The notes beneath the pieces are model-generated. The model saw nothing but the letters and a program-made list of their open reading frames with translations. It had not been told where the DNA came from and made no database searches. 64,000 bases of DNA from Dechloromonas aromatica (nom. nud.) (GTDB lineage: Bacteria; Pseudomonadota; Gammaproteobacteria; Burkholderiales; Rhodocyclaceae). Below, piece after piece: positions 1 through 64,000 of this stretch. Position 1 is the first letter of the stretch. Every line of letters starts with the position of its first letter. The position numbers and the translations under genes are program-made. The stretch is taken from the NCBI GenBank assembly GCA_017848965.1, contig JAFIHA010000055.1:31983-95982 (forward strand), given 5' to 3'.

Positions 1-148
1 GCCGACCGCCGAAGCGCTCTGGTTGGGCATCCGGATCGAGCGCAAGCTCGGCGACCGGGCGGCCGAAAGCGGTTTTGCCGCCCAGTTGCGCAGCCGTTAT
101 CCGACTTCGAATGAATATCAGGAATTCCTCAAGGGCAACTTTGAATGA
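1..148 (+). CDS. pilF: Type IV pilus assembly lipoprotein PilF/PilW, C-terminal end (partial)
   Basis: Only the last 48 codons are in the window, read in the frame that ends with TGA at 146-148; the 5' part lies before base 1. The visible residues (ALWLGIRIERKLGD near the start, SRYPTSNEYQ near the end) match the C-terminal TPR segment of PilF/PilW, the outer-membrane pilotin-like protein needed for PilQ secretin multimer formation and type IV pilus assembly. The stop codon overlaps the rodZ start (ATGA), so the two are probably translationally coupled. The pilF-rodZ-ispG order is the usual one in betaproteobacteria, which supports the call despite the short piece. Confidence 0.8.
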   Translation, partial: PTAEALWLGIRIERKLGDRAAESGFAAQLRSRYPTSNEYQEFLKGNFE

Positions 149-1059
149 GTGAGCAGATTGAAAACTCGTCCATGCCGGAAGTGGACGAGCCGACGCAAAC
201 GATGGCGTTTGCGTTGTCCGTCGGCAACCAGTTGCGCCAGGCCAGAGAGGCGCGCGGCCTTGGCGTGGGTGACATCGCCCAGGCGCTGAAACTCGGTCCG
301 CGCCAGGTCGAGGCGCTGGAGCGCGACGAATGGACGGATCTACCGGGAACCACCTTCATCCGTGGTTTCGTGCGCAACTACGCGCGTCTGGTTGGTGTCG
401 ATCCGCAGCCCCTGATGGCGCATCTTGGTAACTTGCTGGAAAAGCCGGTCGATACGCTGAACGTTCCTGCCGCGGCGCCGACGACGATGCGCAGCGGCAA
501 CCGTTCGCGCGATCGGGCGGTGGTCGCCATTGGCGTTGGTCTGGTGGTGGTTGCGGTGCTGGCCTATTTCCTGTTGCCCAGCGATCTTGCCGCCTGGCGT
601 GCCAACCTGCAGTCCTTGCTCGATGCCAGCCCGACGAGCGCGGAGACCAGCGAAGCCGCGGCGGCGCAGGAGCCGCTTTTCCCGCCGCCCGAGGCGGCTG
701 CACCAGCAGCAGTGCTTGCGCCGACGATCGAAGTTCCGGCGACGGTGGCGCCAGCCGCCCTTGTCAACCCGTTACCGGTTCAGCCGACGCCGCCGGTTCA
801 GCCGGTTGCCAACAGCACAACGGACGGGCAACTGCGTTTCCACGTCGCTCGCGAGTCCTGGGTTGAAGTACGTGACCGCGACGATGTGGTGGTGTTTTCC
901 CAGCGTCTGCCGGCGGGTAGCGAACAGCAGGTCGGCGGCAAGGCGCCGCTGTCGGTGACCATCGGCTATGCGCCCGGGGTCAGCCTGATGGCGCATGGCA
1001 AGGTCGTCGATCTGGCGCCGCATACCCGTGGCGATGTCGCCCGTCTGCTGGTGGAGTAA
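145..1059 (+). CDS. rodZ: Cytoskeleton protein RodZ
   Basis: The protein has 304 residues and the three-part RodZ layout. An N-terminal Cro/CI-like helix-turn-helix domain covers about residues 28-85 (GNQLRQAREARGLGVGDIAQ). One membrane segment lies at about 125-144. A proline/alanine-rich periplasmic linker (about 150-225) leads to a C-terminal DUF4115-type beta domain (about 227-304). RodZ links MreB filaments to the membrane elongation machinery and so shapes the cell. It is flanked by pilF and ispG as in many betaproteobacteria and starts inside the pilF stop codon. The linker is low complexity, so its length may vary between strains. Confidence 0.92.
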   Translation: MSEQIENSSMPEVDEPTQTMAFALSVGNQLRQAREARGLGVGDIAQALKLGPRQVEALERDEWTDLPGTTFIRGFVRNYARLVGVDPQPLMAHLGNLLEKPVDTLNVPAAAPTTMRSGNRSRDRAVVAIGVGLVVVAVLAYFLLPSDLAAWRANLQSLLDASPTSAETSEAAAAQEPLFPPPEAAAPAAVLAPTIEVPATVAPAALVNPLPVQPTPPVQPVANSTTDGQLRFHVARESWVEVRDRDDVVVFSQRLPAGSEQQVGGKAPLSVTIGYAPGVSLMAHGKVVDLAPHTRGDVARLLVE

Positions 1060-1062
1060 GCC

Positions 1063-2292
1063 GTGACTGCCCTTGCCAAGCGCCCGACCCGCGCCACCAC
1101 CATCGCTCACGTTCGCCTCGGTGGCGACGCGCCGGTGGTCATCCAGTCGATGACCAACACCGACACTGCCGATTACCTGTCCACCGCCATCCAGTGCGCC
1201 GAGCTGGCGCGCGCCGGTTCCGAGCTGGTACGGATCACGGTCAATTCGCCGGAAGCGGCGGCGGCGGTGCCGAAGATCCGCGATCATCTCGACAAGATGA
1301 ACTGCAATGTGCCGCTGATCGGTGATTTCCACTACAACGGCCACCGCCTGCTCACCGAGCACCCGGCCTGCGCCGAGGCGCTGGCCAAGTACCGGATCAA
1401 CCCGGGCAACGTCGGTTTCGGCAAAAAAAAGGACGAGCAGTTCGCGCAGATGGTCGAACTCGCCTGCCGCTACGACAAGCCGGTGCGTATCGGCGTCAAT
1501 TGGGGCAGCCTCGATCAGGAATTACTGGCGCGGATCATGGACGAGAACAGCAAGCGTGCCGAGCCGCTCGATGCGACCGAAATGATGCGCCACGCGATGG
1601 TGACGTCGGCGCTCGAATCGGCGGCGAAGGCCGAGGAAGTCGGCCTGGCCGGCGAGAAGATCATCCTCTCGTGCAAGGTGTCGAGCGTCCAGGACCTGAT
1701 CGCGATCTACCGCGAACTGGCGCGGCGCGCCGATTACGCGCTGCATCTGGGCTTGACCGAGGCCGGCATGGGCTCCAAGGGCATCGTTGCGTCGACCGCC
1801 GCTTTGTCGGTGCTGCTCCAGGAAGGCATCGGCGACACCATCCGCGTCTCGCTGACGCCGGAGCCGGGTGGTTCGCGCAGCCAGGAAGTCATCGTCGCCC
1901 AGGAAATCCTGCAGACCATGGGCCTGCGCGCGTTCACGCCGATGGTCGCGGCTTGCCCGGGCTGCGGCCGGACGACCTCGACCTTCTTCCAGGAACTGGC
2001 CGGCGAGGTGCAGGACTTCGTGCGTGCCCGCATGCCGGAATGGAAGCTGCATTACGACGGCGCCGAGAACATGACGCTGGCCGTCATGGGCTGCATCGTC
2101 AATGGTCCGGGCGAATCGAAGCACGCCAACATCGGCATCTCGCTGCCGGGCACCGGTGAAGCGCCGTCGGCGCCGGTCTACGAGGACGGCGAGAAGACCG
2201 TGACCCTGAAGGGTGACAATATCGCCAGGGAATTCAAGGACATCATCGAGCGCTACGTCCAGCGCACCTACAAGAAGAAACTGCAAGCATGA
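1063..2292 (+). CDS. ispG: 4-hydroxy-3-methylbut-2-enyl diphosphate synthase IspG (GcpE)
   Basis: IspG carries out the reductive ring opening of methylerythritol cyclodiphosphate to HMBPP, the penultimate step of the MEP isoprenoid pathway, in the cytoplasm. The 409-residue protein shows the expected TIM-barrel start ([11 protein letters not shown], about 25-35) and the iron-sulfur C-terminal domain. The likely [4Fe-4S] ligands are C298 and C301 in ACPGCGRTT and C344 in GCIVNGPGE, with glutamate 351 following. The start is GTG at 1063, three bases after the rodZ stop. The 3' end overlaps hisS by four bases. Length is normal for proteobacterial IspG. Confidence 0.96.
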
Positions 2293-3578
2293 GTCAGACT
2301 TTGCAAGCCGTGCGCGGGATGAACGACATCCTGCCGGAAGAAGCGGCGTTCTGGGAACTGTTCGAGGACACCGTCCGCACCTGGCTGAAAGGCTATGGTT
2401 ACAAGCCGATCCGCATGCCCATCGTCGAGCCGACGCCGCTGTTCAAGCGCGCCATCGGCGAAGTCACCGACATCGTCGAGAAGGAAATGTATTCCTTCAT
2501 CGACGGCCTCAACGGCGAAGCGCTGACCCTGCGTCCGGAAGGCACCGCCGGCTGCGTGCGCGCCGTCATCGAGCACAATCTGGCGGCGCGGCAGACGCAG
2601 CGCCTCTACTACCTCGGCCAGATGTTCCGCCACGAGCGGCCGCAGAAGGGGCGTTACCGGCAGTTCCACCAGGTCGGCGTCGAAACTTTCGGCATCGCCG
2701 GTCCGGACATCGATGCCGAATTGATCCTGATGGGCGCCCGCCTGTGGGCCGACCTCGGCCTCGATGGCATCGAACTGCAGATCAACAGCCTCGGTCAGCC
2801 GGCCGAGCGCGCCGAGCATCGTGCCGCGCTGATCGCCTACCTGGAACAGCACGTCGAGGTCCTCGACGAGGACGCCAAGCGTCGTCTGTACACCAACCCG
2901 CTGCGTATCCTCGACACCAAGAACCCGGCGCTGCAGGACATCTGCGCCGCGGCGCCGAAGCTGATCGACTTCCTCGGCGCCGAATCGCTGGCGCATTTCG
3001 AGGGCGTGCAGCAGGTGCTGCGCGACGCCGGCCAGCCGTTCACCATCAACCCGCGCCTGGTGCGCGGTCTCGATTACTACAACCTGACCGTCTTCGAATG
3101 GGTCACCGACAAGCTCGGCGCCCAGGGCACCGTGTGCGCCGGCGGCCGCTATGACGGTCTGGTCGAGCAGCTCGGCGGCAAGCCGACGCCGGCCTGCGGC
3201 TTCGCCATGGGCGTCGAACGGCTGATCGCCTTGATCAAGGACTCCGGCGGCGCGCCGGCCGAGCCGGCGCCCGACGTCTATGTCGTGCACCAGGGCGAAG
3301 CCGCCGGCCGACTGGCTTTCCGCGTCGCCGAAGGTCTGCGCGACCAGGGGCTGGACGTGCTGCTGCACTGCGGCGGTGGCTCCTTCAAGTCGCAGATGAA
3401 GAAGGCCGACGGCAGCGGCGCCGCTTTCGCAGTGATCATCGGCGACGACGAAGCGGCGACCGGCGAGGCACAACTGAAGGCGCTACGCGAAGAAGGCGTG
3501 GCGCAGCGTAAACTGAAGGTCGATGAACTGGCGGAAGCCATCATCGACCACATGATTGATTCGGACGAAGAGGAATAA
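2289..3578 (+). CDS. hisS: Histidyl-tRNA synthetase
   Basis: A class II aminoacyl-tRNA synthetase of 429 residues that charges tRNA-His. Motif 2 is visible at about 107-134 ([19 protein letters not shown]). The histidine-specific segment is [15 protein letters not shown] at about 257-271, and motif 3 is GFAMGVERL near 304. The C-terminal anticodon-binding domain starts near residue 330. The ATG overlaps the ispG stop (ATGA), suggesting coupled translation. A HisZ paralogue lacking the anticodon domain lies about 7 kb downstream and should not be confused with this gene. Confidence 0.97.
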
Positions 3579-3583
3579 ACAGC

Positions 3584-4225
3584 ATGGCGCATTACGACCT
3601 CGAAGAACAGGAACAGATCGACACGCTGAAAACCTGGTGGAAGATGTACGGCAACCTGGTCACTTCCTTGCTGACCGCTGCGGCCCTGGCGGCTGCCGGC
3701 TGGCAAGGCTGGAACTGGTACCAGAACGACCAGTCGGCGAAGGCGGCGGCGGTATTCGCCGCGCTCGAACAGGCGATCGAGGCCGGCGACGCGCAGCGCC
3801 TGAAGGCGACTGCCGGCGAGCTGACCGAAAAATTCCCGCGCTCCGGTTATGCCGGTCTCGGTGCCATGGTCGCCGCACGCAGTTCCTTCGACGCCGGTGA
3901 CCTGAAGACGGCGAAGGCGCAGCTCGGCTGGGTCGTCGAAAACGCCAAGGACGAACTGCGCGACATCGCCCGCCTGCGTCTGAGCGCCGTGCTGCTCGAC
4001 GAGAAGGCCTACGACGAGGCGCTCAAGCAGCTGGCCGAGGCGCCGGCAGCCGATTTCGCGGCACGCTTCCTGGAAATGAAGGGCGACGTGCTGAGCGCCC
4101 AGGGCAAGGCGGCGGAAGCCCGTGCGGCTTACCAGGAAGCCATCGGTAAGCTTGGCGCCGACGCCGAAGGCGCCGGTCGCGAACTACTGCAGCAGAAGCT
4201 CGACAGCCTGGGAGAAAGCGCATGA
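3584..4225 (+). CDS. yfgM: YfgM-type ancillary SecYEG translocon subunit / periplasmic TPR protein
   Basis: A 213-residue protein with a short cytoplasmic N-terminus rich in charged residues (LEEQEQIDTLKTWWK), one transmembrane helix at about 23-42, and a periplasmic part made of TPR-like helical repeats (about 55-210). This is the YfgM layout. In E. coli YfgM binds the Sec translocon together with PpiD and helps hand secreted proteins to periplasmic chaperones. It sits between hisS and bamB as in most gamma- and betaproteobacteria and overlaps bamB by four bases, so it is likely co-made with the outer-membrane assembly factor. Confidence 0.9.
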   Translation: MAHYDLEEQEQIDTLKTWWKMYGNLVTSLLTAAALAAAGWQGWNWYQNDQSAKAAAVFAALEQAIEAGDAQRLKATAGELTEKFPRSGYAGLGAMVAARSSFDAGDLKTAKAQLGWVVENAKDELRDIARLRLSAVLLDEKAYDEALKQLAEAPAADFAARFLEMKGDVLSAQGKAAEARAAYQEAIGKLGADAEGAGRELLQQKLDSLGESA

Positions 4226-5385
4226 CGCGTCGCCCCCTGTTCCTGCTGACGGCCATCGCCCTGGCGCTGGGCGGTTGTTCGACGATCTCCAGCACCTTCG
4301 AATCGATCAATCCCTTCGCGCCGTCGGCGCCCAAGATGTCGCCGCTGCCCGAACTGGGCAAGTCCGAACAGGCGGCGAAGACACTCTGGTCGGTCGATGT
4401 CGGCGACGCCAAGGCCTACGACTTCACGCCGGCGATCGTCGGCGAGACGGTTTATGTCGCCGAACACAAGGGCATGCTTTACCGCCTCGACAACGGCAAG
4501 ACGACCTGGAAGATCGAGGCCGGGCAGCCGTTGTCGGCCGGTGTCGGCGCCGGCGCCGGGATGCTCGTTGTCGGTACGGCGAAGGGCGGCGTGCTGGCTT
4601 TCGACGCGGAAACCGGCAAGGCGCTATGGCAGGCTCAAGTGAGCAGCGAAGTCCTGGCGACGCCGGCGGTCAGCAGCGACGGCGTTGCCGTGCGTAGCGG
4701 CGACAACCGGATCTTCTTCCTCGATGCCCGCGACGGTTCGCGCAAATGGCTTTACCAGCGGCCGATGCCGGCACTGTCGGTGCGTTCCACCGGCGCCCCG
4801 GTGTTTGCCGACCGCTACCTGTTCGCCGGTTTCCCGGGCGGCAAGCTGGTCGGCCTGTCGCTACAGAACGGCGCGCCGGTCTGGGAAGGCACCGTTGCTC
4901 AGCCGAAGGGGACGACCGAACTCGATCGCGTCGCCGACATCGTTTCGGCGCCGGTGATCGACGGCACGCAGATCTGCGCTGTCGCCTTCCAGGGCAAGGT
5001 CGCCTGTTTCGACATGGGGCAGGGCGGCGCCATGGTCTGGTCGCGGGATATTTCCTCGGCCCGTGGCGTGGCGCTCGATGGCCGCTATCTCTTCGTTACC
5101 GACGACGAGGGCGTGGTCTATGGGCTGGATCGCTTGAGCGGCGGCAGCCTGTGGAAGCAGGACAAGCTGCGCAATCGCGCGGTGACCGCCCCGGCGGTAC
5201 GCGGCGAGGTGGTGGTGGTCGGCGATGCCGAAGGCTACGTGCATTTCCTGTCGCGCGAAGAGGGCGCTTTCCTGGCCCGCCAGAAAACCGACGGTACCGC
5301 CATCCGGGTCGCCCCTCAGCGACTCGGCGAAGCCGTCCTGACGCAGTCGTCGGGCGGTGATGTCAGCTTGATCGGGATCCAATGA
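4222..5385 (+). CDS. bamB: Outer membrane protein assembly factor BamB (lipoprotein)
   Basis: This 387-residue protein begins with a lipoprotein signal peptide (ALALGGC, lipidated cysteine about residue 19). It continues as an eight-bladed beta-propeller of PQQ/WD-like repeats, seen as recurring patterns such as [19 protein letters not shown] and LSGGSLWKQ. BamB is the lipoprotein of the BAM complex that helps BamA fold and insert outer-membrane beta-barrels. The ATG overlaps the yfgM stop and the TGA overlaps the der start. Length is close to E. coli BamB (392). Confidence 0.95.
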
Positions 5386-6716
5386 AACCCACCATCGTCC
5401 TGGTCGGCCGCCCCAATGTCGGCAAATCGACGCTTTTCAATCGGCTGACCAAGTCGCGCGACGCCATCGTCGCCGACCTGCCCGGCTTGACCCGCGATCG
5501 CCATTACGGCCACGGCAAGCTCGGCAAGAAGCCTTTCCTGGTCGTCGATACCGGTGGTTTCGAGCCATTGGTCAAGGACGGCATCCTGCACGAAATGGCC
5601 AAGCAGACGGAGCAGGCGATCGCCGAAGCCGATGCGGTCATTTTCGTGGTCGACGGGCGTGTCGGCCTGACGCCGCACGACAAGGAAATCGCCAACAAGC
5701 TGCGCTGCATCGGCCGGCCGGTCCTGGTCGCCGTGAACAAGGCGGAAGGCCTCAACGCCGGTATGGTCGAGGCGGATTTCCACGCGCTTGGACTCGGCGA
5801 GCCGTACGCAATTTCCGCCAGCCATGGCGAAGGCGTGCGCGGCCTGATCGAACTGGCGCTCGAATCCTTCCCCGAGCCGGAGGACGACGAGTGGCATTCC
5901 GACGCGATCCGCGTCGCGATCGTCGGCCGGCCGAACGTCGGCAAGTCGACGCTGGTCAATACCCTGCTCGGCGAGGAGCGCGTCATTGCCTTCGACGCGC
6001 CGGGGACGACCCGCGATTCGATCGAGATCGATTTCGAACGCGACGGGCGCAAGTACGTGCTCGTCGACACCGCCGGCATGCGCAAGCGCGGCAAGGTGTT
6101 CGAGGCGATCGAGAAATTCTCGGTGGTGAAGACGCTGCAGTCGATCGAGGACGCCAACGTGGTGATCCTGATGGTCGATGCCCGCGCCGACATCTCCGAC
6201 CAGGATGCGCATATCGCCGACTTCATCGTCCAGTCGGGGCGCGCCCTGGTGGTCGCGGTCAACAAGTGGGACGGGCTCGACGCCTACGTCCGCGAGCAGA
6301 CCCGGCAGATCCTGCAGCGCAAGCTGAAATTCCTCGATTTCGCCAAGTTCCATTTCGTCTCGGCGCTGGAAAACGTCGGCCTGAACAACCTGTTCCGTTC
6401 GGTGGACAGTGCCTACGCGGCGGCGATGACCAAGCTGTCCACGCCGCGTCTGACGCGCGTGCTGGCCGACGCCATCGCCCGTCAGGCGCCGCCCAAGCAC
6501 GGCCTGTTCCGGCCGAAGCCGCGTTATGCGCACCAGGGGGGCTCGAACCCGCCGATCATCGTCATCCACGGCAATGCCGTCGACCAGATCGGCGACAGCT
6601 ATCGCCGCTACCTCGAGCACACCTTCCGCGAAGCCTTCAAGCTGCAGGGAACGCCCCTGCGCATCCAGTTCGTCGCCGGCAAGAACCCGTTTGCCGAGAA
6701 GGAGCCACGCCGCTGA
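5382..6716 (+). CDS. der: Ribosome biogenesis GTPase Der (EngA)
   Basis: The 444-residue protein carries two consecutive GTPase domains followed by a KH-like domain, the hallmark of Der/EngA. The G1 motifs are [14 protein letters not shown] (about 8-21) and [14 protein letters not shown] (about 184-197). The G3 motifs are DTGG and DTAG, and the G4 motifs are NKAE and NKWD. The C-terminal KH-like domain begins near residue 355. Der acts in maturation of the 50S subunit. The bamB-der four-base overlap is conserved in many proteobacteria. An 80-bp gap then separates der from hfq. Confidence 0.97.
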
Positions 6717-6811
6717 ATCATTGTCACAAATAACGCACAAAAATTTTCGCATCCACCGACTAATTTGGGTACATTAGGACCCTCATAACAACACACATGG
6801 AGTTCCACACC

Positions 6812-7048
6812 ATGAGCAACAAAGGGCAACTTCTACAAGACCCCTTTCTCAACGCACTGCGTCGCGAGCATGTTCCCGTTTCCATCTATCTGGTGAACGG
6901 CATCAAGCTGCAGGGGCAGGTTGAGTCTTTTGACCAGTACGTCGTCCTCCTCAAGAACACCGTCACCCAGATGGTGTACAAGCACGCCATCTCCACGGTT
7001 GTCCCGGCGCGTCCGGTCAACATCCATCAAGAGCAGGCCGCAGAATAA
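6812..7048 (+). CDS. hfq: RNA chaperone Hfq
   Basis: The 78-residue protein is Hfq, the Sm-like hexameric chaperone that pairs small RNAs with mRNAs. The Sm1 segment ([14 protein letters not shown]) and the Sm2 segment with the YKHAIST motif are intact; the acidic C-tail is short. I placed the start at ATG 6812 because [14 protein letters not shown] is the conserved N-terminus. An in-frame ATG at 6797 would add five residues, but its bases overlap the GGAG (6799-6802) that serves as the ribosome binding site for 6812. The upstream gap holds AT-rich sequence with a possible -10 (TACATT, 6770-6775), so hfq may have its own promoter in front of hflX. Confidence 0.98.
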
Positions 7049-7105
7049 GGCGGCTGATCTGGCAGCCTCCGATGTCCGGGGCTGTTTTCTCCGCAGGAAT
7101 TTCCG

Positions 7106-8260
7106 ATGCTTGAACGGCCGGCTGCCGGTGAGCGGGCCGTTGTCGTACAACTCGATTTCGGCCAGCTGGATGTCGAAGACCAGCTCGAAGAAGTTCGCCT
7201 GTTGACCGAATCCGCGGGAGGTGCGGTGGTCGGCGAAGTTCGCGGGCGACGTCAGTCGCCGGACCCGAAGACCTTTGCCGGCAGCGGCAAGGTGCAGGAA
7301 ATTGCCGCCATGATCGCCGGCTGCTCAGCGCAGCTGGTGATCTTCAATCACGCGCTGTCGCCGGTGCAGCAGCGTAATCTCGAGCGCGACCTGAACTGCC
7401 GGGTGGTCGACCGCAACAGCCTGATCCTCGACATCTTCGCGCTGCGCGCGGCGAGCGCCGAGGGCAAGCTGCAGGTCGAACTGGCGCAGCTCGAACATCT
7501 GTCGACCCGCCTGGTGCGCGGCTGGACCCACCTCGAGCGGCAACGTGGCGGCATCGGCATGCGTGGTCCCGGCGAAACCCAGCTGGAAACCGACCGCCGT
7601 CTGCTTGGCAACCGCGTCAAGCTGCTCAAGGAGCGCCTGGCTCGCCTGGCGCGCCAGCGTGGCGTGCAGCGCAAGGCGCGGCGGCGCGGCGACGTGCTCA
7701 ACGTTTCGCTGGTCGGCTACACCAACGCCGGCAAGTCGACCTTGTTCAACACGCTGACCCATGCCGGTGTTTACGCCGCCGACCAGTTGTTCGCCACCCT
7801 CGACACGACCTCACGCAAGCTGTGGGTCGAAGGGGCAGGCAATATCGTCATCTCCGATACCGTCGGTTTCATCCGCGATCTGCCGCACTCGCTGGTCGAT
7901 GCCTTCCACGCGACGCTGGAAGCGGCGGTCGATGCCGATCTGCTGCTGCACGTCGTCGATAGCGCGAGCCACGCCCGTGACGAGCAGATGGCCGAGGTCG
8001 ACCGGGTGCTCGACGAGATCGGCGCGCGCGATGTGCCGCGCCTGGTGGTCTGGAACAAGATCGACCTGACCGAGGCCGGGCCCGGGGTCGAGCGGGACGA
8101 ATATGGTAATATCGCCCGGGTTCGCGTCAGTTCGCGCACTGGCGAAGGCTTGGAACTATTGCGCGAAACCCTGGCCGAATACGCCCGGGCCAAGACCGCG
8201 TCGCGGCGCCAGGCGCAAGATGCGGAAGCCTGTCCGGCAAACCCTGATTTCATTGACTGA
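7106..8260 (+). CDS. hflX: Ribosome-associated GTPase HflX
   Basis: HflX is a GTPase of the OBG-HflX group that binds the 50S subunit and rescues or splits stalled ribosomes. The 384-residue protein has the glycine-rich N-terminal HflX domain (GSGKVQEI, then GRGGIGMRGPGETQLETDRR-like residues near 150-166) and a G domain with G1 GYTNAGKSTLFN at about 209-220, G3 DTVGF and G4 NKID. The hfq-hflX-hflK-hflC order matches E. coli and other proteobacteria. The start ATG at 7106 follows an AGGAA sequence by about five bases. Confidence 0.95.
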   Translation: MLERPAAGERAVVVQLDFGQLDVEDQLEEVRLLTESAGGAVVGEVRGRRQSPDPKTFAGSGKVQEIAAMIAGCSAQLVIFNHALSPVQQRNLERDLNCRVVDRNSLILDIFALRAASAEGKLQVELAQLEHLSTRLVRGWTHLERQRGGIGMRGPGETQLETDRRLLGNRVKLLKERLARLARQRGVQRKARRRGDVLNVSLVGYTNAGKSTLFNTLTHAGVYAADQLFATLDTTSRKLWVEGAGNIVISDTVGFIRDLPHSLVDAFHATLEAAVDADLLLHVVDSASHARDEQMAEVDRVLDEIGARDVPRLVVWNKIDLTEAGPGVERDEYGNIARVRVSSRTGEGLELLRETLAEYARAKTASRRQAQDAEACPANPDFID

Positions 8261-8297
8261 ATCCCCAAAAATCATGATTCCTACGCTAGGTATACTC

Positions 8298-9593
8298 ATG
8301 TCGATCAACGATCCGCGCTGGGGCAACCGCGGTGGCGACGACGGCCAGGACGGCGGCGGTCCGCGCCGGCCGAACGATGGTCCCCCGGATCTCGAAGAAC
8401 TCTGGCGCGATTTCAACCGCAAGCTGTCCGGGATGATGGGCAAGAAACGGGGCGGCGGCAACGGTGGTGGCGACGGGCCGCGCATGCCGCCGGTCGACTT
8501 CGGGCCGAAGATGCTGGGTGGCGGGATCGGTGTCCTGCTCGGTCTGGTCGTCCTGGTCTGGCTGGCCTCGGGGTTCTACATCGTCGACGAATCGCAGCGC
8601 GGCGTCGTCCTCCAGTTCGGCAAGCGTTACGAGACGACCGAGCCGGGCCTGCGCTGGCGTCTGCCGTATCCGATCCAGTCGCATGAACTGGTCAATCTGA
8701 CCGGTGTGCGCACGATCGAGATCGGTTATCGCGGTACCGAGCGCAACAAGGTGCTCAAGGAAGCCCTGATGCTGACCGACGACGAGAACATCGTGAATAT
8801 CCAGTTCGCGGTGCAGTACATCCTCAAGGACCCGGTCGAGTACCTGTTCAACAACCGTCATCCCGACGAAGCCGTGGTCGGCGCCGCGGAAACCGCGGTG
8901 CGCGAGATTGTCGGCAAGAGCAAGATGGACTTCGTGCTTTACGAAGGTCGCGAACAGATCGCCAGCGAAGCGGCGAAACTGATGCAGGCGATCCTGGATC
9001 GCTACGATGCTGGCGTCTTGATCTCCAAGGTGACGATGCAGAACGCTCAGCCGCCGGAACAGGTGCAGGCTGCCTTCGACGACGCCGTCAAGGCCGGACA
9101 GGATCGGGAGCGCCAGAAGAACGAAGGTCAGTCCTACGCCAACGACGTGATTCCACGGGCGCGCGGTACGGCCGCGCGTCTGCTTCAGGAAGCTGACGGT
9201 TACCGGCAGCGGGTCATTTCGAACGCCGAGGGTGACGCCTCGCGCTTCCGCCAGATCGTCACCGAATACGCCAAGGCGCCGGAAGTGACCCGGCAGCGCA
9301 TGTATCTCGACACCATGCAACAGATTTACGCCAATACCACCAAGGTTCTCGTCGACACCAAGGGGCAGGGCAATCTGCTCTACCTGCCGCTCGACAAGCT
9401 GATGAACGTCGCCGCCGGGACGGCTGCCCAGCAGGCTGGCGACGCGCACAATACGACGGCGGCTGGCCGTCAGTCCTCGGCCTTCGCCGGCCAGGTGCCG
9501 CCGCAGCTCGAACAGGCGCCGGCGGTAACGAGCAAGTCATTGTCGTCCAGCGAACGTTCGCCGCTGGGCTCGCGTGATCGGGAGGCCCGCTGA
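8298..9593 (+). CDS. hflK: FtsH protease modulator HflK
   Basis: HflK and HflC form a large inner-membrane SPFH/prohibitin cage around FtsH and limit its proteolysis of membrane proteins. The 431-residue protein has a glycine/proline-rich N-terminal tail (residues 1-68), one membrane helix (about 73-93) and a band-7 domain starting at FYIVDESQRGVVLQFG. The start is set at ATG 8298 because MSINDPRWGNRGG is the family N-terminus and an AGG lies seven bases before it. An open frame extends back to 8103 inside hflX, and an in-frame ATG is present at 8274, but both lack family support. The stop overlaps the hflC ATG by one base (TGATG). Confidence 0.95.
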   Translation: MSINDPRWGNRGGDDGQDGGGPRRPNDGPPDLEELWRDFNRKLSGMMGKKRGGGNGGGDGPRMPPVDFGPKMLGGGIGVLLGLVVLVWLASGFYIVDESQRGVVLQFGKRYETTEPGLRWRLPYPIQSHELVNLTGVRTIEIGYRGTERNKVLKEALMLTDDENIVNIQFAVQYILKDPVEYLFNNRHPDEAVVGAAETAVREIVGKSKMDFVLYEGREQIASEAAKLMQAILDRYDAGVLISKVTMQNAQPPEQVQAAFDDAVKAGQDRERQKNEGQSYANDVIPRARGTAARLLQEADGYRQRVISNAEGDASRFRQIVTEYAKAPEVTRQRMYLDTMQQIYANTTKVLVDTKGQGNLLYLPLDKLMNVAAGTAAQQAGDAHNTTAAGRQSSAFAGQVPPQLEQAPAVTSKSLSSSERSPLGSRDREAR

Positions 9594-10462
9594 TGAATTC
9601 GCGTCTCAACCTGCTGGGAGGTGTCGTCCTCCTGATTCTCGTGGTGGTCTCGATGTCGGTGTTTACCGTCGATCAGCGCCAGTACGCCCTGGTGTTTCAA
9701 CTGGGTGAGGTGAAGCGCGTGATCACCGAGCCGGGATTGAACTTCAAGGTGCCGATGATCCAGAACGTGCGTTTCTTCGATCGTCGTATCCTGACGCTCG
9801 ACAGCGCCGATCCCGAGCGCTTCATCACCTCGGAAAAGAAGAACGTCCTGGTCGATTCCTACATCAAGTGGCGGATCATCGATCCCAAGCTCTATTACGT
9901 GTCGGTCGGTGGCGATGAAACGCGGGCCCGTACCCGCCTCAGCCAGACGGTCAATTCCGGCCTGCGCGAGGAATTCGGCAAGCGTCTGGTGCACGACGTG
10001 ATTTCCGGCGAGCGCGACAAGATCATGGACCAGATGCGGGAAAAGGCTGATGTCGACGCCCGCCGCATTGGCGTGCAGATCGTCGACGTGCGCCTGAAGC
10101 GCGTCGAGTTGCCGGAAGAGGTCAGCGGCGCGGTCTATAGCCGGATGGAAGCCGAACGCAAGCGGGTCGCCAACGAACTGCGTTCCGAAGGTGCGGCCGA
10201 AGCAGAAAAGATTCGCGCCGATGCTGATCGGCAACGCGAAGTGATCATTGCCGAGGCCTATCGCGATGCGCAGAAGGCCAAGGGCGAGGGTGATGCCAAG
10301 GCGGCGGCGATTTATGCCGATGCCTTCGGCAAGAATCCCGAGTTCTACGCCTTCTACCGCAGCCTTGAAGCTTACCGGAACAGCTTTGCCAACAAGAGTG
10401 ACGTTCTGGTGGTCGAGCCTTCGTCCGATTTCTTCAAATACATGAAGAACGTCGGCCGCTGA
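9593..10462 (+). CDS. hflC: FtsH protease modulator HflC
   Basis: The partner of HflK, 289 residues, with an uncleaved N-terminal signal-anchor helix (about 7-25) and an SPFH/band-7 domain beginning at FTVDQRQYALVFQLGEV. The long charged helix typical of the family (AAEAEKIRADADRQREV) runs from about 200 to 235. The start codon overlaps the hflK stop, so the two subunits are probably made in fixed ratio. The next gene, a DUF2065 protein, begins nine bases downstream. Confidence 0.96.
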   Translation: MNSRLNLLGGVVLLILVVVSMSVFTVDQRQYALVFQLGEVKRVITEPGLNFKVPMIQNVRFFDRRILTLDSADPERFITSEKKNVLVDSYIKWRIIDPKLYYVSVGGDETRARTRLSQTVNSGLREEFGKRLVHDVISGERDKIMDQMREKADVDARRIGVQIVDVRLKRVELPEEVSGAVYSRMEAERKRVANELRSEGAAEAEKIRADADRQREVIIAEAYRDAQKAKGEGDAKAAAIYADAFGKNPEFYAFYRSLEAYRNSFANKSDVLVVEPSSDFFKYMKNVGR

Positions 10463-10470
10463 GTTCGTCA

Positions 10471-10656
10471 ATGGCTTCCAACCTGTTGCTGGCGTTCGCG
10501 CTGATGCTGGTGCTCGAGGGCCTGATGCCCTTCGTGGCACCGGCCGCCTGGCGTGAAACCTTTCGCCGCCTGATCCAGATGTCCGACGGCCAGATCCGTT
10601 TCATCGGCCTGACCTCGATGCTGGTCGGGCTCATTCTCCTCATTCTCTTCTCATGA
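10471..10656 (+). CDS. DUF2065 family small membrane protein (YjeT-like)
   Basis: A 61-residue protein with two hydrophobic helices (about 3-24 and 43-60) joined by a polar stretch ([22 protein letters not shown]). This matches the DUF2065/YjeT family, whose members commonly sit directly behind hflC. The molecular role is not known; position suggests a link to the HflKC-FtsH membrane complex, which is inference. Its stop codon overlaps the hisZ start (TCATGA). Confidence 0.85.
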
Positions 10657-11810
10657 ACTGGCTGCTCCCCGAATATATTGCCGACGCGCTGCCGTCCGAA
10701 GCGGCGCGTATCGAAACCCTGCGCCGCTCGCTGCTCGACCACTGCCGTCTCCGTGGCTTCGAGCATGTGATGCCGCCGCTGCTCGAATATCTCGAATCGC
10801 TGCTCACCGGTGCCGGTCAGGATCTAGACCTGCGCACCTTCAAGCTGGTCGACCAGCTTTCCGGGCGCACCCTAGGCGTGCGCGCCGACATGACGCCACA
10901 GGCGGCGCGCATCGACGCCCATCTGCTCAACCACCAGGGGGTCACCCGCCTGTGCTACTGCGGCAGCGTGCTGCACACTCTGCCGGCGAACATTTCGGCT
11001 GGCCGCGAGCAACTCCAGCTAGGTGCGGAAGTCTATGGCTACGCCGGCGTCGAGGCCGATCTTGAAATCGTCCGCCTGATGGCTTCCGCCTTCGAGCGGG
11101 CGCGTCTGCCGCTGGCGCGCATCGACCTCGGGCACGTCGGAATTTTCCGCGCGCTGGTCGAAGCGGCCGCGCTGACTGACGACGCTGAAGCCGAATTGCT
11201 GGCCCTGCTGCGCGACAAGGATGTGCCCGGCCTGGCAGCGGCGACGGCGCAACTGCCGTCGCCCTACCGCGAAGCGCTGCTCGCCTTGCCGACGCTCTAT
11301 GGCGGCAGCGAGGTGCTCGACCGCGCCGCCGAAGTGCTGCCGGCGTCGCTGCCGGCCTTGCGCGCCGCGCTGGAGCAACTGCGCCACCTGATCGAGAGCG
11401 CGCCGGAACTGCCGTTCTCGATCGATCTCGGCGACCTGCATGGTTACCACTATCACAACGGCATCGTCTTTGCCGCCTACGTGCCGGGCTATCCGGCGGC
11501 GATCGCTCGTGGCGGCCGTTACGATGGCGTTGGCAAGGCTTTCGGTCGGGCCCGTCCGGCCACCGGCTTCTCGCTCGACCTGCGCGAACTGGCGCGACTG
11601 CTGCCGCCGGTCAAGCCAGCGGGAGGCATCCTGGCGCCGTATGCCGGCGCTGACCGCGTGCTGGCCGGACATATCGCCGCCTTGCGCGAGCGCGGCGAGA
11701 TCGTCGTTGAACTGCTGCCGGGCGAAATCGCCTGCGAAGGTCCGCAATGCGACCGCAAGCTGGTGCTGGTCGGCGGACACTGGATTATCGAAGCTATACA
11801 AGAGGACTAG
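10653..11810 (+). CDS. hisZ: ATP phosphoribosyltransferase regulatory subunit HisZ
   Basis: HisZ resembles the catalytic core of histidyl-tRNA synthetase but lacks its anticodon domain. It is the regulatory subunit of short-form HisG, which starts histidine synthesis. The 385-residue protein shows HisRS-like motifs ([27 protein letters not shown], and [12 protein letters not shown] near 288) without a C-terminal anticodon-binding fold. The hflC-DUF2065-hisZ-purA order is common in betaproteobacteria. No hisG is present in the window, so the catalytic subunit must be encoded elsewhere. Confidence 0.93.
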
Positions 11811-11813
11811 AAA

Positions 11814-13121
<1,308 letters not shown>

Positions 13122-13143
13122 GACGGTAGCGCGCTGATACAGT

Positions 13144-13172
13144 AACGGGGCCGTTTGGCCCCGTTGTCGTTT
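13144..13172. terminator. Hairpin terminator between convergent purA and the 13171-13551 gene
   Basis: A nine-base perfect stem (AACGGGGCC at 13144-13152, GGCCCCGTT at 13157-13165) with a GTTT loop lies 22 bases after the purA stop. It ends next to the stop of the opposing gene. The T-rich tail on the + side is short (GTCGTTT). It may act in both directions. Confidence 0.7.
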
Positions 13173-13551
13173 AACGGGCCGGAACCGAAACCCAGCCTTC
13201 GGGGCAGGCGTTGGTATAGGGATAGTACTGGCCGGAAGAGCGGCAGTAATACCAGTTGCCGGCGGGCGGCGGGGAAACGATGTAGGCCGGTGGCGGGGCC
13301 GGCGGCGCTGCGCTGTTGATTGCCGCACCAATGGCGATGGCGCCGAGGGTGACGACGGCGGCTGGAGCGATCCAGTCGTAATGGCGATGCCGGTACCGGG
13401 GGGGCGGCGGCGGTGCGTAGTGGTAATGCCTCTGGATGTGGCGTGGCCGGTAGTTGTCGTAATAGCCGTGATGATCCGGCCGGGCGTTGGCCTGACCGAC
13501 CGCGCCGAGCGCCAGGGAAACGGCGATCAGGGTGCTGGCGATTGCTTTCAT
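13171..13551 (-). CDS. Small secreted protein with YYC/YYPY C-terminal motif, unknown function
   Basis: A 126-residue protein with a Sec signal peptide (MKAIASTLIAVSLALGAVGQANA). A histidine, tyrosine and arginine-rich segment follows (about 24-60), then one hydrophobic stretch (about 65-82, VVTLGAIAIGAAI). The C-terminal motif NWYYCRSSGQYYPYTNACPEGW carries two cysteines; this kind of ending recurs in small exported proteobacterial proteins, by recollection. The ATG at 13551 was chosen because it opens the signal peptide; an upstream in-frame start would add 16 residues without one. The hydrophobic patch could be a membrane anchor. No function can be assigned. Confidence 0.75.
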   Translation of the reverse strand: MKAIASTLIAVSLALGAVGQANARPDHHGYYDNYRPRHIQRHYHYAPPPPPRYRHRHYDWIAPAAVVTLGAIAIGAAINSAAPPAPPPAYIVSPPPAGNWYYCRSSGQYYPYTNACPEGWVSVPAR

Positions 13552-13694
13552 GATTGATCTCGCAGGGTGGTGTATGTGCTCAGGATAGCGAGCCGGCACC
13601 GCGCTTGCTGCAACCAGATGTTAGTAATTGTTAAGCGCCCGCATTCCCTGTGCTGTGAGACAATGCGCGCCATGCAAAGAAAGCGTCCGGAAAT

Positions 13695-13724
13695 GAAAAA
13701 AGGCCTTGCCGAAGCAAGACCTTT
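13695..13724 (-). terminator. Rho-independent terminator of tRNA-Leu
   Basis: On the minus strand an 11-base stem (GCAAGGCCTTT paired with AAAGGTCTTGC, one G-U wobble) with a TTCG tetraloop is followed by six T residues (13696-13701 as A on +). The wobble pair forms only in the minus-strand RNA, which fits termination of the tRNA gene 13 bases upstream. Confidence 0.85.
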
Positions 13725-13736
13725 CAACAAAATCGC

Positions 13737-13821
<85 letters not shown>

Positions 13822-13840
13822 ACAGGTGCGAAGAGCCGCC

Positions 13841-13868
13841 ATTATAGGGAAGAGAAAACCGATGTCAA
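13841..13868 (-). promoter_or_regulatory. Consensus sigma-70 promoter of tRNA-Leu overlapping the rnr start codon
   Basis: Read on the minus strand there is a perfect -35 (TTGACA, 13863-13868), a 16-base spacer and a perfect -10 (TATAAT, 13841-13846). The -10 lies 19 bases before the tRNA 5' end. The -35 hexamer covers part of the rnr ATG (13862-13864), so the initiating region of rnr is inside this promoter. Confidence 0.9.
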
Positions 13869-16093
13869 GAAAAAAGATCAGCAAGATTCGCCGTGCCGAC
13901 CCCTTCTACGAGCGCGAGGCACAGCGCTACGAATTTCCCCTGCCGTCGCGCGAGTACATCGCGCAGGTGCTGGCCGACGAGGGGCGGCCGCTGTCCTTCG
14001 ATGAACTGTGCGGATTGCTCGACATCGCCAAGGATGAACGCGAGATGTTCCAACGCCGGCTTGGGGCGATGGAGCGCGAGGCGCAGCTGATGCGTAACCG
14101 CAAGGGCGACTACATCCTGCCCGAACGCGCTTCGCTGACCGCCGGGCGTATCCAGGGCCATCAGGACGGCTACGGCTTCCTGATCCCCGACGACGGTAGC
14201 GCCGACATCTTCCTCGACCAGCGCCAGATGGGCAAGGTGCTGCACGGCGATCGCGCTCTGGTCCGGGTCACCGGCCTTGATCGCAAGGGGCGCCCGGAAG
14301 GCAGCATCGTCGAGGTCACCGAACGCGCCAACAGCCGGGTCGTCGGCCGCGTCTTCGTCGAGCACGGTGTCGTCTTCGTCGTTCCGGAAAACAAGCGCAT
14401 CGCCCAGGACATCCTGGTGCCGCCGGAAAAGAAGAGCAAGCTCAAGGCGCAGTCCGGCCAGGTGGTGATGGTCGAGATCATCGAGCAGCCGAGCAAGCAT
14501 TCGCAGCCGATCGGGCGCATCGTCGAGGTGCTGGGCAATTACGCCGATCCGGGAATGGAGATCGAGATTGCGCTGCGCAAGCACGATCTGCCCTTCGAAT
14601 TCCCGAAGGCAGCGCTCGAGGAAAACAAGAAGATGCCCGACAAGGTGCGCAAGACCGACCTCAAGGGGCGCGAGGACTTGCGTGAATTGCCGCTGGTGAC
14701 GATCGATGGCGAGACGGCGCGCGATTTCGACGACGCGGTTTTTTGCGAGAAGCTGGGGCGCGGTTGGCGGCTGGTCGTCGCCATCGCCGACGTTTCGCAT
14801 TACGTGCAGCCGGGCATGGCGCTCGACCGCGAAGCGCTGGCGCGCGGCAACTCCGTCTATTTCCCGCGCCGCGTCATCCCGATGCTGCCGGAAAAGCTGT
14901 CCAATGGCATCTGTTCGCTGAATCCGGACGTCGAACGGCTGGCGATGGTTTGCGACGTGGCGATCAGCGCCGCCGGCAAGATCGGCAAATACCGCTTCTA
15001 TCCGGCGGTCTTCCGTTCGCACGCGCGGCTGACCTACAACCAGGTCTGGTCCTGGCTGAGTGGCGAGAAAACGCCGGAAACCGAGGCGCAGCGCAACGTT
15101 TTGCCGCAGGTGCAGAACCTCTACAAGCTCTACCAGGCGCTGCACAAGGCGCGCGGCCAGCGCGGGGCGATCGATTTCGAGACCACCGAGACGATGATGC
15201 TGTTCAACGACCAGGGCAAGATCGAGAACATCGTGCCGGTGGTGCGCAACGATGCCCACCGCATCATCGAGGAATGCATGCTGGCGGCCAACGTCTGCGC
15301 CTCGGATTTCCTGGCCCAGCACAAGCAGACCTGTCTCTACCGCATCCACGAGGCACCGTCCGAGGAAAAACTGAGGAATCTGCGCAGCTTCCTCGGCGAA
15401 TTCGGTCTCACCCTGGGTGGCGGGGACGATCCGCGGGCCAAGGATTACGCGCTGCTGCTCGAGAAGATCAAGCCGCGGCCGGATTTCCAGCTACTGCAGA
15501 CAGTGATGCTGCGTTCGCTGAAGCAGGCGATGTACAGTCCCGACAATGTCGGCCATTTCGGTCTCGCTTACGAGCATTACACCCATTTCACCTCGCCCAT
15601 CCGGCGCTATCCGGACCTGCTCGTCCACCGGGCGATCAAGGCTGTGCTCAGCGGCGGCAAATACGAACCCGGCCAGGCCTGGGACGAGATTGGCCTGCAG
15701 TGCTCGGCGACCGAGCGGCGTGCCGACGAGGCGACGCGCGATGTCGAGAACTGGCTGAAGACCTTCTTCATGAAGGAGAGGATCGGCGAAGTCTTCGACG
15801 GCACGATCTCGGCGGTCACCGCCTTCGGCATCTTCGTGGCGCTCGACCAGGTCTATGTCGAGGGCTTGGTGCATGTCTCGGAGCTGGGGCAGGACTATTT
15901 CCAGTTCGACAACGTCAAGCACCAGATGCTCGGCGAGCGTACCGGTGAGCGCTTCCGGCTCGGCGACCGGGTACGCGTCAAGCTGGTGCGTGCCGACCTC
16001 GAGTCGAACAAGATTGATTTCGTGCTGGTCCGCGAGGAGCGGGCAGTGGCTGCCGGCAGCAAGGGCAAGCGCAACATGGCACGCAAGCGCTGA
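13862..16093 (+). CDS. rnr: Ribonuclease R
   Basis: RNase R is a 3'-5' exoribonuclease that degrades structured RNA and takes part in rRNA and tmRNA-linked quality control. The 743-residue protein shows an N-terminal winged-helix region (about 20-90) and cold-shock domains. The RNB catalytic domain carries the acidic motif TIDGETARDFDDAV (about 280-293), and the S1 domain (IGEVFDGTISAVTAFGIFV, from about 640) is followed by a short basic tail. The start is ATG 13862 (MSRKKISKIRR), preceded by GGGAAGAG. An open frame reaches back to 13706 but runs through the opposite-strand tRNA gene and is not credible. Confidence 0.96.
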   Translation: MSRKKISKIRRADPFYEREAQRYEFPLPSREYIAQVLADEGRPLSFDELCGLLDIAKDEREMFQRRLGAMEREAQLMRNRKGDYILPERASLTAGRIQGHQDGYGFLIPDDGSADIFLDQRQMGKVLHGDRALVRVTGLDRKGRPEGSIVEVTERANSRVVGRVFVEHGVVFVVPENKRIAQDILVPPEKKSKLKAQSGQVVMVEIIEQPSKHSQPIGRIVEVLGNYADPGMEIEIALRKHDLPFEFPKAALEENKKMPDKVRKTDLKGREDLRELPLVTIDGETARDFDDAVFCEKLGRGWRLVVAIADVSHYVQPGMALDREALARGNSVYFPRRVIPMLPEKLSNGICSLNPDVERLAMVCDVAISAAGKIGKYRFYPAVFRSHARLTYNQVWSWLSGEKTPETEAQRNVLPQVQNLYKLYQALHKARGQRGAIDFETTETMMLFNDQGKIENIVPVVRNDAHRIIEECMLAANVCASDFLAQHKQTCLYRIHEAPSEEKLRNLRSFLGEFGLTLGGGDDPRAKDYALLLEKIKPRPDFQLLQTVMLRSLKQAMYSPDNVGHFGLAYEHYTHFTSPIRRYPDLLVHRAIKAVLSGGKYEPGQAWDEIGLQCSATERRADEATRDVENWLKTFFMKERIGEVFDGTISAVTAFGIFVALDQVYVEGLVHVSELGQDYFQFDNVKHQMLGERTGERFRLGDRVRVKLVRADLESNKIDFVLVREERAVAAGSKGKRNMARKR

Positions 16094-16153
16094 ATCGCCT
16101 CCGGTCCCCGGCCTGGTTTAGAATGAATGCTCGGGGAATCGCCAGGAATAAGG

Positions 16154-16681
16154 ATGATGGGGGAAACAAGCGTGCTCGCCATGCGGCTCGGGATCGATCC
16201 GCTCGCAGGCGAACTGCCGGCTTCGTTGGAAACAGGGCATGTCAGGATTGATCGCGACCATCGCCAGTTGCTGGCGATGCTCGGCGAGTTGCGGCGCATC
16301 TGCCGCGATCCGGGTGGCTTGCCGGACTGCGCGACATGTTCGGCAGATCAGCAGTTGGCCTGCGAGGGAAGATTGATCGTGCTGCTCGGAGATTTGTTCT
16401 CCTGCATACTCGAACATTTCGCCGGCGAGGAACTGCTGATGCGCGACGCGCAGATGCAGCTCGCCGAAGGCGAGCACTACGCGGCGCACATCGAGGATCA
16501 CGCGGCAATCGCCCAGAAGGTTCAGGAACTGGTCGCCCGTCTCGACATCGTGCATACGGTGGAGCGCATTCGCGAGCTGGATGGCTTGCTGGCCCGTTGG
16601 GTTGCCAATCACATCGAAATGCACGACGACCTGCTGGTTCGCTGGCTGGCGAAGCGCGGCATTCCGGGGGCTGCGGTATGA
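16154..16681 (+). CDS. Bacteriohemerythrin with a four-cysteine insert
   Basis: A single-domain O2-binding diiron protein of 175 residues. The hemerythrin ligand pattern is complete: H36, H88xxxE92, H112xxxH116 and H153xxxxD158. Between the first two helices lies an insert with cysteines 50, 59, 62 and 70 (C-x8-C-x2-C-x7-C), not part of the basic fold. I chose ATG 16154, which has AGGA six bases upstream; ATG 16127 would add nine residues without a good site. Likely roles are oxygen storage, delivery or sensing in a microaerobic respirer. The gene sits alone between rnr and rlmB. Confidence 0.88.
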   Translation: MMGETSVLAMRLGIDPLAGELPASLETGHVRIDRDHRQLLAMLGELRRICRDPGGLPDCATCSADQQLACEGRLIVLLGDLFSCILEHFAGEELLMRDAQMQLAEGEHYAAHIEDHAAIAQKVQELVARLDIVHTVERIRELDGLLARWVANHIEMHDDLLVRWLAKRGIPGAAV

Positions 16682-16726
16682 AGGTGGGCGGGGTAAAATG
16701 CGCCTCCCTGTCTGTTCGAGTTGCCC

Positions 16727-17458
16727 ATGTCTTCCCGCCTGATCTACGGCTTTCATGCCATCACCGCCAAGCTGCGCCAGGACCCCGAATCCCTGCGTGA
16801 AATCCTGATCGACGGCGACCGCCAGGATGCGCGCGCCCGCGATCTGCTGCGCCACGCCGAACTGCAGGGGGTCCGTGTCATTCTTGCCGACGGCAAGCGG
16901 CTCGACGATCTGGCCGGCGGTGGCCGGCACCAGGGGGTGGTTGCCCGTCTCGACGGCGAGCGCAAGGCGGCCCACCTCGACGACGTACTCGATACGCTGG
17001 AGGAGCCGGCTTTTCTGCTCGTCCTCGATGGCGTCACCGATCCGCGCAATCTCGGCGCCTGCCTGCGCGTCGCCGACGCCGCCGGCGTCCATGCGGTGAT
17101 CGCGCCGAAGGATCGCTCCGCCGGCCTCAACGACGTCGCCATCAAGACCGCCTGTGGCGCCGCCGAGAGCGTACCCTACGTGATGGTTACCAACCTGGCG
17201 CGGACGCTGCGCGAACTCAAGGAACGCGAAATCTGGGTGGTCGGTACCGCTGGCGAAGCCGCGCAGGACCTTTACGCCGCCGAGTGGCCGCAGGCCACAG
17301 CCTGGGTGATGGGCGCCGAAGGCGAGGGCATGCGCCGTCTGACCCGGGAAAACTGCGACCAGCTGGTCAGCATTCCGATGCACGGCAGCGTCGACAGTCT
17401 CAACGTTTCGGTCGCCGCCGGCGTCTGCCTGTTCGAAGCGCGGCGCCGCCGCGGTTGA
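16727..17458 (+). CDS. rlmB: 23S rRNA (guanosine-2'-O)-methyltransferase RlmB
   Basis: A 243-residue SPOUT (trefoil-knot) methyltransferase that 2'-O-methylates G2251 (E. coli numbering) of 23S rRNA. The N-terminal substrate-binding domain covers about 1-75. The catalytic knot has motif 1 ([19 protein letters not shown], about 101-119), motif 2 ([10 protein letters not shown], near 194) and motif 3 ([17 protein letters not shown], near 213). ATG 16727 is used rather than TTG 16721. The rnr-rlmB neighbourhood is conserved in proteobacteria. Confidence 0.94.
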
Positions 17459-17462
17459 GTTG

Positions 17463-18365
17463 ATGTCGCATCGTCGCGCGGTCTGGCTGATGGTGCTGGT
17501 GACGCTCCTGTGGAGCATCGCCGGCGTCGTCGCGCGCCACCTTGAGGTGGCTGCCGGCTTCGAAGTCAATTTCTGGCGCAGCGCCTTCAATGCGCTGGCG
17601 CTGCTCGCCGCGCTGCGCTGGCTGCGCGGCGCTGCCGTCTGGTCGGCGCTACGCCAGGCGCCGCGCGTGGTCTGGGTGTCCGGGGTGTGCTGGGCGGTGA
17701 TGTTCACCGCCTTCATGCTGGCGATCACGCTGACCACGGTGGCGATGGTGCTGGTGACGATGGCGATCGGGCCGATGGTCACCGCGCTGTTCGCCCGCAT
17801 CTTCCTGAAGCAGCGCCTGCCGGCGCGGACCTGGGCGGCGATCGTTGTCGCCGCGCTCGGCATTGCCTGGATGTTCGGCGGCGGTGCCGGCGACGGCAGT
17901 CTGTTCGGGGCGCTGGTTGCCTGCGCGGTGCCGGTGGCGGCGGCGGTCAACTGGACGCTGCTGCAGAAGATCGGTCGGGCCACGGAAGAAGGTCCGGACA
18001 TGCTGCTGGCGGTGCTGATCGGTGCGCTGTTATCGGCTTTGTGTACCTTGCCGCTGGCCTGGCCCTGGCAGGCGACGGCGCACGACCTTGGCCTGCTGGC
18101 CTTGCTCGGCGTCGTTCAACTGGCGATTCCCTGCCTGCTCGTGGTGACCCTGGCGCGCGTCCTGCCGGCGCCGGAAGTGGCCTTGCTGGCCTTGCTCGAA
18201 GTGATTTTCGGTGTTGCCTGGGCCTGGCTGTGGGCGGGCGAGACGCCGTCGACCAGCGTGCTGGTCGGCGGTGCGCTGGTGCTGGCGGCGCTGGTCGGCA
18301 ACGAGGCACTGGCGATGCGCCGGCGCCATGCGGACGGCGTCGCCGCCGTCCGTTCCCAAGTCTGA
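17463..18365 (+). CDS. EamA family (drug/metabolite superfamily) transporter
   Basis: A 300-residue integral membrane protein with about ten hydrophobic helices arranged as two EamA repeats (about 8-140 and 152-290). Typical features are the N-terminal LLWSIAGVVARH and the mid-helix ALLEVIFGVAWAWLWAGE in the second repeat. Family members export metabolites such as amino acids or purines; the substrate cannot be read from sequence. It starts four bases after the rlmB stop and converges with the efflux operon, one base from the end of the oprM-type gene. The start is ATG 17463 (TTG 17460 is possible). Confidence 0.85.
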   Translation: MSHRRAVWLMVLVTLLWSIAGVVARHLEVAAGFEVNFWRSAFNALALLAALRWLRGAAVWSALRQAPRVVWVSGVCWAVMFTAFMLAITLTTVAMVLVTMAIGPMVTALFARIFLKQRLPARTWAAIVVAALGIAWMFGGGAGDGSLFGALVACAVPVAAAVNWTLLQKIGRATEEGPDMLLAVLIGALLSALCTLPLAWPWQATAHDLGLLALLGVVQLAIPCLLVVTLARVLPAPEVALLALLEVIFGVAWAWLWAGETPSTSVLVGGALVLAALVGNEALAMRRRHADGVAAVRSQV

Positions 18366-18366
18366 A

Positions 18367-19791
18367 TCAGCCGGCGATCGGTTTCCAGCCGCCGCCAAGT
18401 GCCTTGAACAACTCCACCGCCGCGTTGAGGCGGGCCTGGCGGGTGCTGATCGCCGCCAGTTGCGCGTCGTTGGCGCTACGCTGGGCATCGAGCACTTCCA
18501 GGAAGCCCGAATAGCCGGCGTCGTAGCGTACCTTGGCCAGGTCGTGCGCCTTTTGCGCGTTATCGACGCGTTGCTGCTGGGCGCTTTCGGCGGTGCCGTT
18601 CTCGCGCAGGTTGACCAGCGCGTCGCGCACTTCCTTGTAGGCCGTCTCCAGCGTCTTCTGCCAGGCGATCAGCGATTGCTCGTTGAGCGCCTTGGCCTGG
18701 TCGACGCGCGCCGTCGTCTTGCCGAAATCGAAGATCGGCATCAGCAGAGAAAGGCCGCCGGTCCACGTGCTGGCGCCGCTGGAGAAGAGGTCGGAGAGGG
18801 TCTTGCTCTCGCTACCGAGGGCGCCGGTCAGCGTGAACTTCGGGTAGTAGCCGGCCTTGGCGACGCCGATGTTGGCGTTGGCGGCGACCAGTTGCTGTTC
18901 GGCCTGCCGGACGTCCGGGCGTGCCTCGATCAGGTCGGCCGGCAGGCCGGCCGGCGGTTGCGGTGGCAGCGGCAAGTGCTTGAGGTCGCCGGCGGCGATC
19001 TGCAGGTCCGGCTTGCCGGTGAGCAGCGCCAGTTGATGTTCGGCCAGCGCCCGCGCCCGGCGCAGGTCGGCCAGTTGCGCCTGCAGCGTGGCGACGGCGC
19101 CGTCGGCCTGGTACTGGTCGAGCGGCGAGACGAGACCGGCAGCGACCCGGGTCTTCACCAGCTTGGCGCTTTCCTCGCGGCTTTGCAGGGATTCGGCGGT
19201 GATTGCCAGCTGCGCGTCGAGGGCGCGCAGATTGAGGTAGTTGCCGGCGACCAGCCCGGCGACCGAGAGGCGGATGGCATCACGGCCGTAGCGGCTGGCC
19301 AGCAGGTTGGCGCGCGCTGCTTCGTTGCTGCGGCGGACGCGGCCCCAGATGTCGAGTTCGTAGGAGAGGCTGAGGCCGGCGCTGCGCGCGCGCAGGATGT
19401 CCGGCGAATTGGCGTTCCAGGTGGCGGTCTTCTCGCTCAGTTTGCTGTTGCTGCCGGCGCCCTGCGCGTTGATTTCCGGGAACAGCGAGGCGCCGGCTTC
19501 GCGGGCAGCGGCGTCGGCCTGTTCGACGCGAGCGACGGCACTGCGCAGGTCGGCGTTGCCCTGCAAGGCTTGATCGACCAGTTCGTTCAGGGTGGCGTCG
19601 TTGAACAGCGTCCACCAGCGCTCATTGACGGCGGGATTGGCGGCGGGCGCTGCGGCGACGGCGGTCGGCGCTTCCTTGAAGGCGGCCGGCAGCCAGTTGG
19701 CCGGGCGCAGGTAGTCCGGGCCGACGGCGCAGCCGGAGAGCAGCACGGCCAGCGCCAGCGGGGTCAGGCGGAATACGGAGCGGGACATCAT
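18367..19791 (-). CDS. oprM: RND efflux outer membrane lipoprotein (OprM/NodT family)
   Basis: The 474-residue protein is the outer-membrane channel of a tripartite efflux pump. It begins with a lipoprotein signal (LAVLLSGC, followed by AVGPDYLRP, the usual NodT-family N-terminus). Two repeated TolC-type segments carry long coiled helices, for example ADLRSAVARVEQADAA and TLQAQLADLRRARALAEHQ. Start ATGATG at 19791/19788 follows GAGGAG by five to eight bases and overlaps the acrB stop. It is the last gene of the acrA-acrB-oprM operon. Confidence 0.93.
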   Translation of the reverse strand: MMSRSVFRLTPLALAVLLSGCAVGPDYLRPANWLPAAFKEAPTAVAAAPAANPAVNERWWTLFNDATLNELVDQALQGNADLRSAVARVEQADAAAREAGASLFPEINAQGAGSNSKLSEKTATWNANSPDILRARSAGLSLSYELDIWGRVRRSNEAARANLLASRYGRDAIRLSVAGLVAGNYLNLRALDAQLAITAESLQSREESAKLVKTRVAAGLVSPLDQYQADGAVATLQAQLADLRRARALAEHQLALLTGKPDLQIAAGDLKHLPLPPQPPAGLPADLIEARPDVRQAEQQLVAANANIGVAKAGYYPKFTLTGALGSESKTLSDLFSSGASTWTGGLSLLMPIFDFGKTTARVDQAKALNEQSLIAWQKTLETAYKEVRDALVNLRENGTAESAQQQRVDNAQKAHDLAKVRYDAGYSGFLEVLDAQRSANDAQLAAISTRQARLNAAVELFKALGGGWKPIAG

Positions 19792-22700
19792 GCTTTCTCC
19801 TCTTCGACGTCGAGATGCCTCGGATCGATCTGTTTGCCGCGCTCCAGCCATTTGAAGAAGAGCGGGATGAAAATGGTGGCGATGAAGGTCGCCGCGATCA
19901 TGCCGCCGAAGACGCCGGTACCCATCGACTGGCGGGCGGCAGCGCCGGCGCCGGTGGCCTTGACCAGCGGGAAGACGCCGAGCACGAAGGCGAGCGAGGT
20001 CATGATGATCGGCCGCAGGCGCAGGCGGGCGGCCTCGACCGCCGCTTCGGCGACGCTCATGCCCTCGGCGTACTTCTGGGCGGCGAACTCGACGATCAGG
20101 ATGGCGTTCTTCGAGGCGAGGCCGATCAGCACCACCAGACCGATCTGGAAGTAGATGTCGTTCGGCATGCCGCGCAGCCAGATTGCCGTCAGCGCCCCCA
20201 TCAGCGCGAAGGGCACGGCCATGACGACGGCCACCGGCAGCGACCACTTTTCGTACTGGGCGGCGAGGATCAGGAAGACCATGATGATGGCGAAGCCGAA
20301 AGCCTGCAGCGACGAGCCGGAGGTCTGCTTTTCCTGGAAGGCCTGGCCGGTCCAGGAAATCGCATAGCCCTCGGGCAATGTTGCCTCGGCCACTTCCTCG
20401 ACGATGCGGATGGCGTCGCCGGAGCTGATGCCGGGCTTCGAATCGCCCATCACCTTGGCGGCGACGAAACCGTTGAAGCGCTCGACCTGTTCCGGACCGA
20501 TCACGCTCTTGACGGTGCTGATCGCCGACAGCGGAATCATCTTGCCGCTGCTCGTGCTCTTCACGTAGACCTTGCCGATGTCGTCCGGCTTCATCCGGTA
20601 GTTGGCCTCGGCCTGCAACTGCACGCGATAGACGCGGCCGGCCTTGTTGAAGTCATTGACGTAGAGGGCGCCCATCGTGCTTTGCAGCGTCGAATAGACG
20701 TCGGCCAGCGGAATGCCCAGGGCGAGCGCCTTCGGCTCGTCGACCTCGACGAAGATCTGCGGCACGGTCGGCCGGAAGAAAGTCGAGATACGGGTGAATT
20801 CCGGATGCTTCTGCAACTCGCCCATGAAGCTCTGGACCACTTCGTGCAGCTTCTTGGCGTCGCCGTCCACGCGGTTCTGGACATAGACCTCGAAGCCGCC
20901 GGCGGTGCCGAGGCCCATGATCGGCGGCGGGTTGAAGACCAGACCCATGCCGTCCGGCTGCATCATGCCGATGCCCATGAACTTGCCGGCCAGGTCCTGC
21001 GCCTTGCCCTGGCGTTCCGACCAGTCCTTGAGCGGAATGAACATGGTGCCGGCGTTCGGCTTGTTGCCGCCGCCGATCAGGTCGAAGCCGGAAACGACGA
21101 AGGTGTGCTTGACCGCTTCGTCCTTGGCGATCATCGAGCGCATCCGCTCGCCGGTATCCTGGGTCCGCTTGAGCGTCGCCGCATCCGGCAGCATCAGCGC
21201 CGAGATCAGGTAGCCCTGGTCTTCGGCCGGCACGAAGCTGCCCGGGATGATGCGGAAGAAGAAGCCGGTGACGGCAATCACTCCGACGAAGACGAGCGAG
21301 CCGACGATGCCGTGCTTGAGCGTGAAGCTGACGGTGCGGGTGTAGTTGTTGGTGAGGCGCTCGAACAGGCGGTTGAACGGCGCGAACAGCTTGCTCTCGG
21401 TATGTTGCGCCTTGAGCAGGATGGCGCACAGGGCCGGCGTCAGGGTCAGCGCAACGATGCCGGAGAGCACCACGGCGACGGCGACGGTGACGGCGAACTG
21501 CTTGTAGAGCTGGCCAGCGATGCCGCCAAGGAAGGCGACCGGGATGAACACCGCGCACAACACCAGGACGATCGCCACCAGGGCGCCGGAAACCTCGCTC
21601 ATGGCCTTGATCGCCGCCTGACGGGGCGACAGCTTTTCCTCGGCCATCAGGCGCTCGACGTTTTCCAGGACGACGATCGCGTCATCGACGACGATACCGA
21701 TCGCCAGCACCATCGCGAACAGCGTCAGCGTGTTGATCGAGAAACCGAACAGCCAGAGGCCGGCGAAGGTGCCGATCAGGGAGATCGGCACGGCGACCAT
21801 CGGGATCAGCGTCGCCCGCCAGCTCTGCAGGAAGATGTACACCACGGCGATGACCAGCAGCGCCGCTTCGACCAGGGTCTTGACCACTTCGTTGATCGAC
21901 GCCGAGACGAAACGGGTGGTGTCGAAGGGAATGACATAGCTCATGCCCTCGGGGAATTTCTTCTGCAGCGTGTCCATCTTCTCGGTGACGCGCTTGGCGA
22001 CGTCGAGCGCGTTGGCGCCGGTCTGCAGGAAAACGCCCATGGCGATGGTCGGCTTGCCGTCCAGGGTCACGCTCTGGTCGTAGCTGTAGGCGCCGAGTTC
22101 GATGCGCGCGACGTCGCGCAGGCGCAGCACGCCGCCCGGGCCGCTGGCGCGGATGACGATGTTGCCGAACTCTTCCGGCGTCAGCAGGCGGCCCTTGGCG
22201 GTCACCGTATAGACCAGTTGCTGGTCGCTCGGCGCCGGTTCCTGGCCGATCTTGCCAGCCGCGTTCTGGGCGTTCTGGGCCTTGATCGCGTTCGAAATGT
22301 CGGCGGTGGTCAGCCCCAGTTGCGCCATGCGGTCGGGCTTGAGCCAGATGCGCATCGAATAGTCCTGAGCACCGAAGATGGTGACATCGCCGACGCCGGG
22401 AACGCGCTTCAGTTCATCGACGATGTTCAGGCTGGCGTAGTTGGACAGGAACAGGGTGTTGTACTTGCCCGATTCGGAATCGAGGGCGATCACCTGCAGG
22501 ATGTCGTTCGAACGTTTCTGGACGATCACGCCGTTGCGCCGGACTTCTTCCGGCAGGCGCGATTCGGCCGCCTTGACCCGGTTGTTGACGTTGACCGCGG
22601 CGTCGTCGACATCGGTGCCGACGTCGAAGGTGGCGGTGATGCTGATGCTGCCGTTGGCCGAGGCCGACGAGGTGAAGTAGGCGAGGTGCTCGACCCCGTT

Positions 22701-22907
22701 CAACTGTTCCTCGATCGGCGCGGCGACGGTGCGGGCCAGAGTTTCGGCGGAAGCGCCGGGATAGGTGGCGGTGATCAGCACGGTCGGCGGCGCGATCTGC
22801 GGGTACTGCGCAATCGGCAGCACCTGCGCGGCGACCAGGCCGGCGATGACGATGATGATCGAGATGACCGAAGCGAAGATCGGTCGATTGATGAAGAACC
22901 TGGACAT
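19788..22907 (-). CDS. acrB: RND multidrug efflux permease AcrB/MexB family
   Basis: A 1039-residue HAE1-family RND transporter using proton influx to export drugs, solvents or dyes from periplasm and membrane. It starts with MSRFFINRPIFASVISI, has twelve predicted helices in two halves each with a large periplasmic loop, and carries the proton-relay aspartates in GIVVDDAIVVLENVE (about 402-416). Length is normal. It lies nine bases after acrA and overlaps the outer-membrane gene by four bases, so one mRNA encodes all three parts. Confidence 0.96.
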   Translation of the reverse strand: MSRFFINRPIFASVISIIIVIAGLVAAQVLPIAQYPQIAPPTVLITATYPGASAETLARTVAAPIEEQLNGVEHLAYFTSSASANGSISITATFDVGTDVDDAAVNVNNRVKAAESRLPEEVRRNGVIVQKRSNDILQVIALDSESGKYNTLFLSNYASLNIVDELKRVPGVGDVTIFGAQDYSMRIWLKPDRMAQLGLTTADISNAIKAQNAQNAAGKIGQEPAPSDQQLVYTVTAKGRLLTPEEFGNIVIRASGPGGVLRLRDVARIELGAYSYDQSVTLDGKPTIAMGVFLQTGANALDVAKRVTEKMDTLQKKFPEGMSYVIPFDTTRFVSASINEVVKTLVEAALLVIAVVYIFLQSWRATLIPMVAVPISLIGTFAGLWLFGFSINTLTLFAMVLAIGIVVDDAIVVLENVERLMAEEKLSPRQAAIKAMSEVSGALVAIVLVLCAVFIPVAFLGGIAGQLYKQFAVTVAVAVVLSGIVALTLTPALCAILLKAQHTESKLFAPFNRLFERLTNNYTRTVSFTLKHGIVGSLVFVGVIAVTGFFFRIIPGSFVPAEDQGYLISALMLPDAATLKRTQDTGERMRSMIAKDEAVKHTFVVSGFDLIGGGNKPNAGTMFIPLKDWSERQGKAQDLAGKFMGIGMMQPDGMGLVFNPPPIMGLGTAGGFEVYVQNRVDGDAKKLHEVVQSFMGELQKHPEFTRISTFFRPTVPQIFVEVDEPKALALGIPLADVYSTLQSTMGALYVNDFNKAGRVYRVQLQAEANYRMKPDDIGKVYVKSTSSGKMIPLSAISTVKSVIGPEQVERFNGFVAAKVMGDSKPGISSGDAIRIVEEVAEATLPEGYAISWTGQAFQEKQTSGSSLQAFGFAIIMVFLILAAQYEKWSLPVAVVMAVPFALMGALTAIWLRGMPNDIYFQIGLVVLIGLASKNAILIVEFAAQKYAEGMSVAEAAVEAARLRLRPIIMTSLAFVLGVFPLVKATGAGAAARQSMGTGVFGGMIAATFIATIFIPLFFKWLERGKQIDPRHLDVEEEKA

Positions 22908-22916
22908 GATCGCCCC

Positions 22917-24071
22917 TTATTTCTGTGCCGCAGCGTTGCCGGCGGCCGGTGCCGCACCCGGCTTGCCGCCGGGGGCAGCGCCTGCACCGGGTGCGCCGGG
23001 CGCGCCGGGCGGATGCGGGGCGACCGGCACGCCCGGTCGCAGCTTCATCAGGTTGTCGACGATGACCTTGTCGCCAGCCTGCAGGCCGCCCAGGATGACC
23101 CAGTCCTTGCCGTGCCATTCGCCGGTCTTGACCGGGCGCGGCGCCACCTTGCTCTCGCCGTCGGCAGTCATCACCAGGGTGCCCTGTTCGGTCTGCAACA
23201 CCGCCGCTTGCGGGACCAGGAAGATGCCGTCGCGCTGGCCGGTGAGCAAGCGGATGCGGACGAACTGGCCGGGCAGCAACTGGCCGTCGGGGTTGGCGAA
23301 CTCGGCGCGTAGCGCCTGGGTGCCGAGCGTGGTGTCGATGTTCGAAGCGACGAAATTGAGCTTGCCCTTCTGTTCGTAAACCTGGCCGTTGGCCATCACC
23401 AGTTCGACGCCGCTGACCAGGTTTTCGGTGACGCGGCCGCCGGGCAGCTTGGCGAGGTCGCTCTCGCCGAGCGAGAAGCTGACCCACATCGGGTTGGTCT
23501 GGTAAATCGAGGTCAGCAGGCTGTCGCTGCCGGTGCTGACCAGGTTGCCTTCGGAGCGCACGGCGCGGCCGCTGGTGCCGCCGACCGGCGCGGTCACCGT
23601 GGTCCACGACAGGTTCAGTTCGGCCTGGCGCAGTGCCGCCTGTGCCATCGCGTCGGCGGAAGTGGCGTCGTCGTAATCCTTCTGGCTGATCGCCTTGGCG
23701 TCGGCCAGCCCCTTCAGCCGCTGTTTCTCGCGCGCTGTCTGCTCGGCACGGGCTTTCGCTTCGGCCAGTGCAATTTCGTAAGGTGCGCGGTCGATCTGGA
23801 ACAGCGGCTGGCCGGACTTGACGACGTCGCCTTCCTGATAGAGGCGCTTGACCAGGATGCCGCCGACGCGGGCCCGGACTTCGGTCTCGCGGGCGCCTTC
23901 GGTTTGCGCCATGACCTCGATCGAGGTTGGCACCGACTGCGGTTGCATGTCGAGGACGGTGACCGGCATCGGTCCCATCTGCGGTGCGGCCGGTGCATTC
24001 TTGTCCGAACAAGCGGCGAGCAGCAGGCTGCCGACAAGGGCGGCGATCAGGGTAGGTTTGTTGGTATGCAT
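22917..24071 (-). CDS. acrA: RND efflux periplasmic adaptor AcrA/MexA family lipoprotein
   Basis: A 384-residue membrane-fusion protein joining AcrB to the outer-membrane channel. The N-terminus is a lipoprotein signal (ALVGSLLLAAC, lipidated cysteine about residue 20). The lipoyl half-domains flank an alpha-hairpin (about 85-150, AEAKARAEQTAREKQRL), then come beta-barrel and membrane-proximal domains. A proline/glycine/alanine-rich tail (about 345-384) is low complexity. I set the start at ATG 24071; a further in-frame ATG at 24119 lies inside the operator. Expression is probably controlled by the divergent repressor. Confidence 0.94.
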   Translation of the reverse strand: MHTNKPTLIAALVGSLLLAACSDKNAPAAPQMGPMPVTVLDMQPQSVPTSIEVMAQTEGARETEVRARVGGILVKRLYQEGDVVKSGQPLFQIDRAPYEIALAEAKARAEQTAREKQRLKGLADAKAISQKDYDDATSADAMAQAALRQAELNLSWTTVTAPVGGTSGRAVRSEGNLVSTGSDSLLTSIYQTNPMWVSFSLGESDLAKLPGGRVTENLVSGVELVMANGQVYEQKGKLNFVASNIDTTLGTQALRAEFANPDGQLLPGQFVRIRLLTGQRDGIFLVPQAAVLQTEQGTLVMTADGESKVAPRPVKTGEWHGKDWVILGGLQAGDKVIVDNLMKLRPGVPVAPHPPGAPGAPGAGAAPGGKPGAAPAAGNAAAQK

Positions 24072-24104
24072 GGTTGGGGTTCTCCGGCGGGGAAGTTTTG
24101 GGCT

Positions 24105-24132
24105 ATTATATACAAACACGAATGTATGTAAA
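24105..24132 (-). promoter_or_regulatory. Promoter of the acrA-acrB-oprM operon
   Basis: On the minus strand TTTACA (24127-24132, five of six matches to -35) and TATAAT (24105-24110) are separated by 16 bases. The whole spacer is inside the AcrR-type operator, so repressor binding should block RNA polymerase. The -10 lies about 34 bases before the acrA ATG. Confidence 0.8.
24107..24130. promoter_or_regulatory. AcrR/TtgR-type operator
   Basis: A 24-base imperfect palindrome; on the minus strand it begins TACATACATTCGTG and ends TTTGTATATA. By recollection it closely follows the E. coli AcrR operator (TACATACATT, two-base centre, then the inverted arm). It overlaps the acrA promoter and lies between acrA and the divergent tetR-type gene, so it probably serves both. 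Confidence 0.82.
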
Positions 24133-24180
24133 ACGCCTCAGTGGCTTACAGCAAAGCATTTTTGTGTTGCAAATTGTAGT

Positions 24181-24198
24181 TGCTGCCGGCCGGCAGCA
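24181..24198. repeat. 18-bp perfect palindrome before the acrR-like gene
   Basis: The sequence TGCTGCCGGCCGGCAGCA is identical to its own reverse complement. It ends just before the ribosome binding region (GGGAGA) of the 24210 gene. It could form an RNA hairpin that limits translation of the repressor or be a protein site; neither is shown. Confidence 0.6.
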
Positions 24199-24209
24199 GG
24201 GAGAACGAG

Positions 24210-24827
24210 ATGGTCAGAAAAACCAAGGAAGAAGCTGAGCAGACGCGCAAGGATATCGTCACCGCAGCGCGCAAGGTCTTCCACGAATGCGGTGTCAGCC
24301 GTTCGTCGCTGGACAAGATCGCCAAGGCGGCCGGTGTCACGCGTGGTGCCATTTACTGGCATTTCCAGGACAAGGCGGAAGTCTTTTTTGCGATGCGCGA
24401 CGAGGTATTCGAGCCGATGCTCGGGTGCACCGACGCCGTGCTTTACGATCCTTCGCTGCTTAATCCTCTGGATGCGATCGAGGGTTCGATCAAGGAATTT
24501 TTCCGCGTCCTCGCGACCTGCCCGGATTTTCGCGAGACCTTCGAAATCATGATTTCGCGCTGCGAATACGTCGAGGAATTTTCCAGCGTTCAGGAAGAAG
24601 TTGGCCGGCCGGCGCTGGAATTCCTGGAAAAGATTCAACGCATGTACCGACTGGCGGCCGAAAAGGGCTACCTCCGTGCCGGATTGGAGCCCGAGGCTGT
24701 GGCCCACGATACCTGGGCTTTTACCAGCGGGCTATTGCACCTGACCCTGGGGTGTCGCAAAAACAGCGGTCTGGAAAGGGAGATTCCCCAGATGATTTCA
24801 GCGCATATGGCCTTGCGCCGGGCCTGA
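24210..24827 (+). CDS. acrR: TetR family efflux repressor (AcrR/TtgR-like)
   Basis: A 205-residue TetR-family regulator. Its N-terminus MVRKTKEEAEQTRKDIV and helix-turn-helix SLDKIAKAAGVTRGAIYWHF (about 32-51) follow AcrR closely. The C-terminal ligand domain is variable as expected. ATG 24210 has GGGAGAACG before it; a TTG at 24180 would start inside the palindrome and lacks family support. It is divergent from acrA with the AcrR-type operator between, which strongly suggests it represses the pump until a ligand is bound. Confidence 0.92.
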   Translation: MVRKTKEEAEQTRKDIVTAARKVFHECGVSRSSLDKIAKAAGVTRGAIYWHFQDKAEVFFAMRDEVFEPMLGCTDAVLYDPSLLNPLDAIEGSIKEFFRVLATCPDFRETFEIMISRCEYVEEFSSVQEEVGRPALEFLEKIQRMYRLAAEKGYLRAGLEPEAVAHDTWAFTSGLLHLTLGCRKNSGLEREIPQMISAHMALRRA

Positions 24828-24831
24828 CGCT

Positions 24832-25710
24832 TCAGCGGTATTTGCGCCAGGCACTGAAGCTGAATACCAGGAGGCCGATCCAGATGAGGCCGAAGGAGAT
24901 CAGTTTTTCCGTTTGCAGCGCCTCGCCGAAGACGTAGATGGCGGTCAGGAACTGCATCGTCGGATTGATGTACATCAGCATGCCGACGGTCGCCAGGTCG
25001 AGGCGCTGCGTCGCTGCCGCGAAGGCGATCAGCGGCGCCGCAGTGAGGATGCCGGCGCCGAATAGCAGGGCGCCGGTGGTCCAGGGTTCGATAACGAAGA
25101 CCATGTGTCCAGCCTGCCATTGCCACGCCGCATAGGCGAGGCTGAGCGGCAGCATGAGCAGGGTTTCGAGGAAGAGGCCGGACAAGGCGTCGACCGGTAT
25201 CTGTTTGCGCACCAGGCCATAGGTGCCGAAGCTGCCGGCGAGATAGAGCGAAATCCAGGGCAGGCCGCCGAGGGCGATGATCTCGTTGGCAAGTCCGGCC
25301 GTCGCCAGCGCGATCGCCAGCCATTCCAGGCGGTTGAGCCGCTCCTTCAGGAACACCAGCCCGAGCACCACGTTGACTAGCGGCGTCAGGAAATAGCCAA
25401 GGCTGGATTCGACCACCCGGTGCTGTTCCACCGCCCACAGGAAGACCAGCCAGTTGCCGCCGATCAGCAGCGCCGCCAGCGTCAGCATGGCGAGTTGGCG
25501 CGGGCGGCCGAGAACTTGCCTGACCTTGGCCCACTGCTTTGCGACGACCAGGATCAGGCTGACGCAGATGCATGCCCAGAGCGCCCGGTTGGCCAGGATG
25601 TCGATCGCCGGGACGTCATTCAGCTGGCGGAAATAGAGCGGAAAGAAGCCCCAGATGCCATAGGCGAGCAGACCGTAGCCGATGCCGGCCAGTGGGGTTT
25701 TGTGGCTCAT
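24832..25710 (-). CDS. rarD: EamA family transporter RarD
   Basis: A 292-residue ten-helix membrane protein of the RarD branch of the EamA superfamily. Typical segments are GIGYGLLAYGIWGFFPLYFR at the N-terminus, NWLVFLWAVEQHRVVESSLG (about 88-107) and MLMYINPTMQFLTAIYVFGE (about 240-259). The family is annotated for chloramphenicol sensitivity, but the substrate is unknown. ATG 25710 is used; TTG 25716 is an alternative. It follows the DUF599 gene by two bases on the same strand, so the two are likely co-transcribed. Confidence 0.9.
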   Translation of the reverse strand: MSHKTPLAGIGYGLLAYGIWGFFPLYFRQLNDVPAIDILANRALWACICVSLILVVAKQWAKVRQVLGRPRQLAMLTLAALLIGGNWLVFLWAVEQHRVVESSLGYFLTPLVNVVLGLVFLKERLNRLEWLAIALATAGLANEIIALGGLPWISLYLAGSFGTYGLVRKQIPVDALSGLFLETLLMLPLSLAYAAWQWQAGHMVFVIEPWTTGALLFGAGILTAAPLIAFAAATQRLDLATVGMLMYINPTMQFLTAIYVFGEALQTEKLISFGLIWIGLLVFSFSAWRKYR

Positions 25711-25712
25711 GC

Positions 25713-26405
25713 TCAAGCGTTGTCGCGCAGTACGGCGAGCGCCGCCGAGCGGTAGTCGCGGCGGTAGAGAATGCCGCAGACGGCGAGCGCCAGGCCGCCG
25801 AGGATCAGCGGATGGAGCAGCCAGCCGGCGGCGGCGAGGCCGAAGTAATAGGCGCGGATGCCGCGGTTGAAATCATCGCCGGCCAGTGTGTTCGTTCCGG
25901 CGACGCGTCTGGCGTAGGCGTCGATGCTTGGATCGCCGGCCGGGCCGGTGGGTGCGGCGCCGACTAGGATGGAAAGAATGTTGAACTGGCGTAGCGACCA
26001 GGTGAACTTGAAGTAGGCGAAGACGAAACTGGCGAGCACCAGCATCAACTTGATTTCCAGCAACTCGCGGTTGCCCGGCCCGGCAAACGGCAGGTCGGCG
26101 GCGAAGCCGAGCAATTGGTCGGCAGCGCCGAGCGCGGCGACGAGGCCGGCGATGATGTAGATGGTGGTGTTGGCGTAGAAGGAGACGCTGGTCATCAGGT
26201 TGCCGATCAGCGTCGAGTCGGTGACGCGGACGTCGCGCTCCAGCATGCGGTAGGCCCAGTCGAGGCGGTAGCGCTGGCTGGTGCGGATCAGGCCGCCGGC
26301 ACCGCCGGCGCTGTGCTCGGAAAACCAGGCGTAGCCTCCCCAGCAGGCGAAGAATACGGTCAGCGACAGCCAGTCGAGCGTGGAGAGGTGGGGCAGGGCG
26401 TGCAT
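25713..26405 (-). CDS. DUF599 family membrane protein
   Basis: A 230-residue protein with four hydrophobic helices at about 9-27, 75-97, 118-140 and 190-215. The N-terminal DWLSLTVFFACWGGYAWFSE and the YRLDWAYRMLERDVRVTDSTL segment are the DUF599 family signature. Function is unknown. The start is set at ATG 26405; an in-frame TTG at 26423 would add six residues, and neither has a strong ribosome site. Confidence 0.82.
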   Translation of the reverse strand: MHALPHLSTLDWLSLTVFFACWGGYAWFSEHSAGGAGGLIRTSQRYRLDWAYRMLERDVRVTDSTLIGNLMTSVSFYANTTIYIIAGLVAALGAADQLLGFAADLPFAGPGNRELLEIKLMLVLASFVFAYFKFTWSLRQFNILSILVGAAPTGPAGDPSIDAYARRVAGTNTLAGDDFNRGIRAYYFGLAAAGWLLHPLILGGLALAVCGILYRRDYRSAALAVLRDNA

Positions 26406-26533
26406 GGCGCCAGTTTGCCACAAGGGCGCTTCGGCGAGGGGAGGTGATCAGAGGTGAAATGGCGCAAAAAACAAAAGTGATGTTTTGAGTTGTTGATTTA
26501 CAATAACGTCGTTTTTGTTAATTAAGTTGATTC

Positions 26534-27814
26534 ATGAGTGACTTGGCGAACGCCCACGAAAGTGCCTCGGACTTGATCGGCATCGAGGCCTTGGTTCAAG
26601 GGACCCCCGTGGCGACCTTCGTCATCGACAGCGAACACCGGGTCACCCACTGGAACCGGGCCTGCGAGTTGGTCACCGGGTTGCCGGCGGCGAGCATGAT
26701 CGGCAGCAGCGATCATTGGCGAGGTTTCTACCCGGCGCCGCGACCGATCCTTGCCGATTACATCGTCGCCGGTGAGATCGAGCAGGCGATGGCCTGCTAC
26801 GAAGCCGGGCATTGCCAGGCTTCGCAGATCGTCAAAGGAGCTTACGAGGCCGAAGGCTTTTTTCCCGTGCTGGGCGATGGCGGCTGCTGGCTGTATTTCA
26901 CCGCCGCGCCGCTGTATGCCCCGGACGGCCGACTGCTCGGCGCCATCGAGACCTTGCAGAACATCACCGGGCGCAAGCAGGCGGAGTTGCGGCTGCAGGA
27001 ACACAGCGACGAACTGGCACAGCAGGTTGCGTTGCGTACCGAGGAATTGCAGCAGCGCAATACCGAACTGGTCGACCTGCTGCGCGAGCGTTGCGAACTG
27101 GAGGAGCGCGTCGGCACGGCGAACAACGTCGCTTTTTCGGCGATGAGCAGCATGGGCGAGATGGGCGTGCTGCTGCACGCAATGCAGGGGTTCAACGAGA
27201 GTGCGACGGCGGAGCGCCTGGCCGGCGTCGTTCTCGACGCGCTTGCCAAGTACGGGCTGGAAGGGGCGGTCCAGGTCCGTCCGGTGGGCGGGCTGGCATG
27301 CACCCTGCCGGCAGGAGAGCCACAAGTCGAGGCGATTTTCCGGCATCTGGCGGAGATGGGGCGGATCGTCAATTTCCACCGTCGGATGGTCGTCAACTTC
27401 CCGCAAATTTCACTTCTGCTGACCAATTTGCCGCAGGGCGAAGACGAGCGGGCCGGGCGTATCCGCGACAATGTCACGCTGCTCGCCGAGGCCGCCGAGG
27501 CACGGCTGCAGGCCTTGCACAACGAGACGGGGCGGCAGGCCGGGGAGAGTCTGATCGCCGGAGCGCTCGACGAGATCCGCGATTTGCTCGGTCAACTGGA
27601 CAAGCGCCAGCAATCGTCGCTGACGGCGATCCACGCCATGGAAGAAAGCCTGGAGAAGCTGTTCGTCCATCTCGGTTTGACCGATCAGCAGGAAAGTGAG
27701 CTGGTCGCCACCGTTCGCGACGGACTCGATGCCCTGCTCGAAGCGCAGTCAGGGCAAGGCGATTTTCATCAGGTTCTCAGCGGCATCACCCGTCGCCTCG
27801 GCAGCTTCGCCTGA
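26534..27814 (+). CDS. PAS domain protein without a recognisable output domain
   Basis: A 426-residue cytoplasmic protein. An N-terminal PAS domain spans about 18-148 (VIDSEHRVTHWNRACELVTG at its core, ending ETLQNITGRKQAE). A charged coiled coil follows (about 148-192, LRLQEHSDELAQQVALRTEE). The C-terminal 230 residues are helical and match no kinase, GGDEF, EAL, HD or methyl-accepting motif. A short segment, FSAMSSMGEMGVLL, resembles stretches I associate with some response-regulator C-termini, but I cannot name the domain. It may be a signalling adaptor or phosphatase-like partner. The upstream 110 bases are AT-rich and probably hold its promoter; the ribosome site is weak. Confidence 0.75.
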   Translation: MSDLANAHESASDLIGIEALVQGTPVATFVIDSEHRVTHWNRACELVTGLPAASMIGSSDHWRGFYPAPRPILADYIVAGEIEQAMACYEAGHCQASQIVKGAYEAEGFFPVLGDGGCWLYFTAAPLYAPDGRLLGAIETLQNITGRKQAELRLQEHSDELAQQVALRTEELQQRNTELVDLLRERCELEERVGTANNVAFSAMSSMGEMGVLLHAMQGFNESATAERLAGVVLDALAKYGLEGAVQVRPVGGLACTLPAGEPQVEAIFRHLAEMGRIVNFHRRMVVNFPQISLLLTNLPQGEDERAGRIRDNVTLLAEAAEARLQALHNETGRQAGESLIAGALDEIRDLLGQLDKRQQSSLTAIHAMEESLEKLFVHLGLTDQQESELVATVRDGLDALLEAQSGQGDFHQVLSGITRRLGSFA

Positions 27815-27829
27815 GTGGCTGCTCCCGTT

Positions 27830-27863
27830 GTCGGTTTCGCCGCGAGTTTGTCGGCGAAGCGAC
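27830..27863. other. Stem-loop after the PAS gene
   Basis: GTCG plus TTCGCCG pair with CGGCGAA plus CGAC around the loop CGAGTTTGT, with a small internal bulge. No T-run follows, so it could be a Rho-dependent end or RNA-stability element. The rest of the 149-base gap before the rhodanese gene shows nothing else clear. Confidence 0.4.
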
Positions 27864-27963
27864 AGAAAACGGAGCGAGGAAGACGGAGCCAGCGCCAGAT
27901 CCGGTCTGCCCGGGCTGGCGTCGCTCTTGCTTGGTCCAGGCATTCCAACAGCCTGTAGACCGC

Positions 27964-28290
27964 ATGCGCCCCAGTGACCCCGTGACCTACCAATGCATCT
28001 CACCCGCCGCCGCGGCGGCGATGATCCGCAGCGAAGCCGCTGCCACAGTTTTCGACGTGCGCGATCTGGCCAGCTATCGCCAGGGCCATCTGGAAGGTGC
28101 GATGCACCTGCAGATGGAGCGGGTCGCCGCCTGGCTCGGCCGCCTGTCCCGGGAAACGCCGCTGATCATCTACTGCTACCACGGCAACGCCAGCCAGGTT
28201 TATGCACAGATGTTCTGCGACTTCCGCTTCACCCGCGTCTATAGCGTGGACGGCGGTTACGAGCGACTGGCCGCCGCGCTCGCCGGCTGA
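27964..28290 (+). CDS. glpE: Thiosulfate sulfurtransferase GlpE (single-domain rhodanese)
   Basis: A 108-residue single rhodanese domain, the same length as GlpE. The active-site loop is CYHGNAS with catalytic C71. The flanking segments FDVRDLASYRQGH (about 30-42) and VYSVDGGYE (about 92-100) match GlpE closely. Such enzymes transfer sulfane sulfur from thiosulfate to cyanide or thiols such as thioredoxin. ATG 27964 is chosen over TTG 27931 because it gives the family N-terminus. It precedes a DUF302 gene on the same strand. Confidence 0.85.
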   Translation: MRPSDPVTYQCISPAAAAAMIRSEAAATVFDVRDLASYRQGHLEGAMHLQMERVAAWLGRLSRETPLIIYCYHGNASQVYAQMFCDFRFTRVYSVDGGYERLAAALAG

Positions 28291-28348
28291 TTGGCGCGGC
28301 CGGCGCAATCGGCTACAGTGCGCACCGGTTTTTGTCGGGGAGCGGGCC

Positions 28349-28717
28349 GTGTACCACGTCGTCGAAAGCAGCAAGTCATTTCAGGAAATCCTCTTCGAAC
28401 TGGAGCCGGCGGTACAGCGTCTGGGGCTGACCGTGCTCGCCGTGCACGATGTCGGTGCGGCGCTGGCGCGCCGCGACAACGGCTTCGACGAGGATTACGC
28501 GATCTACGACATCGTCGGCTGGCGGCAGGCCGAGGAAATGCTCCGCGACGACCTGCGCGCCGGGCTCTTCCTGCCCTGGCGGCTCGCCGTCTACACCGAG
28601 AACGGGGTTACGCGCCTGGGTTTCCTGCGCCAGCCGCCGGTCGCCGACCCAAGCCTGCAACGCGCTCTGGACGAAGGCGCAGCACGGCTGCTGCAACTGG
28701 TCGACGAAATGCGCTGA
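28349..28717 (+). CDS. DUF302 family protein
   Basis: A 122-residue protein of the DUF302 fold: a helix and strand unit near the start (FQEILFELEPAVQRLGLTVLAVHDVG), then AEEMLRDDLRAGLFLPWRLAVYTENG. GTG at 28349 is the likely start because GGAG (28339-28342) lies six bases before it; the open frame reaching back to 28202 overlaps glpE and has no family support. The function of DUF302 proteins is not settled. Confidence 0.8.
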   Translation: MYHVVESSKSFQEILFELEPAVQRLGLTVLAVHDVGAALARRDNGFDEDYAIYDIVGWRQAEEMLRDDLRAGLFLPWRLAVYTENGVTRLGFLRQPPVADPSLQRALDEGAARLLQLVDEMR

Positions 28718-28727
28718 GCCGCCCGGC

Positions 28728-29591
28728 TCAGCCGCCTTCCGTCGCGCGCGCGGCAAGAACCATCTCTTCCGGGGCGCCGAGGCGTTCGAGCAGGTTGCCG
28801 CGGTCGAGGTGCACCAGTTCGCTGATCGCCGGCAGATCGTCCTGCAACGCCGGGTTCTGCCAGCCGGTCGCGGTGTGGCGGGCGAGGTCGACGGCGAGAT
28901 TGACGTTGCGCACGTTGGCGGTTTCGGCATTGGCCGGGTCGAGCAGCGACAGCAGCAGTTCCGGCAGCCCCCAGAGGCCGATCAGTTCGCGCATGATTTC
29001 CTGTGGCGGGGCGCCGAAGACCTCTTCCTGGACCGCCCGCGTGCGCAGCCCGGGATGCGCCGCCAGACGTTCGCGCACCGTCGTCGCCAGGTTGGGGGCG
29101 AAGCAGTGCATGAGGATTTCGACGAAGTCGTGGAGCAGTGCCGCCAGCGAGATTTCCTCGAAGCGGGTGTTCTGGCGCAGCAGCGCCCAGTCGCGGGCCC
29201 AGATCGACGCCTGGCGCGAGCGGGCGATGACCTTGAGCAGGCCGAGCATCGCCTTCGGGTAGCCCTTGAGCTGATGTTCGATGATCGGCAGGTCCTGGCA
29301 GCTATCGTAGAAGCGCTGGGTGCCGATCATCATCAGCGAGCGTTCGATCGTCGTGATCTCCGCGTTCTGGCTGCGCGAGCGGTTTTCCTTCATGAAGCGG
29401 AAGATGCGCAGCGTCATCAGCGGGTCGTGGGCGATGATGTTGGCCAGCTCGCGGGTGTTGATGACGTCGGCGCTGTCGCGCAGTTCGGCCAGGCGGGTCG
29501 AGGTCAGGCGCAGGATCGGCAGCTCGACTTCCTTGAAGTGTTCCACCCAGGCCGCGGTGCCGGGGAAGGGAAAATCGATCATCAGGGTCAT
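28728..29591 (-). CDS. HDOD domain signalling protein
   Basis: A 287-residue protein with an HDOD domain, the metal-free relative of HD phosphohydrolases (core about 20-215: VELPILRLTSTRLAELRD, LANIIAHDPLMTLRIFRF, AALLHDFVEILMHCFAP). HDOD proteins act as non-catalytic modules in motility, biofilm and cell-cycle signalling. The start has the site GGAAGGAAGG. It lies 25 bases downstream of the twin-receiver gene on the same strand, so the two probably form one signalling unit. Confidence 0.85.
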   Translation of the reverse strand: MTLMIDFPFPGTAAWVEHFKEVELPILRLTSTRLAELRDSADVINTRELANIIAHDPLMTLRIFRFMKENRSRSQNAEITTIERSLMMIGTQRFYDSCQDLPIIEHQLKGYPKAMLGLLKVIARSRQASIWARDWALLRQNTRFEEISLAALLHDFVEILMHCFAPNLATTVRERLAAHPGLRTRAVQEEVFGAPPQEIMRELIGLWGLPELLLSLLDPANAETANVRNVNLAVDLARHTATGWQNPALQDDLPAISELVHLDRGNLLERLGAPEEMVLAARATEGG

Positions 29592-29616
29592 GCGGACCTT
29601 CCTTCCTGGCGCGCGA

Positions 29617-30447
29617 TCATGGGGTGAACAACCTCTTCAGGAAATTCTCGACATAGGCCGGGCGGATCGGCTTCACCACGTAGCCGCGCGCGCCGAGCGC
29701 GGCAACCTGTTCGACCAGCTTGCGCGAAGTGTCGCCGGTGACCATGACGACGGCCGTTTCCGGACTGGCGGCGCGGATTTTCGGCAAGGCTTCCACGCCG
29801 GAGAGGACCGGCATGTTGACGTCGAGGAAGAGCACTTGCGGCTGGTGTTGCAGGGCGGCGCGGATCGCCTCCTCGCCATTCGCCGCCTGGGCGACGACGT
29901 TGAGGCCGAGTTCGGTGACGACGCCCTTGAGCAGCAGGCGGATCGAGCCGTTGTCGTCGACGATGACGGCGGTCGGCCGGCCGCCGTTTTCCCGGCGCGG
30001 CGCCGGTGTCGGGGCGCCTGGCGCTGCCGTTGCTGCTGCCGCTGCAGCCGGCGCCGAATCCGGGTCGCTGCCGGCTTGCGCCGCCTGCCGCGCGGCGGCA
30101 ATCTGCTGCAGTTCGTCGAGTACCTGTTTCTGCCCGAAGGGCTTGCGCAGGAAGCCGGCGGCGCCGTGATCGGCCGCCCGCTGCTCGATCGCCTCGTCCT
30201 CGCAGGCGGTCATGAAGACGACGTCGATCTCCGGATAGTCAGCGTTGATCTCGGCCAGGATGTCGAGGCCATCGCGCCCCGGCAGCAAGTAGTCGAGGCA
30301 GACGACCGCCGGCCGCGTGCGGCGGATCGCCTCGATCACCCCGTTGCCGTCCTCGAGCTGCCCGACAACCTGATGCCCCTGGCTGGCAAGCAGGGTGGCC
30401 AGCAGGCTGCGCATTGAGGCATTGTCATCGACGATCAGGATGTTCAT
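29617..30447 (-). CDS. Twin-receiver response regulator without output domain
   Basis: A 276-residue protein made of two CheY-like receiver domains (about 1-120 and 157-276) joined by an alanine/proline-rich linker (about 120-155). Both have acidic pockets and phospho-acceptors: D52 in CLDYLLPGRDG and D209 in FLDVNMPVLSG, with lysines in KPF and KPI. No DNA-binding or enzymatic domain is present. ATG 30447 is chosen since MNILIVDDN is a usual receiver start; a GTG 24 bases upstream is possible. It probably works through protein contacts, perhaps with the HDOD protein encoded next to it. Confidence 0.88.
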   Translation of the reverse strand: MNILIVDDNASMRSLLATLLASQGHQVVGQLEDGNGVIEAIRRTRPAVVCLDYLLPGRDGLDILAEINADYPEIDVVFMTACEDEAIEQRAADHGAAGFLRKPFGQKQVLDELQQIAAARQAAQAGSDPDSAPAAAAAATAAPGAPTPAPRRENGGRPTAVIVDDNGSIRLLLKGVVTELGLNVVAQAANGEEAIRAALQHQPQVLFLDVNMPVLSGVEALPKIRAASPETAVVMVTGDTSRKLVEQVAALGARGYVVKPIRPAYVENFLKRLFTP

Positions 30448-30508
30448 GGCGATTGTGGCAAGGAATTTCACAGTATGTTAACCGCGAAAGCGGCGGAATG
30501 GCAGGGCG

Positions 30509-30544
30509 AAAAAAAGCCGGCTTGCCTTGCTCAGGCTCGCCGGC
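30509..30544 (-). terminator. Rho-independent terminator after cysN
   Basis: On the minus strand GCCGGCGAGCC pairs with GGCAAGCCGGC (two mismatches inside) around a seven-base loop, followed by seven T residues. It lies about 23 bases after the cysN stop and before the twin-receiver gene. Confidence 0.8.
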
Positions 30545-30566
30545 GTTGCTGTCTGTGGAAAGGCGT

Positions 30567-31841
30567 TCAGAGAATCATCCCGGCGCCCACCGTGTTGTTG
30601 TTGCTCTCGTCGATGACGATGAAGGCGCCGGTGCCGCGGTTCTCGGTGTAGGGATCGACGAACAGCGGTTGCGCCAGCTTGAAAGTGACTTCGGCGATGT
30701 CGTTCATCGCCAGTTTGTCGGCCGGCAGGTTTTCCAGGGTGTTCACGTCGAGACGGTGGTCGATGGCCGTCAGCTTGGCCTTGGAGTCGCGCGTGGTGTG
30801 GCGGATCAGGTAGGTGCGGGCGCGGTCGAGCGGGGCTTCGGCCAGCCAGCAGACGGTGGCGCGGATTTCCTTGACGGCGGCCGGGGCTTCGGCGGTCTTG
30901 ACGATCATGTCGCCGCGCGAGCAGTCGATTTCGTCGGCGAGCAGGATCGTCACCGATTGCTCGGTGAAGGCTGCGCCGATGTCGACGCCGCCGATCTGCA
31001 CCGCTTTGACTGTCGATTCGAGGCCGTTGGGCAGCACGGTGACCTGGTCGCCGACCTTGATGCTACCGGATTCGACGCGGCCCATGAAGCCGCGGTAGTC
31101 GTGTAGCTCGGGGTTGGCCGAATCCTGCGGGCGGCAGACGTACTGGACCGGGAAGCGGAACTTCTCGGCGTGTTCGGTATGCGCGGCCGGCACGGCTTCG
31201 AGGATTTCCATCAGGGTCGGGCCTTCGTACCAGTTCAGCGCTTCGCCACGCTCGACGATCATGTCGCCGTTCAGCGCGGAGAGCGGGATGAAGCGCACGT
31301 CGTCGATGCCGACCTTGGCGGCGAAGGCGAGGTAATCGGCCTTGATCTTCTCGTAGGTTTCCTGCGAGTAGTCGACCAGATCCATCTTGTTGATGGCGAC
31401 GACCAGGTGCGGGATGCCGACCAGCGAAGCCAGCTTGGAATGACGCCGGGTCTGCGTCAGCACGCCCTTGCGCGCATCGATCAGGATGATGGCGAGGTTG
31501 GCGGTCGAGGCGGCAGTGACCATGTTGCGGGTGTATTGCTCGTGCCCCGGCGCGTCGGCGATGATGTACTTGCGCGTGCCGGTGCTGAAGTAGCGGTAGG
31601 CGACGTCGATGGTGATGCCTTGCTCGCGCTCGGCTTGCAGGCCGTCGGTGAGCAAGGAGAGGTCGACCGCGCCGAGGCCGCGCTTCTGCGAGGTCTTCTC
31701 GATGGCGTTCAGGGTGTCGGCGAGGATGGTCTTGGTGTCGAACAAGAGGCGCCCGATCAGGGTGCTCTTGCCGTCGTCGACGCTGCCGCAGGTCAAAAAG
31801 CGCAGCAGGCCGTGATCTTCAATAGTTTGATTTGCTGACAT
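30567..31841 (-). CDS. cysN: Sulfate adenylyltransferase subunit 1 (GTPase) CysN
   Basis: CysN is the GTPase subunit that drives APS formation from ATP and sulfate by CysD. The 424-residue protein has an EF-Tu-like G domain with G1 GSVDDGKSTLIGRL (about 19-32), G3 DAPGHEQ and G4 NKMD, followed by two beta-barrel domains. It ends at normal CysN length and has no fused APS kinase (CysC) domain. It follows cysD after a 95-base gap that contains a dyad element. Assimilatory sulfate activation is the likely role. Confidence 0.95.
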   Translation of the reverse strand: MSANQTIEDHGLLRFLTCGSVDDGKSTLIGRLLFDTKTILADTLNAIEKTSQKRGLGAVDLSLLTDGLQAEREQGITIDVAYRYFSTGTRKYIIADAPGHEQYTRNMVTAASTANLAIILIDARKGVLTQTRRHSKLASLVGIPHLVVAINKMDLVDYSQETYEKIKADYLAFAAKVGIDDVRFIPLSALNGDMIVERGEALNWYEGPTLMEILEAVPAAHTEHAEKFRFPVQYVCRPQDSANPELHDYRGFMGRVESGSIKVGDQVTVLPNGLESTVKAVQIGGVDIGAAFTEQSVTILLADEIDCSRGDMIVKTAEAPAAVKEIRATVCWLAEAPLDRARTYLIRHTTRDSKAKLTAIDHRLDVNTLENLPADKLAMNDIAEVTFKLAQPLFVDPYTENRGTGAFIVIDESNNNTVGAGMIL

Positions 31842-31911
31842 CGTTTTCGTATCCGGTTAGGTGGTTAGTTGGCTTCGGCATAACCCGGCTACGCCGCGTT
31901 AGCCTACGCCG

Positions 31912-31936
31912 CAACAAGCCGCTTCGCGGCGTGTTG
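31912..31936. repeat. Imperfect palindrome between cysD and cysN
   Basis: CAACA and CCGC pair with GCGG and TGTTG around a TTC centre, directly beside the cysD stop. The neighbouring bases 31874-31911 hold further CGGC/GCCG-rich repeats (ACGCCGCGTTAGCCTACGCCGC). It looks like a small REP-type intergenic repeat; other copies were not seen in this window. Confidence 0.5.
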
Positions 31937-32866
31937 TCAGAAGTAACCCTCTTTCTTGCGTTGTTCCATGGAGGCTTCGCTGGTCTGGTCGTCCAGACGC
32001 GTGGCGCCGCGCTCGGTGATGGTGGTGGTGGCGGTTTCGACGACGATCTTTTCAACCGTGTCGGCGTCCGATTCGACCGGCGCCGTGCAGGAGATATCGC
32101 CGACGGTGCGGAAGCGCACCAGCTTGTCGATGATCTGCTCGCCGGCCTTCGGCAGGTTGGTCAACTCGCCGGAAACCAGCGGCACATTGACCGGCACGAT
32201 GGCGCCCTGGCGGATGACCACCGGGCGGGTGTGGGCGAAGTAGATGCTCGGCAGTTCCAGCTTCTCGCGCTCGATGTATTGCCAGACGTCCATTTCCGTC
32301 CAGTTCGAGATCGGGAAGGCGCGGATGTTCTCGCCCTTGTGGCTGCGGGCGTTGTACAGGCTCCACAGTTCCGGGCGCTGGTTCTTCGGGTCCCATTGGC
32401 CGAATTCGTCGCGGAAGCTGAAGATGCGTTCCTTGGCGCGCGCCTTTTCTTCATCGCGGCGGGCGCCGCCGATGCAGGCGTCGAAGCCGAATTCCTCGAT
32501 GGCTTCGAGCAGCGTCACCGACTGGTGCTTGTTGCGCGATTCGCCTTCATGCTTCAGCACCACCGTGCCGCGTTTCATCGAGTCTTCAACCGAGCGGACG
32601 ATCAGGCGCTCGCCCAGTTCGGCGGCGCGCTTGTCGCGGAAGGCGACCACTTCCTGGTAGTTGTGGCCGGTGTCGATGTGCATCAGCGGGAAGGGGAACT
32701 TGCCGGGGCGGAAGGCCTTCTCGGCGATGCGCAGCATGCAGATCGAGTCCTTGCCGCCGGAGAAGAGCAGCACCGGGTTGGCGCACTGGCCGGCCACTTC
32801 GCGCATGATGTGGATGGCTTCGGCTTCGAGCCAGTCGAGATGGGAGAGTGTCTTGCGTTGGGTCAT
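31937..32866 (-). CDS. cysD: Sulfate adenylyltransferase subunit 2 CysD
   Basis: CysD is the catalytic PP-loop ATP sulfurylase subunit forming adenosine phosphosulfate. The 309-residue protein carries the PP-loop LLFSGGKDSICMLR (about 33-46), the MHIDTGHNYQEV segment, GGARRDEEKARAKER (about 138-152) and the C-terminal RKKEGYF end that is diagnostic of the family. It is first in the cysDN operon and transcribed away from the chemoreceptor gene region. Confidence 0.96.
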   Translation of the reverse strand: MTQRKTLSHLDWLEAEAIHIMREVAGQCANPVLLFSGGKDSICMLRIAEKAFRPGKFPFPLMHIDTGHNYQEVVAFRDKRAAELGERLIVRSVEDSMKRGTVVLKHEGESRNKHQSVTLLEAIEEFGFDACIGGARRDEEKARAKERIFSFRDEFGQWDPKNQRPELWSLYNARSHKGENIRAFPISNWTEMDVWQYIEREKLELPSIYFAHTRPVVIRQGAIVPVNVPLVSGELTNLPKAGEQIIDKLVRFRTVGDISCTAPVESDADTVEKIVVETATTTITERGATRLDDQTSEASMEQRKKEGYF

Positions 32867-32902
32867 TGCTGGGTAATCCGCAGGGATTGTCGAATGGAGC
32901 GC

Positions 32903-32911
32903 ATTGTAGCA
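32903..32911 (-). promoter_or_regulatory. Candidate extended -10 promoter of cysDN
   Basis: On the minus strand TGCTACAAT forms an extended -10 about 37 bases before the cysD ATG. The -35 region (TTAATT or nearby) is poor, as is common for promoters needing an activator such as CysB. Confidence 0.45.
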
Positions 32912-32949
32912 AGCGCCTAATATTCAATTAAGAACATGAGCGCATCTTG

Positions 32950-32968
32950 TTATTCTGTTTTTGAATAA
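32950..32968. promoter_or_regulatory. AT-rich inverted repeat upstream of cysD
   Basis: TTATTC (32950-32955) and GAATAA (32963-32968) face each other across seven bases, with further T/A-rich sequence nearby. The position, about 85-100 bases before cysD, would fit a LysR-type activator site such as CysB. This is inference only. Confidence 0.35.
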
Positions 32969-33025
32969 AATGAGCAAGGTGTCGCCGTTGTGCCTGCGTC
33001 GTCGTTGAAACAGCGGGGCGTCGTT

Positions 33026-34675
33026 TCAGGCGACGCGGAAGCCGGCAATCAGGCCGCTCAGGCGTTCCGACAGGCGATGCAGGTCGCCGGTCGATTGGCG
33101 GATGCTTTGCGTCGAGGCGTTGTTTTCCTCGACCATGTTCGAGATTCGTTCCATGTTCTGGGCGATTTCGGTCGAGGCGATCTTCTGTTCGGCGACCGAA
33201 TTGGTGATTTCGGTGACGCCGCTGCGCGAGCGTTCGACGACCTGGCTCGACCCCTGCAGGACGTCCTCGACTTCGCCGGCCAGCGCATTGCTCGCCCGGA
33301 TCGACGCCTCGCCGGCGGCGATCGCCGTCTGCACGGCCGACGACTGATCCATGATCGCCCGCGTGCGCTGGTCGATCTCGACCGCCGATTTGCCGGATTT
33401 CTCGGCCAGCTTGCGGACTTCGTCGGCAACCACGGCGAAGCCGCGTCCGGCCTCGCCGGCACGCGCCGCCTCGATCGCCGCGTTGAGGGCGAGCAGGTTG
33501 GTCTGATCGGCGATGTCGCGGACCTCGCGGGTCATGTCGGTGATTGCCTGGGTGCTGTGTACGAACTGGTCGACGGTGCGGGCGATATCGTCGATGTTTT
33601 CCTGGATGCGGCGGATCTCGCCGACCAGGTGCGAGACCTTGCGCGTACCGAGCGCGGTCTGGGCGACGCTTTCCTCGGACTGGGCATTGACGTCGCGGGC
33701 GGTTTCGGAAACCGAGGTGATCGCCACCGTCAGCTCCTCGATTGCCGCGGCGCTGCTGCTGACGGCGTTGGCCTGGTGTTCGGAAACTTCGGCCAGGGCA
33801 CCGGAGGTTTGTGCCAGTTGTTCGGAGGCGCTGGCAACTTCGCCGCTGGCCGTGTTGATTTCGCGGATCAGTTGCTGCAGGCGTTCCATCATTGCGTTGA
33901 AGGCGTGCGACATGCGGCCGATTTCATCCTCGTTGACGATCGCCGCGCGGCGCGTCAGGTCGCCGCTGCCGGAAATGTGGCTCATCGTCGATTCGAGCCT
34001 GGCCAGCGGTCCGATGATCGAGCGGATGAAGAGCAAGGCCAGCGTCAGCAGGACAATCAGGGCGGCGACGGCAAAGACGCCGAGCCCCAGTCTGACCGAG
34101 GAATAGACTTCGTCGGCGCGCTCGCGGTCGCTGGCCTGCAGTTCGGTCGAGATTTTCTGCATCTCGTCGACCAGATCGTCGATGACCTTGGTCGGTTCAC
34201 GGTCGATGCCGCGTACCAGTTTGTCGACTGTAGCGGCCGGGTCGGCGGCGTTGCGGTCATATTGACCGAGAGCTTCATGGTAACGCGGCGCCAACTGGCC
34301 GAAGGTGCCGGTGACCTGTTCGATCTTCAGGCGTTCGGCGACGCCAAGACCCGCCGCGGTTTGGCCGACCTTGGTCAACTGTTCGCTGACCAGGGCGGCT
34401 TCGGCATCGAAGCTTTTCAGGTGCTTGGCGTAGGCTTCCGGATCCTTGCCGCGCAACAGGGTGTTCTTCCACTCCTGGACCATGATCTTGAAGCTGACCT
34501 GGGCGCTGCGGGCGCCGTCGATGGCTTCGATCATCGTCGCGCTGCGGGCGATCGATTCTTCGAGTTCATCGTGCAGCTTGGTGGCCTGACCCAGCGCGAA
34601 GAGACTGACACCAAGCAGGGCAAGTACGGCGACGGCGACGAGGATCAACAGCTTGTGCTTGATTTGGATGCGCAT
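33026..34675 (-). CDS. Methyl-accepting chemotaxis protein
   Basis: A 549-residue transmembrane chemoreceptor. Membrane helices lie at about 8-29 and 196-218, enclosing a helical periplasmic sensor domain (about 35-195). A HAMP domain follows (about 218-270), then a long cytoplasmic coiled coil. The conserved signalling tip is [20 protein letters not shown] within DQTNL...[11 protein letters not shown]. The start has AGGAGGAG eight bases upstream. No CheWRB-binding pentapeptide is seen at the C-terminus (ends GLIAGFRVA). No chemotaxis operon is nearby, so it is an orphan receptor; ligand unknown. Confidence 0.93.
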
Positions 34676-34920
34676 CGCAATACTCCTCCTGTGTGCGAAT
34701 TTGCTGAATTGTACAGACGTTGACGGCTGGTTGTTGGTTCAATCGATTTTGATAAATTTGTGTTCCGGCTTCGCTTCGCCGCGCGCTGTTGCTTCTTTGC
34801 CGTGCGGTGACGGCGTCGGGATATAGACCACGGTGCCTCCGATAGATTGCCGCTGCCGCACAAAATCCTGGTAACCAAAACGCGACAAAATCGCCGATAC
34901 CCTTGTGATAAATTCGCGCT

Positions 34921-36669
34921 ATGACAACGATCAGCACCCTGTTCCTGCTGGCCGGCCTGCTGCTCTTCATCAGTGTTCTTGCCAGCACGATTTCGGCCCG
35001 CCTTGGCCTGCCGCTGCTGCTCCTCTTCCTCAGCGTCGGCATGCTGGCTGGCGAGGATGGGCCGGGCGGCATCCTGTTCAGCGATTTCTTCACCGCCAAC
35101 TTCGTCGGCCAACTGGCGCTGGCGGTGATCCTGCTCGACGGCGGCTTGCGCACCGATGCCGCAACCTTCCGCGTCGCCCTGAAGCCGGCCGCCGTGCTCG
35201 CCACCTGGGGGGTCATCGGTACCGTCGCCCTGCTTGGCGTGTTTGCCACCTGGGTACTCGATGTCGATTGGCGGCTCGGCCTGCTGCTCGCCGCCATCGT
35301 CGGCTCGACCGATGCGGCGGCGGTGTTCGCCCTGCTGCGTCATAGCGGCGTGCGTTTGAACGAGCGGGTCAAAAGCACGCTGGAAATCGAATCCGGTTCC
35401 AACGATCCGATGGCCATCCTGCTGGTCACGGTGATGGTCGAAATCCTGCTGCATCCCGAGCGCGCCGGGGTCGCCGCGTTTGCCGTGCTGTTGCTGAAAC
35501 AGGCCGGGATCGGCCTGCTCTTCGGCCTGGTCGGCGGCAAGATCCTGGCTACCCTGCTGCGCCGGCTGAATCTGGCCGAAGGCCTGTATGCGCTGCTGAT
35601 TCTTTCCGGCGGCCTACTCATCGTCGGCGCCGCCAACCTGCTCGACGGCAGCGGCCTGCTTGCCGTCTACATCGCCGGGGTGATCGTCGGCAACCGGCGC
35701 AGTCACGCCACCGAGCACGTGTTGCGGGTGATGGACGGGCTCGCCTGGCTGGCCCAGGCCGGCATGTTCGTTGTCCTTGGCCTGCTCGTGACGCCGTCGC
35801 ACCTCGCCGATCACGCCTGGGAGGCGCTGGCGATGGCCTTGTTCCTGATGCTGGTGGCGCGGCCGCTGGCGGTGATGATCGGTCTGCTGCCTTTCCGCTA
35901 TACGCGCAACGAGCTTGCCTTCGTCAGCTGGGTCGGTCTGCGCGGCGCGGTGCCGGTAGTGCTGGCGATCTTCCCGGTGGTGATGGGGGTGCCCGATTCC
36001 CGGCTGCTGTTCGACGTCGCCTTCTCGGTCGTTCTGTTGTCGCTGCTGGTGCAGGGGGCGACCATTCCGGCGGCGGCGCGGCTGCTCAAGGTCGAACTGC
36101 CGCCGGCCGACGAGCCGCATGACCGGCGCGAAGTCTGGGTCGGCGAGGAGGCGGCGCTGCCGCTGTTCGAATACCGGGTCGCCGCCGGCTCGGCGGCGGA
36201 AGGCCGCCATCCTGACGATCTGGCGGCGGAATTCGCCACCGGCGAAGTCCGCTGCATCGCCGCCGTGCGTGACGGCAAGGCGCTCGAGATGGGCGGCGAA
36301 CTGCGCCTGCGCCCCGGCGACGGTGTCTGGTTCCTGGCGCCGGAGACGACGGTCGAGCGACTGGCGCGCCTGTTCGGCGCGGCGACTCTGGATATCGGCC
36401 GCAACCTCAGCTTTTTCGGCGAATTCGCGGTAGCGCCGGATTGCCTGGCCGGCGATCTTGCCGCCGCTTACGGTTTTGCGCTTGCCGACGGCGAGGCCGG
36501 GCAGCGGCTCGATGTCGTCCTGCTTGAACGTCTCGGCCGCCCGGCCGTGGTCGGCGACCGGGTCGGCATCGCTGGCTTCGTGCTGGTCGTCCGCGCCATG
36601 GGCGACGATGGCCGGATTGCCGGAATCGGCCTGAAATGCCCGGTGGCGCTGCCCCTGCTCGAAGACTGA
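34921..36669 (+). CDS. nhaP2: Potassium/proton antiporter NhaP2/CvrA type
   Basis: A 582-residue CPA1-family cation/proton antiporter with about 12 helices (residues 1-395). Ion-path motifs are GSTDAAAVFALLR (about 129-141) and ESGSNDPMA (about 155-163). The cytoplasmic C-terminus has a TrkA-C (RCK_C) domain (about 405-485) and a CorC/HlyC-type domain (about 500-580), the layout of E. coli CvrA/NhaP2. It exports K+ (or Na+) in exchange for protons and protects cells at high internal K+ or low osmolarity. It opens the potassium gene cluster and is divergent from the chemoreceptor. Confidence 0.9.
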   Translation: MTTISTLFLLAGLLLFISVLASTISARLGLPLLLLFLSVGMLAGEDGPGGILFSDFFTANFVGQLALAVILLDGGLRTDAATFRVALKPAAVLATWGVIGTVALLGVFATWVLDVDWRLGLLLAAIVGSTDAAAVFALLRHSGVRLNERVKSTLEIESGSNDPMAILLVTVMVEILLHPERAGVAAFAVLLLKQAGIGLLFGLVGGKILATLLRRLNLAEGLYALLILSGGLLIVGAANLLDGSGLLAVYIAGVIVGNRRSHATEHVLRVMDGLAWLAQAGMFVVLGLLVTPSHLADHAWEALAMALFLMLVARPLAVMIGLLPFRYTRNELAFVSWVGLRGAVPVVLAIFPVVMGVPDSRLLFDVAFSVVLLSLLVQGATIPAAARLLKVELPPADEPHDRREVWVGEEAALPLFEYRVAAGSAAEGRHPDDLAAEFATGEVRCIAAVRDGKALEMGGELRLRPGDGVWFLAPETTVERLARLFGAATLDIGRNLSFFGEFAVAPDCLAGDLAAAYGFALADGEAGQRLDVVLLERLGRPAVVGDRVGIAGFVLVVRAMGDDGRIAGIGLKCPVALPLLED

Positions 36670-36676
36670 GGCAGCG

Positions 36677-37552
36677 TCAGACAGCGATCAGGACGTCGCC
36701 TTGGGATTCCATCAACAGGTGCGTGGTCGTGCTGCCGAGCAACAGTTCCTCGATCATGTGCGTGCCGCGCTTGCCGACGACGATCAGGTCGCAGTCCTGT
36801 TCCTGCTCCTGTTCCAGCAGCAGGCTGGGCGCGTTGCCGTGCAGGGCGAATAGCTGGCAACTGGCCGGCAGTGCCTGCTGGCGGGCGAGGTCGCGCAGGC
36901 GCTGCATGCCGTCGAGCTGGGCCTGGATGCGGTAGCGCTGGATGATCTCGGGATCGACGCCGGCGTACTGCATCTTGCCCTCGAACGGCAGCTCGACGGC
37001 ATGGACCAGGACCAGCGTCGCTTCCGGCGCCAGCTGACGGACCGCGGCCAGCGCGGCGAGCGAGGCTGGCGAGAAGTCGATGGCAACCAGTACCCGGCGG
37101 TAGGGCTCGTGCGGTGCCTGCTTGACCACCAGCACCGGTTGCCGGCTCTTGCGCAGCAGGCGCGAGGCGGTCGAACCCAGCGTCAACTGGCGCAGGAATC
37201 CCTCGCCGCGGGCGCCGAGCACCAGCAGACCGGCGTCGATGGCGGCGGCGTGGGCGGGCAGGGCGTCGGTCGGGCGGCCGCTGACGACGGCGCATTGGGC
37301 GGTGACGCCCCGGGCGTGGCGCGGTTCGGCGTTGAGCGCCGCCAGCTGGGCGGCGGCGGCCTCGGCCAGCGCCGCGTCGAGCGGCGGCGCGGCGCTGCCG
37401 AGCAGGGCCTGCAGGCCATCGAACAATCCGGGGGCAATGGCGTGCACCAGATGCAGCGGCCAGCCGCGGTCGGCGGCCAGCCGGTAGGCGCGGTCCACGG
37501 CATGGCGGGAGGGCGCCGAAAGGTCGGTGGCGGCCAGGATGCAGGGAGTCAT
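36677..37552 (-). CDS. Tandem universal stress protein (two UspA domains)
   Basis: A 291-residue cytoplasmic protein with two UspA domains (about 1-142 and 148-291). Each ends in the ATP-binding pattern G-x2-G-x9-G-S: GARGEGFLRQLTLGS (about 110-124) and GKRGTHMIEELLLGS near 267. Nucleotide binding is therefore likely in both. ATG 37552 has GAGGAG eight bases upstream and overlaps the stop of the antiporter gene (ATGA), so the two are coupled. The context suggests it senses energy or stress state for potassium transport, perhaps by docking on a transporter or kinase; this is inference. Confidence 0.9.
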   Translation of the reverse strand: MTPCILAATDLSAPSRHAVDRAYRLAADRGWPLHLVHAIAPGLFDGLQALLGSAAPPLDAALAEAAAAQLAALNAEPRHARGVTAQCAVVSGRPTDALPAHAAAIDAGLLVLGARGEGFLRQLTLGSTASRLLRKSRQPVLVVKQAPHEPYRRVLVAIDFSPASLAALAAVRQLAPEATLVLVHAVELPFEGKMQYAGVDPEIIQRYRIQAQLDGMQRLRDLARQQALPASCQLFALHGNAPSLLLEQEQEQDCDLIVVGKRGTHMIEELLLGSTTTHLLMESQGDVLIAV

Positions 37553-39198
37553 GGGTGTTCCTCCTCGGGGCGGATCAGGGTGACGAAATGTTCGACCGTG
37601 TAATCGACGGCATCGCGCATCGGGTAGAGCACGGTCGGCGCGCCGGCCTGCTTCAGGCGCAGGCCATGGGCGTCGTCGCGGGCGACGAAGGCGACTTCGC
37701 CGCGGAAGCGGCGTTCCTTCAGCGCCTGCAGGAAGGCGATGTTGGAATCGACGTCGGGCAGGGTGCTGACCACCCATTTCGCGTCGTTGAGCGGCAGTTC
37801 CTCGAGAAAGCCGGACTCCTGGGCGTCGCCGTAATGCACCGGGATGCCCGTCTGGCGCATGGCGCTGACACATTCCGGGTCGAAGTCGATGCCGAGGACG
37901 CGGATGCCGGCTTCCTGCAACTGCTGGGCGAGGCGGCTGCCATAGCGGCCGAGGCCGAAGATCACGACTTCCGGCGCGTTGCGGTCGGCGCGCTCGTCTT
38001 CCACCGTCTGTTCGCGGAAGGGATTGCGCCGTTCGAAGAGCCCGAGGAAGGGCGCCAGCCGCTGATAGAGGTGGTGCGAGTAAAGGATCATGTAGGTCGA
38101 CAGGGCAATGGTCACCAGGCCGACCAGCGTCGTCAGGCCGAGCGCTTCGACCCCGACATGGCCGAGCGAGATGCCCATGGCGACGAAGACGATGGAGAAT
38201 TCGCTGATCTGGGCGACGGTCAGGCCGGCGAGGAAGCCGGTGCGCTTGCGGTAACCCATGTGGCCCATGATCGCCATGACGATCAGCGGATTGCCGATCA
38301 GCACGAAAAGGGAGAGCACGACCGCCGGCAGGATTTCGCCGCCGAGCGTCGAAAAATCGAGCTTGGCGCCGAGGTCGATGAAGAAGAAAAGCAGCAGGAA
38401 ATCACGGATGCCGGAGAGGCGCGCGTTGATCGCGTCGCGGTAGGCGGTCGAGGCGAGCGAGAAACCGGCCAGGAAGGCGCCCGCCTCCTTGGAAAAACCG
38501 GCCCCTTCGCCGAGCGCGGCGAGACCGGTGCCCCAGGCGATGGCGAAGATCAGCAGCAGTTCCTGCGAGTGCGCCATCGCCTTGACCAGACCGGGCAGCA
38601 GCCAGCGCATGAGGATGAAGAGCAGCGCGGCGGCGGCCAGGATGCGCCAGGCCAGCGACAGGACGACTTCGCCGGGCGCCGCCGCGCCGCCGCCGCGCAA
38701 GGCGCTCATTGCCATCATTGCCAGCACCACGGCGAGATCCTGGACGATCAGGAAGCCGACGGCAATGCGGCCGTGCAAGGCGTCGAGTTCGCGCTTGTCG
38801 GAAAGCAGCTTGACGATGATGATGGTGCTGGAAAAAGTCAGGGCGATGGCGACGTAGAGCGCTTCCATGACGCCCTTGCCGAGCAGCAGGATGAGCGCGA
38901 AGCCGCCGGCGATGGTGAAGGCGAGCTGGCCGAGGCCGGTGGCCAGCGCCACCGGTCCGATGTGGCGGACGTGATGGAGGTCGAGCTTGAGGCCGACCAG
39001 GAAGAGCAGCACGGCGATGCCGACCTGGGCCAGCAGGTCGATCTGGTCGTGGGCCGAAACCAGGCCCAGCACCGCCGGTCCGGCGACGATGCCGACGACG
39101 ATGTAGGCGATGATCACCGGTTGCCGCAGGCGCACCGAGATGGCGCCGGCGACGGCGGAGATGATCAGCAGCAGGGAAAACTCGCTGAAGGCACTCAT
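37549..39198 (-). CDS. KefB/YbaL-type K+:H+ antiporter with RCK domain (CPA2)
   Basis: A 549-residue CPA2-family antiporter. Residues 1-380 hold about 12 helices (SEFSLLLIISAVAGAISVRL at the N-terminus, FLIVQDLAVVLAMMAMSAL near 166). An RCK_N Rossmann domain follows at about 412-535, with the nucleotide loop VVIFGLGRYGSRLAQQL. It lacks the C-terminal RCK_C extension and no KefF/KefG partner is nearby, so YbaL-type is as likely as KefB. It should release K+ in exchange for protons under control of NAD(H) or a thiol ligand. ATG 39198 is inferred from the helix start. It is coupled to the tandem Usp gene. Confidence 0.88.
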   Translation of the reverse strand: MSAFSEFSLLLIISAVAGAISVRLRQPVIIAYIVVGIVAGPAVLGLVSAHDQIDLLAQVGIAVLLFLVGLKLDLHHVRHIGPVALATGLGQLAFTIAGGFALILLLGKGVMEALYVAIALTFSSTIIIVKLLSDKRELDALHGRIAVGFLIVQDLAVVLAMMAMSALRGGGAAAPGEVVLSLAWRILAAAALLFILMRWLLPGLVKAMAHSQELLLIFAIAWGTGLAALGEGAGFSKEAGAFLAGFSLASTAYRDAINARLSGIRDFLLLFFFIDLGAKLDFSTLGGEILPAVVLSLFVLIGNPLIVMAIMGHMGYRKRTGFLAGLTVAQISEFSIVFVAMGISLGHVGVEALGLTTLVGLVTIALSTYMILYSHHLYQRLAPFLGLFERRNPFREQTVEDERADRNAPEVVIFGLGRYGSRLAQQLQEAGIRVLGIDFDPECVSAMRQTGIPVHYGDAQESGFLEELPLNDAKWVVSTLPDVDSNIAFLQALKERRFRGEVAFVARDDAHGLRLKQAGAPTVLYPMRDAVDYTVEHFVTLIRPEEEHP

Positions 39199-39292
39199 GT
39201 CGTTTTTCCGGTGGCGCCCCGAGACCGCGCTGGCTCGGGGAAGAAGCGTGCAGGGTGTGAGGCCGAGCTTAGCAGAGATCGCCGGCCGGCGA

Positions 39293-39312
39293 ATTTTTAC
39301 GACATTTTTACG
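39293..39312. promoter_or_regulatory. 11-bp spaced direct repeat, candidate KdpE-like box
   Basis: ATTTTTACG occurs at 39293-39301 and 39304-39312, spaced by one helical turn, in the 172-base region between the divergent kefB-type and kdpD-like genes. T-rich tandem repeats of this spacing are typical of OmpR/PhoB-family sites, and from memory the E. coli kdpFABC KdpE box is a similar TTTTTATAC-type repeat. Binding by the KdpE-like protein encoded nearby is inferred. Confidence 0.45.
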
Positions 39313-39370
39313 CGGCTGTTGCCAGAATGCGCGCACGCTTCATTGCGCGTCATTTAGAGTGCCGCTGAAC

Positions 39371-40849
39371 ATGTCACGCCTCGCCACCGATCATCTCTCG
39401 CCGCGTCAGAAACTGGCACTGAGCGTCCTTGCCTGCGTGCTGGTCGCCATCGTCGCCGCGCCACTGCGCGAGGTGCTCGACCTGGCCAACATGGCGATGC
39501 TGTTCCTGCTCGTCGTTCTTCTCGTCGCCGTCAGTCTGGGGCGCGGACCGGCGGTACTGGCCTCGGTGTTCGGCGTCCTGTTGTTCGACATCTTCTTCGT
39601 GCCGCCGCATTTCTCGCTGGCGGTCGCCAACCTGCAATACCTGATCACCTTCGCGGTGATGCTGGCCACGGCGCTGATCACCGGCCACCTGACGGCGACG
39701 CTCAAGGAGCAGGCGGCCGAGGCGGAACGCCGCGAACGGCGGACACGCGCGCTCTATGAGACAGCCAGCCGCCTGGCCGGGGCGCTCGATGTGCAGCAGG
39801 TGCGGGAGATCGTCGATGGTTTCGTCGCCGATGAACTGAGCGGGCGCTGTCATTTGCTGCTCGGCGACAGCCCGGCGGCGATCCGCACCGCTGCCAGCGG
39901 GTTTTCTGCGACGCTGGCGGAAGCGGTGCTGAGCGACGGTCTGCGCCGCAGCGATCAGGAAGCCGGCCAGCGGATCTATCTGCCCTTGCGGGCCCCGATG
40001 CGGGCGCGCGGCGTGCTGGTCGTCGACGCCAGCAAGCCGCCGGTCGAGGACGAACTGGCGCTGCTCGATGCGCTTGCTTCGCTGACGGCAATTGCTGTCG
40101 AGCGCCTGCATTACGTCGAGGTAGCGCAACAGAGCGAGTTGCAGATGGTCACCGAGCGACTGCGCAGTTCGATCCTGTCGGCCTTGTCGCACGATCTGCG
40201 GACGCCGTTGACGGTGCTGGTCGGGCTCGCCGATTCGATCGCCCTGGCACCGGCGGTGCCGGCGCCGGTGCTGGAAAACGCCGCCGCGCTGCGCGACCAG
40301 GCGGCCCGTCTGGCCGGTCTGGTCGGCAACCTGCTGGAAATGGCCCGTCTCAACGCCGGATCGGTGACCCTGCGCCAGGAGTGGCAGCCGCTCGAGGAGG
40401 TGGTCGGCAGCAGCCTGAAACTGCTTGGCGCCGCGCTCGGTCGTCACCGGCTGCACATCGACCTGGCGCCGGATCTGCCCCTGCTGCGTTTCGATGCCGT
40501 GTTGATCGAGCGGGTGCTGTGCAACCTGCTCGAGAACGCCGCCAAGTATTCGCCGGCCGCTGGCGAGATCCGGCTGGCCGCCGAACTGGCTGGCGACTGG
40601 GTCGAGATTTCGGTCAGCGACGAAGGGCCGGGTTTCCCCGATCTCATCGCCGAGCAGTTGTTCGGCATGTTCGTGCGCGGCAGCGGCGAGTCGGCGATGC
40701 CCGGCACCGGGCTCGGCCTGGCGATCTGCCGGGCGATCGTGGACGCCCACGGCGGCCGTATCCGGATCGAGAACCTGGCGGGGCGGGGCGGTCGCGTCGT
40801 CGTCGCCCTGCCGCGCGGCGAACCGCCAGCGGTCGAGGAGGAAGCATGA
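39371..40849 (+). CDS. kdpD: KdpD-like sensor histidine kinase lacking the N-terminal KdpD/Usp region
   Basis: A 492-residue membrane kinase. Four short helices (about 14-108) match the DUF4118 membrane domain of KdpD, including FDIFFVPPHFSLAV (about 72-85) and LITGHLTATL. A GAF domain follows (about 125-250). The HisKA domain has the phospho-acceptor H274 in ALSHDLRTPL, and the HATPase carries NLLENAAKYS and GTGLGLAI. The roughly 400-residue N-terminal KdpD domain with its Walker motif and Usp fold is absent, so the full-length KdpD sensing route is missing. It overlaps the response regulator gene by four bases and leads an operon with trkH and trkA. Confidence 0.88.
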   Translation: MSRLATDHLSPRQKLALSVLACVLVAIVAAPLREVLDLANMAMLFLLVVLLVAVSLGRGPAVLASVFGVLLFDIFFVPPHFSLAVANLQYLITFAVMLATALITGHLTATLKEQAAEAERRERRTRALYETASRLAGALDVQQVREIVDGFVADELSGRCHLLLGDSPAAIRTAASGFSATLAEAVLSDGLRRSDQEAGQRIYLPLRAPMRARGVLVVDASKPPVEDELALLDALASLTAIAVERLHYVEVAQQSELQMVTERLRSSILSALSHDLRTPLTVLVGLADSIALAPAVPAPVLENAAALRDQAARLAGLVGNLLEMARLNAGSVTLRQEWQPLEEVVGSSLKLLGAALGRHRLHIDLAPDLPLLRFDAVLIERVLCNLLENAAKYSPAAGEIRLAAELAGDWVEISVSDEGPGFPDLIAEQLFGMFVRGSGESAMPGTGLGLAICRAIVDAHGGRIRIENLAGRGGRVVVALPRGEPPAVEEEA

Positions 40850-41541
40850 GCGAGCAGGTGCCGCGCGTGCTGGTCGTCGAGGACGAGGCGCAGATTCGTC
40901 ATTTCGTCCGGCTGGCGCTGGAAGCGGAAGGCTGCGCGGTGAGCGAGGCGGCGGGCGTGGCCGACGGGCTGGCGCGCGCCGGCGCCGACGATCCTGCCCT
41001 GGTCGTCCTCGATCTGGGGTTGCCCGACGGTGACGGTGTCGATTTCATCCGTTCCTTCCGTGCCTGGTCGGAACGACCGGTACTGATCCTGTCGGCGCGT
41101 ACCGAGGAAAGCCACAAGATCGATGCCCTCGACGCCGGTGCCGACGATTACCTGACCAAGCCTTTCGGCGTCGGCGAACTGCGTGCCCGCGTTCGCGCCC
41201 TGATGCGGCGCCGTCAGCGCCAGGGCGGCGCTTCGCCCTGGCTCGAGTTCGGCAATGTGCGGGTCGATTTCGCCCGCCGTCAGGTGACGCGCGACGGCGA
41301 GGCCATCCACCTGACGCCGATCGAGTACCGCCTGCTCGCCATGCTGCTCGCCCACCCCGGCCAGGTGCTGACGCAGCGCAAGTTGCTGGCCGAAATCTGG
41401 GGCGCCTCCTACGTCGAGAGCAGTCACTACCTGCGCGTCTATGTTGGTCATCTGCGCCAGAAACTCGAGGACGACCCAACCCAGCCGCGTCATTTCCTGA
41501 CCGAAACCGGCGTCGGTTACCGCTTCCAGCCCGACGCATGA
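40846..41541 (+). CDS. kdpE: KdpE-like response regulator (OmpR/PhoB family)
   Basis: A 231-residue transcription factor with a receiver (about 1-120, VLVVEDEAQIRHF; phospho-acceptor in VVLDLGLPDGDG) and a winged-helix OmpR/PhoB DNA-binding domain (about 132-228). The residues LTPIEYRLLAMLLAHPGQVLT and HYLRVYVGHLRQKLE closely follow KdpE. The ATG overlaps the kinase stop and its own stop overlaps trkH, so kinase, regulator and transporter are translated together. Its target is probably the divergent promoter region with the 39293 repeat. No kdpFABC genes are in the window. Confidence 0.9.
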   Translation: MSEQVPRVLVVEDEAQIRHFVRLALEAEGCAVSEAAGVADGLARAGADDPALVVLDLGLPDGDGVDFIRSFRAWSERPVLILSARTEESHKIDALDAGADDYLTKPFGVGELRARVRALMRRRQRQGGASPWLEFGNVRVDFARRQVTRDGEAIHLTPIEYRLLAMLLAHPGQVLTQRKLLAEIWGASYVESSHYLRVYVGHLRQKLEDDPTQPRHFLTETGVGYRFQPDA

Positions 41542-42992
41542 ACCGTTACGCTCCCGTCCTGCGGGCGCTGGGCATGGTCATCATGCTCTTCGCGCTGACC
41601 CTGTTGCCGCCGCTGTTCCTTTCCTGGGCCGCGGACGACGGCGCGCAGGCCGTCTACGACGAGGTTTTCGCGCTGACCCTGCTCTGCGGTCTCTATCTCT
41701 GGTACCGCTACCGCAACGTCAAGCGCGAAATGAACGTGCGTGACGGCTTCCTGATGGTGGTGCTGGTGTGGACCGTGTTGCCGGCCTTTGCCGCGCTACC
41801 CTTCATGCTGCAACTGGGCATCAGCCATACCGACGCCTATTTCGAGGCGATGTCCGGCCTGACGACGACCGGTGCCACCGTGCTTTCCGGCCTCGACCAG
41901 CTACCGCTGTCGATCAACCTGTGGCGTCACGAGCTGGTGTGGGTCGGCGGCATGGGGCTGATCGTTCTCGCCATCGCCATCCTGCCGCTGCTCGGCATCG
42001 GCGGGCGCCAGATGTTCAAGGCCGAGACGCCGGGGCCGATGAAGGACGCCAAGATGACGCCGCGCATCGCCAGCACGGCCAAGGGTTTGTGGGTCGTCTA
42101 TGTCGGCGTCACCATCCTTTGCGTGCTCGGCTATCGGGTCGCCGGCATGGGCTGGTTCGACGCCGTCTGCCACGCCTTTTCGACGATGGGTCTGGGCGGT
42201 TTCTCGACACACGACGCGAGTTACGGCTATTTCAATTCGCCGGCGATCGAGGCGGTGGCGATCGTCTTCATGCTGATCGCCGGCATGAATTTCGGCACCC
42301 TGTTCGTCGCTGTCAGCCGCGGCTCGCTCAAACCCTACCTGAACGATCCGGAAGCCGGCTGGTTTCTCGGCGTCTGCCTGGTCTCGGTGCTCGGCATCGC
42401 GCTCTTCCTGCGCGCCAACGAGATCTACCCGGATTTTGCGGAAGCGCTGCGGCACTCGGCGTTCAACGTCATCTCGATCGCCACGACCACCGGTTACGCG
42501 AGCGTGGACTTCGCCCAGTGGCCGTTGTTCGCGCCGCTCTGGATGCTGTTCCTGTGCAGCTTTGCGACCAGCGCCGGGTCCACCGGCGGCGGCATCAAGA
42601 TGGCGCGCGCCCTGCTGCTCTACAAGCAGGTCTACCGCGAGATCGTCCGTGCCTTGCACCCGAACGCCGTCTATAGCGTGCGCATCGGCGGCCAGGTGGC
42701 GCCGTCGAGCATCCTGTTCGCGGTGCTCGCTTTCGGTTTCATGTACATGGTCAGCATCGTCTCGCTGACCCTGGTCATGGTATTCACCGGGCTCGACGTG
42801 ATCACCGCCTTCACGGCGGTGGTCGCTTCGGTCAACAATACCGGGCCGGGGCTTGGCGAGGTCGGTCCATCGACGACATTCGCCGTGCTCGAGGACTTTC
42901 AGACCTGGGTCTGCATTTTCGCGATGCTGCTCGGTCGTCTGGAAATCTTCACCCTGCTCGTGGTCCTGACGCCGGCTTTCTGGCGACGTTGA
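41538..42992 (+). CDS. trkH: Trk potassium uptake membrane subunit TrkH
   Basis: A 484-residue K+ channel-like transporter with four M1-P-M2 repeats. The selectivity-filter positions are visible: SGLTTTGATVLSG (about 105-117), FSTMGLGGFSTHD, TTTGYASVDF and NNTGPGLGEVG. TrkH imports K+ with TrkA gating. It overlaps the kdpE-like stop (ATGA) and precedes trkA by 16 bases, so uptake is tied to a Kdp-type sensor pair. Length agrees with E. coli TrkH (483). Confidence 0.95.
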   Translation: MNRYAPVLRALGMVIMLFALTLLPPLFLSWAADDGAQAVYDEVFALTLLCGLYLWYRYRNVKREMNVRDGFLMVVLVWTVLPAFAALPFMLQLGISHTDAYFEAMSGLTTTGATVLSGLDQLPLSINLWRHELVWVGGMGLIVLAIAILPLLGIGGRQMFKAETPGPMKDAKMTPRIASTAKGLWVVYVGVTILCVLGYRVAGMGWFDAVCHAFSTMGLGGFSTHDASYGYFNSPAIEAVAIVFMLIAGMNFGTLFVAVSRGSLKPYLNDPEAGWFLGVCLVSVLGIALFLRANEIYPDFAEALRHSAFNVISIATTTGYASVDFAQWPLFAPLWMLFLCSFATSAGSTGGGIKMARALLLYKQVYREIVRALHPNAVYSVRIGGQVAPSSILFAVLAFGFMYMVSIVSLTLVMVFTGLDVITAFTAVVASVNNTGPGLGEVGPSTTFAVLEDFQTWVCIFAMLLGRLEIFTLLVVLTPAFWRR

Positions 42993-43008
42993 ACGAAGAC
43001 AATACCGC

Positions 43009-44397
43009 ATGAACATCCTCATCCTCGGTGCCGGCCAGGTCGGCGCCAGTCTCGCCGAAGCGCTGGTCTCGGAAGCCAACGACATCACCCTGGTCGATCT
43101 CGATCCGGTGGCCCTCGGCCAGCTCGCCGACCGCCTCGACGTGCGCACGGTCACCGGCAACGCCGCCTTTCCGTCGGTGCTCGCCGAAGCCGGCGTTGAA
43201 ACCGCTGACCTGATCGTCGCCGTCACCCAGTCCGACCAGTCCAACCTGGTCGCCTGCAAGCTGGCGCACAGCCGCTTCGCCGTGCCGACCCGGATCGCTC
43301 GCCTGCGTTCGCCCGATTTCCTCGACCCGACGCTGTTGTCGACCGAGAACTTCGCGGTCGATTTCGCGCTCTGTCCGGAGCAGGAAATCAGCGACTACAT
43401 CGGCAAGCTGGTTGAATACCCGGAAGCCCTGCAGGTGGTCGAGTTCGCCGAAGGGCGGCTGACCATGGTCGGCTTGCGCGCCTACGAGGGCGGCCTGCTG
43501 GTCGGCAAGCCGATCCGCGCCATGCGCGGCCACCTGCCGTCCGGCGTCGATGCCCGGATCGCGGCGATCTTCCGCGACACGCGGGCGATCAACATCGACG
43601 GCGACACCGTCGTCCAGTCCGGCGACGAGGTCTTCCTGCTTGCCGCCACCGAGCATATCCGGACCGTGCTCAAGGAGTTGCGGCGCATGCAGAAGCCGGT
43701 GCGCAAGGTGATGATCGCCGGTGCCGGCAACGTCGGCGCGCGCGTCGCCGGCCGCCTGGAAGGAAGCTGCGAGGTCAAGCTGGTCGAAAGCCGGCCGGCG
43801 CGCGCCGCGCTGGTCGCCGGCTGGCTCAACCGGACCCTGGTGCTGACCGGCGAGGCCACCGACGAGACGCTGCTGGCGCGCGAGGACATCGGCAGCATGG
43901 ACATGTTCCTGGCGCTGACCAACGACGACGAAAACAACATCATGGCCGCCTCGCTGGCCAAGCGCCTCGGCTGCCGCCGCGTGCTCGCCCTGATCAACCG
44001 CGAGGCCTACGCCGACATGGTCCAGGGCGGACCGATCGACATCGGCCTGTCGCCGGCCCAGGTGTCGATCGGCGGCCTCCTGACGCACGTCCGCCAGGCC
44101 GACGTGGCGCGCGTGCACAGCCTGCGCCGCGGCGCCGCCGAAGCGCTCGAGCTGGTGGTGCGCGGCGAGCGCGGCAGTTCGCGCGTGGTCGGCCGCCGGA
44201 TCGAGGAACTGCCGGAAATCCACGGCGCCAGCATCGCCGCCGTCGTGCGCGGCGGGCGGGTGATCATCCCGCACCACGACACACTGATCGAAGCAGGCGA
44301 CCATGTCGTCGTCTTCTGCACCCGCAAGCGCTACATCGCCGCCGTCGAGAAGCTGTTCCAGCCGGCGGCCTCGTTGCTGCCCGGCTGGTTCCGCTGA
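43009..44397 (+). CDS. trkA: Trk potassium uptake regulatory subunit TrkA
   Basis: A 462-residue peripheral subunit that gates TrkH by binding NAD(H) or adenine nucleotides. It carries two RCK units: the first Rossmann loop is ILGAGQVGASLAEAL (about 5-19) and the second is IAGAGNVGARVAGRL (about 238-252), each followed by an RCK_C domain. The length equals typical TrkA (458). It ends the kdpD-kdpE-trkH-trkA operon, 11 bases from the convergent trmA. Confidence 0.95.
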   Translation: MNILILGAGQVGASLAEALVSEANDITLVDLDPVALGQLADRLDVRTVTGNAAFPSVLAEAGVETADLIVAVTQSDQSNLVACKLAHSRFAVPTRIARLRSPDFLDPTLLSTENFAVDFALCPEQEISDYIGKLVEYPEALQVVEFAEGRLTMVGLRAYEGGLLVGKPIRAMRGHLPSGVDARIAAIFRDTRAINIDGDTVVQSGDEVFLLAATEHIRTVLKELRRMQKPVRKVMIAGAGNVGARVAGRLEGSCEVKLVESRPARAALVAGWLNRTLVLTGEATDETLLAREDIGSMDMFLALTNDDENNIMAASLAKRLGCRRVLALINREAYADMVQGGPIDIGLSPAQVSIGGLLTHVRQADVARVHSLRRGAAEALELVVRGERGSSRVVGRRIEELPEIHGASIAAVVRGGRVIIPHHDTLIEAGDHVVVFCTRKRYIAAVEKLFQPAASLLPGWFR

Positions 44398-44407
44398 ACG
44401 CCGCCGC

Positions 44408-45496
44408 TCAGCGGCGCTGCAGCAGCACCCCGCACTCCAGATGGTGGGTGTAGGGGAACTGGTCGAAAACCGCCGCCGCGGCGATGCGGTGCGTCGCCTG
44501 GAGGGCGGCGACGTTGTCGCGCAGGGTCTGCGGATTGCACGAGATGTAGAGGATGTTGGCGAAGCCGGCGGCGATTTCCAGCGTCGCCGGGTCGAGGCCG
44601 CTGCGCGGCGGATCGACGAACAGGGTGCTGAAGTCGTGGCTGGCGAGGTCGATCTCGCGCAGGCGCTGGAAGCTTTCGCGGCCGGCCAGCGCGGCGCTCA
44701 GCTCCTCGCTCGCCATGCGGATGATCGCCGTATTGCTGATGGCGTTGCGCTCCAGGTTGTGCAGCGCGGCCTTGACCGAGGTCTTGCTCACTTCGGTGGC
44801 GAGCACGCGGCGGAACAGCGGCGCCAGGGCGACCGTGAAGTTGCCGTTGCCGCAGTACAGTTCGAGCAGGTCGCCGCCCAATCCTGCAGCCTGGGCCCGC
44901 GCCCAGGCGAGCATCTGGCGGTTCACGCCGCCGTTCGGCTGGCTGAAGCTGCCTTCGTATTGCCGGTAGTGCAACTGGCGGCCGTCGAGTTCGAAACTTT
45001 CGTCGACCCAGTCGCGTTCGAGCACCAGCTTCTGCCCCTTGCTGCGGCCGATGATGGCGATGCCCAGGGTGCCGGCGAGAGCGCGCGCGGCGGCTTCCCA
45101 ATCGGCGTCGAGGCGGCGGTGGTAGATCAGGGTGAGCAGCAGGTCGCCGCTCAGCGTGGCGAGAAATTCGACGGCGTAGAGCCGGCGCTGCAAGGTCTCG
45201 CTGGCCAGGGTGGCGTCGCGCAGGCGCGGCATCAGCGCGCAGATCGCCGCATCGGCGGCGGGAAAGTCGCGCATCAGTACCGGCTGGCGCGGGTTTTCCG
45301 GGTCGAACATGGCGTAGTCCCAGACCCTGTCGTGGTGCCAGGCGCGGAACTCGGCGCGCAGCCGGTAGTGCAGCGGCTGCGAGGCGTGGGCGGTCGGCGG
45401 CGGCAGCTCGCAGGCGGCGAAATCGGCGGCAAAGGCGGCGAGCTTGGCGGCCAGTTGCTGGTCGTAGCGGGCAGGGTCGAGGTCGGGCAGGGGCAT
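44408..45496 (-). CDS. trmA: tRNA (uracil-5-)-methyltransferase TrmA
   Basis: TrmA makes m5U54 in the T-loop of tRNAs. The 362-residue protein has the SAM motif LLELYCGNGNFTVALA (about 209-224), the VDPPRSG motif and the catalytic ISCNPQTL segment with its cysteine. It lacks the N-terminal TRAM and Fe-S cysteines of RlmD/RlmC, and its length matches E. coli TrmA (366). ATG 45496 starts the family N-terminus MPLPDLDPARYDQQLAAK; the open frame runs further upstream but without similarity. Confidence 0.92.
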   Translation of the reverse strand: MPLPDLDPARYDQQLAAKLAAFAADFAACELPPPTAHASQPLHYRLRAEFRAWHHDRVWDYAMFDPENPRQPVLMRDFPAADAAICALMPRLRDATLASETLQRRLYAVEFLATLSGDLLLTLIYHRRLDADWEAAARALAGTLGIAIIGRSKGQKLVLERDWVDESFELDGRQLHYRQYEGSFSQPNGGVNRQMLAWARAQAAGLGGDLLELYCGNGNFTVALAPLFRRVLATEVSKTSVKAALHNLERNAISNTAIIRMASEELSAALAGRESFQRLREIDLASHDFSTLFVDPPRSGLDPATLEIAAGFANILYISCNPQTLRDNVAALQATHRIAAAAVFDQFPYTHHLECGVLLQRR

Positions 45497-45577
45497 CGGG
45501 CGGCGCTCGGGACGGCGTGACGGAAAACGGCGGACTATACCGCGCCCGGCCCCCGTCCGGCAAAGCCGGTGTGCCGG

Positions 45578-45605
45578 GACGGGCGTTACCGGTAAGCGGC
45601 CCGTC
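45578..45605. repeat. Inverted repeat upstream of the MFS gene
   Basis: GACGGGC and GCCCGTC form a seven-base stem around a loop that contains the perfect palindrome TTACCGGTAA (45586-45595). It lies 14 bases before the MFS start in the trmA/MFS divergent region. It could be a transcription-factor site or an RNA hairpin near the ribosome site. Confidence 0.4.
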
Positions 45606-45619
45606 AGGCAATCCGGATT

Positions 45620-46813
45620 ATGATTCGTACCATGCTTTCCTCTATGCTTCATCGCCGACCGGTGGCGGTCATCGCGCTGGCCCAGCTATTCGGCACCTCG
45701 CTATGGTTTTCCGCCAACAGCGCGGCCGACGATCTGGCGCGCGACTGGGGCATCGGCGCCAGCGGCATTGGCGCCCTGACCGCCGCCGTCCAGCTCGGCT
45801 TCATTACCGGCACGCTGGTCTTCGCCCTCAGCGGACTGGCCGACCGTTTTTCCGCCAGCCGCATCTTCGCCGTCAGCGCCGTTCTGGGTGCCGTCGGCAA
45901 CGCGCTGTTCGCGGCCGGCGCCAGCGGGCTCGGCAGCGGCCTGCCGCTGCGCTTCCTGGTCGGCGTCTGCCTGGCCGGCATCTATCCGCTGGGGATGAAG
46001 CTGGTAGTGAGCTGGGTTCCCGAGCGGGCAGGCAGCGCGCTGGCCTGGCTGGTCGGCATGCTGACCCTGGGCAGTGCGCTGCCGCACGGCATCCGCTTCC
46101 TCGGCAGCGAACTCGCCTGGCCGTGGCCGGTCGCCGCCTCGTCGCTGCTGGCCTTGCTCGCCGCCGGGCTGATCCTGCGCCTCGGCGACGGGCCGCACTT
46201 GCCGGCTGCCCGGCGCGGTGCGCGGCTGCACTGGGGGCGGGTCGTCGAGGCCTTCGCCATCCCCGAGTTCCGCGCTTCCGCCTTCGGCTATTTCGGCCAC
46301 CAGTGGGAGCTTTACGCGTTCTGGACGCTGGTGCCGATGCTGCTGGTCGGCAGCGGCGTCGTGCCGGCCGGCAGCGCCGCCTTGTCCGGGCTGGCTTTCG
46401 CCGTCGTCGCGGTCGGCGGGCTGGCCTGCGTGCTGGGTGGCTACTGGAGCCGGCGCATCGGCAGCGCCCGCGTCGCGGCCTGGGCGCTGGCCGGCTCGGC
46501 CTGCTGCTGCGCGCTGTTTCCGCTGCTGGCCGGTGGGCCGTCCTGGCTGCCGCTGTTGCTGCTGCTCGCCTGGGGCTTCTGCGTGGTGGCCGATTCGCCG
46601 CATTTTTCGGCGCTCTCGGCGCGCGCCTGCCCGCCGGCCATGGTCGGCAGCGCGCTCGCCTTCCAGACGGCGATCGGCTTCGCGGTGACGCTGCCGGCCA
46701 TCCATCTCGGTAGCGCGCTGGTCGATACGCTGGGTGTCGGCGTCGCCTGGCTGTTGCTGCCCGGTCCCCTGCTCGGCCTGGTCGGTCTGGCGCCGTTGTG
46801 GCGGCGGGGGTGA
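45620..46813 (+). CDS. MFS family transporter
   Basis: A 397-residue membrane protein with about 12 helices in two six-helix halves joined near residue 195. The N-terminal QLFGTSLWFSANSAADDLARDW and the A-motif-like GLADRFSASRI (about 72-82) support a major-facilitator transporter. The substrate is unknown; no regulator or pathway gene is adjacent. Alternative ATG codons at 45632 and 45644 exist. It is divergent from trmA. Confidence 0.85.
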   Translation: MIRTMLSSMLHRRPVAVIALAQLFGTSLWFSANSAADDLARDWGIGASGIGALTAAVQLGFITGTLVFALSGLADRFSASRIFAVSAVLGAVGNALFAAGASGLGSGLPLRFLVGVCLAGIYPLGMKLVVSWVPERAGSALAWLVGMLTLGSALPHGIRFLGSELAWPWPVAASSLLALLAAGLILRLGDGPHLPAARRGARLHWGRVVEAFAIPEFRASAFGYFGHQWELYAFWTLVPMLLVGSGVVPAGSAALSGLAFAVVAVGGLACVLGGYWSRRIGSARVAAWALAGSACCCALFPLLAGGPSWLPLLLLLAWGFCVVADSPHFSALSARACPPAMVGSALAFQTAIGFAVTLPAIHLGSALVDTLGVGVAWLLLPGPLLGLVGLAPLWRRG

Positions 46814-46953
46814 GGGCGGCTGTCCGGTAGCTATGACGAAAGGCGGCATTGGCGCCGGCTTGGGGCTAGAATGCCGCTTTGCACTTCGCACCCGGCCCGG
46901 TGGCCGTATCCGTCGCGGAAGTGCGATCAGGATTTGCCGGGGTTCCTGCCGCC

Positions 46954-51015
<4,062 letters not shown>

Positions 51016-51035
51016 AGCGGCGGCGCTGGCGCCGC

Positions 51036-54000
51036 TCAGGCCTGGCCCGCCCGCGGCTGCAGGCGTTCGATCTCGCTTTTCAGCATCGCCGCGTTGACCG
51101 GCTTCGCCACGTAGCCGTCCATGCCGGCGGCGAGGCAGGCTTCGCGGTCGCCGGCCATGGTGTTGGCGGTCATCGCGATGATCGGCAGCGGCCGGCGGCC
51201 GCTGGCGCTTTCCCGCTGGCGCCACTGGCGGGTGGCTTCGAAGCCGTCCATCACCGGCATCTGCAGGTCCATCAGGATCAGGTCGATGTCGGGCAGGGCT
51301 TCCAGCAGGTCGAGGGCTTCCTGGCCATGGCCGGCAAGGCTGATCCGGTGTCCCTGCTTTTCCAGCAGAGCCCTGGCCAGTCGCTGGTTGATCGGGTTGT
51401 CCTCGACCAGCAGGATGTGCAGTTCCCCGGTGTTGCCGGCCGGATTGGCCGCTTCCTCGTCACCGGCGCGGCGTTTGTCCGGCCGCCTGGCCTGCTCGCG
51501 GACTTCGCGTTCGGCGGCGATCAGTTCTTCCGGCAGCAGTGGCTTGGGCAACTCGCGCGAAGCGAAGCTGCGCGACGCGGACGGCGCTGCGGCGTTCATC
51601 GGCACCAGCGCCAGGACCACCGCGCCGACGTGCAGGCCGCTGCGGTAGAGCGGCATCTCGGCGAAATTGGCCGGCAGCCAGTCCTGTTCGGCGACCAGCA
51701 CGTCGTAGCGTGCCGTCTCGCCCAGTCTGGCGCTTTGCCGCATCTGCTCGCGCAACGATTCGCTGCTGGCGCACAGCTGCACCTGGCGGCGCTGCTTGCG
51801 CAGGCCGGCGGCGAGCAGCTTGCGCAGGCGCTCGTTGCGCACGGCGAGCAGCCACAGGCTGTCGATGCCGGCTTCGGGCGCGGGCGGCGGCCCGGCGTCG
51901 CCATCTTCGGCGAGGGGAAATTCCAGTTCGAAGTGGAAGTTGCTGCCGGCGCCCGGGGTGCTGTCGACGGCCAGCTCGCCGCCCATCAGGCGGACGATTT
52001 CGCGGCTGATGGTGAGGCCCAGTCCGGTACCGCCAAAGCGTCGGGTGACGCTGGCGTCGGCCTGACCGAAAGCTTCGAAGATGGTCGCCTGTTTGGCGTG
52101 GTCGATGCCGATGCCGGTGTCGATCACCGCTAGGCGCAGGCGGCACGGGTTCTTGCCGGTGGTGGCAAGGGCGATGCGCAGCGTCACCTCGCCGTGCTCG
52201 GTGAACTTGATCGCGTTGCCGATCAGGTTGAGCAGCACCTGGCGCAAGCGGCCAGGGTCGCCGAGCAGCGAGTCGGGGACTTCGGGGGCGATGTCGACCA
52301 GTACTTCCAGGCCTTTTTCGGCAGCCCGCGCGGCGAGGACTCGGGCAGTGCCGAGCGCCAGCTCGCGCAGGCGGAAGGGTGTCACTTCGAGGACCATGCG
52401 GCCGGCTTCCATCTTCGAGAAGTCGAGGATGTCGTTGAGGATCAACATCAGCGATTCAGCCGACTGGCGGACCAGTTCGAGGTACTGGCGCTGCGTGGCG
52501 TCGAGCTCGCTGTCCAGAGTCAGCGCGGTGAGGCCGAGGATGCCGTTCATCGGCGTCCGGATCTCGTGGCTCATGTTGGCGAGGAAGGCGCTCTTCGCCT
52601 GGTTGGCGGCTTCGGCGTCGGCCATTGCCTGGCGCAACTGCAGTTCGTCCGCCTTGCGCCGGGTGATGTCGCGGAAAGCGGTGACCGAGCCGGCGATGCG
52701 CCGGCCGTCGTAGAGCGGTGTGCTGCTGACTTCGACCGGCAACGGGCTGCCGTCGGCACGCGAGAACTGTTCCTCGCCGAAGAAGTGCTTGCCCTGTTTG
52801 ACGTTGCGGTAGATCGGGCATTCGTCGAGCGGGCCGCAACCCTGGTCGCCATGGCGGTGAAACAGGTAATGGCCGACCTGGCCGACCAGATCCTGGCGCG
52901 CGAAACCGAGCAACTGCAAGGCGGCGGCGTTGATCAGCATGACCCTGCCGTATTCGTCGAGGACGTAGAGACCGTCGCCCATGGTTTCGGTGACGGCGAC
53001 CAGGTTGCGCTGCTCGCGCACGACCCGCTCGCGCGACTTGATCAGGCGCAGCAGCAGGAAGAGGAGAATGCCCAGGGTGACCAGCATGAGGGCAAGCTGG
53101 GTCAGGAATTCGCGGCGCAGGACGTCGATGTAGGGGGCCGGCGTGTAGGACAGGATGTAGGCGCTGGACAGGCCGGAGACATCCTTGATCGGCAGGAAAC
53201 TGATCACCCAGGGTTGCTCGTCGATGCCGAGACTGATCGAGAAGGCACGGAAGTCGTCCATGCCCTTGCGCACTTCGGGCATCCTGTACAGCTTGCGGTT
53301 GATCGCCTTGAGCACGGGCGAAGGTGCTGGCGGGCTGTCCGGCAGGACGACCTGCGGGTCCTCGACGAGGAAGTCGGGATGGATGTCGGATTCGCCGTAC
53401 AGCCAGCGCTCGGACTCGAACAGCACGGGCAGCGTCGTCGCCTTGGCCAGCACGAAATGAAATTCGCGCGATGGCTGTAGCTGATGCATGGCATCGCTGA
53501 TGACGCGGAAGCCGATGCTGGTTTCAACGCTGCCGAGCAGGCGCTCGCCGTCGAGCAGCGGGTGTACGAAGCGGAAGCCGGACTTGACGCGGCCGGCCTC
53601 GAAGCCCTGGACGGCTTCCCGGGTTTGCAGGGCCTTGCGGATCGAGGGGCGGATGGCGAGCAGATTGTCGCCGTATTTCTGCGGTTCGTGGAAGCGCAGG
53701 AAACTGTTGCCATCGGCGGTCTGGAAATGGAGCTGGCGGATGCCGAGCTGGCGCAGGTTGCGGTAGGTTGGCGCGAGCAGGCGATAGAGCCGGGCGCGGT
53801 AGGGAATCTGCGCCTCGTCCCGGGTGTGCGAGGCGGCATCCATCAGGTGCAGCACTTCTTCCTGCTTGATCCGCTCAAAGAACAGGATGCTCGTCGCCTT
53901 GGCGTAGGTCTGCAGGCTGGCTTCGTAGATCGTGCTCAGCGCCTGGATGTGTTGTTCTTCGTGCAGGCGTTGCTTTTCGAGCTGACTGTTGTGCAGCAGC

Positions 54001-54089
54001 CAGGTGCCGATCAGCGGCAGCGCCAGGAAGGCGAGCAGCGCCCAGCGGTGGCCGAAGCGCTTGCCTGCCTTGACCAATGCGTCGGACAT
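51036..54089 (-). CDS. Membrane hybrid histidine kinase with Cache-like sensor, PAS and receiver domains
   Basis: A 1017-residue kinase. Two helices (about 15-33 and 330-350) enclose a 295-residue periplasmic Cache-like sensor. The cytoplasmic PAS domain (about 362-475) carries the Cys/His segment HRHGDQGCGPLDECPIY. HisKA has H508 in [10 protein letters not shown]; HATPase has NAIKFTEHG and GGTGLGL. A degenerate receiver-like region (about 743-860) lacks a clear acceptor aspartate, and the final receiver (about 890-1010) has D941. There is no HPt domain. It begins two bases after the PhnD-like gene, so its ligand is probably presented by that binding protein. It converges with the other large kinase, 21 bases apart. 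Confidence 0.9.
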   Translation of the reverse strand: MSDALVKAGKRFGHRWALLAFLALPLIGTWLLHNSQLEKQRLHEEQHIQALSTIYEASLQTYAKATSILFFERIKQEEVLHLMDAASHTRDEAQIPYRARLYRLLAPTYRNLRQLGIRQLHFQTADGNSFLRFHEPQKYGDNLLAIRPSIRKALQTREAVQGFEAGRVKSGFRFVHPLLDGERLLGSVETSIGFRVISDAMHQLQPSREFHFVLAKATTLPVLFESERWLYGESDIHPDFLVEDPQVVLPDSPPAPSPVLKAINRKLYRMPEVRKGMDDFRAFSISLGIDEQPWVISFLPIKDVSGLSSAYILSYTPAPYIDVLRREFLTQLALMLVTLGILLFLLLRLIKSRERVVREQRNLVAVTETMGDGLYVLDEYGRVMLINAAALQLLGFARQDLVGQVGHYLFHRHGDQGCGPLDECPIYRNVKQGKHFFGEEQFSRADGSPLPVEVSSTPLYDGRRIAGSVTAFRDITRRKADELQLRQAMADAEAANQAKSAFLANMSHEIRTPMNGILGLTALTLDSELDATQRQYLELVRQSAESLMLILNDILDFSKMEAGRMVLEVTPFRLRELALGTARVLAARAAEKGLEVLVDIAPEVPDSLLGDPGRLRQVLLNLIGNAIKFTEHGEVTLRIALATTGKNPCRLRLAVIDTGIGIDHAKQATIFEAFGQADASVTRRFGGTGLGLTISREIVRLMGGELAVDSTPGAGSNFHFELEFPLAEDGDAGPPPAPEAGIDSLWLLAVRNERLRKLLAAGLRKQRRQVQLCASSESLREQMRQSARLGETARYDVLVAEQDWLPANFAEMPLYRSGLHVGAVVLALVPMNAAAPSASRSFASRELPKPLLPEELIAAEREVREQARRPDKRRAGDEEAANPAGNTGELHILLVEDNPINQRLARALLEKQGHRISLAGHGQEALDLLEALPDIDLILMDLQMPVMDGFEATRQWRQRESASGRRPLPIIAMTANTMAGDREACLAAGMDGYVAKPVNAAMLKSEIERLQPRAGQA

Positions 54090-54091
54090 GC

Positions 54092-54952
54092 TCAGAAGTT
54101 GCCTTTTTCCGGGATGCTGGCTTGCCGCCGCAGGCGCCGGACGACATCGTAGTCGGCATCGCTTGCCACAATCGCGCCATGGCGCAACTGTGCTCCCCAG
54201 GTGGCGAGCAGGGCCTGGTCGCGGCCCTTGGCGTCGAGTCCGGTCAGCGCCTGGCGCAGTTCCTCGATGCGCTGCGCGGACAGGCGGCGGCTGTTAGCAA
54301 TCAGCGCGAAGGCGGGCAGCGGCGCCGTCTCGGCCAGCACGCTGACGCCCAGGTGGGCGTAGCGTTGGGCGATCGCTGTCTTCATGCCACCGAAATCGAA
54401 ATCGCCGCTGGCGACGGCGAGGGCGACCTCGTCATGCTTGTCGAGGTAGCGGAAGCGCTGGTTCTCGAGCTTTTCGCCGCGTTCGCGCAGCATCCCGTCG
54501 ACGGCCAGAAAGCCGCAGGTCGATAGGGGTTGGGTCAGGGCGAAGGTCTTGCCGCTCAGCGGTTTGGTCAGTTTGGCGCCGGCGCCGATCAGGGCGCAGG
54601 AATAGGTCGCCTGGCCGTTCTTCTCCAGGAAATGCACCAGCGGCTCGGCCTGCGGATAGTTTTCGCGCAGACTGACGTAGGGCAGCGGGCCGAGGTAGGC
54701 GAGGTCGATCTGGCCGGTGCGGAAGCGTTCGAGGATTTCGCCGTAGGAGGTCGAGTAGCGGATCTCGATCTTGGTGCCCAGACGTCTTTCCAGGTAATCG
54801 AGCAGCGGCTTGAACTGCTTGATCACTTCTTCCGGCTGCTCCATCGGCAGTGGCGCGAAGTACAGCGTCTGCGCGAGCAGCGGGCGGTAGCCGAGCAGGG
54901 CCAGGAAAAAGACGAACAGGAAGGCGCAGCGGCGGGACGCGGGGAAGCGCAT
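54092..54952 (-). CDS. PhnD-like periplasmic phosphate/phosphonate-type binding protein
   Basis: A 286-residue exported protein with signal peptide (RRCAFLFVFFLALLGYRPLLA) and the PhnD/TauA-like fold: LYFAPLPMEQPEEVIKQFKPL near the mature start, then YSTSYGEILERFRTGQIDLAYLGPLPYV, the phosphonate-binding signature. No ABC permease or ATPase is adjacent. Instead a membrane hybrid kinase follows after two bases, which points to a sensory rather than a transport role. ATG 54952 is chosen as the start of the signal peptide; upstream in-frame starts are possible. Confidence 0.85.
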   Translation of the reverse strand: MRFPASRRCAFLFVFFLALLGYRPLLAQTLYFAPLPMEQPEEVIKQFKPLLDYLERRLGTKIEIRYSTSYGEILERFRTGQIDLAYLGPLPYVSLRENYPQAEPLVHFLEKNGQATYSCALIGAGAKLTKPLSGKTFALTQPLSTCGFLAVDGMLRERGEKLENQRFRYLDKHDEVALAVASGDFDFGGMKTAIAQRYAHLGVSVLAETAPLPAFALIANSRRLSAQRIEELRQALTGLDAKGRDQALLATWGAQLRHGAIVASDADYDVVRRLRRQASIPEKGNF

Positions 54953-55022
54953 GATCGGCGTCGAATCGGGACAAAGCCTCATTCTACGCCGATCGCCCGG
55001 CAATCCGCTGGGCGGCCGGGGC

Positions 55023-57338
55023 TTACGCCCGGCTCTGGATTTCCTCGATGTAGCCGAGCATGCCGGTCTGGATGTTGCCGGCGTTGCCTTCGTCGGTGTC
55101 GATGTGCATGGCCAGCCGGAAAGCCGGGTTAACGCGCACCACGACGTCGCCGAAGATCAACTGGCGCTCGCCTTCGACGCGGACGCGGACGACGGTGTTG
55201 TCGCGCACCCGGAAGCGGATCGCGTCATCCGGCGACATGTGGATGTGGCGTTGCGCGCAGATCACGCCGCGTTCGATCTGGCTGCTGCCGTAGGGGCCTT
55301 CGAGCGTCAGCCCGGGGGTGCCGGCGAGGTCGCCCGACTGGCGGATCGGCGGCTGGACGCCGAGCTTGAACTGCTCGGTCATCGCGATCTCGACCTGGGT
55401 TTCCTTGCGCGTCGGGCCGAGCACGCGGACGTTGGCGATGCGCCCCTTGGGTCCGACCAGATGCACCTTTTCCTCGCAGGCGTACTGGCCGGGCTGCGAC
55501 AGTTCGTGCATCGGTGTCAGCTGGTGGCCGGGGCCGAACAGCGCCTCGACGTCGGCTTGCGCCAGGTGCACGTGGTGGGCCGAGATTTCGACCGGGATCG
55601 GCGCCTCTTCGGCCTGCGCTTCCAGCAGCAGTTCGTTACGTTCGATGGCGCGCAGGGTTTCCCAGGCGACCAGGCGTTCGTCGTCGTTGGCGACGACGAG
55701 GATCTGCACCGGCGAATCGTCGGCGGAAATGACCGCGTAGGAATCGAACTTGCCGAGATGGCGGTTCTTCTCCTCGTCGAGCTTGATGCCCATGTAGCCG
55801 AGGCCCTGGCAGGCCAGGCTGCGCACCGTGGCGCTGGTTTCGCCGATGTCGCCGGTGAAGGCGAGGACGTCGATGCCGCCCATCGCCGCCGCATAGGCGC
55901 CGATGTTCTTGCGCACCTGGTAGCAGAAGGCCTTGTGCGCGAGCAGGGCGCGGTGGTGGCCGTCGGCGGCGGCGGCCTCGATCTCGTGGATGTCGTTGGA
56001 AATGCCGGAGATGCCCTTCAGACCGCTGTCGCAGTTGATCAGCGTGGACAACTGGGCCGGCGACATCTGGTGCTGTTCCATCAGGTGGATCATCACCGCC
56101 GGGTCGATGCTGCCCGAGCGGCTGGGCATGATCAGGCCGTCGGTCGGCGTCATGCCCATCGTCGTGTCGACCGAGCGGCCGTGATCGATGGCGCACAGCG
56201 AGGCGCCGATGCCGAGGTGGCAGGAGACGATTTCCAGCTCGCCGAGCGGGCGCTGCAGGACTTCCGCCGCCTTCAGCGAGACGTAGCGGTGCGAGGTGCC
56301 GTGGAAGCCGTAGCGGCGGATGCCGTTCTGCTTGTAGAGCTCGTAGGGCAGGCCGTAGAGGTAGGCGTAGGGGGCCAGCGTCTGGTGGAAGGCGGTGTCG
56401 AAGACGGCAACCTGCGGCACGTTCGGGAACTGCTTGAGGGCGACGCGGATGCCGGCGACGTTGACCGGGTTGTGCAGCGGCGCGAAGACGGCGAGTTCCT
56501 CGATGTCGGCGATCACCGCCGGGGTGATCACCGCCGAGCTGGAGAAGCGGTTGCCGCCATGGACGACGCGGTGGCCGATGGCGACGACGTCTTCCGGGTG
56601 GAAGGTGAAGGCCTTGCCGAGGCGGGCGGTGGCTTCGCTCATCACCTTGAACAGGTCGGACAGCTTGAACGGCTCGTGTTCGAGCGTCTGCCGCTGCGGC
56701 CCGACCATGACCGTGATCTGGGCGTGCTGCTGGTCGGCGTTGTCGATGATGCCGTGGATGTCGGCGCCGCTTTCCTCGGTGTCGTAGATGCCGAAGTGGA
56801 TCTGGCTGATGCCGACGTTGAGGGCGACGACCTTGCCCGGTTTGCGGGTGGTCAGCGACAGCAGGTCGCCGGCACCGGCCTTGGCCTTGCCCTGGCTGTC
56901 GGCGAGTTCGCCGACGCTGATCGCCCGCGTCCGTTCGGCGAGCAGTCGCGACAGGTAGGCGACCGCCTTCGGATTGACCAGGATGTGCGAGGCGAAGACT
57001 TCCTGCGGCACCATCAGCACGAAACAGCGGTTGCCGGCGATCACGTCGGCGGCGATGCGGTCGCCGGTGAGCAGGGAGAGCACGCCGAAGACGTCGCCCG
57101 GGCCGAGCTGGGCGATGACCGTGCGGGTACCGGTGTTGTCGGCGTTGGAAATCTCGGCGTGGCCGCTGATCATGATGCCGAAATGGCGCGTTTCATCGCC
57201 GGTTTCGAGCATCGCCTCGTTGCCCTCGAAGGTGGCAAGCCGGGATTTGATGACGATTTCCTCGACCTTGTCGGCCGGGAAGCTGGCGAACAGGGGCACC
57301 TGTTCGAGGAAGAAGCGTTTCAGGTCGATTTCGCTCAT
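55023..57338 (-). CDS. Fusion of cyclic-nucleotide-binding-like domain, acetate/propionate kinase and PduL-type phosphotransacylase
   Basis: A 771-residue protein with three parts. Residues 1-145 resemble a CRP-type nucleotide-binding domain (GDVFGVLSLLTGDR at 81-94) but lack the usual Glu and Arg cAMP contacts. Residues 168-565 are an acetate kinase: GHRVVHGG with R257, D314 in VFDTAFH, GFHGTSH (H346, H350), CHLG with H374, R407 in SRSGSIDP, and E500 in TGDIGE. Several phosphate-contact positions differ from family usage. Residues 580-765 are a PduL phosphotransacylase with the metal-site motifs HVH (589-591), RHIH (698-700) and MHIDTDE (H745). The chain could convert acyl-CoA to acyl phosphate and then acid plus ATP, or the reverse. 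No microcompartment shell genes are nearby. The start has GGTGGGATC before it. Confidence 0.9.
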   Translation of the reverse strand: MSEIDLKRFFLEQVPLFASFPADKVEEIVIKSRLATFEGNEAMLETGDETRHFGIMISGHAEISNADNTGTRTVIAQLGPGDVFGVLSLLTGDRIAADVIAGNRCFVLMVPQEVFASHILVNPKAVAYLSRLLAERTRAISVGELADSQGKAKAGAGDLLSLTTRKPGKVVALNVGISQIHFGIYDTEESGADIHGIIDNADQQHAQITVMVGPQRQTLEHEPFKLSDLFKVMSEATARLGKAFTFHPEDVVAIGHRVVHGGNRFSSSAVITPAVIADIEELAVFAPLHNPVNVAGIRVALKQFPNVPQVAVFDTAFHQTLAPYAYLYGLPYELYKQNGIRRYGFHGTSHRYVSLKAAEVLQRPLGELEIVSCHLGIGASLCAIDHGRSVDTTMGMTPTDGLIMPSRSGSIDPAVMIHLMEQHQMSPAQLSTLINCDSGLKGISGISNDIHEIEAAAADGHHRALLAHKAFCYQVRKNIGAYAAAMGGIDVLAFTGDIGETSATVRSLACQGLGYMGIKLDEEKNRHLGKFDSYAVISADDSPVQILVVANDDERLVAWETLRAIERNELLLEAQAEEAPIPVEISAHHVHLAQADVEALFGPGHQLTPMHELSQPGQYACEEKVHLVGPKGRIANVRVLGPTRKETQVEIAMTEQFKLGVQPPIRQSGDLAGTPGLTLEGPYGSSQIERGVICAQRHIHMSPDDAIRFRVRDNTVVRVRVEGERQLIFGDVVVRVNPAFRLAMHIDTDEGNAGNIQTGMLGYIEEIQSRA

Positions 57339-57361
57339 GCTGATCCCACCATTTTTTGCCT

Positions 57362-57367
57362 AGTATA
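57362..57367 (-). promoter_or_regulatory. Candidate -10 element for the kinase-PduL fusion gene
   Basis: TATACT on the minus strand lies about 24 bases before the ATG at 57338. No convincing -35 was found at 16-18 bases, so the promoter may need an activator. Confidence 0.3.
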
Positions 57368-57428
57368 GTGGGCGAAGACTACCATTGTGTTGCGGTGCAG
57401 CATAGAGGGGTTTTCACAGGTTTTACCG

Positions 57429-57454
57429 GCAGCCGGTGCGCGGCTACCGGCTGC
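57429..57454 (-). terminator. Hairpin at the end of the liv operon
   Basis: A perfect nine-base stem (GCAGCCGGT and ACCGGCTGC) with an eight-base loop begins one base after the livM stop. Only a short A/T tail (GGTAAAACC on the minus strand) follows, so termination may be partial or Rho-aided. Confidence 0.55.
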
Positions 57455-57455
57455 T

Positions 57456-58409
57456 TCAATTCACCCCGGATCGCTTGATCAGCGACTGCAGCTCGCCCAC
57501 CATGCCGCGCCGGAAGGCGAGCACGCAGAGCACGAAGATGACGCCCATGATCACCGTCACCCAGGAGCCGACCGAATCGGCGAGTTGAGTTTGCAGCGAG
57601 ACGATGGTGGCGGCGCCGACGATCGGCCCGAGGATGGTGCCCAGGCCGCCGAGCAGGGTCATCAGCACCACTTCGCCGGAAGCGTGCCAATGCACGTCGG
57701 TCAGCGAGGCGAGCTGGAACACCAGGGTCTTGGTCGCCCCGGCCGTGCCGGCCAGCGCCGCCGAGATGGTGAAGGCGATCAGCTTGAATTTGGTGACGTC
57801 GTAACCGAGCGAGATGGCACGCGGCTCGTTCTCGCGGATCGCCTTGAGGATCTGGCCGAAAGGCGAATGGATGGTGCGGTAGATGACGAAGAAGCCGCAG
57901 CAGAAGATGGCATACACCAGGTAGTACATGGCGATGTTGTCGGAAAGATCGATGACGCCGAGCAGGTGGCCACGCGGCACGCCCTGCAGGCCGTCCTCGC
58001 CGCCGGTTTCCTTGATCTGGACGCAGAGGAAGAAAACCATCTGGGCCAGGGCCAGGGTGATCATCGCGAAGTAGATGCCGGTGCGCTTGATCGCCAGCCA
58101 GCCGAACAGCCAGCCAAGCAGTCCGGCGGCGACGGTACCGGCGAGGATGCCGAGCTCCGGCGTCAGGCCGATGTCGCGCACCACCATGCCGCAGACGTAG
58201 CCGGCGGTGCCGAGAAAGGCGGCATGACCGAAGGAGAGCAGGCCGACGAAGCCGAGCAGCAGGTTGAAGGCGCAGGCGAACAGCGCGTAGCAGAGGATTT
58301 TCATCAGGAAGGTCGGGTACACCGCGTAGGGGGCGACCAGGCCGATGGCGAAGAGGACGCCCAGCAGCAGCGGCATTTTCGATTCGGGGAAGGCGGCGGG
58401 CGCATTCAT
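57456..58409 (-). CDS. livM: Branched-chain amino acid ABC transporter permease LivM
   Basis: A 317-residue permease with about nine helices. The family segments LLLGFVGLLSFGHAAFLGTAG (about 49-69), FAMITLALAQMVFFL and the EAA-like loop IRENEPRAISLGYDVTKFKL (about 192-211) are present. It forms the inner-membrane channel with LivH. It is the last gene of the livGFKHM-type operon, 19 bases after livH, and is followed by a hairpin. Confidence 0.93.
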   Translation of the reverse strand: MNAPAAFPESKMPLLLGVLFAIGLVAPYAVYPTFLMKILCYALFACAFNLLLGFVGLLSFGHAAFLGTAGYVCGMVVRDIGLTPELGILAGTVAAGLLGWLFGWLAIKRTGIYFAMITLALAQMVFFLCVQIKETGGEDGLQGVPRGHLLGVIDLSDNIAMYYLVYAIFCCGFFVIYRTIHSPFGQILKAIRENEPRAISLGYDVTKFKLIAFTISAALAGTAGATKTLVFQLASLTDVHWHASGEVVLMTLLGGLGTILGPIVGAATIVSLQTQLADSVGSWVTVIMGVIFVLCVLAFRRGMVGELQSLIKRSGVN

Positions 58410-58428
58410 GTGCTTTTCCTTTGACGGC

Positions 58429-59310
58429 TCAGGTCTTGCCGAACAGTCCGGCCGGGCGCACCAGCAGGACGATGACCATGATGACGAAGACGATGACGCT
58501 GGACGCTTCCGGGTAGAACACCTTGGTCAGACCCTCGATCAGGCCGAGGCCGAGGCCGGTGAGGATCGAGCCCATGATCGAGCCCATGCCGCCGATGACG
58601 ACGACGGCGAAGACGACGATGATCAGGTTGGAGCCCATCAGCGGATTGACCTGGAAAACCGGGGCGGCGAGCACGCCGGCAAAGGCGGCGAGGGCCACGC
58701 CGTAGCCGTAGGTGAAGGTGATGAGCAGTGGCACGTTGATGCCCAGGGCCTGCACCATCTGCGAGTTCTCGGTGCCGGCACGCAGATAGGCGCCGAGCTT
58801 GGTGCGCTCGATCATGTACCAGGTGCCGAAGCAGACGGTGAGCGAGGCGACAATGATCCAGGCGCGGTAGATGGGGAGGAACATGAAGCCGAGGTTGATG
58901 CCGCCGGACAGCAGTTCGGGAACGTCGTAGCTCTCGCCGGAGATGCCGTACTGGTCGCGGAAGACGCCTTCGATGATGAGCGCCAGGCCGAAGGTGAGGA
59001 GCAGGCCGTAGAGGTGGTCGAGCTTGTACAGCCGGCGCAGCATCAGGCGTTCGATGACGACGCCGACGGCGCCGACGATCAGCGGCGCGGCGATCAGCGC
59101 CACCCAGTAGTTGATGCCGAAGCGGGTCAGAGCGATCCAGGCGACGAAGGCGCCCATCATGTACTGCGCGCCGTGGCAGAAGTTGATGATGTTGAGCAGG
59201 CCGAAGATGATCGCCAGCCCGAGGCTGAGGATGGCGTAGAACGAGCCGTTGATCAGCCCGACCAGCAGCTGGCTGCCGAGCAGGGCGGTGGGGATGCCGA
59301 AGATTTCCAT
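58429..59310 (-). CDS. livH: Branched-chain amino acid ABC transporter permease LivH
   Basis: A 293-residue permease with about eight helices. It starts with LLGSQLLVGLINGSFYAILS and carries LGLAIIFGLLNIINFCHGAQYMMGA (about 30-54) and the loop GTENSQMVQALGINV typical of LivH. It partners LivM. It lies 58 bases after the binding-protein gene in the same operon. Confidence 0.93.
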   Translation of the reverse strand: MEIFGIPTALLGSQLLVGLINGSFYAILSLGLAIIFGLLNIINFCHGAQYMMGAFVAWIALTRFGINYWVALIAAPLIVGAVGVVIERLMLRRLYKLDHLYGLLLTFGLALIIEGVFRDQYGISGESYDVPELLSGGINLGFMFLPIYRAWIIVASLTVCFGTWYMIERTKLGAYLRAGTENSQMVQALGINVPLLITFTYGYGVALAAFAGVLAAPVFQVNPLMGSNLIIVVFAVVVIGGMGSIMGSILTGLGLGLIEGLTKVFYPEASSVIVFVIMVIVLLVRPAGLFGKT

Positions 59311-59368
59311 GGGGCGCTCCAGGCCCGTTGCCGACCGGCGCCGGCAACGGGCATTGCGATGGCTGCTC

Positions 59369-60583
59369 TTATTTCTTGATCAGCGGGCAACGCGACAGCG
59401 CCAGCGGCTGGAAGGCCTCGGCCGCCGGGATCGTCGCCTTGATCGTGTAGTAATCCCACGGGTACTTGGAGTCGGCCGGTTTCTTGACCTGCACCAGGTA
59501 CATGTCGTGCACCATGCGGCCGTCGTCGCGGATCTGCCCGTTCTTGGCGAAGAAGTCGTTGATCGGCGTCTTCTTCATCATTGCCATCACCTTGCTGGTG
59601 TCGTCGCTGCCCGCCGCCTTGACCGCCTTCAGATAGTGATAGATCGACGAATACTGGCCGGCCTGGACCATGGTCGGCATCTTCTTCTGCTTGTCGAAGA
59701 AGCGCTTCGACCAGGCGCGGGTTTCTTCATTGCGGTCCCAGTAGAAGCCGGTGGTCAGGAACATGCCCTGGGTCGGCTTGAGACCGAGCGAATGGACGTC
59801 GGTGATGAACATCAGGAGGCCGGCCAGCGACTGCGTGGGCGTGATGCCGAATTCGGCCGCTTGCTTGATCGCGTTGGTGGTGTCGGCGCCGGCGTTGGCC
59901 AGGCCGATGACCTGGGCGCCCGAGGCCTGTGCCTTGAGCAGGAAGGACGAGAAATCGGAACCGGGGAAGGGGTGGCGCACCGAGCCCAGTACCTTGCCGC
60001 CGTTGGCGGTGACCACGGCCGACGAATCCTTTTCCAGGGAATGACCGAAGGCATAGTCGGCGGTCAGGAAGAACCAGTTCTTGCCGCCCTGCTGGGTCAC
60101 CGCCTTGGCCGTGCCGTTGGCCAGCGCGTAGGTATCGTAGGTGTAGTGCACGGTGATGTCGTTGCACTGTTCGTTGGTGATCGGCGTCGAAGCCGGGCCG
60201 TTCATGATGGCGATGCGGTCCTTCTCCTTGGCGACCTTCATCACCGCCAGCGCGGTCGAGGTGGTGACCAGCTCGGTGACGGTGTCGACGTTTTCGCGTT
60301 CGATCCACTCGCGCGCCTTGTTGGAGGCGATGTCGGCCTTGTTCTGGTGGTCGGCGGTGACTACCTCGATCTTGAAAGTGGGCTTTTCCTTGGCGATGAA
60401 ATCGTCGATGGCCATGCGGGTGGCCAGGATGGCGCCGGAACCGGCCAGGTCCGAATAGGTACCGGACAAGTCGGTGAGTACGCCGATCTTGACCGAGCCG
60501 CCCGATATCTGGGCCGAAGCTCCGGCGGACAGGGTGGCCAGCGCGGCGGCGCAGGTGGTAATGGCAAGTTGCTTGGTTTTCAT
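59369..60583 (-). CDS. livK: ABC transporter substrate-binding protein, LivK/HAAT family
   Basis: A 404-residue periplasmic type I binding protein. The signal peptide is MKTKQLAITTCAAALATLSAGASA. The mature part begins SGGSVKIGVLTDLSGTYSDLAG, the HAAT-family opening, and has PASTPITNEQC and WFFLTADYAFGHSLE. Length is near the 380-400 usual for family members binding amino acids, amides or aromatic acids, so the ligand may not be leucine. AGGAGGAG lies eight bases before the ATG. The binding protein is probably the most highly made operon product. Confidence 0.92.
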   Translation of the reverse strand: MKTKQLAITTCAAALATLSAGASAQISGGSVKIGVLTDLSGTYSDLAGSGAILATRMAIDDFIAKEKPTFKIEVVTADHQNKADIASNKAREWIERENVDTVTELVTTSTALAVMKVAKEKDRIAIMNGPASTPITNEQCNDITVHYTYDTYALANGTAKAVTQQGGKNWFFLTADYAFGHSLEKDSSAVVTANGGKVLGSVRHPFPGSDFSSFLLKAQASGAQVIGLANAGADTTNAIKQAAEFGITPTQSLAGLLMFITDVHSLGLKPTQGMFLTTGFYWDRNEETRAWSKRFFDKQKKMPTMVQAGQYSSIYHYLKAVKAAGSDDTSKVMAMMKKTPINDFFAKNGQIRDDGRMVHDMYLVQVKKPADSKYPWDYYTIKATIPAAEAFQPLALSRCPLIKK

Positions 60584-60611
60584 GGGTGTCTCCTCCTGGT
60601 GGGCGGCTCGG

Positions 60612-61334
60612 CTAGACGCCGAGTGTCTGGTGCAGCCAGTCCATCTTCCCGGGGAGTTCCTCGTGGCTGATGGTGGCGATGATCTCTCCGTGTTCGAGCA
60701 CGTAATGGCGGTCGGCCAGCGGCGCCGCGAAACGGAAGTTCTGTTCGACAAGGACGATGGTGAAGCCGCGTCGCTTCAGTTCGACGATCACCTCGCCCAG
60801 CTTCTTGACGATGACCGGGGCCAGGCCTTCGGTGATCTCGTCGAGCAGCAGCAGCTTGGCGCCGGTGCGCAGGATGCGCGCCATGGCCAGCATCTGCTGC
60901 TCGCCGCCGGACAGCTTGCCGCCCGGGCTGGCGCGGCGCTCCTCGAGGTTGGGGAACATCTGGTACAGCTCGTCGATCGACATGCCGCCACTCGAGATGA
61001 TGGGCGCCAGGGTCAGGTTCTCCTCGGTACTGAGCGAGGTGAAGATGGCGCGTTCCTCCGGACAGTAGCCGACGCCGTGGTGGGCGATCTTGTGGGTGGG
61101 TTCGTGGATCACCTCGTTGCCGCTGATCATGATCGAGCCGGTGCGACGGCCGACCAGGCCCATGATCGACTTCAGGGTGGTGGTCCGCCCCGAGCCGTTG
61201 CGGCCGAGCAGGGTCACGCATTCGCCCTTGGCGACGCTGAGATCGAGACCGTGCAGGATGTGCGATTCGCCGTAGAAGGCGTGCAGGTCGCTGAGGCGGA
61301 GGTACTCGGGGTGCGGTTTGAAGGCGCTGGTCAT
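60612..61334 (-). CDS. livF: ABC transporter ATP-binding protein LivF with Walker A lysine replaced
   Basis: A 240-residue ATPase subunit. The signature LSGGEQQMLAMAR (about 140-152) and Walker B LLLLDEITEGL are normal. The Walker A reads GRNGSGRTT, so arginine 50 stands where lysine is usual; the codon is CGG. I recall similar Arg forms among betaproteobacterial LivF relatives, so it may be a subfamily trait rather than a defect. It lies 13 bases after livG and is paired with the normal LivG. Confidence 0.92.
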   Translation of the reverse strand: MTSAFKPHPEYLRLSDLHAFYGESHILHGLDLSVAKGECVTLLGRNGSGRTTTLKSIMGLVGRRTGSIMISGNEVIHEPTHKIAHHGVGYCPEERAIFTSLSTEENLTLAPIISSGGMSIDELYQMFPNLEERRASPGGKLSGGEQQMLAMARILRTGAKLLLLDEITEGLAPVIVKKLGEVIVELKRRGFTIVLVEQNFRFAAPLADRHYVLEHGEIIATISHEELPGKMDWLHQTLGV

Positions 61335-61347
61335 GGTCGTCGTCCGC

Positions 61348-62115
61348 TCAATGGTGCGCGTCGTTCATGTTGTCGGAGCCGACATAGGCTTCGAGTACCT
61401 GCGGATTTTTCGAAACCTCCTCGTAACTGCCCTCGGCCAGCACGCTGCCGCGGGTGAGCACGGTGATGCGGTGGCACAGGTGGGCGACCACCGACAGGTT
61501 GTGCTCGACCATCAGGATGGTGCGGTTGGCCGATACCTTGCGGATCAGTTCGACCACCCGCTCGATGTCCTCGTGCCCCATGCCCTGCGTCGGTTCGTCG
61601 AGCAGCATCATCTCCGGCTCGAGCGCCAGGGTCGTGGCGATTTCCAGCGCCCGTTTGCGGCCGTAGGGCATTTCTGAGGTCATGGTGGCGGCGAAGCTGC
61701 CCAGGTCCACCGCTTCGAGCAGCGCCATCGCCTCGTCGTTCAGACGGTTCAATGTCTTGGCCGACTTCCAGAAGTGGAACTCGGTGCCCAGCTTGCGCTG
61801 CAGGCCGATGCGCACATTTTCCAGCACCGTCAGGTGCGGGAAGGTGGCGGAAATCTGGAAGGAACGGATAAAGCCCCGGCGGGCGGTGAGCGCTGGCGGC
61901 TCGTGGGTGATGTCCTGGCCGTTGAAGTGGATGCTGCCGGCGGTCGGCGGCAGGAACTTGGTGACCAGGTTGAAGACGGTCGTCTTGCCGGCGCCATTGG
62001 GGCCGATCAGGGCGTGGATGCTGCCGCGCTCGACTTTCAGATTGACGTCGGCAACGGCGGTGAAGCCCTTGAATTCCTTGGTCAGGCCACGGGTTTCAAG
62101 AATCACGTCGCTCAT
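61348..62115 (-). CDS. livG: ABC transporter ATP-binding protein LivG
   Basis: A 255-residue ATPase subunit with intact Walker A GPNGAGKTT (about 38-46), Walker B MMLLDEPTQGM (about 173-183) and H-loop VEHNLSVV. The signature region is MPYGRKRALEIATTL, a variant of LSYGxxR. The Liv-type insert (ENVRIGLQRKLGTEFHF) is present. It is the first transporter gene of the operon. Its own ribosome site is weak, and its ATG overlaps the stop of a short upstream ORF. Confidence 0.94.
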   Translation of the reverse strand: MSDVILETRGLTKEFKGFTAVADVNLKVERGSIHALIGPNGAGKTTVFNLVTKFLPPTAGSIHFNGQDITHEPPALTARRGFIRSFQISATFPHLTVLENVRIGLQRKLGTEFHFWKSAKTLNRLNDEAMALLEAVDLGSFAATMTSEMPYGRKRALEIATTLALEPEMMLLDEPTQGMGHEDIERVVELIRKVSANRTILMVEHNLSVVAHLCHRITVLTRGSVLAEGSYEEVSKNPQVLEAYVGSDNMNDAHH

Positions 62116-62192
62116 CGTGTACCCCGCTGACCGGCGCCGTAAGGCGAGCGAGAAGGGCGGTGCAGTGTATCGGTGTCGGGCAGGACGACCAT
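62112..62192 (-). CDS. Possible 26-codon leader ORF coupled to livG
   Basis: An ATG at 62192 lies six bases after a strong AGGAG (62199-62203) and opens 26 codons beginning M-V-V-L-P-D. Its TGA overlaps the livG ATG (ATGA). The frame differs from livG, so it is not an N-terminal extension. The good ribosome site belongs to this ORF rather than to livG, which suggests that translation of livG depends on it. The peptide resembles no family I know. It could be a regulatory leader; three of the first four residues are Met/Val/Val with Leu next. Chance occurrence is possible. Confidence 0.45.
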   Translation of the reverse strand: MVVLPDTDTLHRPSRSPYGAGQRGTR

Positions 62193-62291
62193 CGTTGTCT
62201 CCTGGTGATTATGGATACCGCAACTGTTTTATTGATAAGGAATTATTGCATGCTCGGAATGGGCTGGGGACGGGAAATTGGCTGGGGTTTA

Positions 62292-62324
62292 CCCTTAAGG
62301 GCGGTGCATCGCACCAGGCCTGGT
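62292..62324. repeat. Cluster of small palindromes between livG and the CoA-transferase
   Basis: Three dyads are packed in 33 bases: CCCTTAAGGG (62292-62301), GGTGC/GCACC (62303-62315) and ACCAGGCCTGGT (62313-62324). They lie 100-132 bases upstream of the short ORF before livG and just downstream of the CoA-transferase terminator, so they may be operators of the liv operon. Confidence 0.4.
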
Positions 62325-62332
62325 ACGTCATG

Positions 62333-62357
62333 AAAAAAGGCCGCGATTGCGGCCTTT
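62333..62357 (-). terminator. Rho-independent terminator of the CoA-transferase gene
   Basis: On the minus strand AAAGGCCGC pairs with GCGGCCTTT around AATC, and the T-run continues for three more bases. It lies about 48 bases after the TAA stop. Confidence 0.85.
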
Positions 62358-62369
62358 GGGCGGTGCTTC

Positions 62370-62396
62370 GCGCGCCAGGTCTGCCACCTGGCGCGC
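62370..62396 (-). other. Long hairpin after the CoA-transferase stop
   Basis: An 11-base perfect stem (GCGCGCCAGGT and ACCTGGCGCGC) with a five-base loop lies between the stop codon (62405-62407) and the T-tailed terminator. It may protect the mRNA 3' end or act as a second terminator. Confidence 0.6.
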
Positions 62397-62404
62397 GCGG
62401 GGGC

Positions 62405-63976
62405 TTACTTCGCCCAGGCGTCGGCTTGCACCGTCGCGTCGTCGCGCCAGGCGGCGCGAGCGGTCTGGTTGGCGACCCAGTTGGGCAGGAAGGTGTAGGC
62501 CTCATCGAGCAGGTGCGGCGTGTGGCGGCCCGGCGAGTAGCGCAGCGCACGATCATAGTATTCGCGCAGCGCCGGCCGGAAGTTCGGGTGGGCGCACTTC
62601 TCGATGACCACCTTGGCGCGCTGCTTGGGGGCCAGGCCGCGCAGGTCGGCCAGACCCTGTTCGGTGACGATGACCTGGACGTCGTGCTCGGTATGGTCGA
62701 CGTGCGAGACCATCGGCACGATGCAGGAAACGCTGCCGCCCTTGGCCGACGACGGGGTCATGAAGATCGAGATGAAGGCGTTGCGGGCGAAGTCGCCGGA
62801 GCCGCCGATGCCGTTCATGATCGAGGTGCCCATGATGTGGGTCGAGTTCACGTTGCCGTAGATGTCGGCTTCGATCAGCCCGTTCATCGCGATGACGCCG
62901 AGGCGACGGATGACTTCCGGGTGGTTGGAGATTTCCTGCGGGCGCAGGATGATCGAGTCCTTGAAGCGCGGCAGGTCGGCGTTGAGTTCTTCCAGCGCCG
63001 CCGGGCTGAGCGAGAACGAGGTGGCCGAGGCGCAGGTCAGCTTGCCGCACTTGATCAGGTCGAGCATGCCGTCCTGCAGCACTTCGGTGTAGGCGGTCAG
63101 GTTTTCGAACGGCCCGTCCTGCAGGCCGGCCATCACCGCGTTGGCGACGTTGCCGACGCCGGATTGCAGCGGCAGCAGGTTGGCCGGCAGGCGACCCTTC
63201 TTCACTTCGTGCTGCAGGAAATCGAGGATGTGGCCGGCGATCAGCTTGGAGTTGGCATCCGGCGGGGTGAACGGCGAGTTGCGGTCGGCCTTGTTGGTTT
63301 CGACGACGGCGATCACCTTGTTGAGGTCGATCTTGTAGTAAGGGTCGCCGATCCGGTCGTCGGTGCGGACGATGGGAATCGGCTTGCGGTGCGGCGGCAG
63401 CGCGGTGCCGTAGTAGATGTCGTGCATGCCTTCGAGGGCCGGGTTCTGCCAGGCATTCACTTCGAGGATGATCTTGTCGGCCTGGTCGAGCCAGGTCTTG
63501 TTGTTGCCGACCGACGATGATGGAATCAGCCGCCCGTCTTCCAGGATGCCGGCGACTTCGACGACGGCGACATCGAGCTTGCCGAGGAAGCCGCCCCAGA
63601 CGAACTGGGCGACGTGTGACAGGTGGATGTCGATGTATTCCATCTCGCCGGCGTTGATCCGCTTGCGGCAGGTCGGGTCGGACTGGTAGGGCAGGCGCAT
63701 CTCGACGCCGTCGACCATGGCCAGCGCGCCGTCGAGTTCGGGCGCGGTCGAGGCGCCGGTCCACACGCCGATCTTGAATTTCTTGCCATGCAGGTTGGCA
63801 TCCATGATGCGCTTGGCCAGCGTGGACGGCACCGCCTTCGGATAGCCGGCGCCGGTAAAGCCGCTCATGCCGACGTTGACGCCGGAAGGAATCAGGGCGG
63901 CGGCCTCTTCGGCGGACATGATCTTGCCGCGCAGGTGGGGACAAAGGATGCGGGAGGAAGCGTTGTTTGTCTGCAT
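62405..63976 (-). CDS. Acetyl-CoA hydrolase / succinyl-CoA:acyl CoA-transferase family protein
   Basis: A 523-residue class I CoA-transferase of the acetyl-CoA hydrolase/AarC/ScpC/Cat1 group. The catalytic glutamate is probably E298 in TAYTEVLQDGM. The CoA-binding loops QSGVGNVANAV (about 271-281) and the oxyanion loop NVGMSGFTGAGYP (about 34-46) are present, as is GTSIMNGIGGSGDFARNAF. Likely reactions are CoA exchange between succinate and acetate or propionate. Start ATG 63976 lacks a clear ribosome site; the 24 bases before the window end show no other gene. It is separate from the liv operon but may act on the same acyl-CoA pool. Confidence 0.9.
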   Translation of the reverse strand: MQTNNASSRILCPHLRGKIMSAEEAAALIPSGVNVGMSGFTGAGYPKAVPSTLAKRIMDANLHGKKFKIGVWTGASTAPELDGALAMVDGVEMRLPYQSDPTCRKRINAGEMEYIDIHLSHVAQFVWGGFLGKLDVAVVEVAGILEDGRLIPSSSVGNNKTWLDQADKIILEVNAWQNPALEGMHDIYYGTALPPHRKPIPIVRTDDRIGDPYYKIDLNKVIAVVETNKADRNSPFTPPDANSKLIAGHILDFLQHEVKKGRLPANLLPLQSGVGNVANAVMAGLQDGPFENLTAYTEVLQDGMLDLIKCGKLTCASATSFSLSPAALEELNADLPRFKDSIILRPQEISNHPEVIRRLGVIAMNGLIEADIYGNVNSTHIMGTSIMNGIGGSGDFARNAFISIFMTPSSAKGGSVSCIVPMVSHVDHTEHDVQVIVTEQGLADLRGLAPKQRAKVVIEKCAHPNFRPALREYYDRALRYSPGRHTPHLLDEAYTFLPNWVANQTARAAWRDDATVQADAWAK

Positions 63977-64000
63977 GTTGTTTGTTAGTTGTCAGGTACG

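Follow-up and report, generated by a model that had tools for sequence, protein, structure and literature searches.

A PduL-containing fusion protein of Rhodocyclales with a degenerate acetate-kinase nucleotide site and a PhaR-type promoter palindrome

Introduction

What might be the role of a single protein that joins a cyclic nucleotide-binding (CNB)-like domain, an acetate kinase (Ack) and a PduL phosphotransacylase? The initial annotation of the window (the whole stretch of 64,000 nucleotides analysed here) described such a protein and proposed that it interconverts acyl-CoA and acid under the control of a ligand. Fusions of Ack with PduL have been published before (Erbilgin et al. 2016, PMC4784909). 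They likewise carry a PF06130 region and an acetate kinase in one chain and, in the available part of that paper, are read as Pta replacements in variants of the Pta-Ack pathway, whereas the fusion described here adds a CNB domain and loses residues of the Ack NTP site. Our literature searches found no paper on an acetate kinase, a cyclic nucleotide-binding domain and a phosphotransacetylase combined, none on PduL in Rhodocyclaceae, and none under spellings of Ack-PduL.

Architecture and distribution of the fusion

The gene reads as one minus-strand frame with an ATG start and no internal stop (Table 1). Pfam placed cNMP_binding at residues 36-116 (E 2.2e-14; PF00027, 53.6 bits against a cut-off of 27.5), Acetate_kinase at residues 169-558 (E 6.7e-128) and PTAC/PduL at residues 582-756 (E 5.2e-78), each above the gathering score. 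NCBIfam TIGR00016 (ackA) matched at 414.9 bits against a cut-off of 293.4, and PRK15070 (PduL) at 267 bits against 209. The open frame of 771 residues with three parts was thus borne out. The AlphaFold model of the fusion was poor (mean pLDDT 60.3), and the interpretation was made without it.

Table 1. Features of the fusion gene and its promoter in the window
Feature	Position	Strand	Basis
CNB-Ack-PduL fusion gene, 771 aa	55023..57338	-	ORF, Pfam and NCBIfam profiles
CNB-like domain, aa 1-145	56904..57338	-	Pfam PF00027; residue tallies
Acetate-kinase domain, aa 168-565; degenerate on the NTP side, intact on the acyl-phosphate side	55644..56837	-	PF00871, alignments to solved AckA, residue tallies
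PduL phosphotransacylase domain, aa 580-765, with two intact zinc sites	55044..55601	-	PF06130, PRK15070, alignment to 5cuo, residue tallies
Altered PHOSPHATE1, aa 173-184, LNVGISQIHFGI	56787..56822	-	Motif reading, tally
Altered PHOSPHATE2, aa 373-380, CHLGIGAS; N211 to I	56199..56222	-	Motif reading, tally
Altered LOOP3, aa 404-413, MPSRSGSIDP; G239 to P, R241 kept	56100..56129	-	Motif reading, tally
Altered ADENOSINE motif, aa 494-502, FTGDIGETS; G331 to D	55833..55859	-	Motif reading, tally
Altered C-terminal motif, aa 551-554, NDDE; T382 to N, E384 to D	55677..55688	-	AckA alignment, tally
PhaR-type palindrome ATGCTGCACCGCAACAC, differing from YTKNTGCRNYGCANMAR at 2 positions and lying 49-65 nt upstream of the ATG	57387..57403	-	Promoter motif scan

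The full-length fusion was present in 22 of 25 same-genus genomes (source genome counted). The family sample had it in 42 of its 219 genomes, spread over 16 of 68 genera. It was also found in 79 contig loci from the best 80 of 303 relatives, where contig ends cut or lie close to L045, L074 and L088. Therefore, the frame is not an assembly join, and a sequencing error that fused separate genes is ruled out. Farther afield, the order sample of 399 genomes had the fusion in 8, all from one family, and in the phylum sample it occurred in the source genome plus one of 398. The suspicion that the three-part design is unusual held up, as it is uncommon outside one group. The same architecture was found in Rhodocyclales and near kin, plus one homologue from another class (L112), whose protein, used as a query against 240 genomes, matched only itself at E <= 1e-110. 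De-duplication of 118 alignment rows, in which the records of two collections overlapped, left 91 distinct copies. Together with 12 further distinct ones, this makes 103 full-length copies read in Rhodocyclales and near kin; L173 repeats L086/L151.

The acetate-kinase domain lacks its nucleotide-site residues

Ack residues are numbered here as in M. thermophila AckA (PDB 1g99/1tuu). The fusion resembles this enzyme across the whole domain (1g99 against query residues 169-568), in the acetate pocket and in the transfer-side residues, but its PHOSPHATE1, PHOSPHATE2, LOOP3, ADENOSINE and C-terminal motif residues are replaced. S10, S12, K14, N211, G239, G331, T382 and E384, conserved on the NTP and metal side and mostly tied to the nucleotide site, were replaced in all 91 tallied copies and all 12 further ones, so that none of the 103 retains a single one. 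The window copy reads NVGISQIHF, HLGIGAS, MPSRSG, FTGDIGET and NDDE at the altered motifs, which had gone unremarked in the initial annotation. R91, V93, H123, D148, F179, H180, P232 and R241, which form the acetate pocket and the transfer residues, were kept in 91/91 copies, and N7 in 88/91. The loss of the NTP-site residues is common to all 103 copies read, and the retention of the acyl side to the 91 tallied.

Point changes at N211, G239 or G331 of M. thermophila AckA lower activity 6- to 200-fold without abolishing it, and N7, S10, S11, S12 and K14 are among the residues important for activity (PMC4390882, available sections, which do not treat T382). The Salmonella residue that appears equivalent to E384 is a listed metal ligand in the accessible part of PMC3475010. 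A separate canonical AckA was encoded in all 20 fusion-bearing genomes examined, in 19 of them behind a MaoC-Pta gene. The annotation as an acetate kinase thus holds for whole-domain homology, as the TIGR00016 match indicates, but not for an ATP-forming kinase, and the residue losses suggest that the fusion would lack kinase activity.

An active enzyme with both functions, ATP-dependent acetate kinase and PduL, with channelling and a nucleotide switch at its CNB domain, would agree with the domain order, with the Ack profile score above cut-off, and with channelling as suggested for Ack-PduL fusions by Erbilgin et al. 2016 (PMC4784909, sections available). L112 keeps all eight Ack residues, and Ack-PduL fusions without a CNB domain show canonical Ack motifs wherever the sequence covers them. 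However, channelling would need a working kinase, and neither the eight Ack residues nor the CNB arginine described below is present in any of the 103 copies; we regard this reading as very improbable.

The invariant R91, D148, H180 and R241 could support other phosphoryl chemistry. The Ack domain might use a non-NTP donor (pyrophosphate, phosphate or polyphosphate) or hydrolyse acyl phosphate, which would still link acetate and acetyl-CoA without ATP. The retained transfer side (N7 in 88/91; R91, H123, D148, H180 and R241 in 91/91) is consistent with this proposal, as are the Asp, Glu and His residues found at G331 on the adenosine side. According to the available part of PMC5517563, the only known PPi-dependent AckA, that of Entamoeba (PDB 4h0o), has also replaced the Gly331 equivalent, and some bacterial AckA sequences carry Asp there, with the donor not established. 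On the other hand, the PHOSPHATE2 loop of the Entamoeba type is one residue longer, an extension absent from the fusion, and N211, a beta-phosphate contact (PMC4390882, in the part available), is lost together with S10, S12 and K14 of PHOSPHATE1. Overall, we consider a non-NTP donor or hydrolysis unlikely.

The Ack and CNB domains might instead be leftover structure that holds PduL without sensing. Some NTP positions do vary freely, as expected from lost constraint, with D, E, H, R, Q or A at G331 in the copies read. Other positions were restricted in the 91 copies, S12 being replaced by Q or R only and K14 by H or R only, and the acyl-side residues were invariant. The ratio of median dN to median dS was 0.22 for Ack, 0.12 for PduL and 0.75 for the linker, which, as a rough estimate, places the Ack domain under purifying selection. 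We therefore give the leftover reading only a small probability. In trees, 14 sampled copies and L112 formed one clade with support of 100/100 (Ack) and 100/99 (PduL). The stem of the 14 fusion copies measured 0.62 in the Ack tree versus 0.18 in the PduL tree, and the L112 branch 0.38 versus 0.31.

The PduL site is intact and the CNB cassette is atypical

The PduL motifs HVH, RHIH and HIDTDE reported for this frame are present. Aligned to Rhodopseudomonas palustris PduL (PDB 5cuo), the fusion shares the zinc ligands and the Arg103, Ser127 and Asn211 equivalents, but here PduL is the C-terminal part of a 771-residue chain. Both zinc sites (H48, H50, E109; H157, H159, H204) and R103 were present in 91/91 copies, and all nine residues mapped from the available description of the zinc sites and key residues (PMC4784909) were intact in every one of these. 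PduL activity and the direction of flux are inferred.

Glu and Arg of the phosphate-binding cassette form the canonical cyclic-nucleotide-binding motif. The cassette spans residues 84-100, and the window copy has neither. The arginine was absent in 103/103 copies (kept in 0/91 and 0/12), and the glutamate was kept in 19/103 (7/91 and 12/12). The N-terminal domain is thus of the cNMP type by profile match, as first proposed, but canonical switching by a cyclic nucleotide is unlikely.

A PhaR-type palindrome precedes the gene

The reference consensus YTKNTGCRNYGCANMAR is the operator consensus of Ralstonia PhaR, a regulator that responds to the stored bioplastic PHB. The palindrome lay 55-80 nt before the start with at most two mismatches in 74 of 77 promoters, 55 of them perfect; within 150 nt upstream it was perfect in 56/77 and had at most one mismatch in 67/77. 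At this one-mismatch level, controls gave 0/1540 mononucleotide shuffles and 14/907 other genes, and 39/907 other genes reached the two-mismatch level of the window palindrome. L052, L086 and L090 had no site with up to two mismatches at the usual promoter place, and a PhaR-type site was not found for L112. The site carried 1.45 bits of information per column and its flanks 0.16 and 0.48; the site value is inflated because the sequences were picked for at most two mismatches. A first scan with TTGCTGCNNNGCARCA at one mismatch gave 73 matches in the source genome versus 13 for a reversed control; because many matches lay inside genes, we relied on the promoter tests instead. A sigma-70 scan of the promoter region gave no match, and Anr/FNR and sigma-54 patterns were found upstream of the fusion in 0/77 promoters.

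All three phasin units of the source genome carry the site at 0-1 mismatch, and the genome encodes PhaR (152.7 bits against a cut-off of 109.45). The conserved promoter palindrome is therefore one also found at phasin genes, as is the palindromic operator consensus of the Ralstonia PhaR regulon. Sites in gaps with at most one mismatch also preceded 29 distinct called genes in the loci inspected, phasins included, most without an evident PHB role. In the available part of a Bradyrhizobium study (PMC10888616), the phaR mutant shows strong induction of pta and of two ackA genes; the portion available of a Sinorhizobium PhaR paper (PMC12542648) mentions acetate kinase or phosphotransacetylase 0 times. 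The accessible accounts of the Ralstonia and Bradyrhizobium PhaR regulons do not name a degenerate-Ack-PduL fusion as a member. The promoter pattern suggests PhaR binding at this site, and the fusion gene is probably switched by PhaR.

A putative mechanism

Overall, we lean towards a PHB-linked, regulated PduL-type phosphotransacylase with a pseudokinase Ack domain, not an ATP-forming bifunctional enzyme. PHB granules would draw PhaR off the DNA and the fusion would then be made, given that its gene is probably PhaR-switched. The PduL part would interconvert acyl-CoA and phosphate with acyl phosphate and CoA. The Ack domain, with the acetate/acyl-phosphate half of its site kept and the NTP half gone, would most likely sense acetate or acetyl phosphate, or serve as a scaffold, and would tune PduL jointly with the atypical CNB domain. 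The formation and use of ATP would be left to the separate canonical AckA, and PhaR would tie the acetyl-CoA/acetyl-phosphate node to the PHB cycle.

The fusion-bearing lineage is known for acetate-to-PHB and polyphosphate metabolism, and its members are common PHB formers. PhaR might control an NTP-independent activation of acetate, in which Ack exchanges phosphate between acetate and either pyrophosphate or polyphosphate and PduL receives the acetyl phosphate, so that acetyl-CoA for PHB forms without ATP; we hold this to be improbable. The pseudokinase reading makes a connection of PHB storage with the acetyl-CoA/acetyl-phosphate node open to experiment, and would supply a naturally occurring example of an ASKHA-type kinase that lost its NTP half while its substrate half was kept under selection. 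A high-scoring "acetate kinase" annotation can mask a lineage-wide loss of ATP-site residues, and metabolic models of fusion-bearing bacteria may therefore misplace ATP formation.

Gene neighbourhood

PduL usually lies in a microcompartment locus, although this is not required. No shell protein was found among the profiled neighbours in the window, and no adjacent gene family was conserved, none exceeding 8/76 upstream or 10/74 downstream. In the 79 contig loci (best 80 of 303 relatives), a CoA-transferase lay near the fusion only in L015 (flanks of up to 9 kb, shorter at contig ends), and transporter genes gave only distant matches (29-43% identity, 9 loci). Therefore, neighbouring genes were not used to assign function, and an operon-based function was dropped, as the window's neighbours are not conserved across loci. 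The commonest family anywhere in the flanks occurred in 27 of 80 sources. In the window itself, transporter genes and an acetyl-CoA hydrolase/transferase lie upstream of the fusion gene.

Proposed role of the fusion

Overall, we consider it somewhat probable that the fusion is a PhaR-controlled phosphotransacylase working beside a separate AckA, with its own acetate-kinase (Ack) domain unable to use NTP. PhaR, a PHB-linked regulator, would switch the fusion gene, the PduL part would act alongside the separate AckA, and the Ack domain would sense acyl phosphate. The flux may be acetyl-CoA overflow or acetate fed into PHB; the sequence is compatible with either. The two-part Ack-PduL fusion is already published, and our literature search found no paper on the three-part form with a cyclic-nucleotide-binding-like domain (CNB-Ack-PduL) or on the lost Ack residues.

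Coordinates of the fusion and of features discussed in the text
Feature	Stretch	Coordinates	Strand	Remark
CNB-Ack-PduL fusion gene, 771 aa	window	55023-57338	minus	ATG ORF
Transporter operon and acetyl-CoA hydrolase/transferase	window	57456-63976		directly upstream of fusion
Separate Ack and PduL genes	L172	2277-4079		
Tandem fusion genes	L173	2708-7501		
PhaR-type sites before two other own-genome genes	L261, L262	1819; 1500-1581		
CNB-less Ack-PduL fusions	L113, L094	1-3384; 3-3036		
Ack with N-terminal extension	L103	1-2697		

Domains and residues

The initial annotation described a three-part fusion in a single frame, which was confirmed: Pfam and NCBIfam gave the order cNMP_binding, acetate kinase and PduL, with three Pfam models, TIGR00016 and PRK15070 passing their cut-offs. 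It also expected a working ATP-dependent acetate kinase, and here the residues point the other way. Ack residues were mapped by alignment to solved AckA (M. thermophila numbering) onto 118 aligned rows, 91 of them distinct. Eight conserved positions were replaced in 91/91 copies and canonical in L112, a homologue from another class: S10 (I/L/V/M), S12 (Q/R), K14 (H/R), N211 (I/V/A), G239 (P/A/S), G331 (D/E/H), T382 (N/S) and E384 (D/N/H). The same eight were replaced in 12/12 more distinct copies (64-70% identical), with D, E, A, Q or R at G331 and I, V, L, Q or S at N211. Residues R91, V93, H123, D148, F179, H180, P232 and R241 were kept in 91/91, N7 in 88 and L122 in 87; at R285, 80 copies carried H and seven carried R. 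Roles for the mapped residues are assigned in the available parts of PMC4390882, PMC5517563 and PMC3475010, which do not treat T382. The Ack domain of L112 deviates at other positions (E334 to Q, N335 to G, V93 to T). In a comparison set of 10 Ack-PduL and 26 stand-alone Ack rows, the PHOSPHATE1, PHOSPHATE2 and ADENOSINE motifs were canonical where covered; L099 lacks its N-terminal part, and the ADENOSINE pattern was not found in L100. Because the acyl-side pocket is kept, we infer that the Ack domain is a putative acyl-phosphate sensor. Alternatively, it may work with a phosphoryl donor other than an NTP.

In the CNB domain, Glu and Arg positions, which we take to be the phosphate-binding motif of cyclic-nucleotide-binding domains, gave Arg in 0/91 and Glu in 7/91 distinct copies; among the 12 further copies, Glu was present in 12/12 and Arg in 0/12. 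The intact PduL metal site of the initial annotation held: all six zinc ligands, together with R103, S127 and N211 (R. palustris numbering, PDB 5cuo), were intact in 91/91 distinct copies. Roles of these residues, including the contact of N211 with CoA, are given in the accessible part of PMC4784909.

Separate AckA and gene neighbourhood

A second Ack match elsewhere was held by 20/22 fusion-bearing same-genus genomes, the other two being 74 and 76% complete. One separate Ack was inspected from each of the 20 (own L002, plus L179-L197): HLGNG, MGTR and TNEE motifs were present in 20/20, NAGSSS in 19/20 (L181 is cut) and the ADENOSINE pattern in 19/20 (L197 had no match to the pattern used). 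A MaoC-PTA_PTB gene lay directly 5' in 19/20, truncated at the stretch end in L179 and L183; L181 sits at a contig edge. PF01515 has two more matches in the own genome, both within long frames.

In the window, a five-gene ABC transporter (urea/branched-chain amino acid type) and a gene for acetyl-CoA hydrolase/transferase precede the fusion; after it come genes for a PhnD-like binding protein and for a hybrid histidine kinase. These upstream genes were absent at comparable identity from the 79 loci compared, save the CoA-transferase in L015. No conserved adjacent gene was found across the fusion loci, and the commonest gene family of the wider flanks occurred in 27/80 sources.

A PhaR-type promoter site

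A conserved element lies about 60-70 nt 5' of the fusion start codon. A 2025 study, in the part available, deduced the R. eutropha PhaR palindrome as YTKNTGCRNYGCANMAR (PMC12849132). In the 150 nt preceding each of 77 copies (window plus 76 loci), the best match had no mismatches in 56, one in 11, two in eight, three in one and four in one; 20 mononucleotide shuffles per region gave none below two. When the site had to begin 55-80 nt 5' of the start codon, 55 copies had a perfect match, 11 had one mismatch and eight had two; there, none within two mismatches was found in L052 (3), L086 (4) or L090 (7). The site-aligned columns carried 1.45 bits vs 0.16 upstream and 0.48 downstream, a value inflated because the 74 sequences were selected for at most two mismatches. 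A perfect site preceded 23/34 copies of <90% protein identity. Within 200 nt of 12 further copies (about 100 nt for L168) and two tandem genes of L173, six sites were perfect, five had one mismatch, one had two and two had four; those within two mismatches lay at varied positions (-31 to -101). No PhaR-type site was found upstream of L112 (best, 4 mismatches).

The own genome encodes PhaR and four phasin genes (identity confirmed for three); the phasin genes form three units, all of which carry a site with no more than one mismatch. PhaR-type sites are not specific: among the loci inspected, gap sites within one mismatch precede 29 distinct called genes. Among 907 other genes of the fusion loci, the palindrome had no mismatches in seven, one in seven and two in 25, and several of the best matches were divergent neighbours using the same gap or a tandem fusion copy (L086). 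Such sites also precede acyl-CoA synthetase and fumarate reductase cytochrome b genes in the own genome. This limited specificity slightly lowers our confidence in a PhaR-controlled phosphotransacylase, which remains moderate, and slightly raises that in a reading in which Ack and CNB are leftover structure that holds PduL and senses nothing, which we still regard as improbable.

Sufficient DNA 5' of the operon was available for 16 MaoC-Pta/AckA operons, 15 of which belong to fusion-bearing genomes besides the own one (L180 to L197 as listed); five had a site within one mismatch 5' of MaoC-Pta (L182, L184, L185, L196 and L197) and 11 had none. In Bradyrhizobium, the available part of one study reports strong induction of pta and two ackA genes without phaR (PMC10888616), whereas the corresponding part of a Sinorhizobium PhaR paper mentions neither acetate kinase nor phosphotransacetylase (PMC12542648).

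Distribution and history

The full-length search proposed in the initial annotation placed the architecture mostly in one family, and rarely outside it. With the window protein as query against 41 genomes, the fusion was full length in 22/25 of the same genus (own included) and in 0/16 of the order's other families. In the family sample, 43/219 genomes matched at E <= 1e-100, 42 of them full length in 16/68 genera; the remaining one (G888) has Ack and PduL genes side by side, unfused. At L172, a genome of the family carries adjacent but separate canonical Ack and PduL genes in place of a fusion. The order sample gave 9/399 matches, eight full length and all from the same family, with only Ack covered in the ninth (G1215). 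In the class sample (35/369 at E <= 1e-85), the own genome alone was full length; eight matches were Ack-PduL without CNB (L093-L100; L095, L099 and L100 end at contig ends, so that the N-terminus of L099 is not visible), and the others were Ack only, judged by query range. The phylum sample gave 76/398: the own genome and G678 full length, two Ack-PduL, and the others Ack only by query range. PF06130 was found in 1/150 phylum genomes, the own. G678, the source of L112 (55% identity), is probably alphaproteobacterial, its source annotation stating 'same phylum' only; with the L112 protein as query, 240 genomes of its class gave no other match at E <= 1e-110.

In genome_contigs, 303/331 stretches encode relatives, and the best 80 of the 303 gave 79 loci, 70-90% identical. 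Their sources include Azonexus, Dechloromonas, Zoogloea, Azoarcus, Parazoarcus, Thauera, Rhodocyclus, Propionivibrio, among others, together with numerous MAGs whose names go no further than class or phylum. Azonexaceae and Zoogloeaceae belong to Rhodocyclales; since the source of L090 (Ca. Nitricoxidireducens, Sterolibacteriaceae) falls in Nitrosomonadales in NCBI's scheme, we label the group 'Rhodocyclales and near kin'. Rhodocyclus purpureus (L173, the L086 record) carries two tandem fusion genes, both sharing about 74% identity with the window copy; a good PhaR-type site precedes only one.

Rough Nei-Gojobori estimates of median dN / median dS (2876 pairs of 77 copies, overall dS 0.2-1.2) were 0.26 for CNB, 0.75 for the linker, 0.22 for Ack and 0.12 for PduL; mean identities of 117 other rows to the window copy were 75.5, 39, 83.4 and 88.7%, respectively. 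Trees were built from 45 Ack and 24 PduL domains; in both, the 14 Rhodocyclales-type rows sampled formed one clade with L112 as sister (support 100/100 for Ack, 100/99 for PduL). The stem of this clade was 0.62 in Ack vs 0.18 in PduL, and the L112 branch 0.38 vs 0.31. A burst of Ack change thus preceded the spread of the group, and the domain has been conserved since.

Two CNB-less fusions with canonical Ack motifs (L113 and L094) adjoin a gene for phosphoketolase (XFP), an enzyme that forms acetyl phosphate. In L103, the acetate kinase ends an open frame whose preceding ~500 residues match no Pfam family and may be merely open frame.
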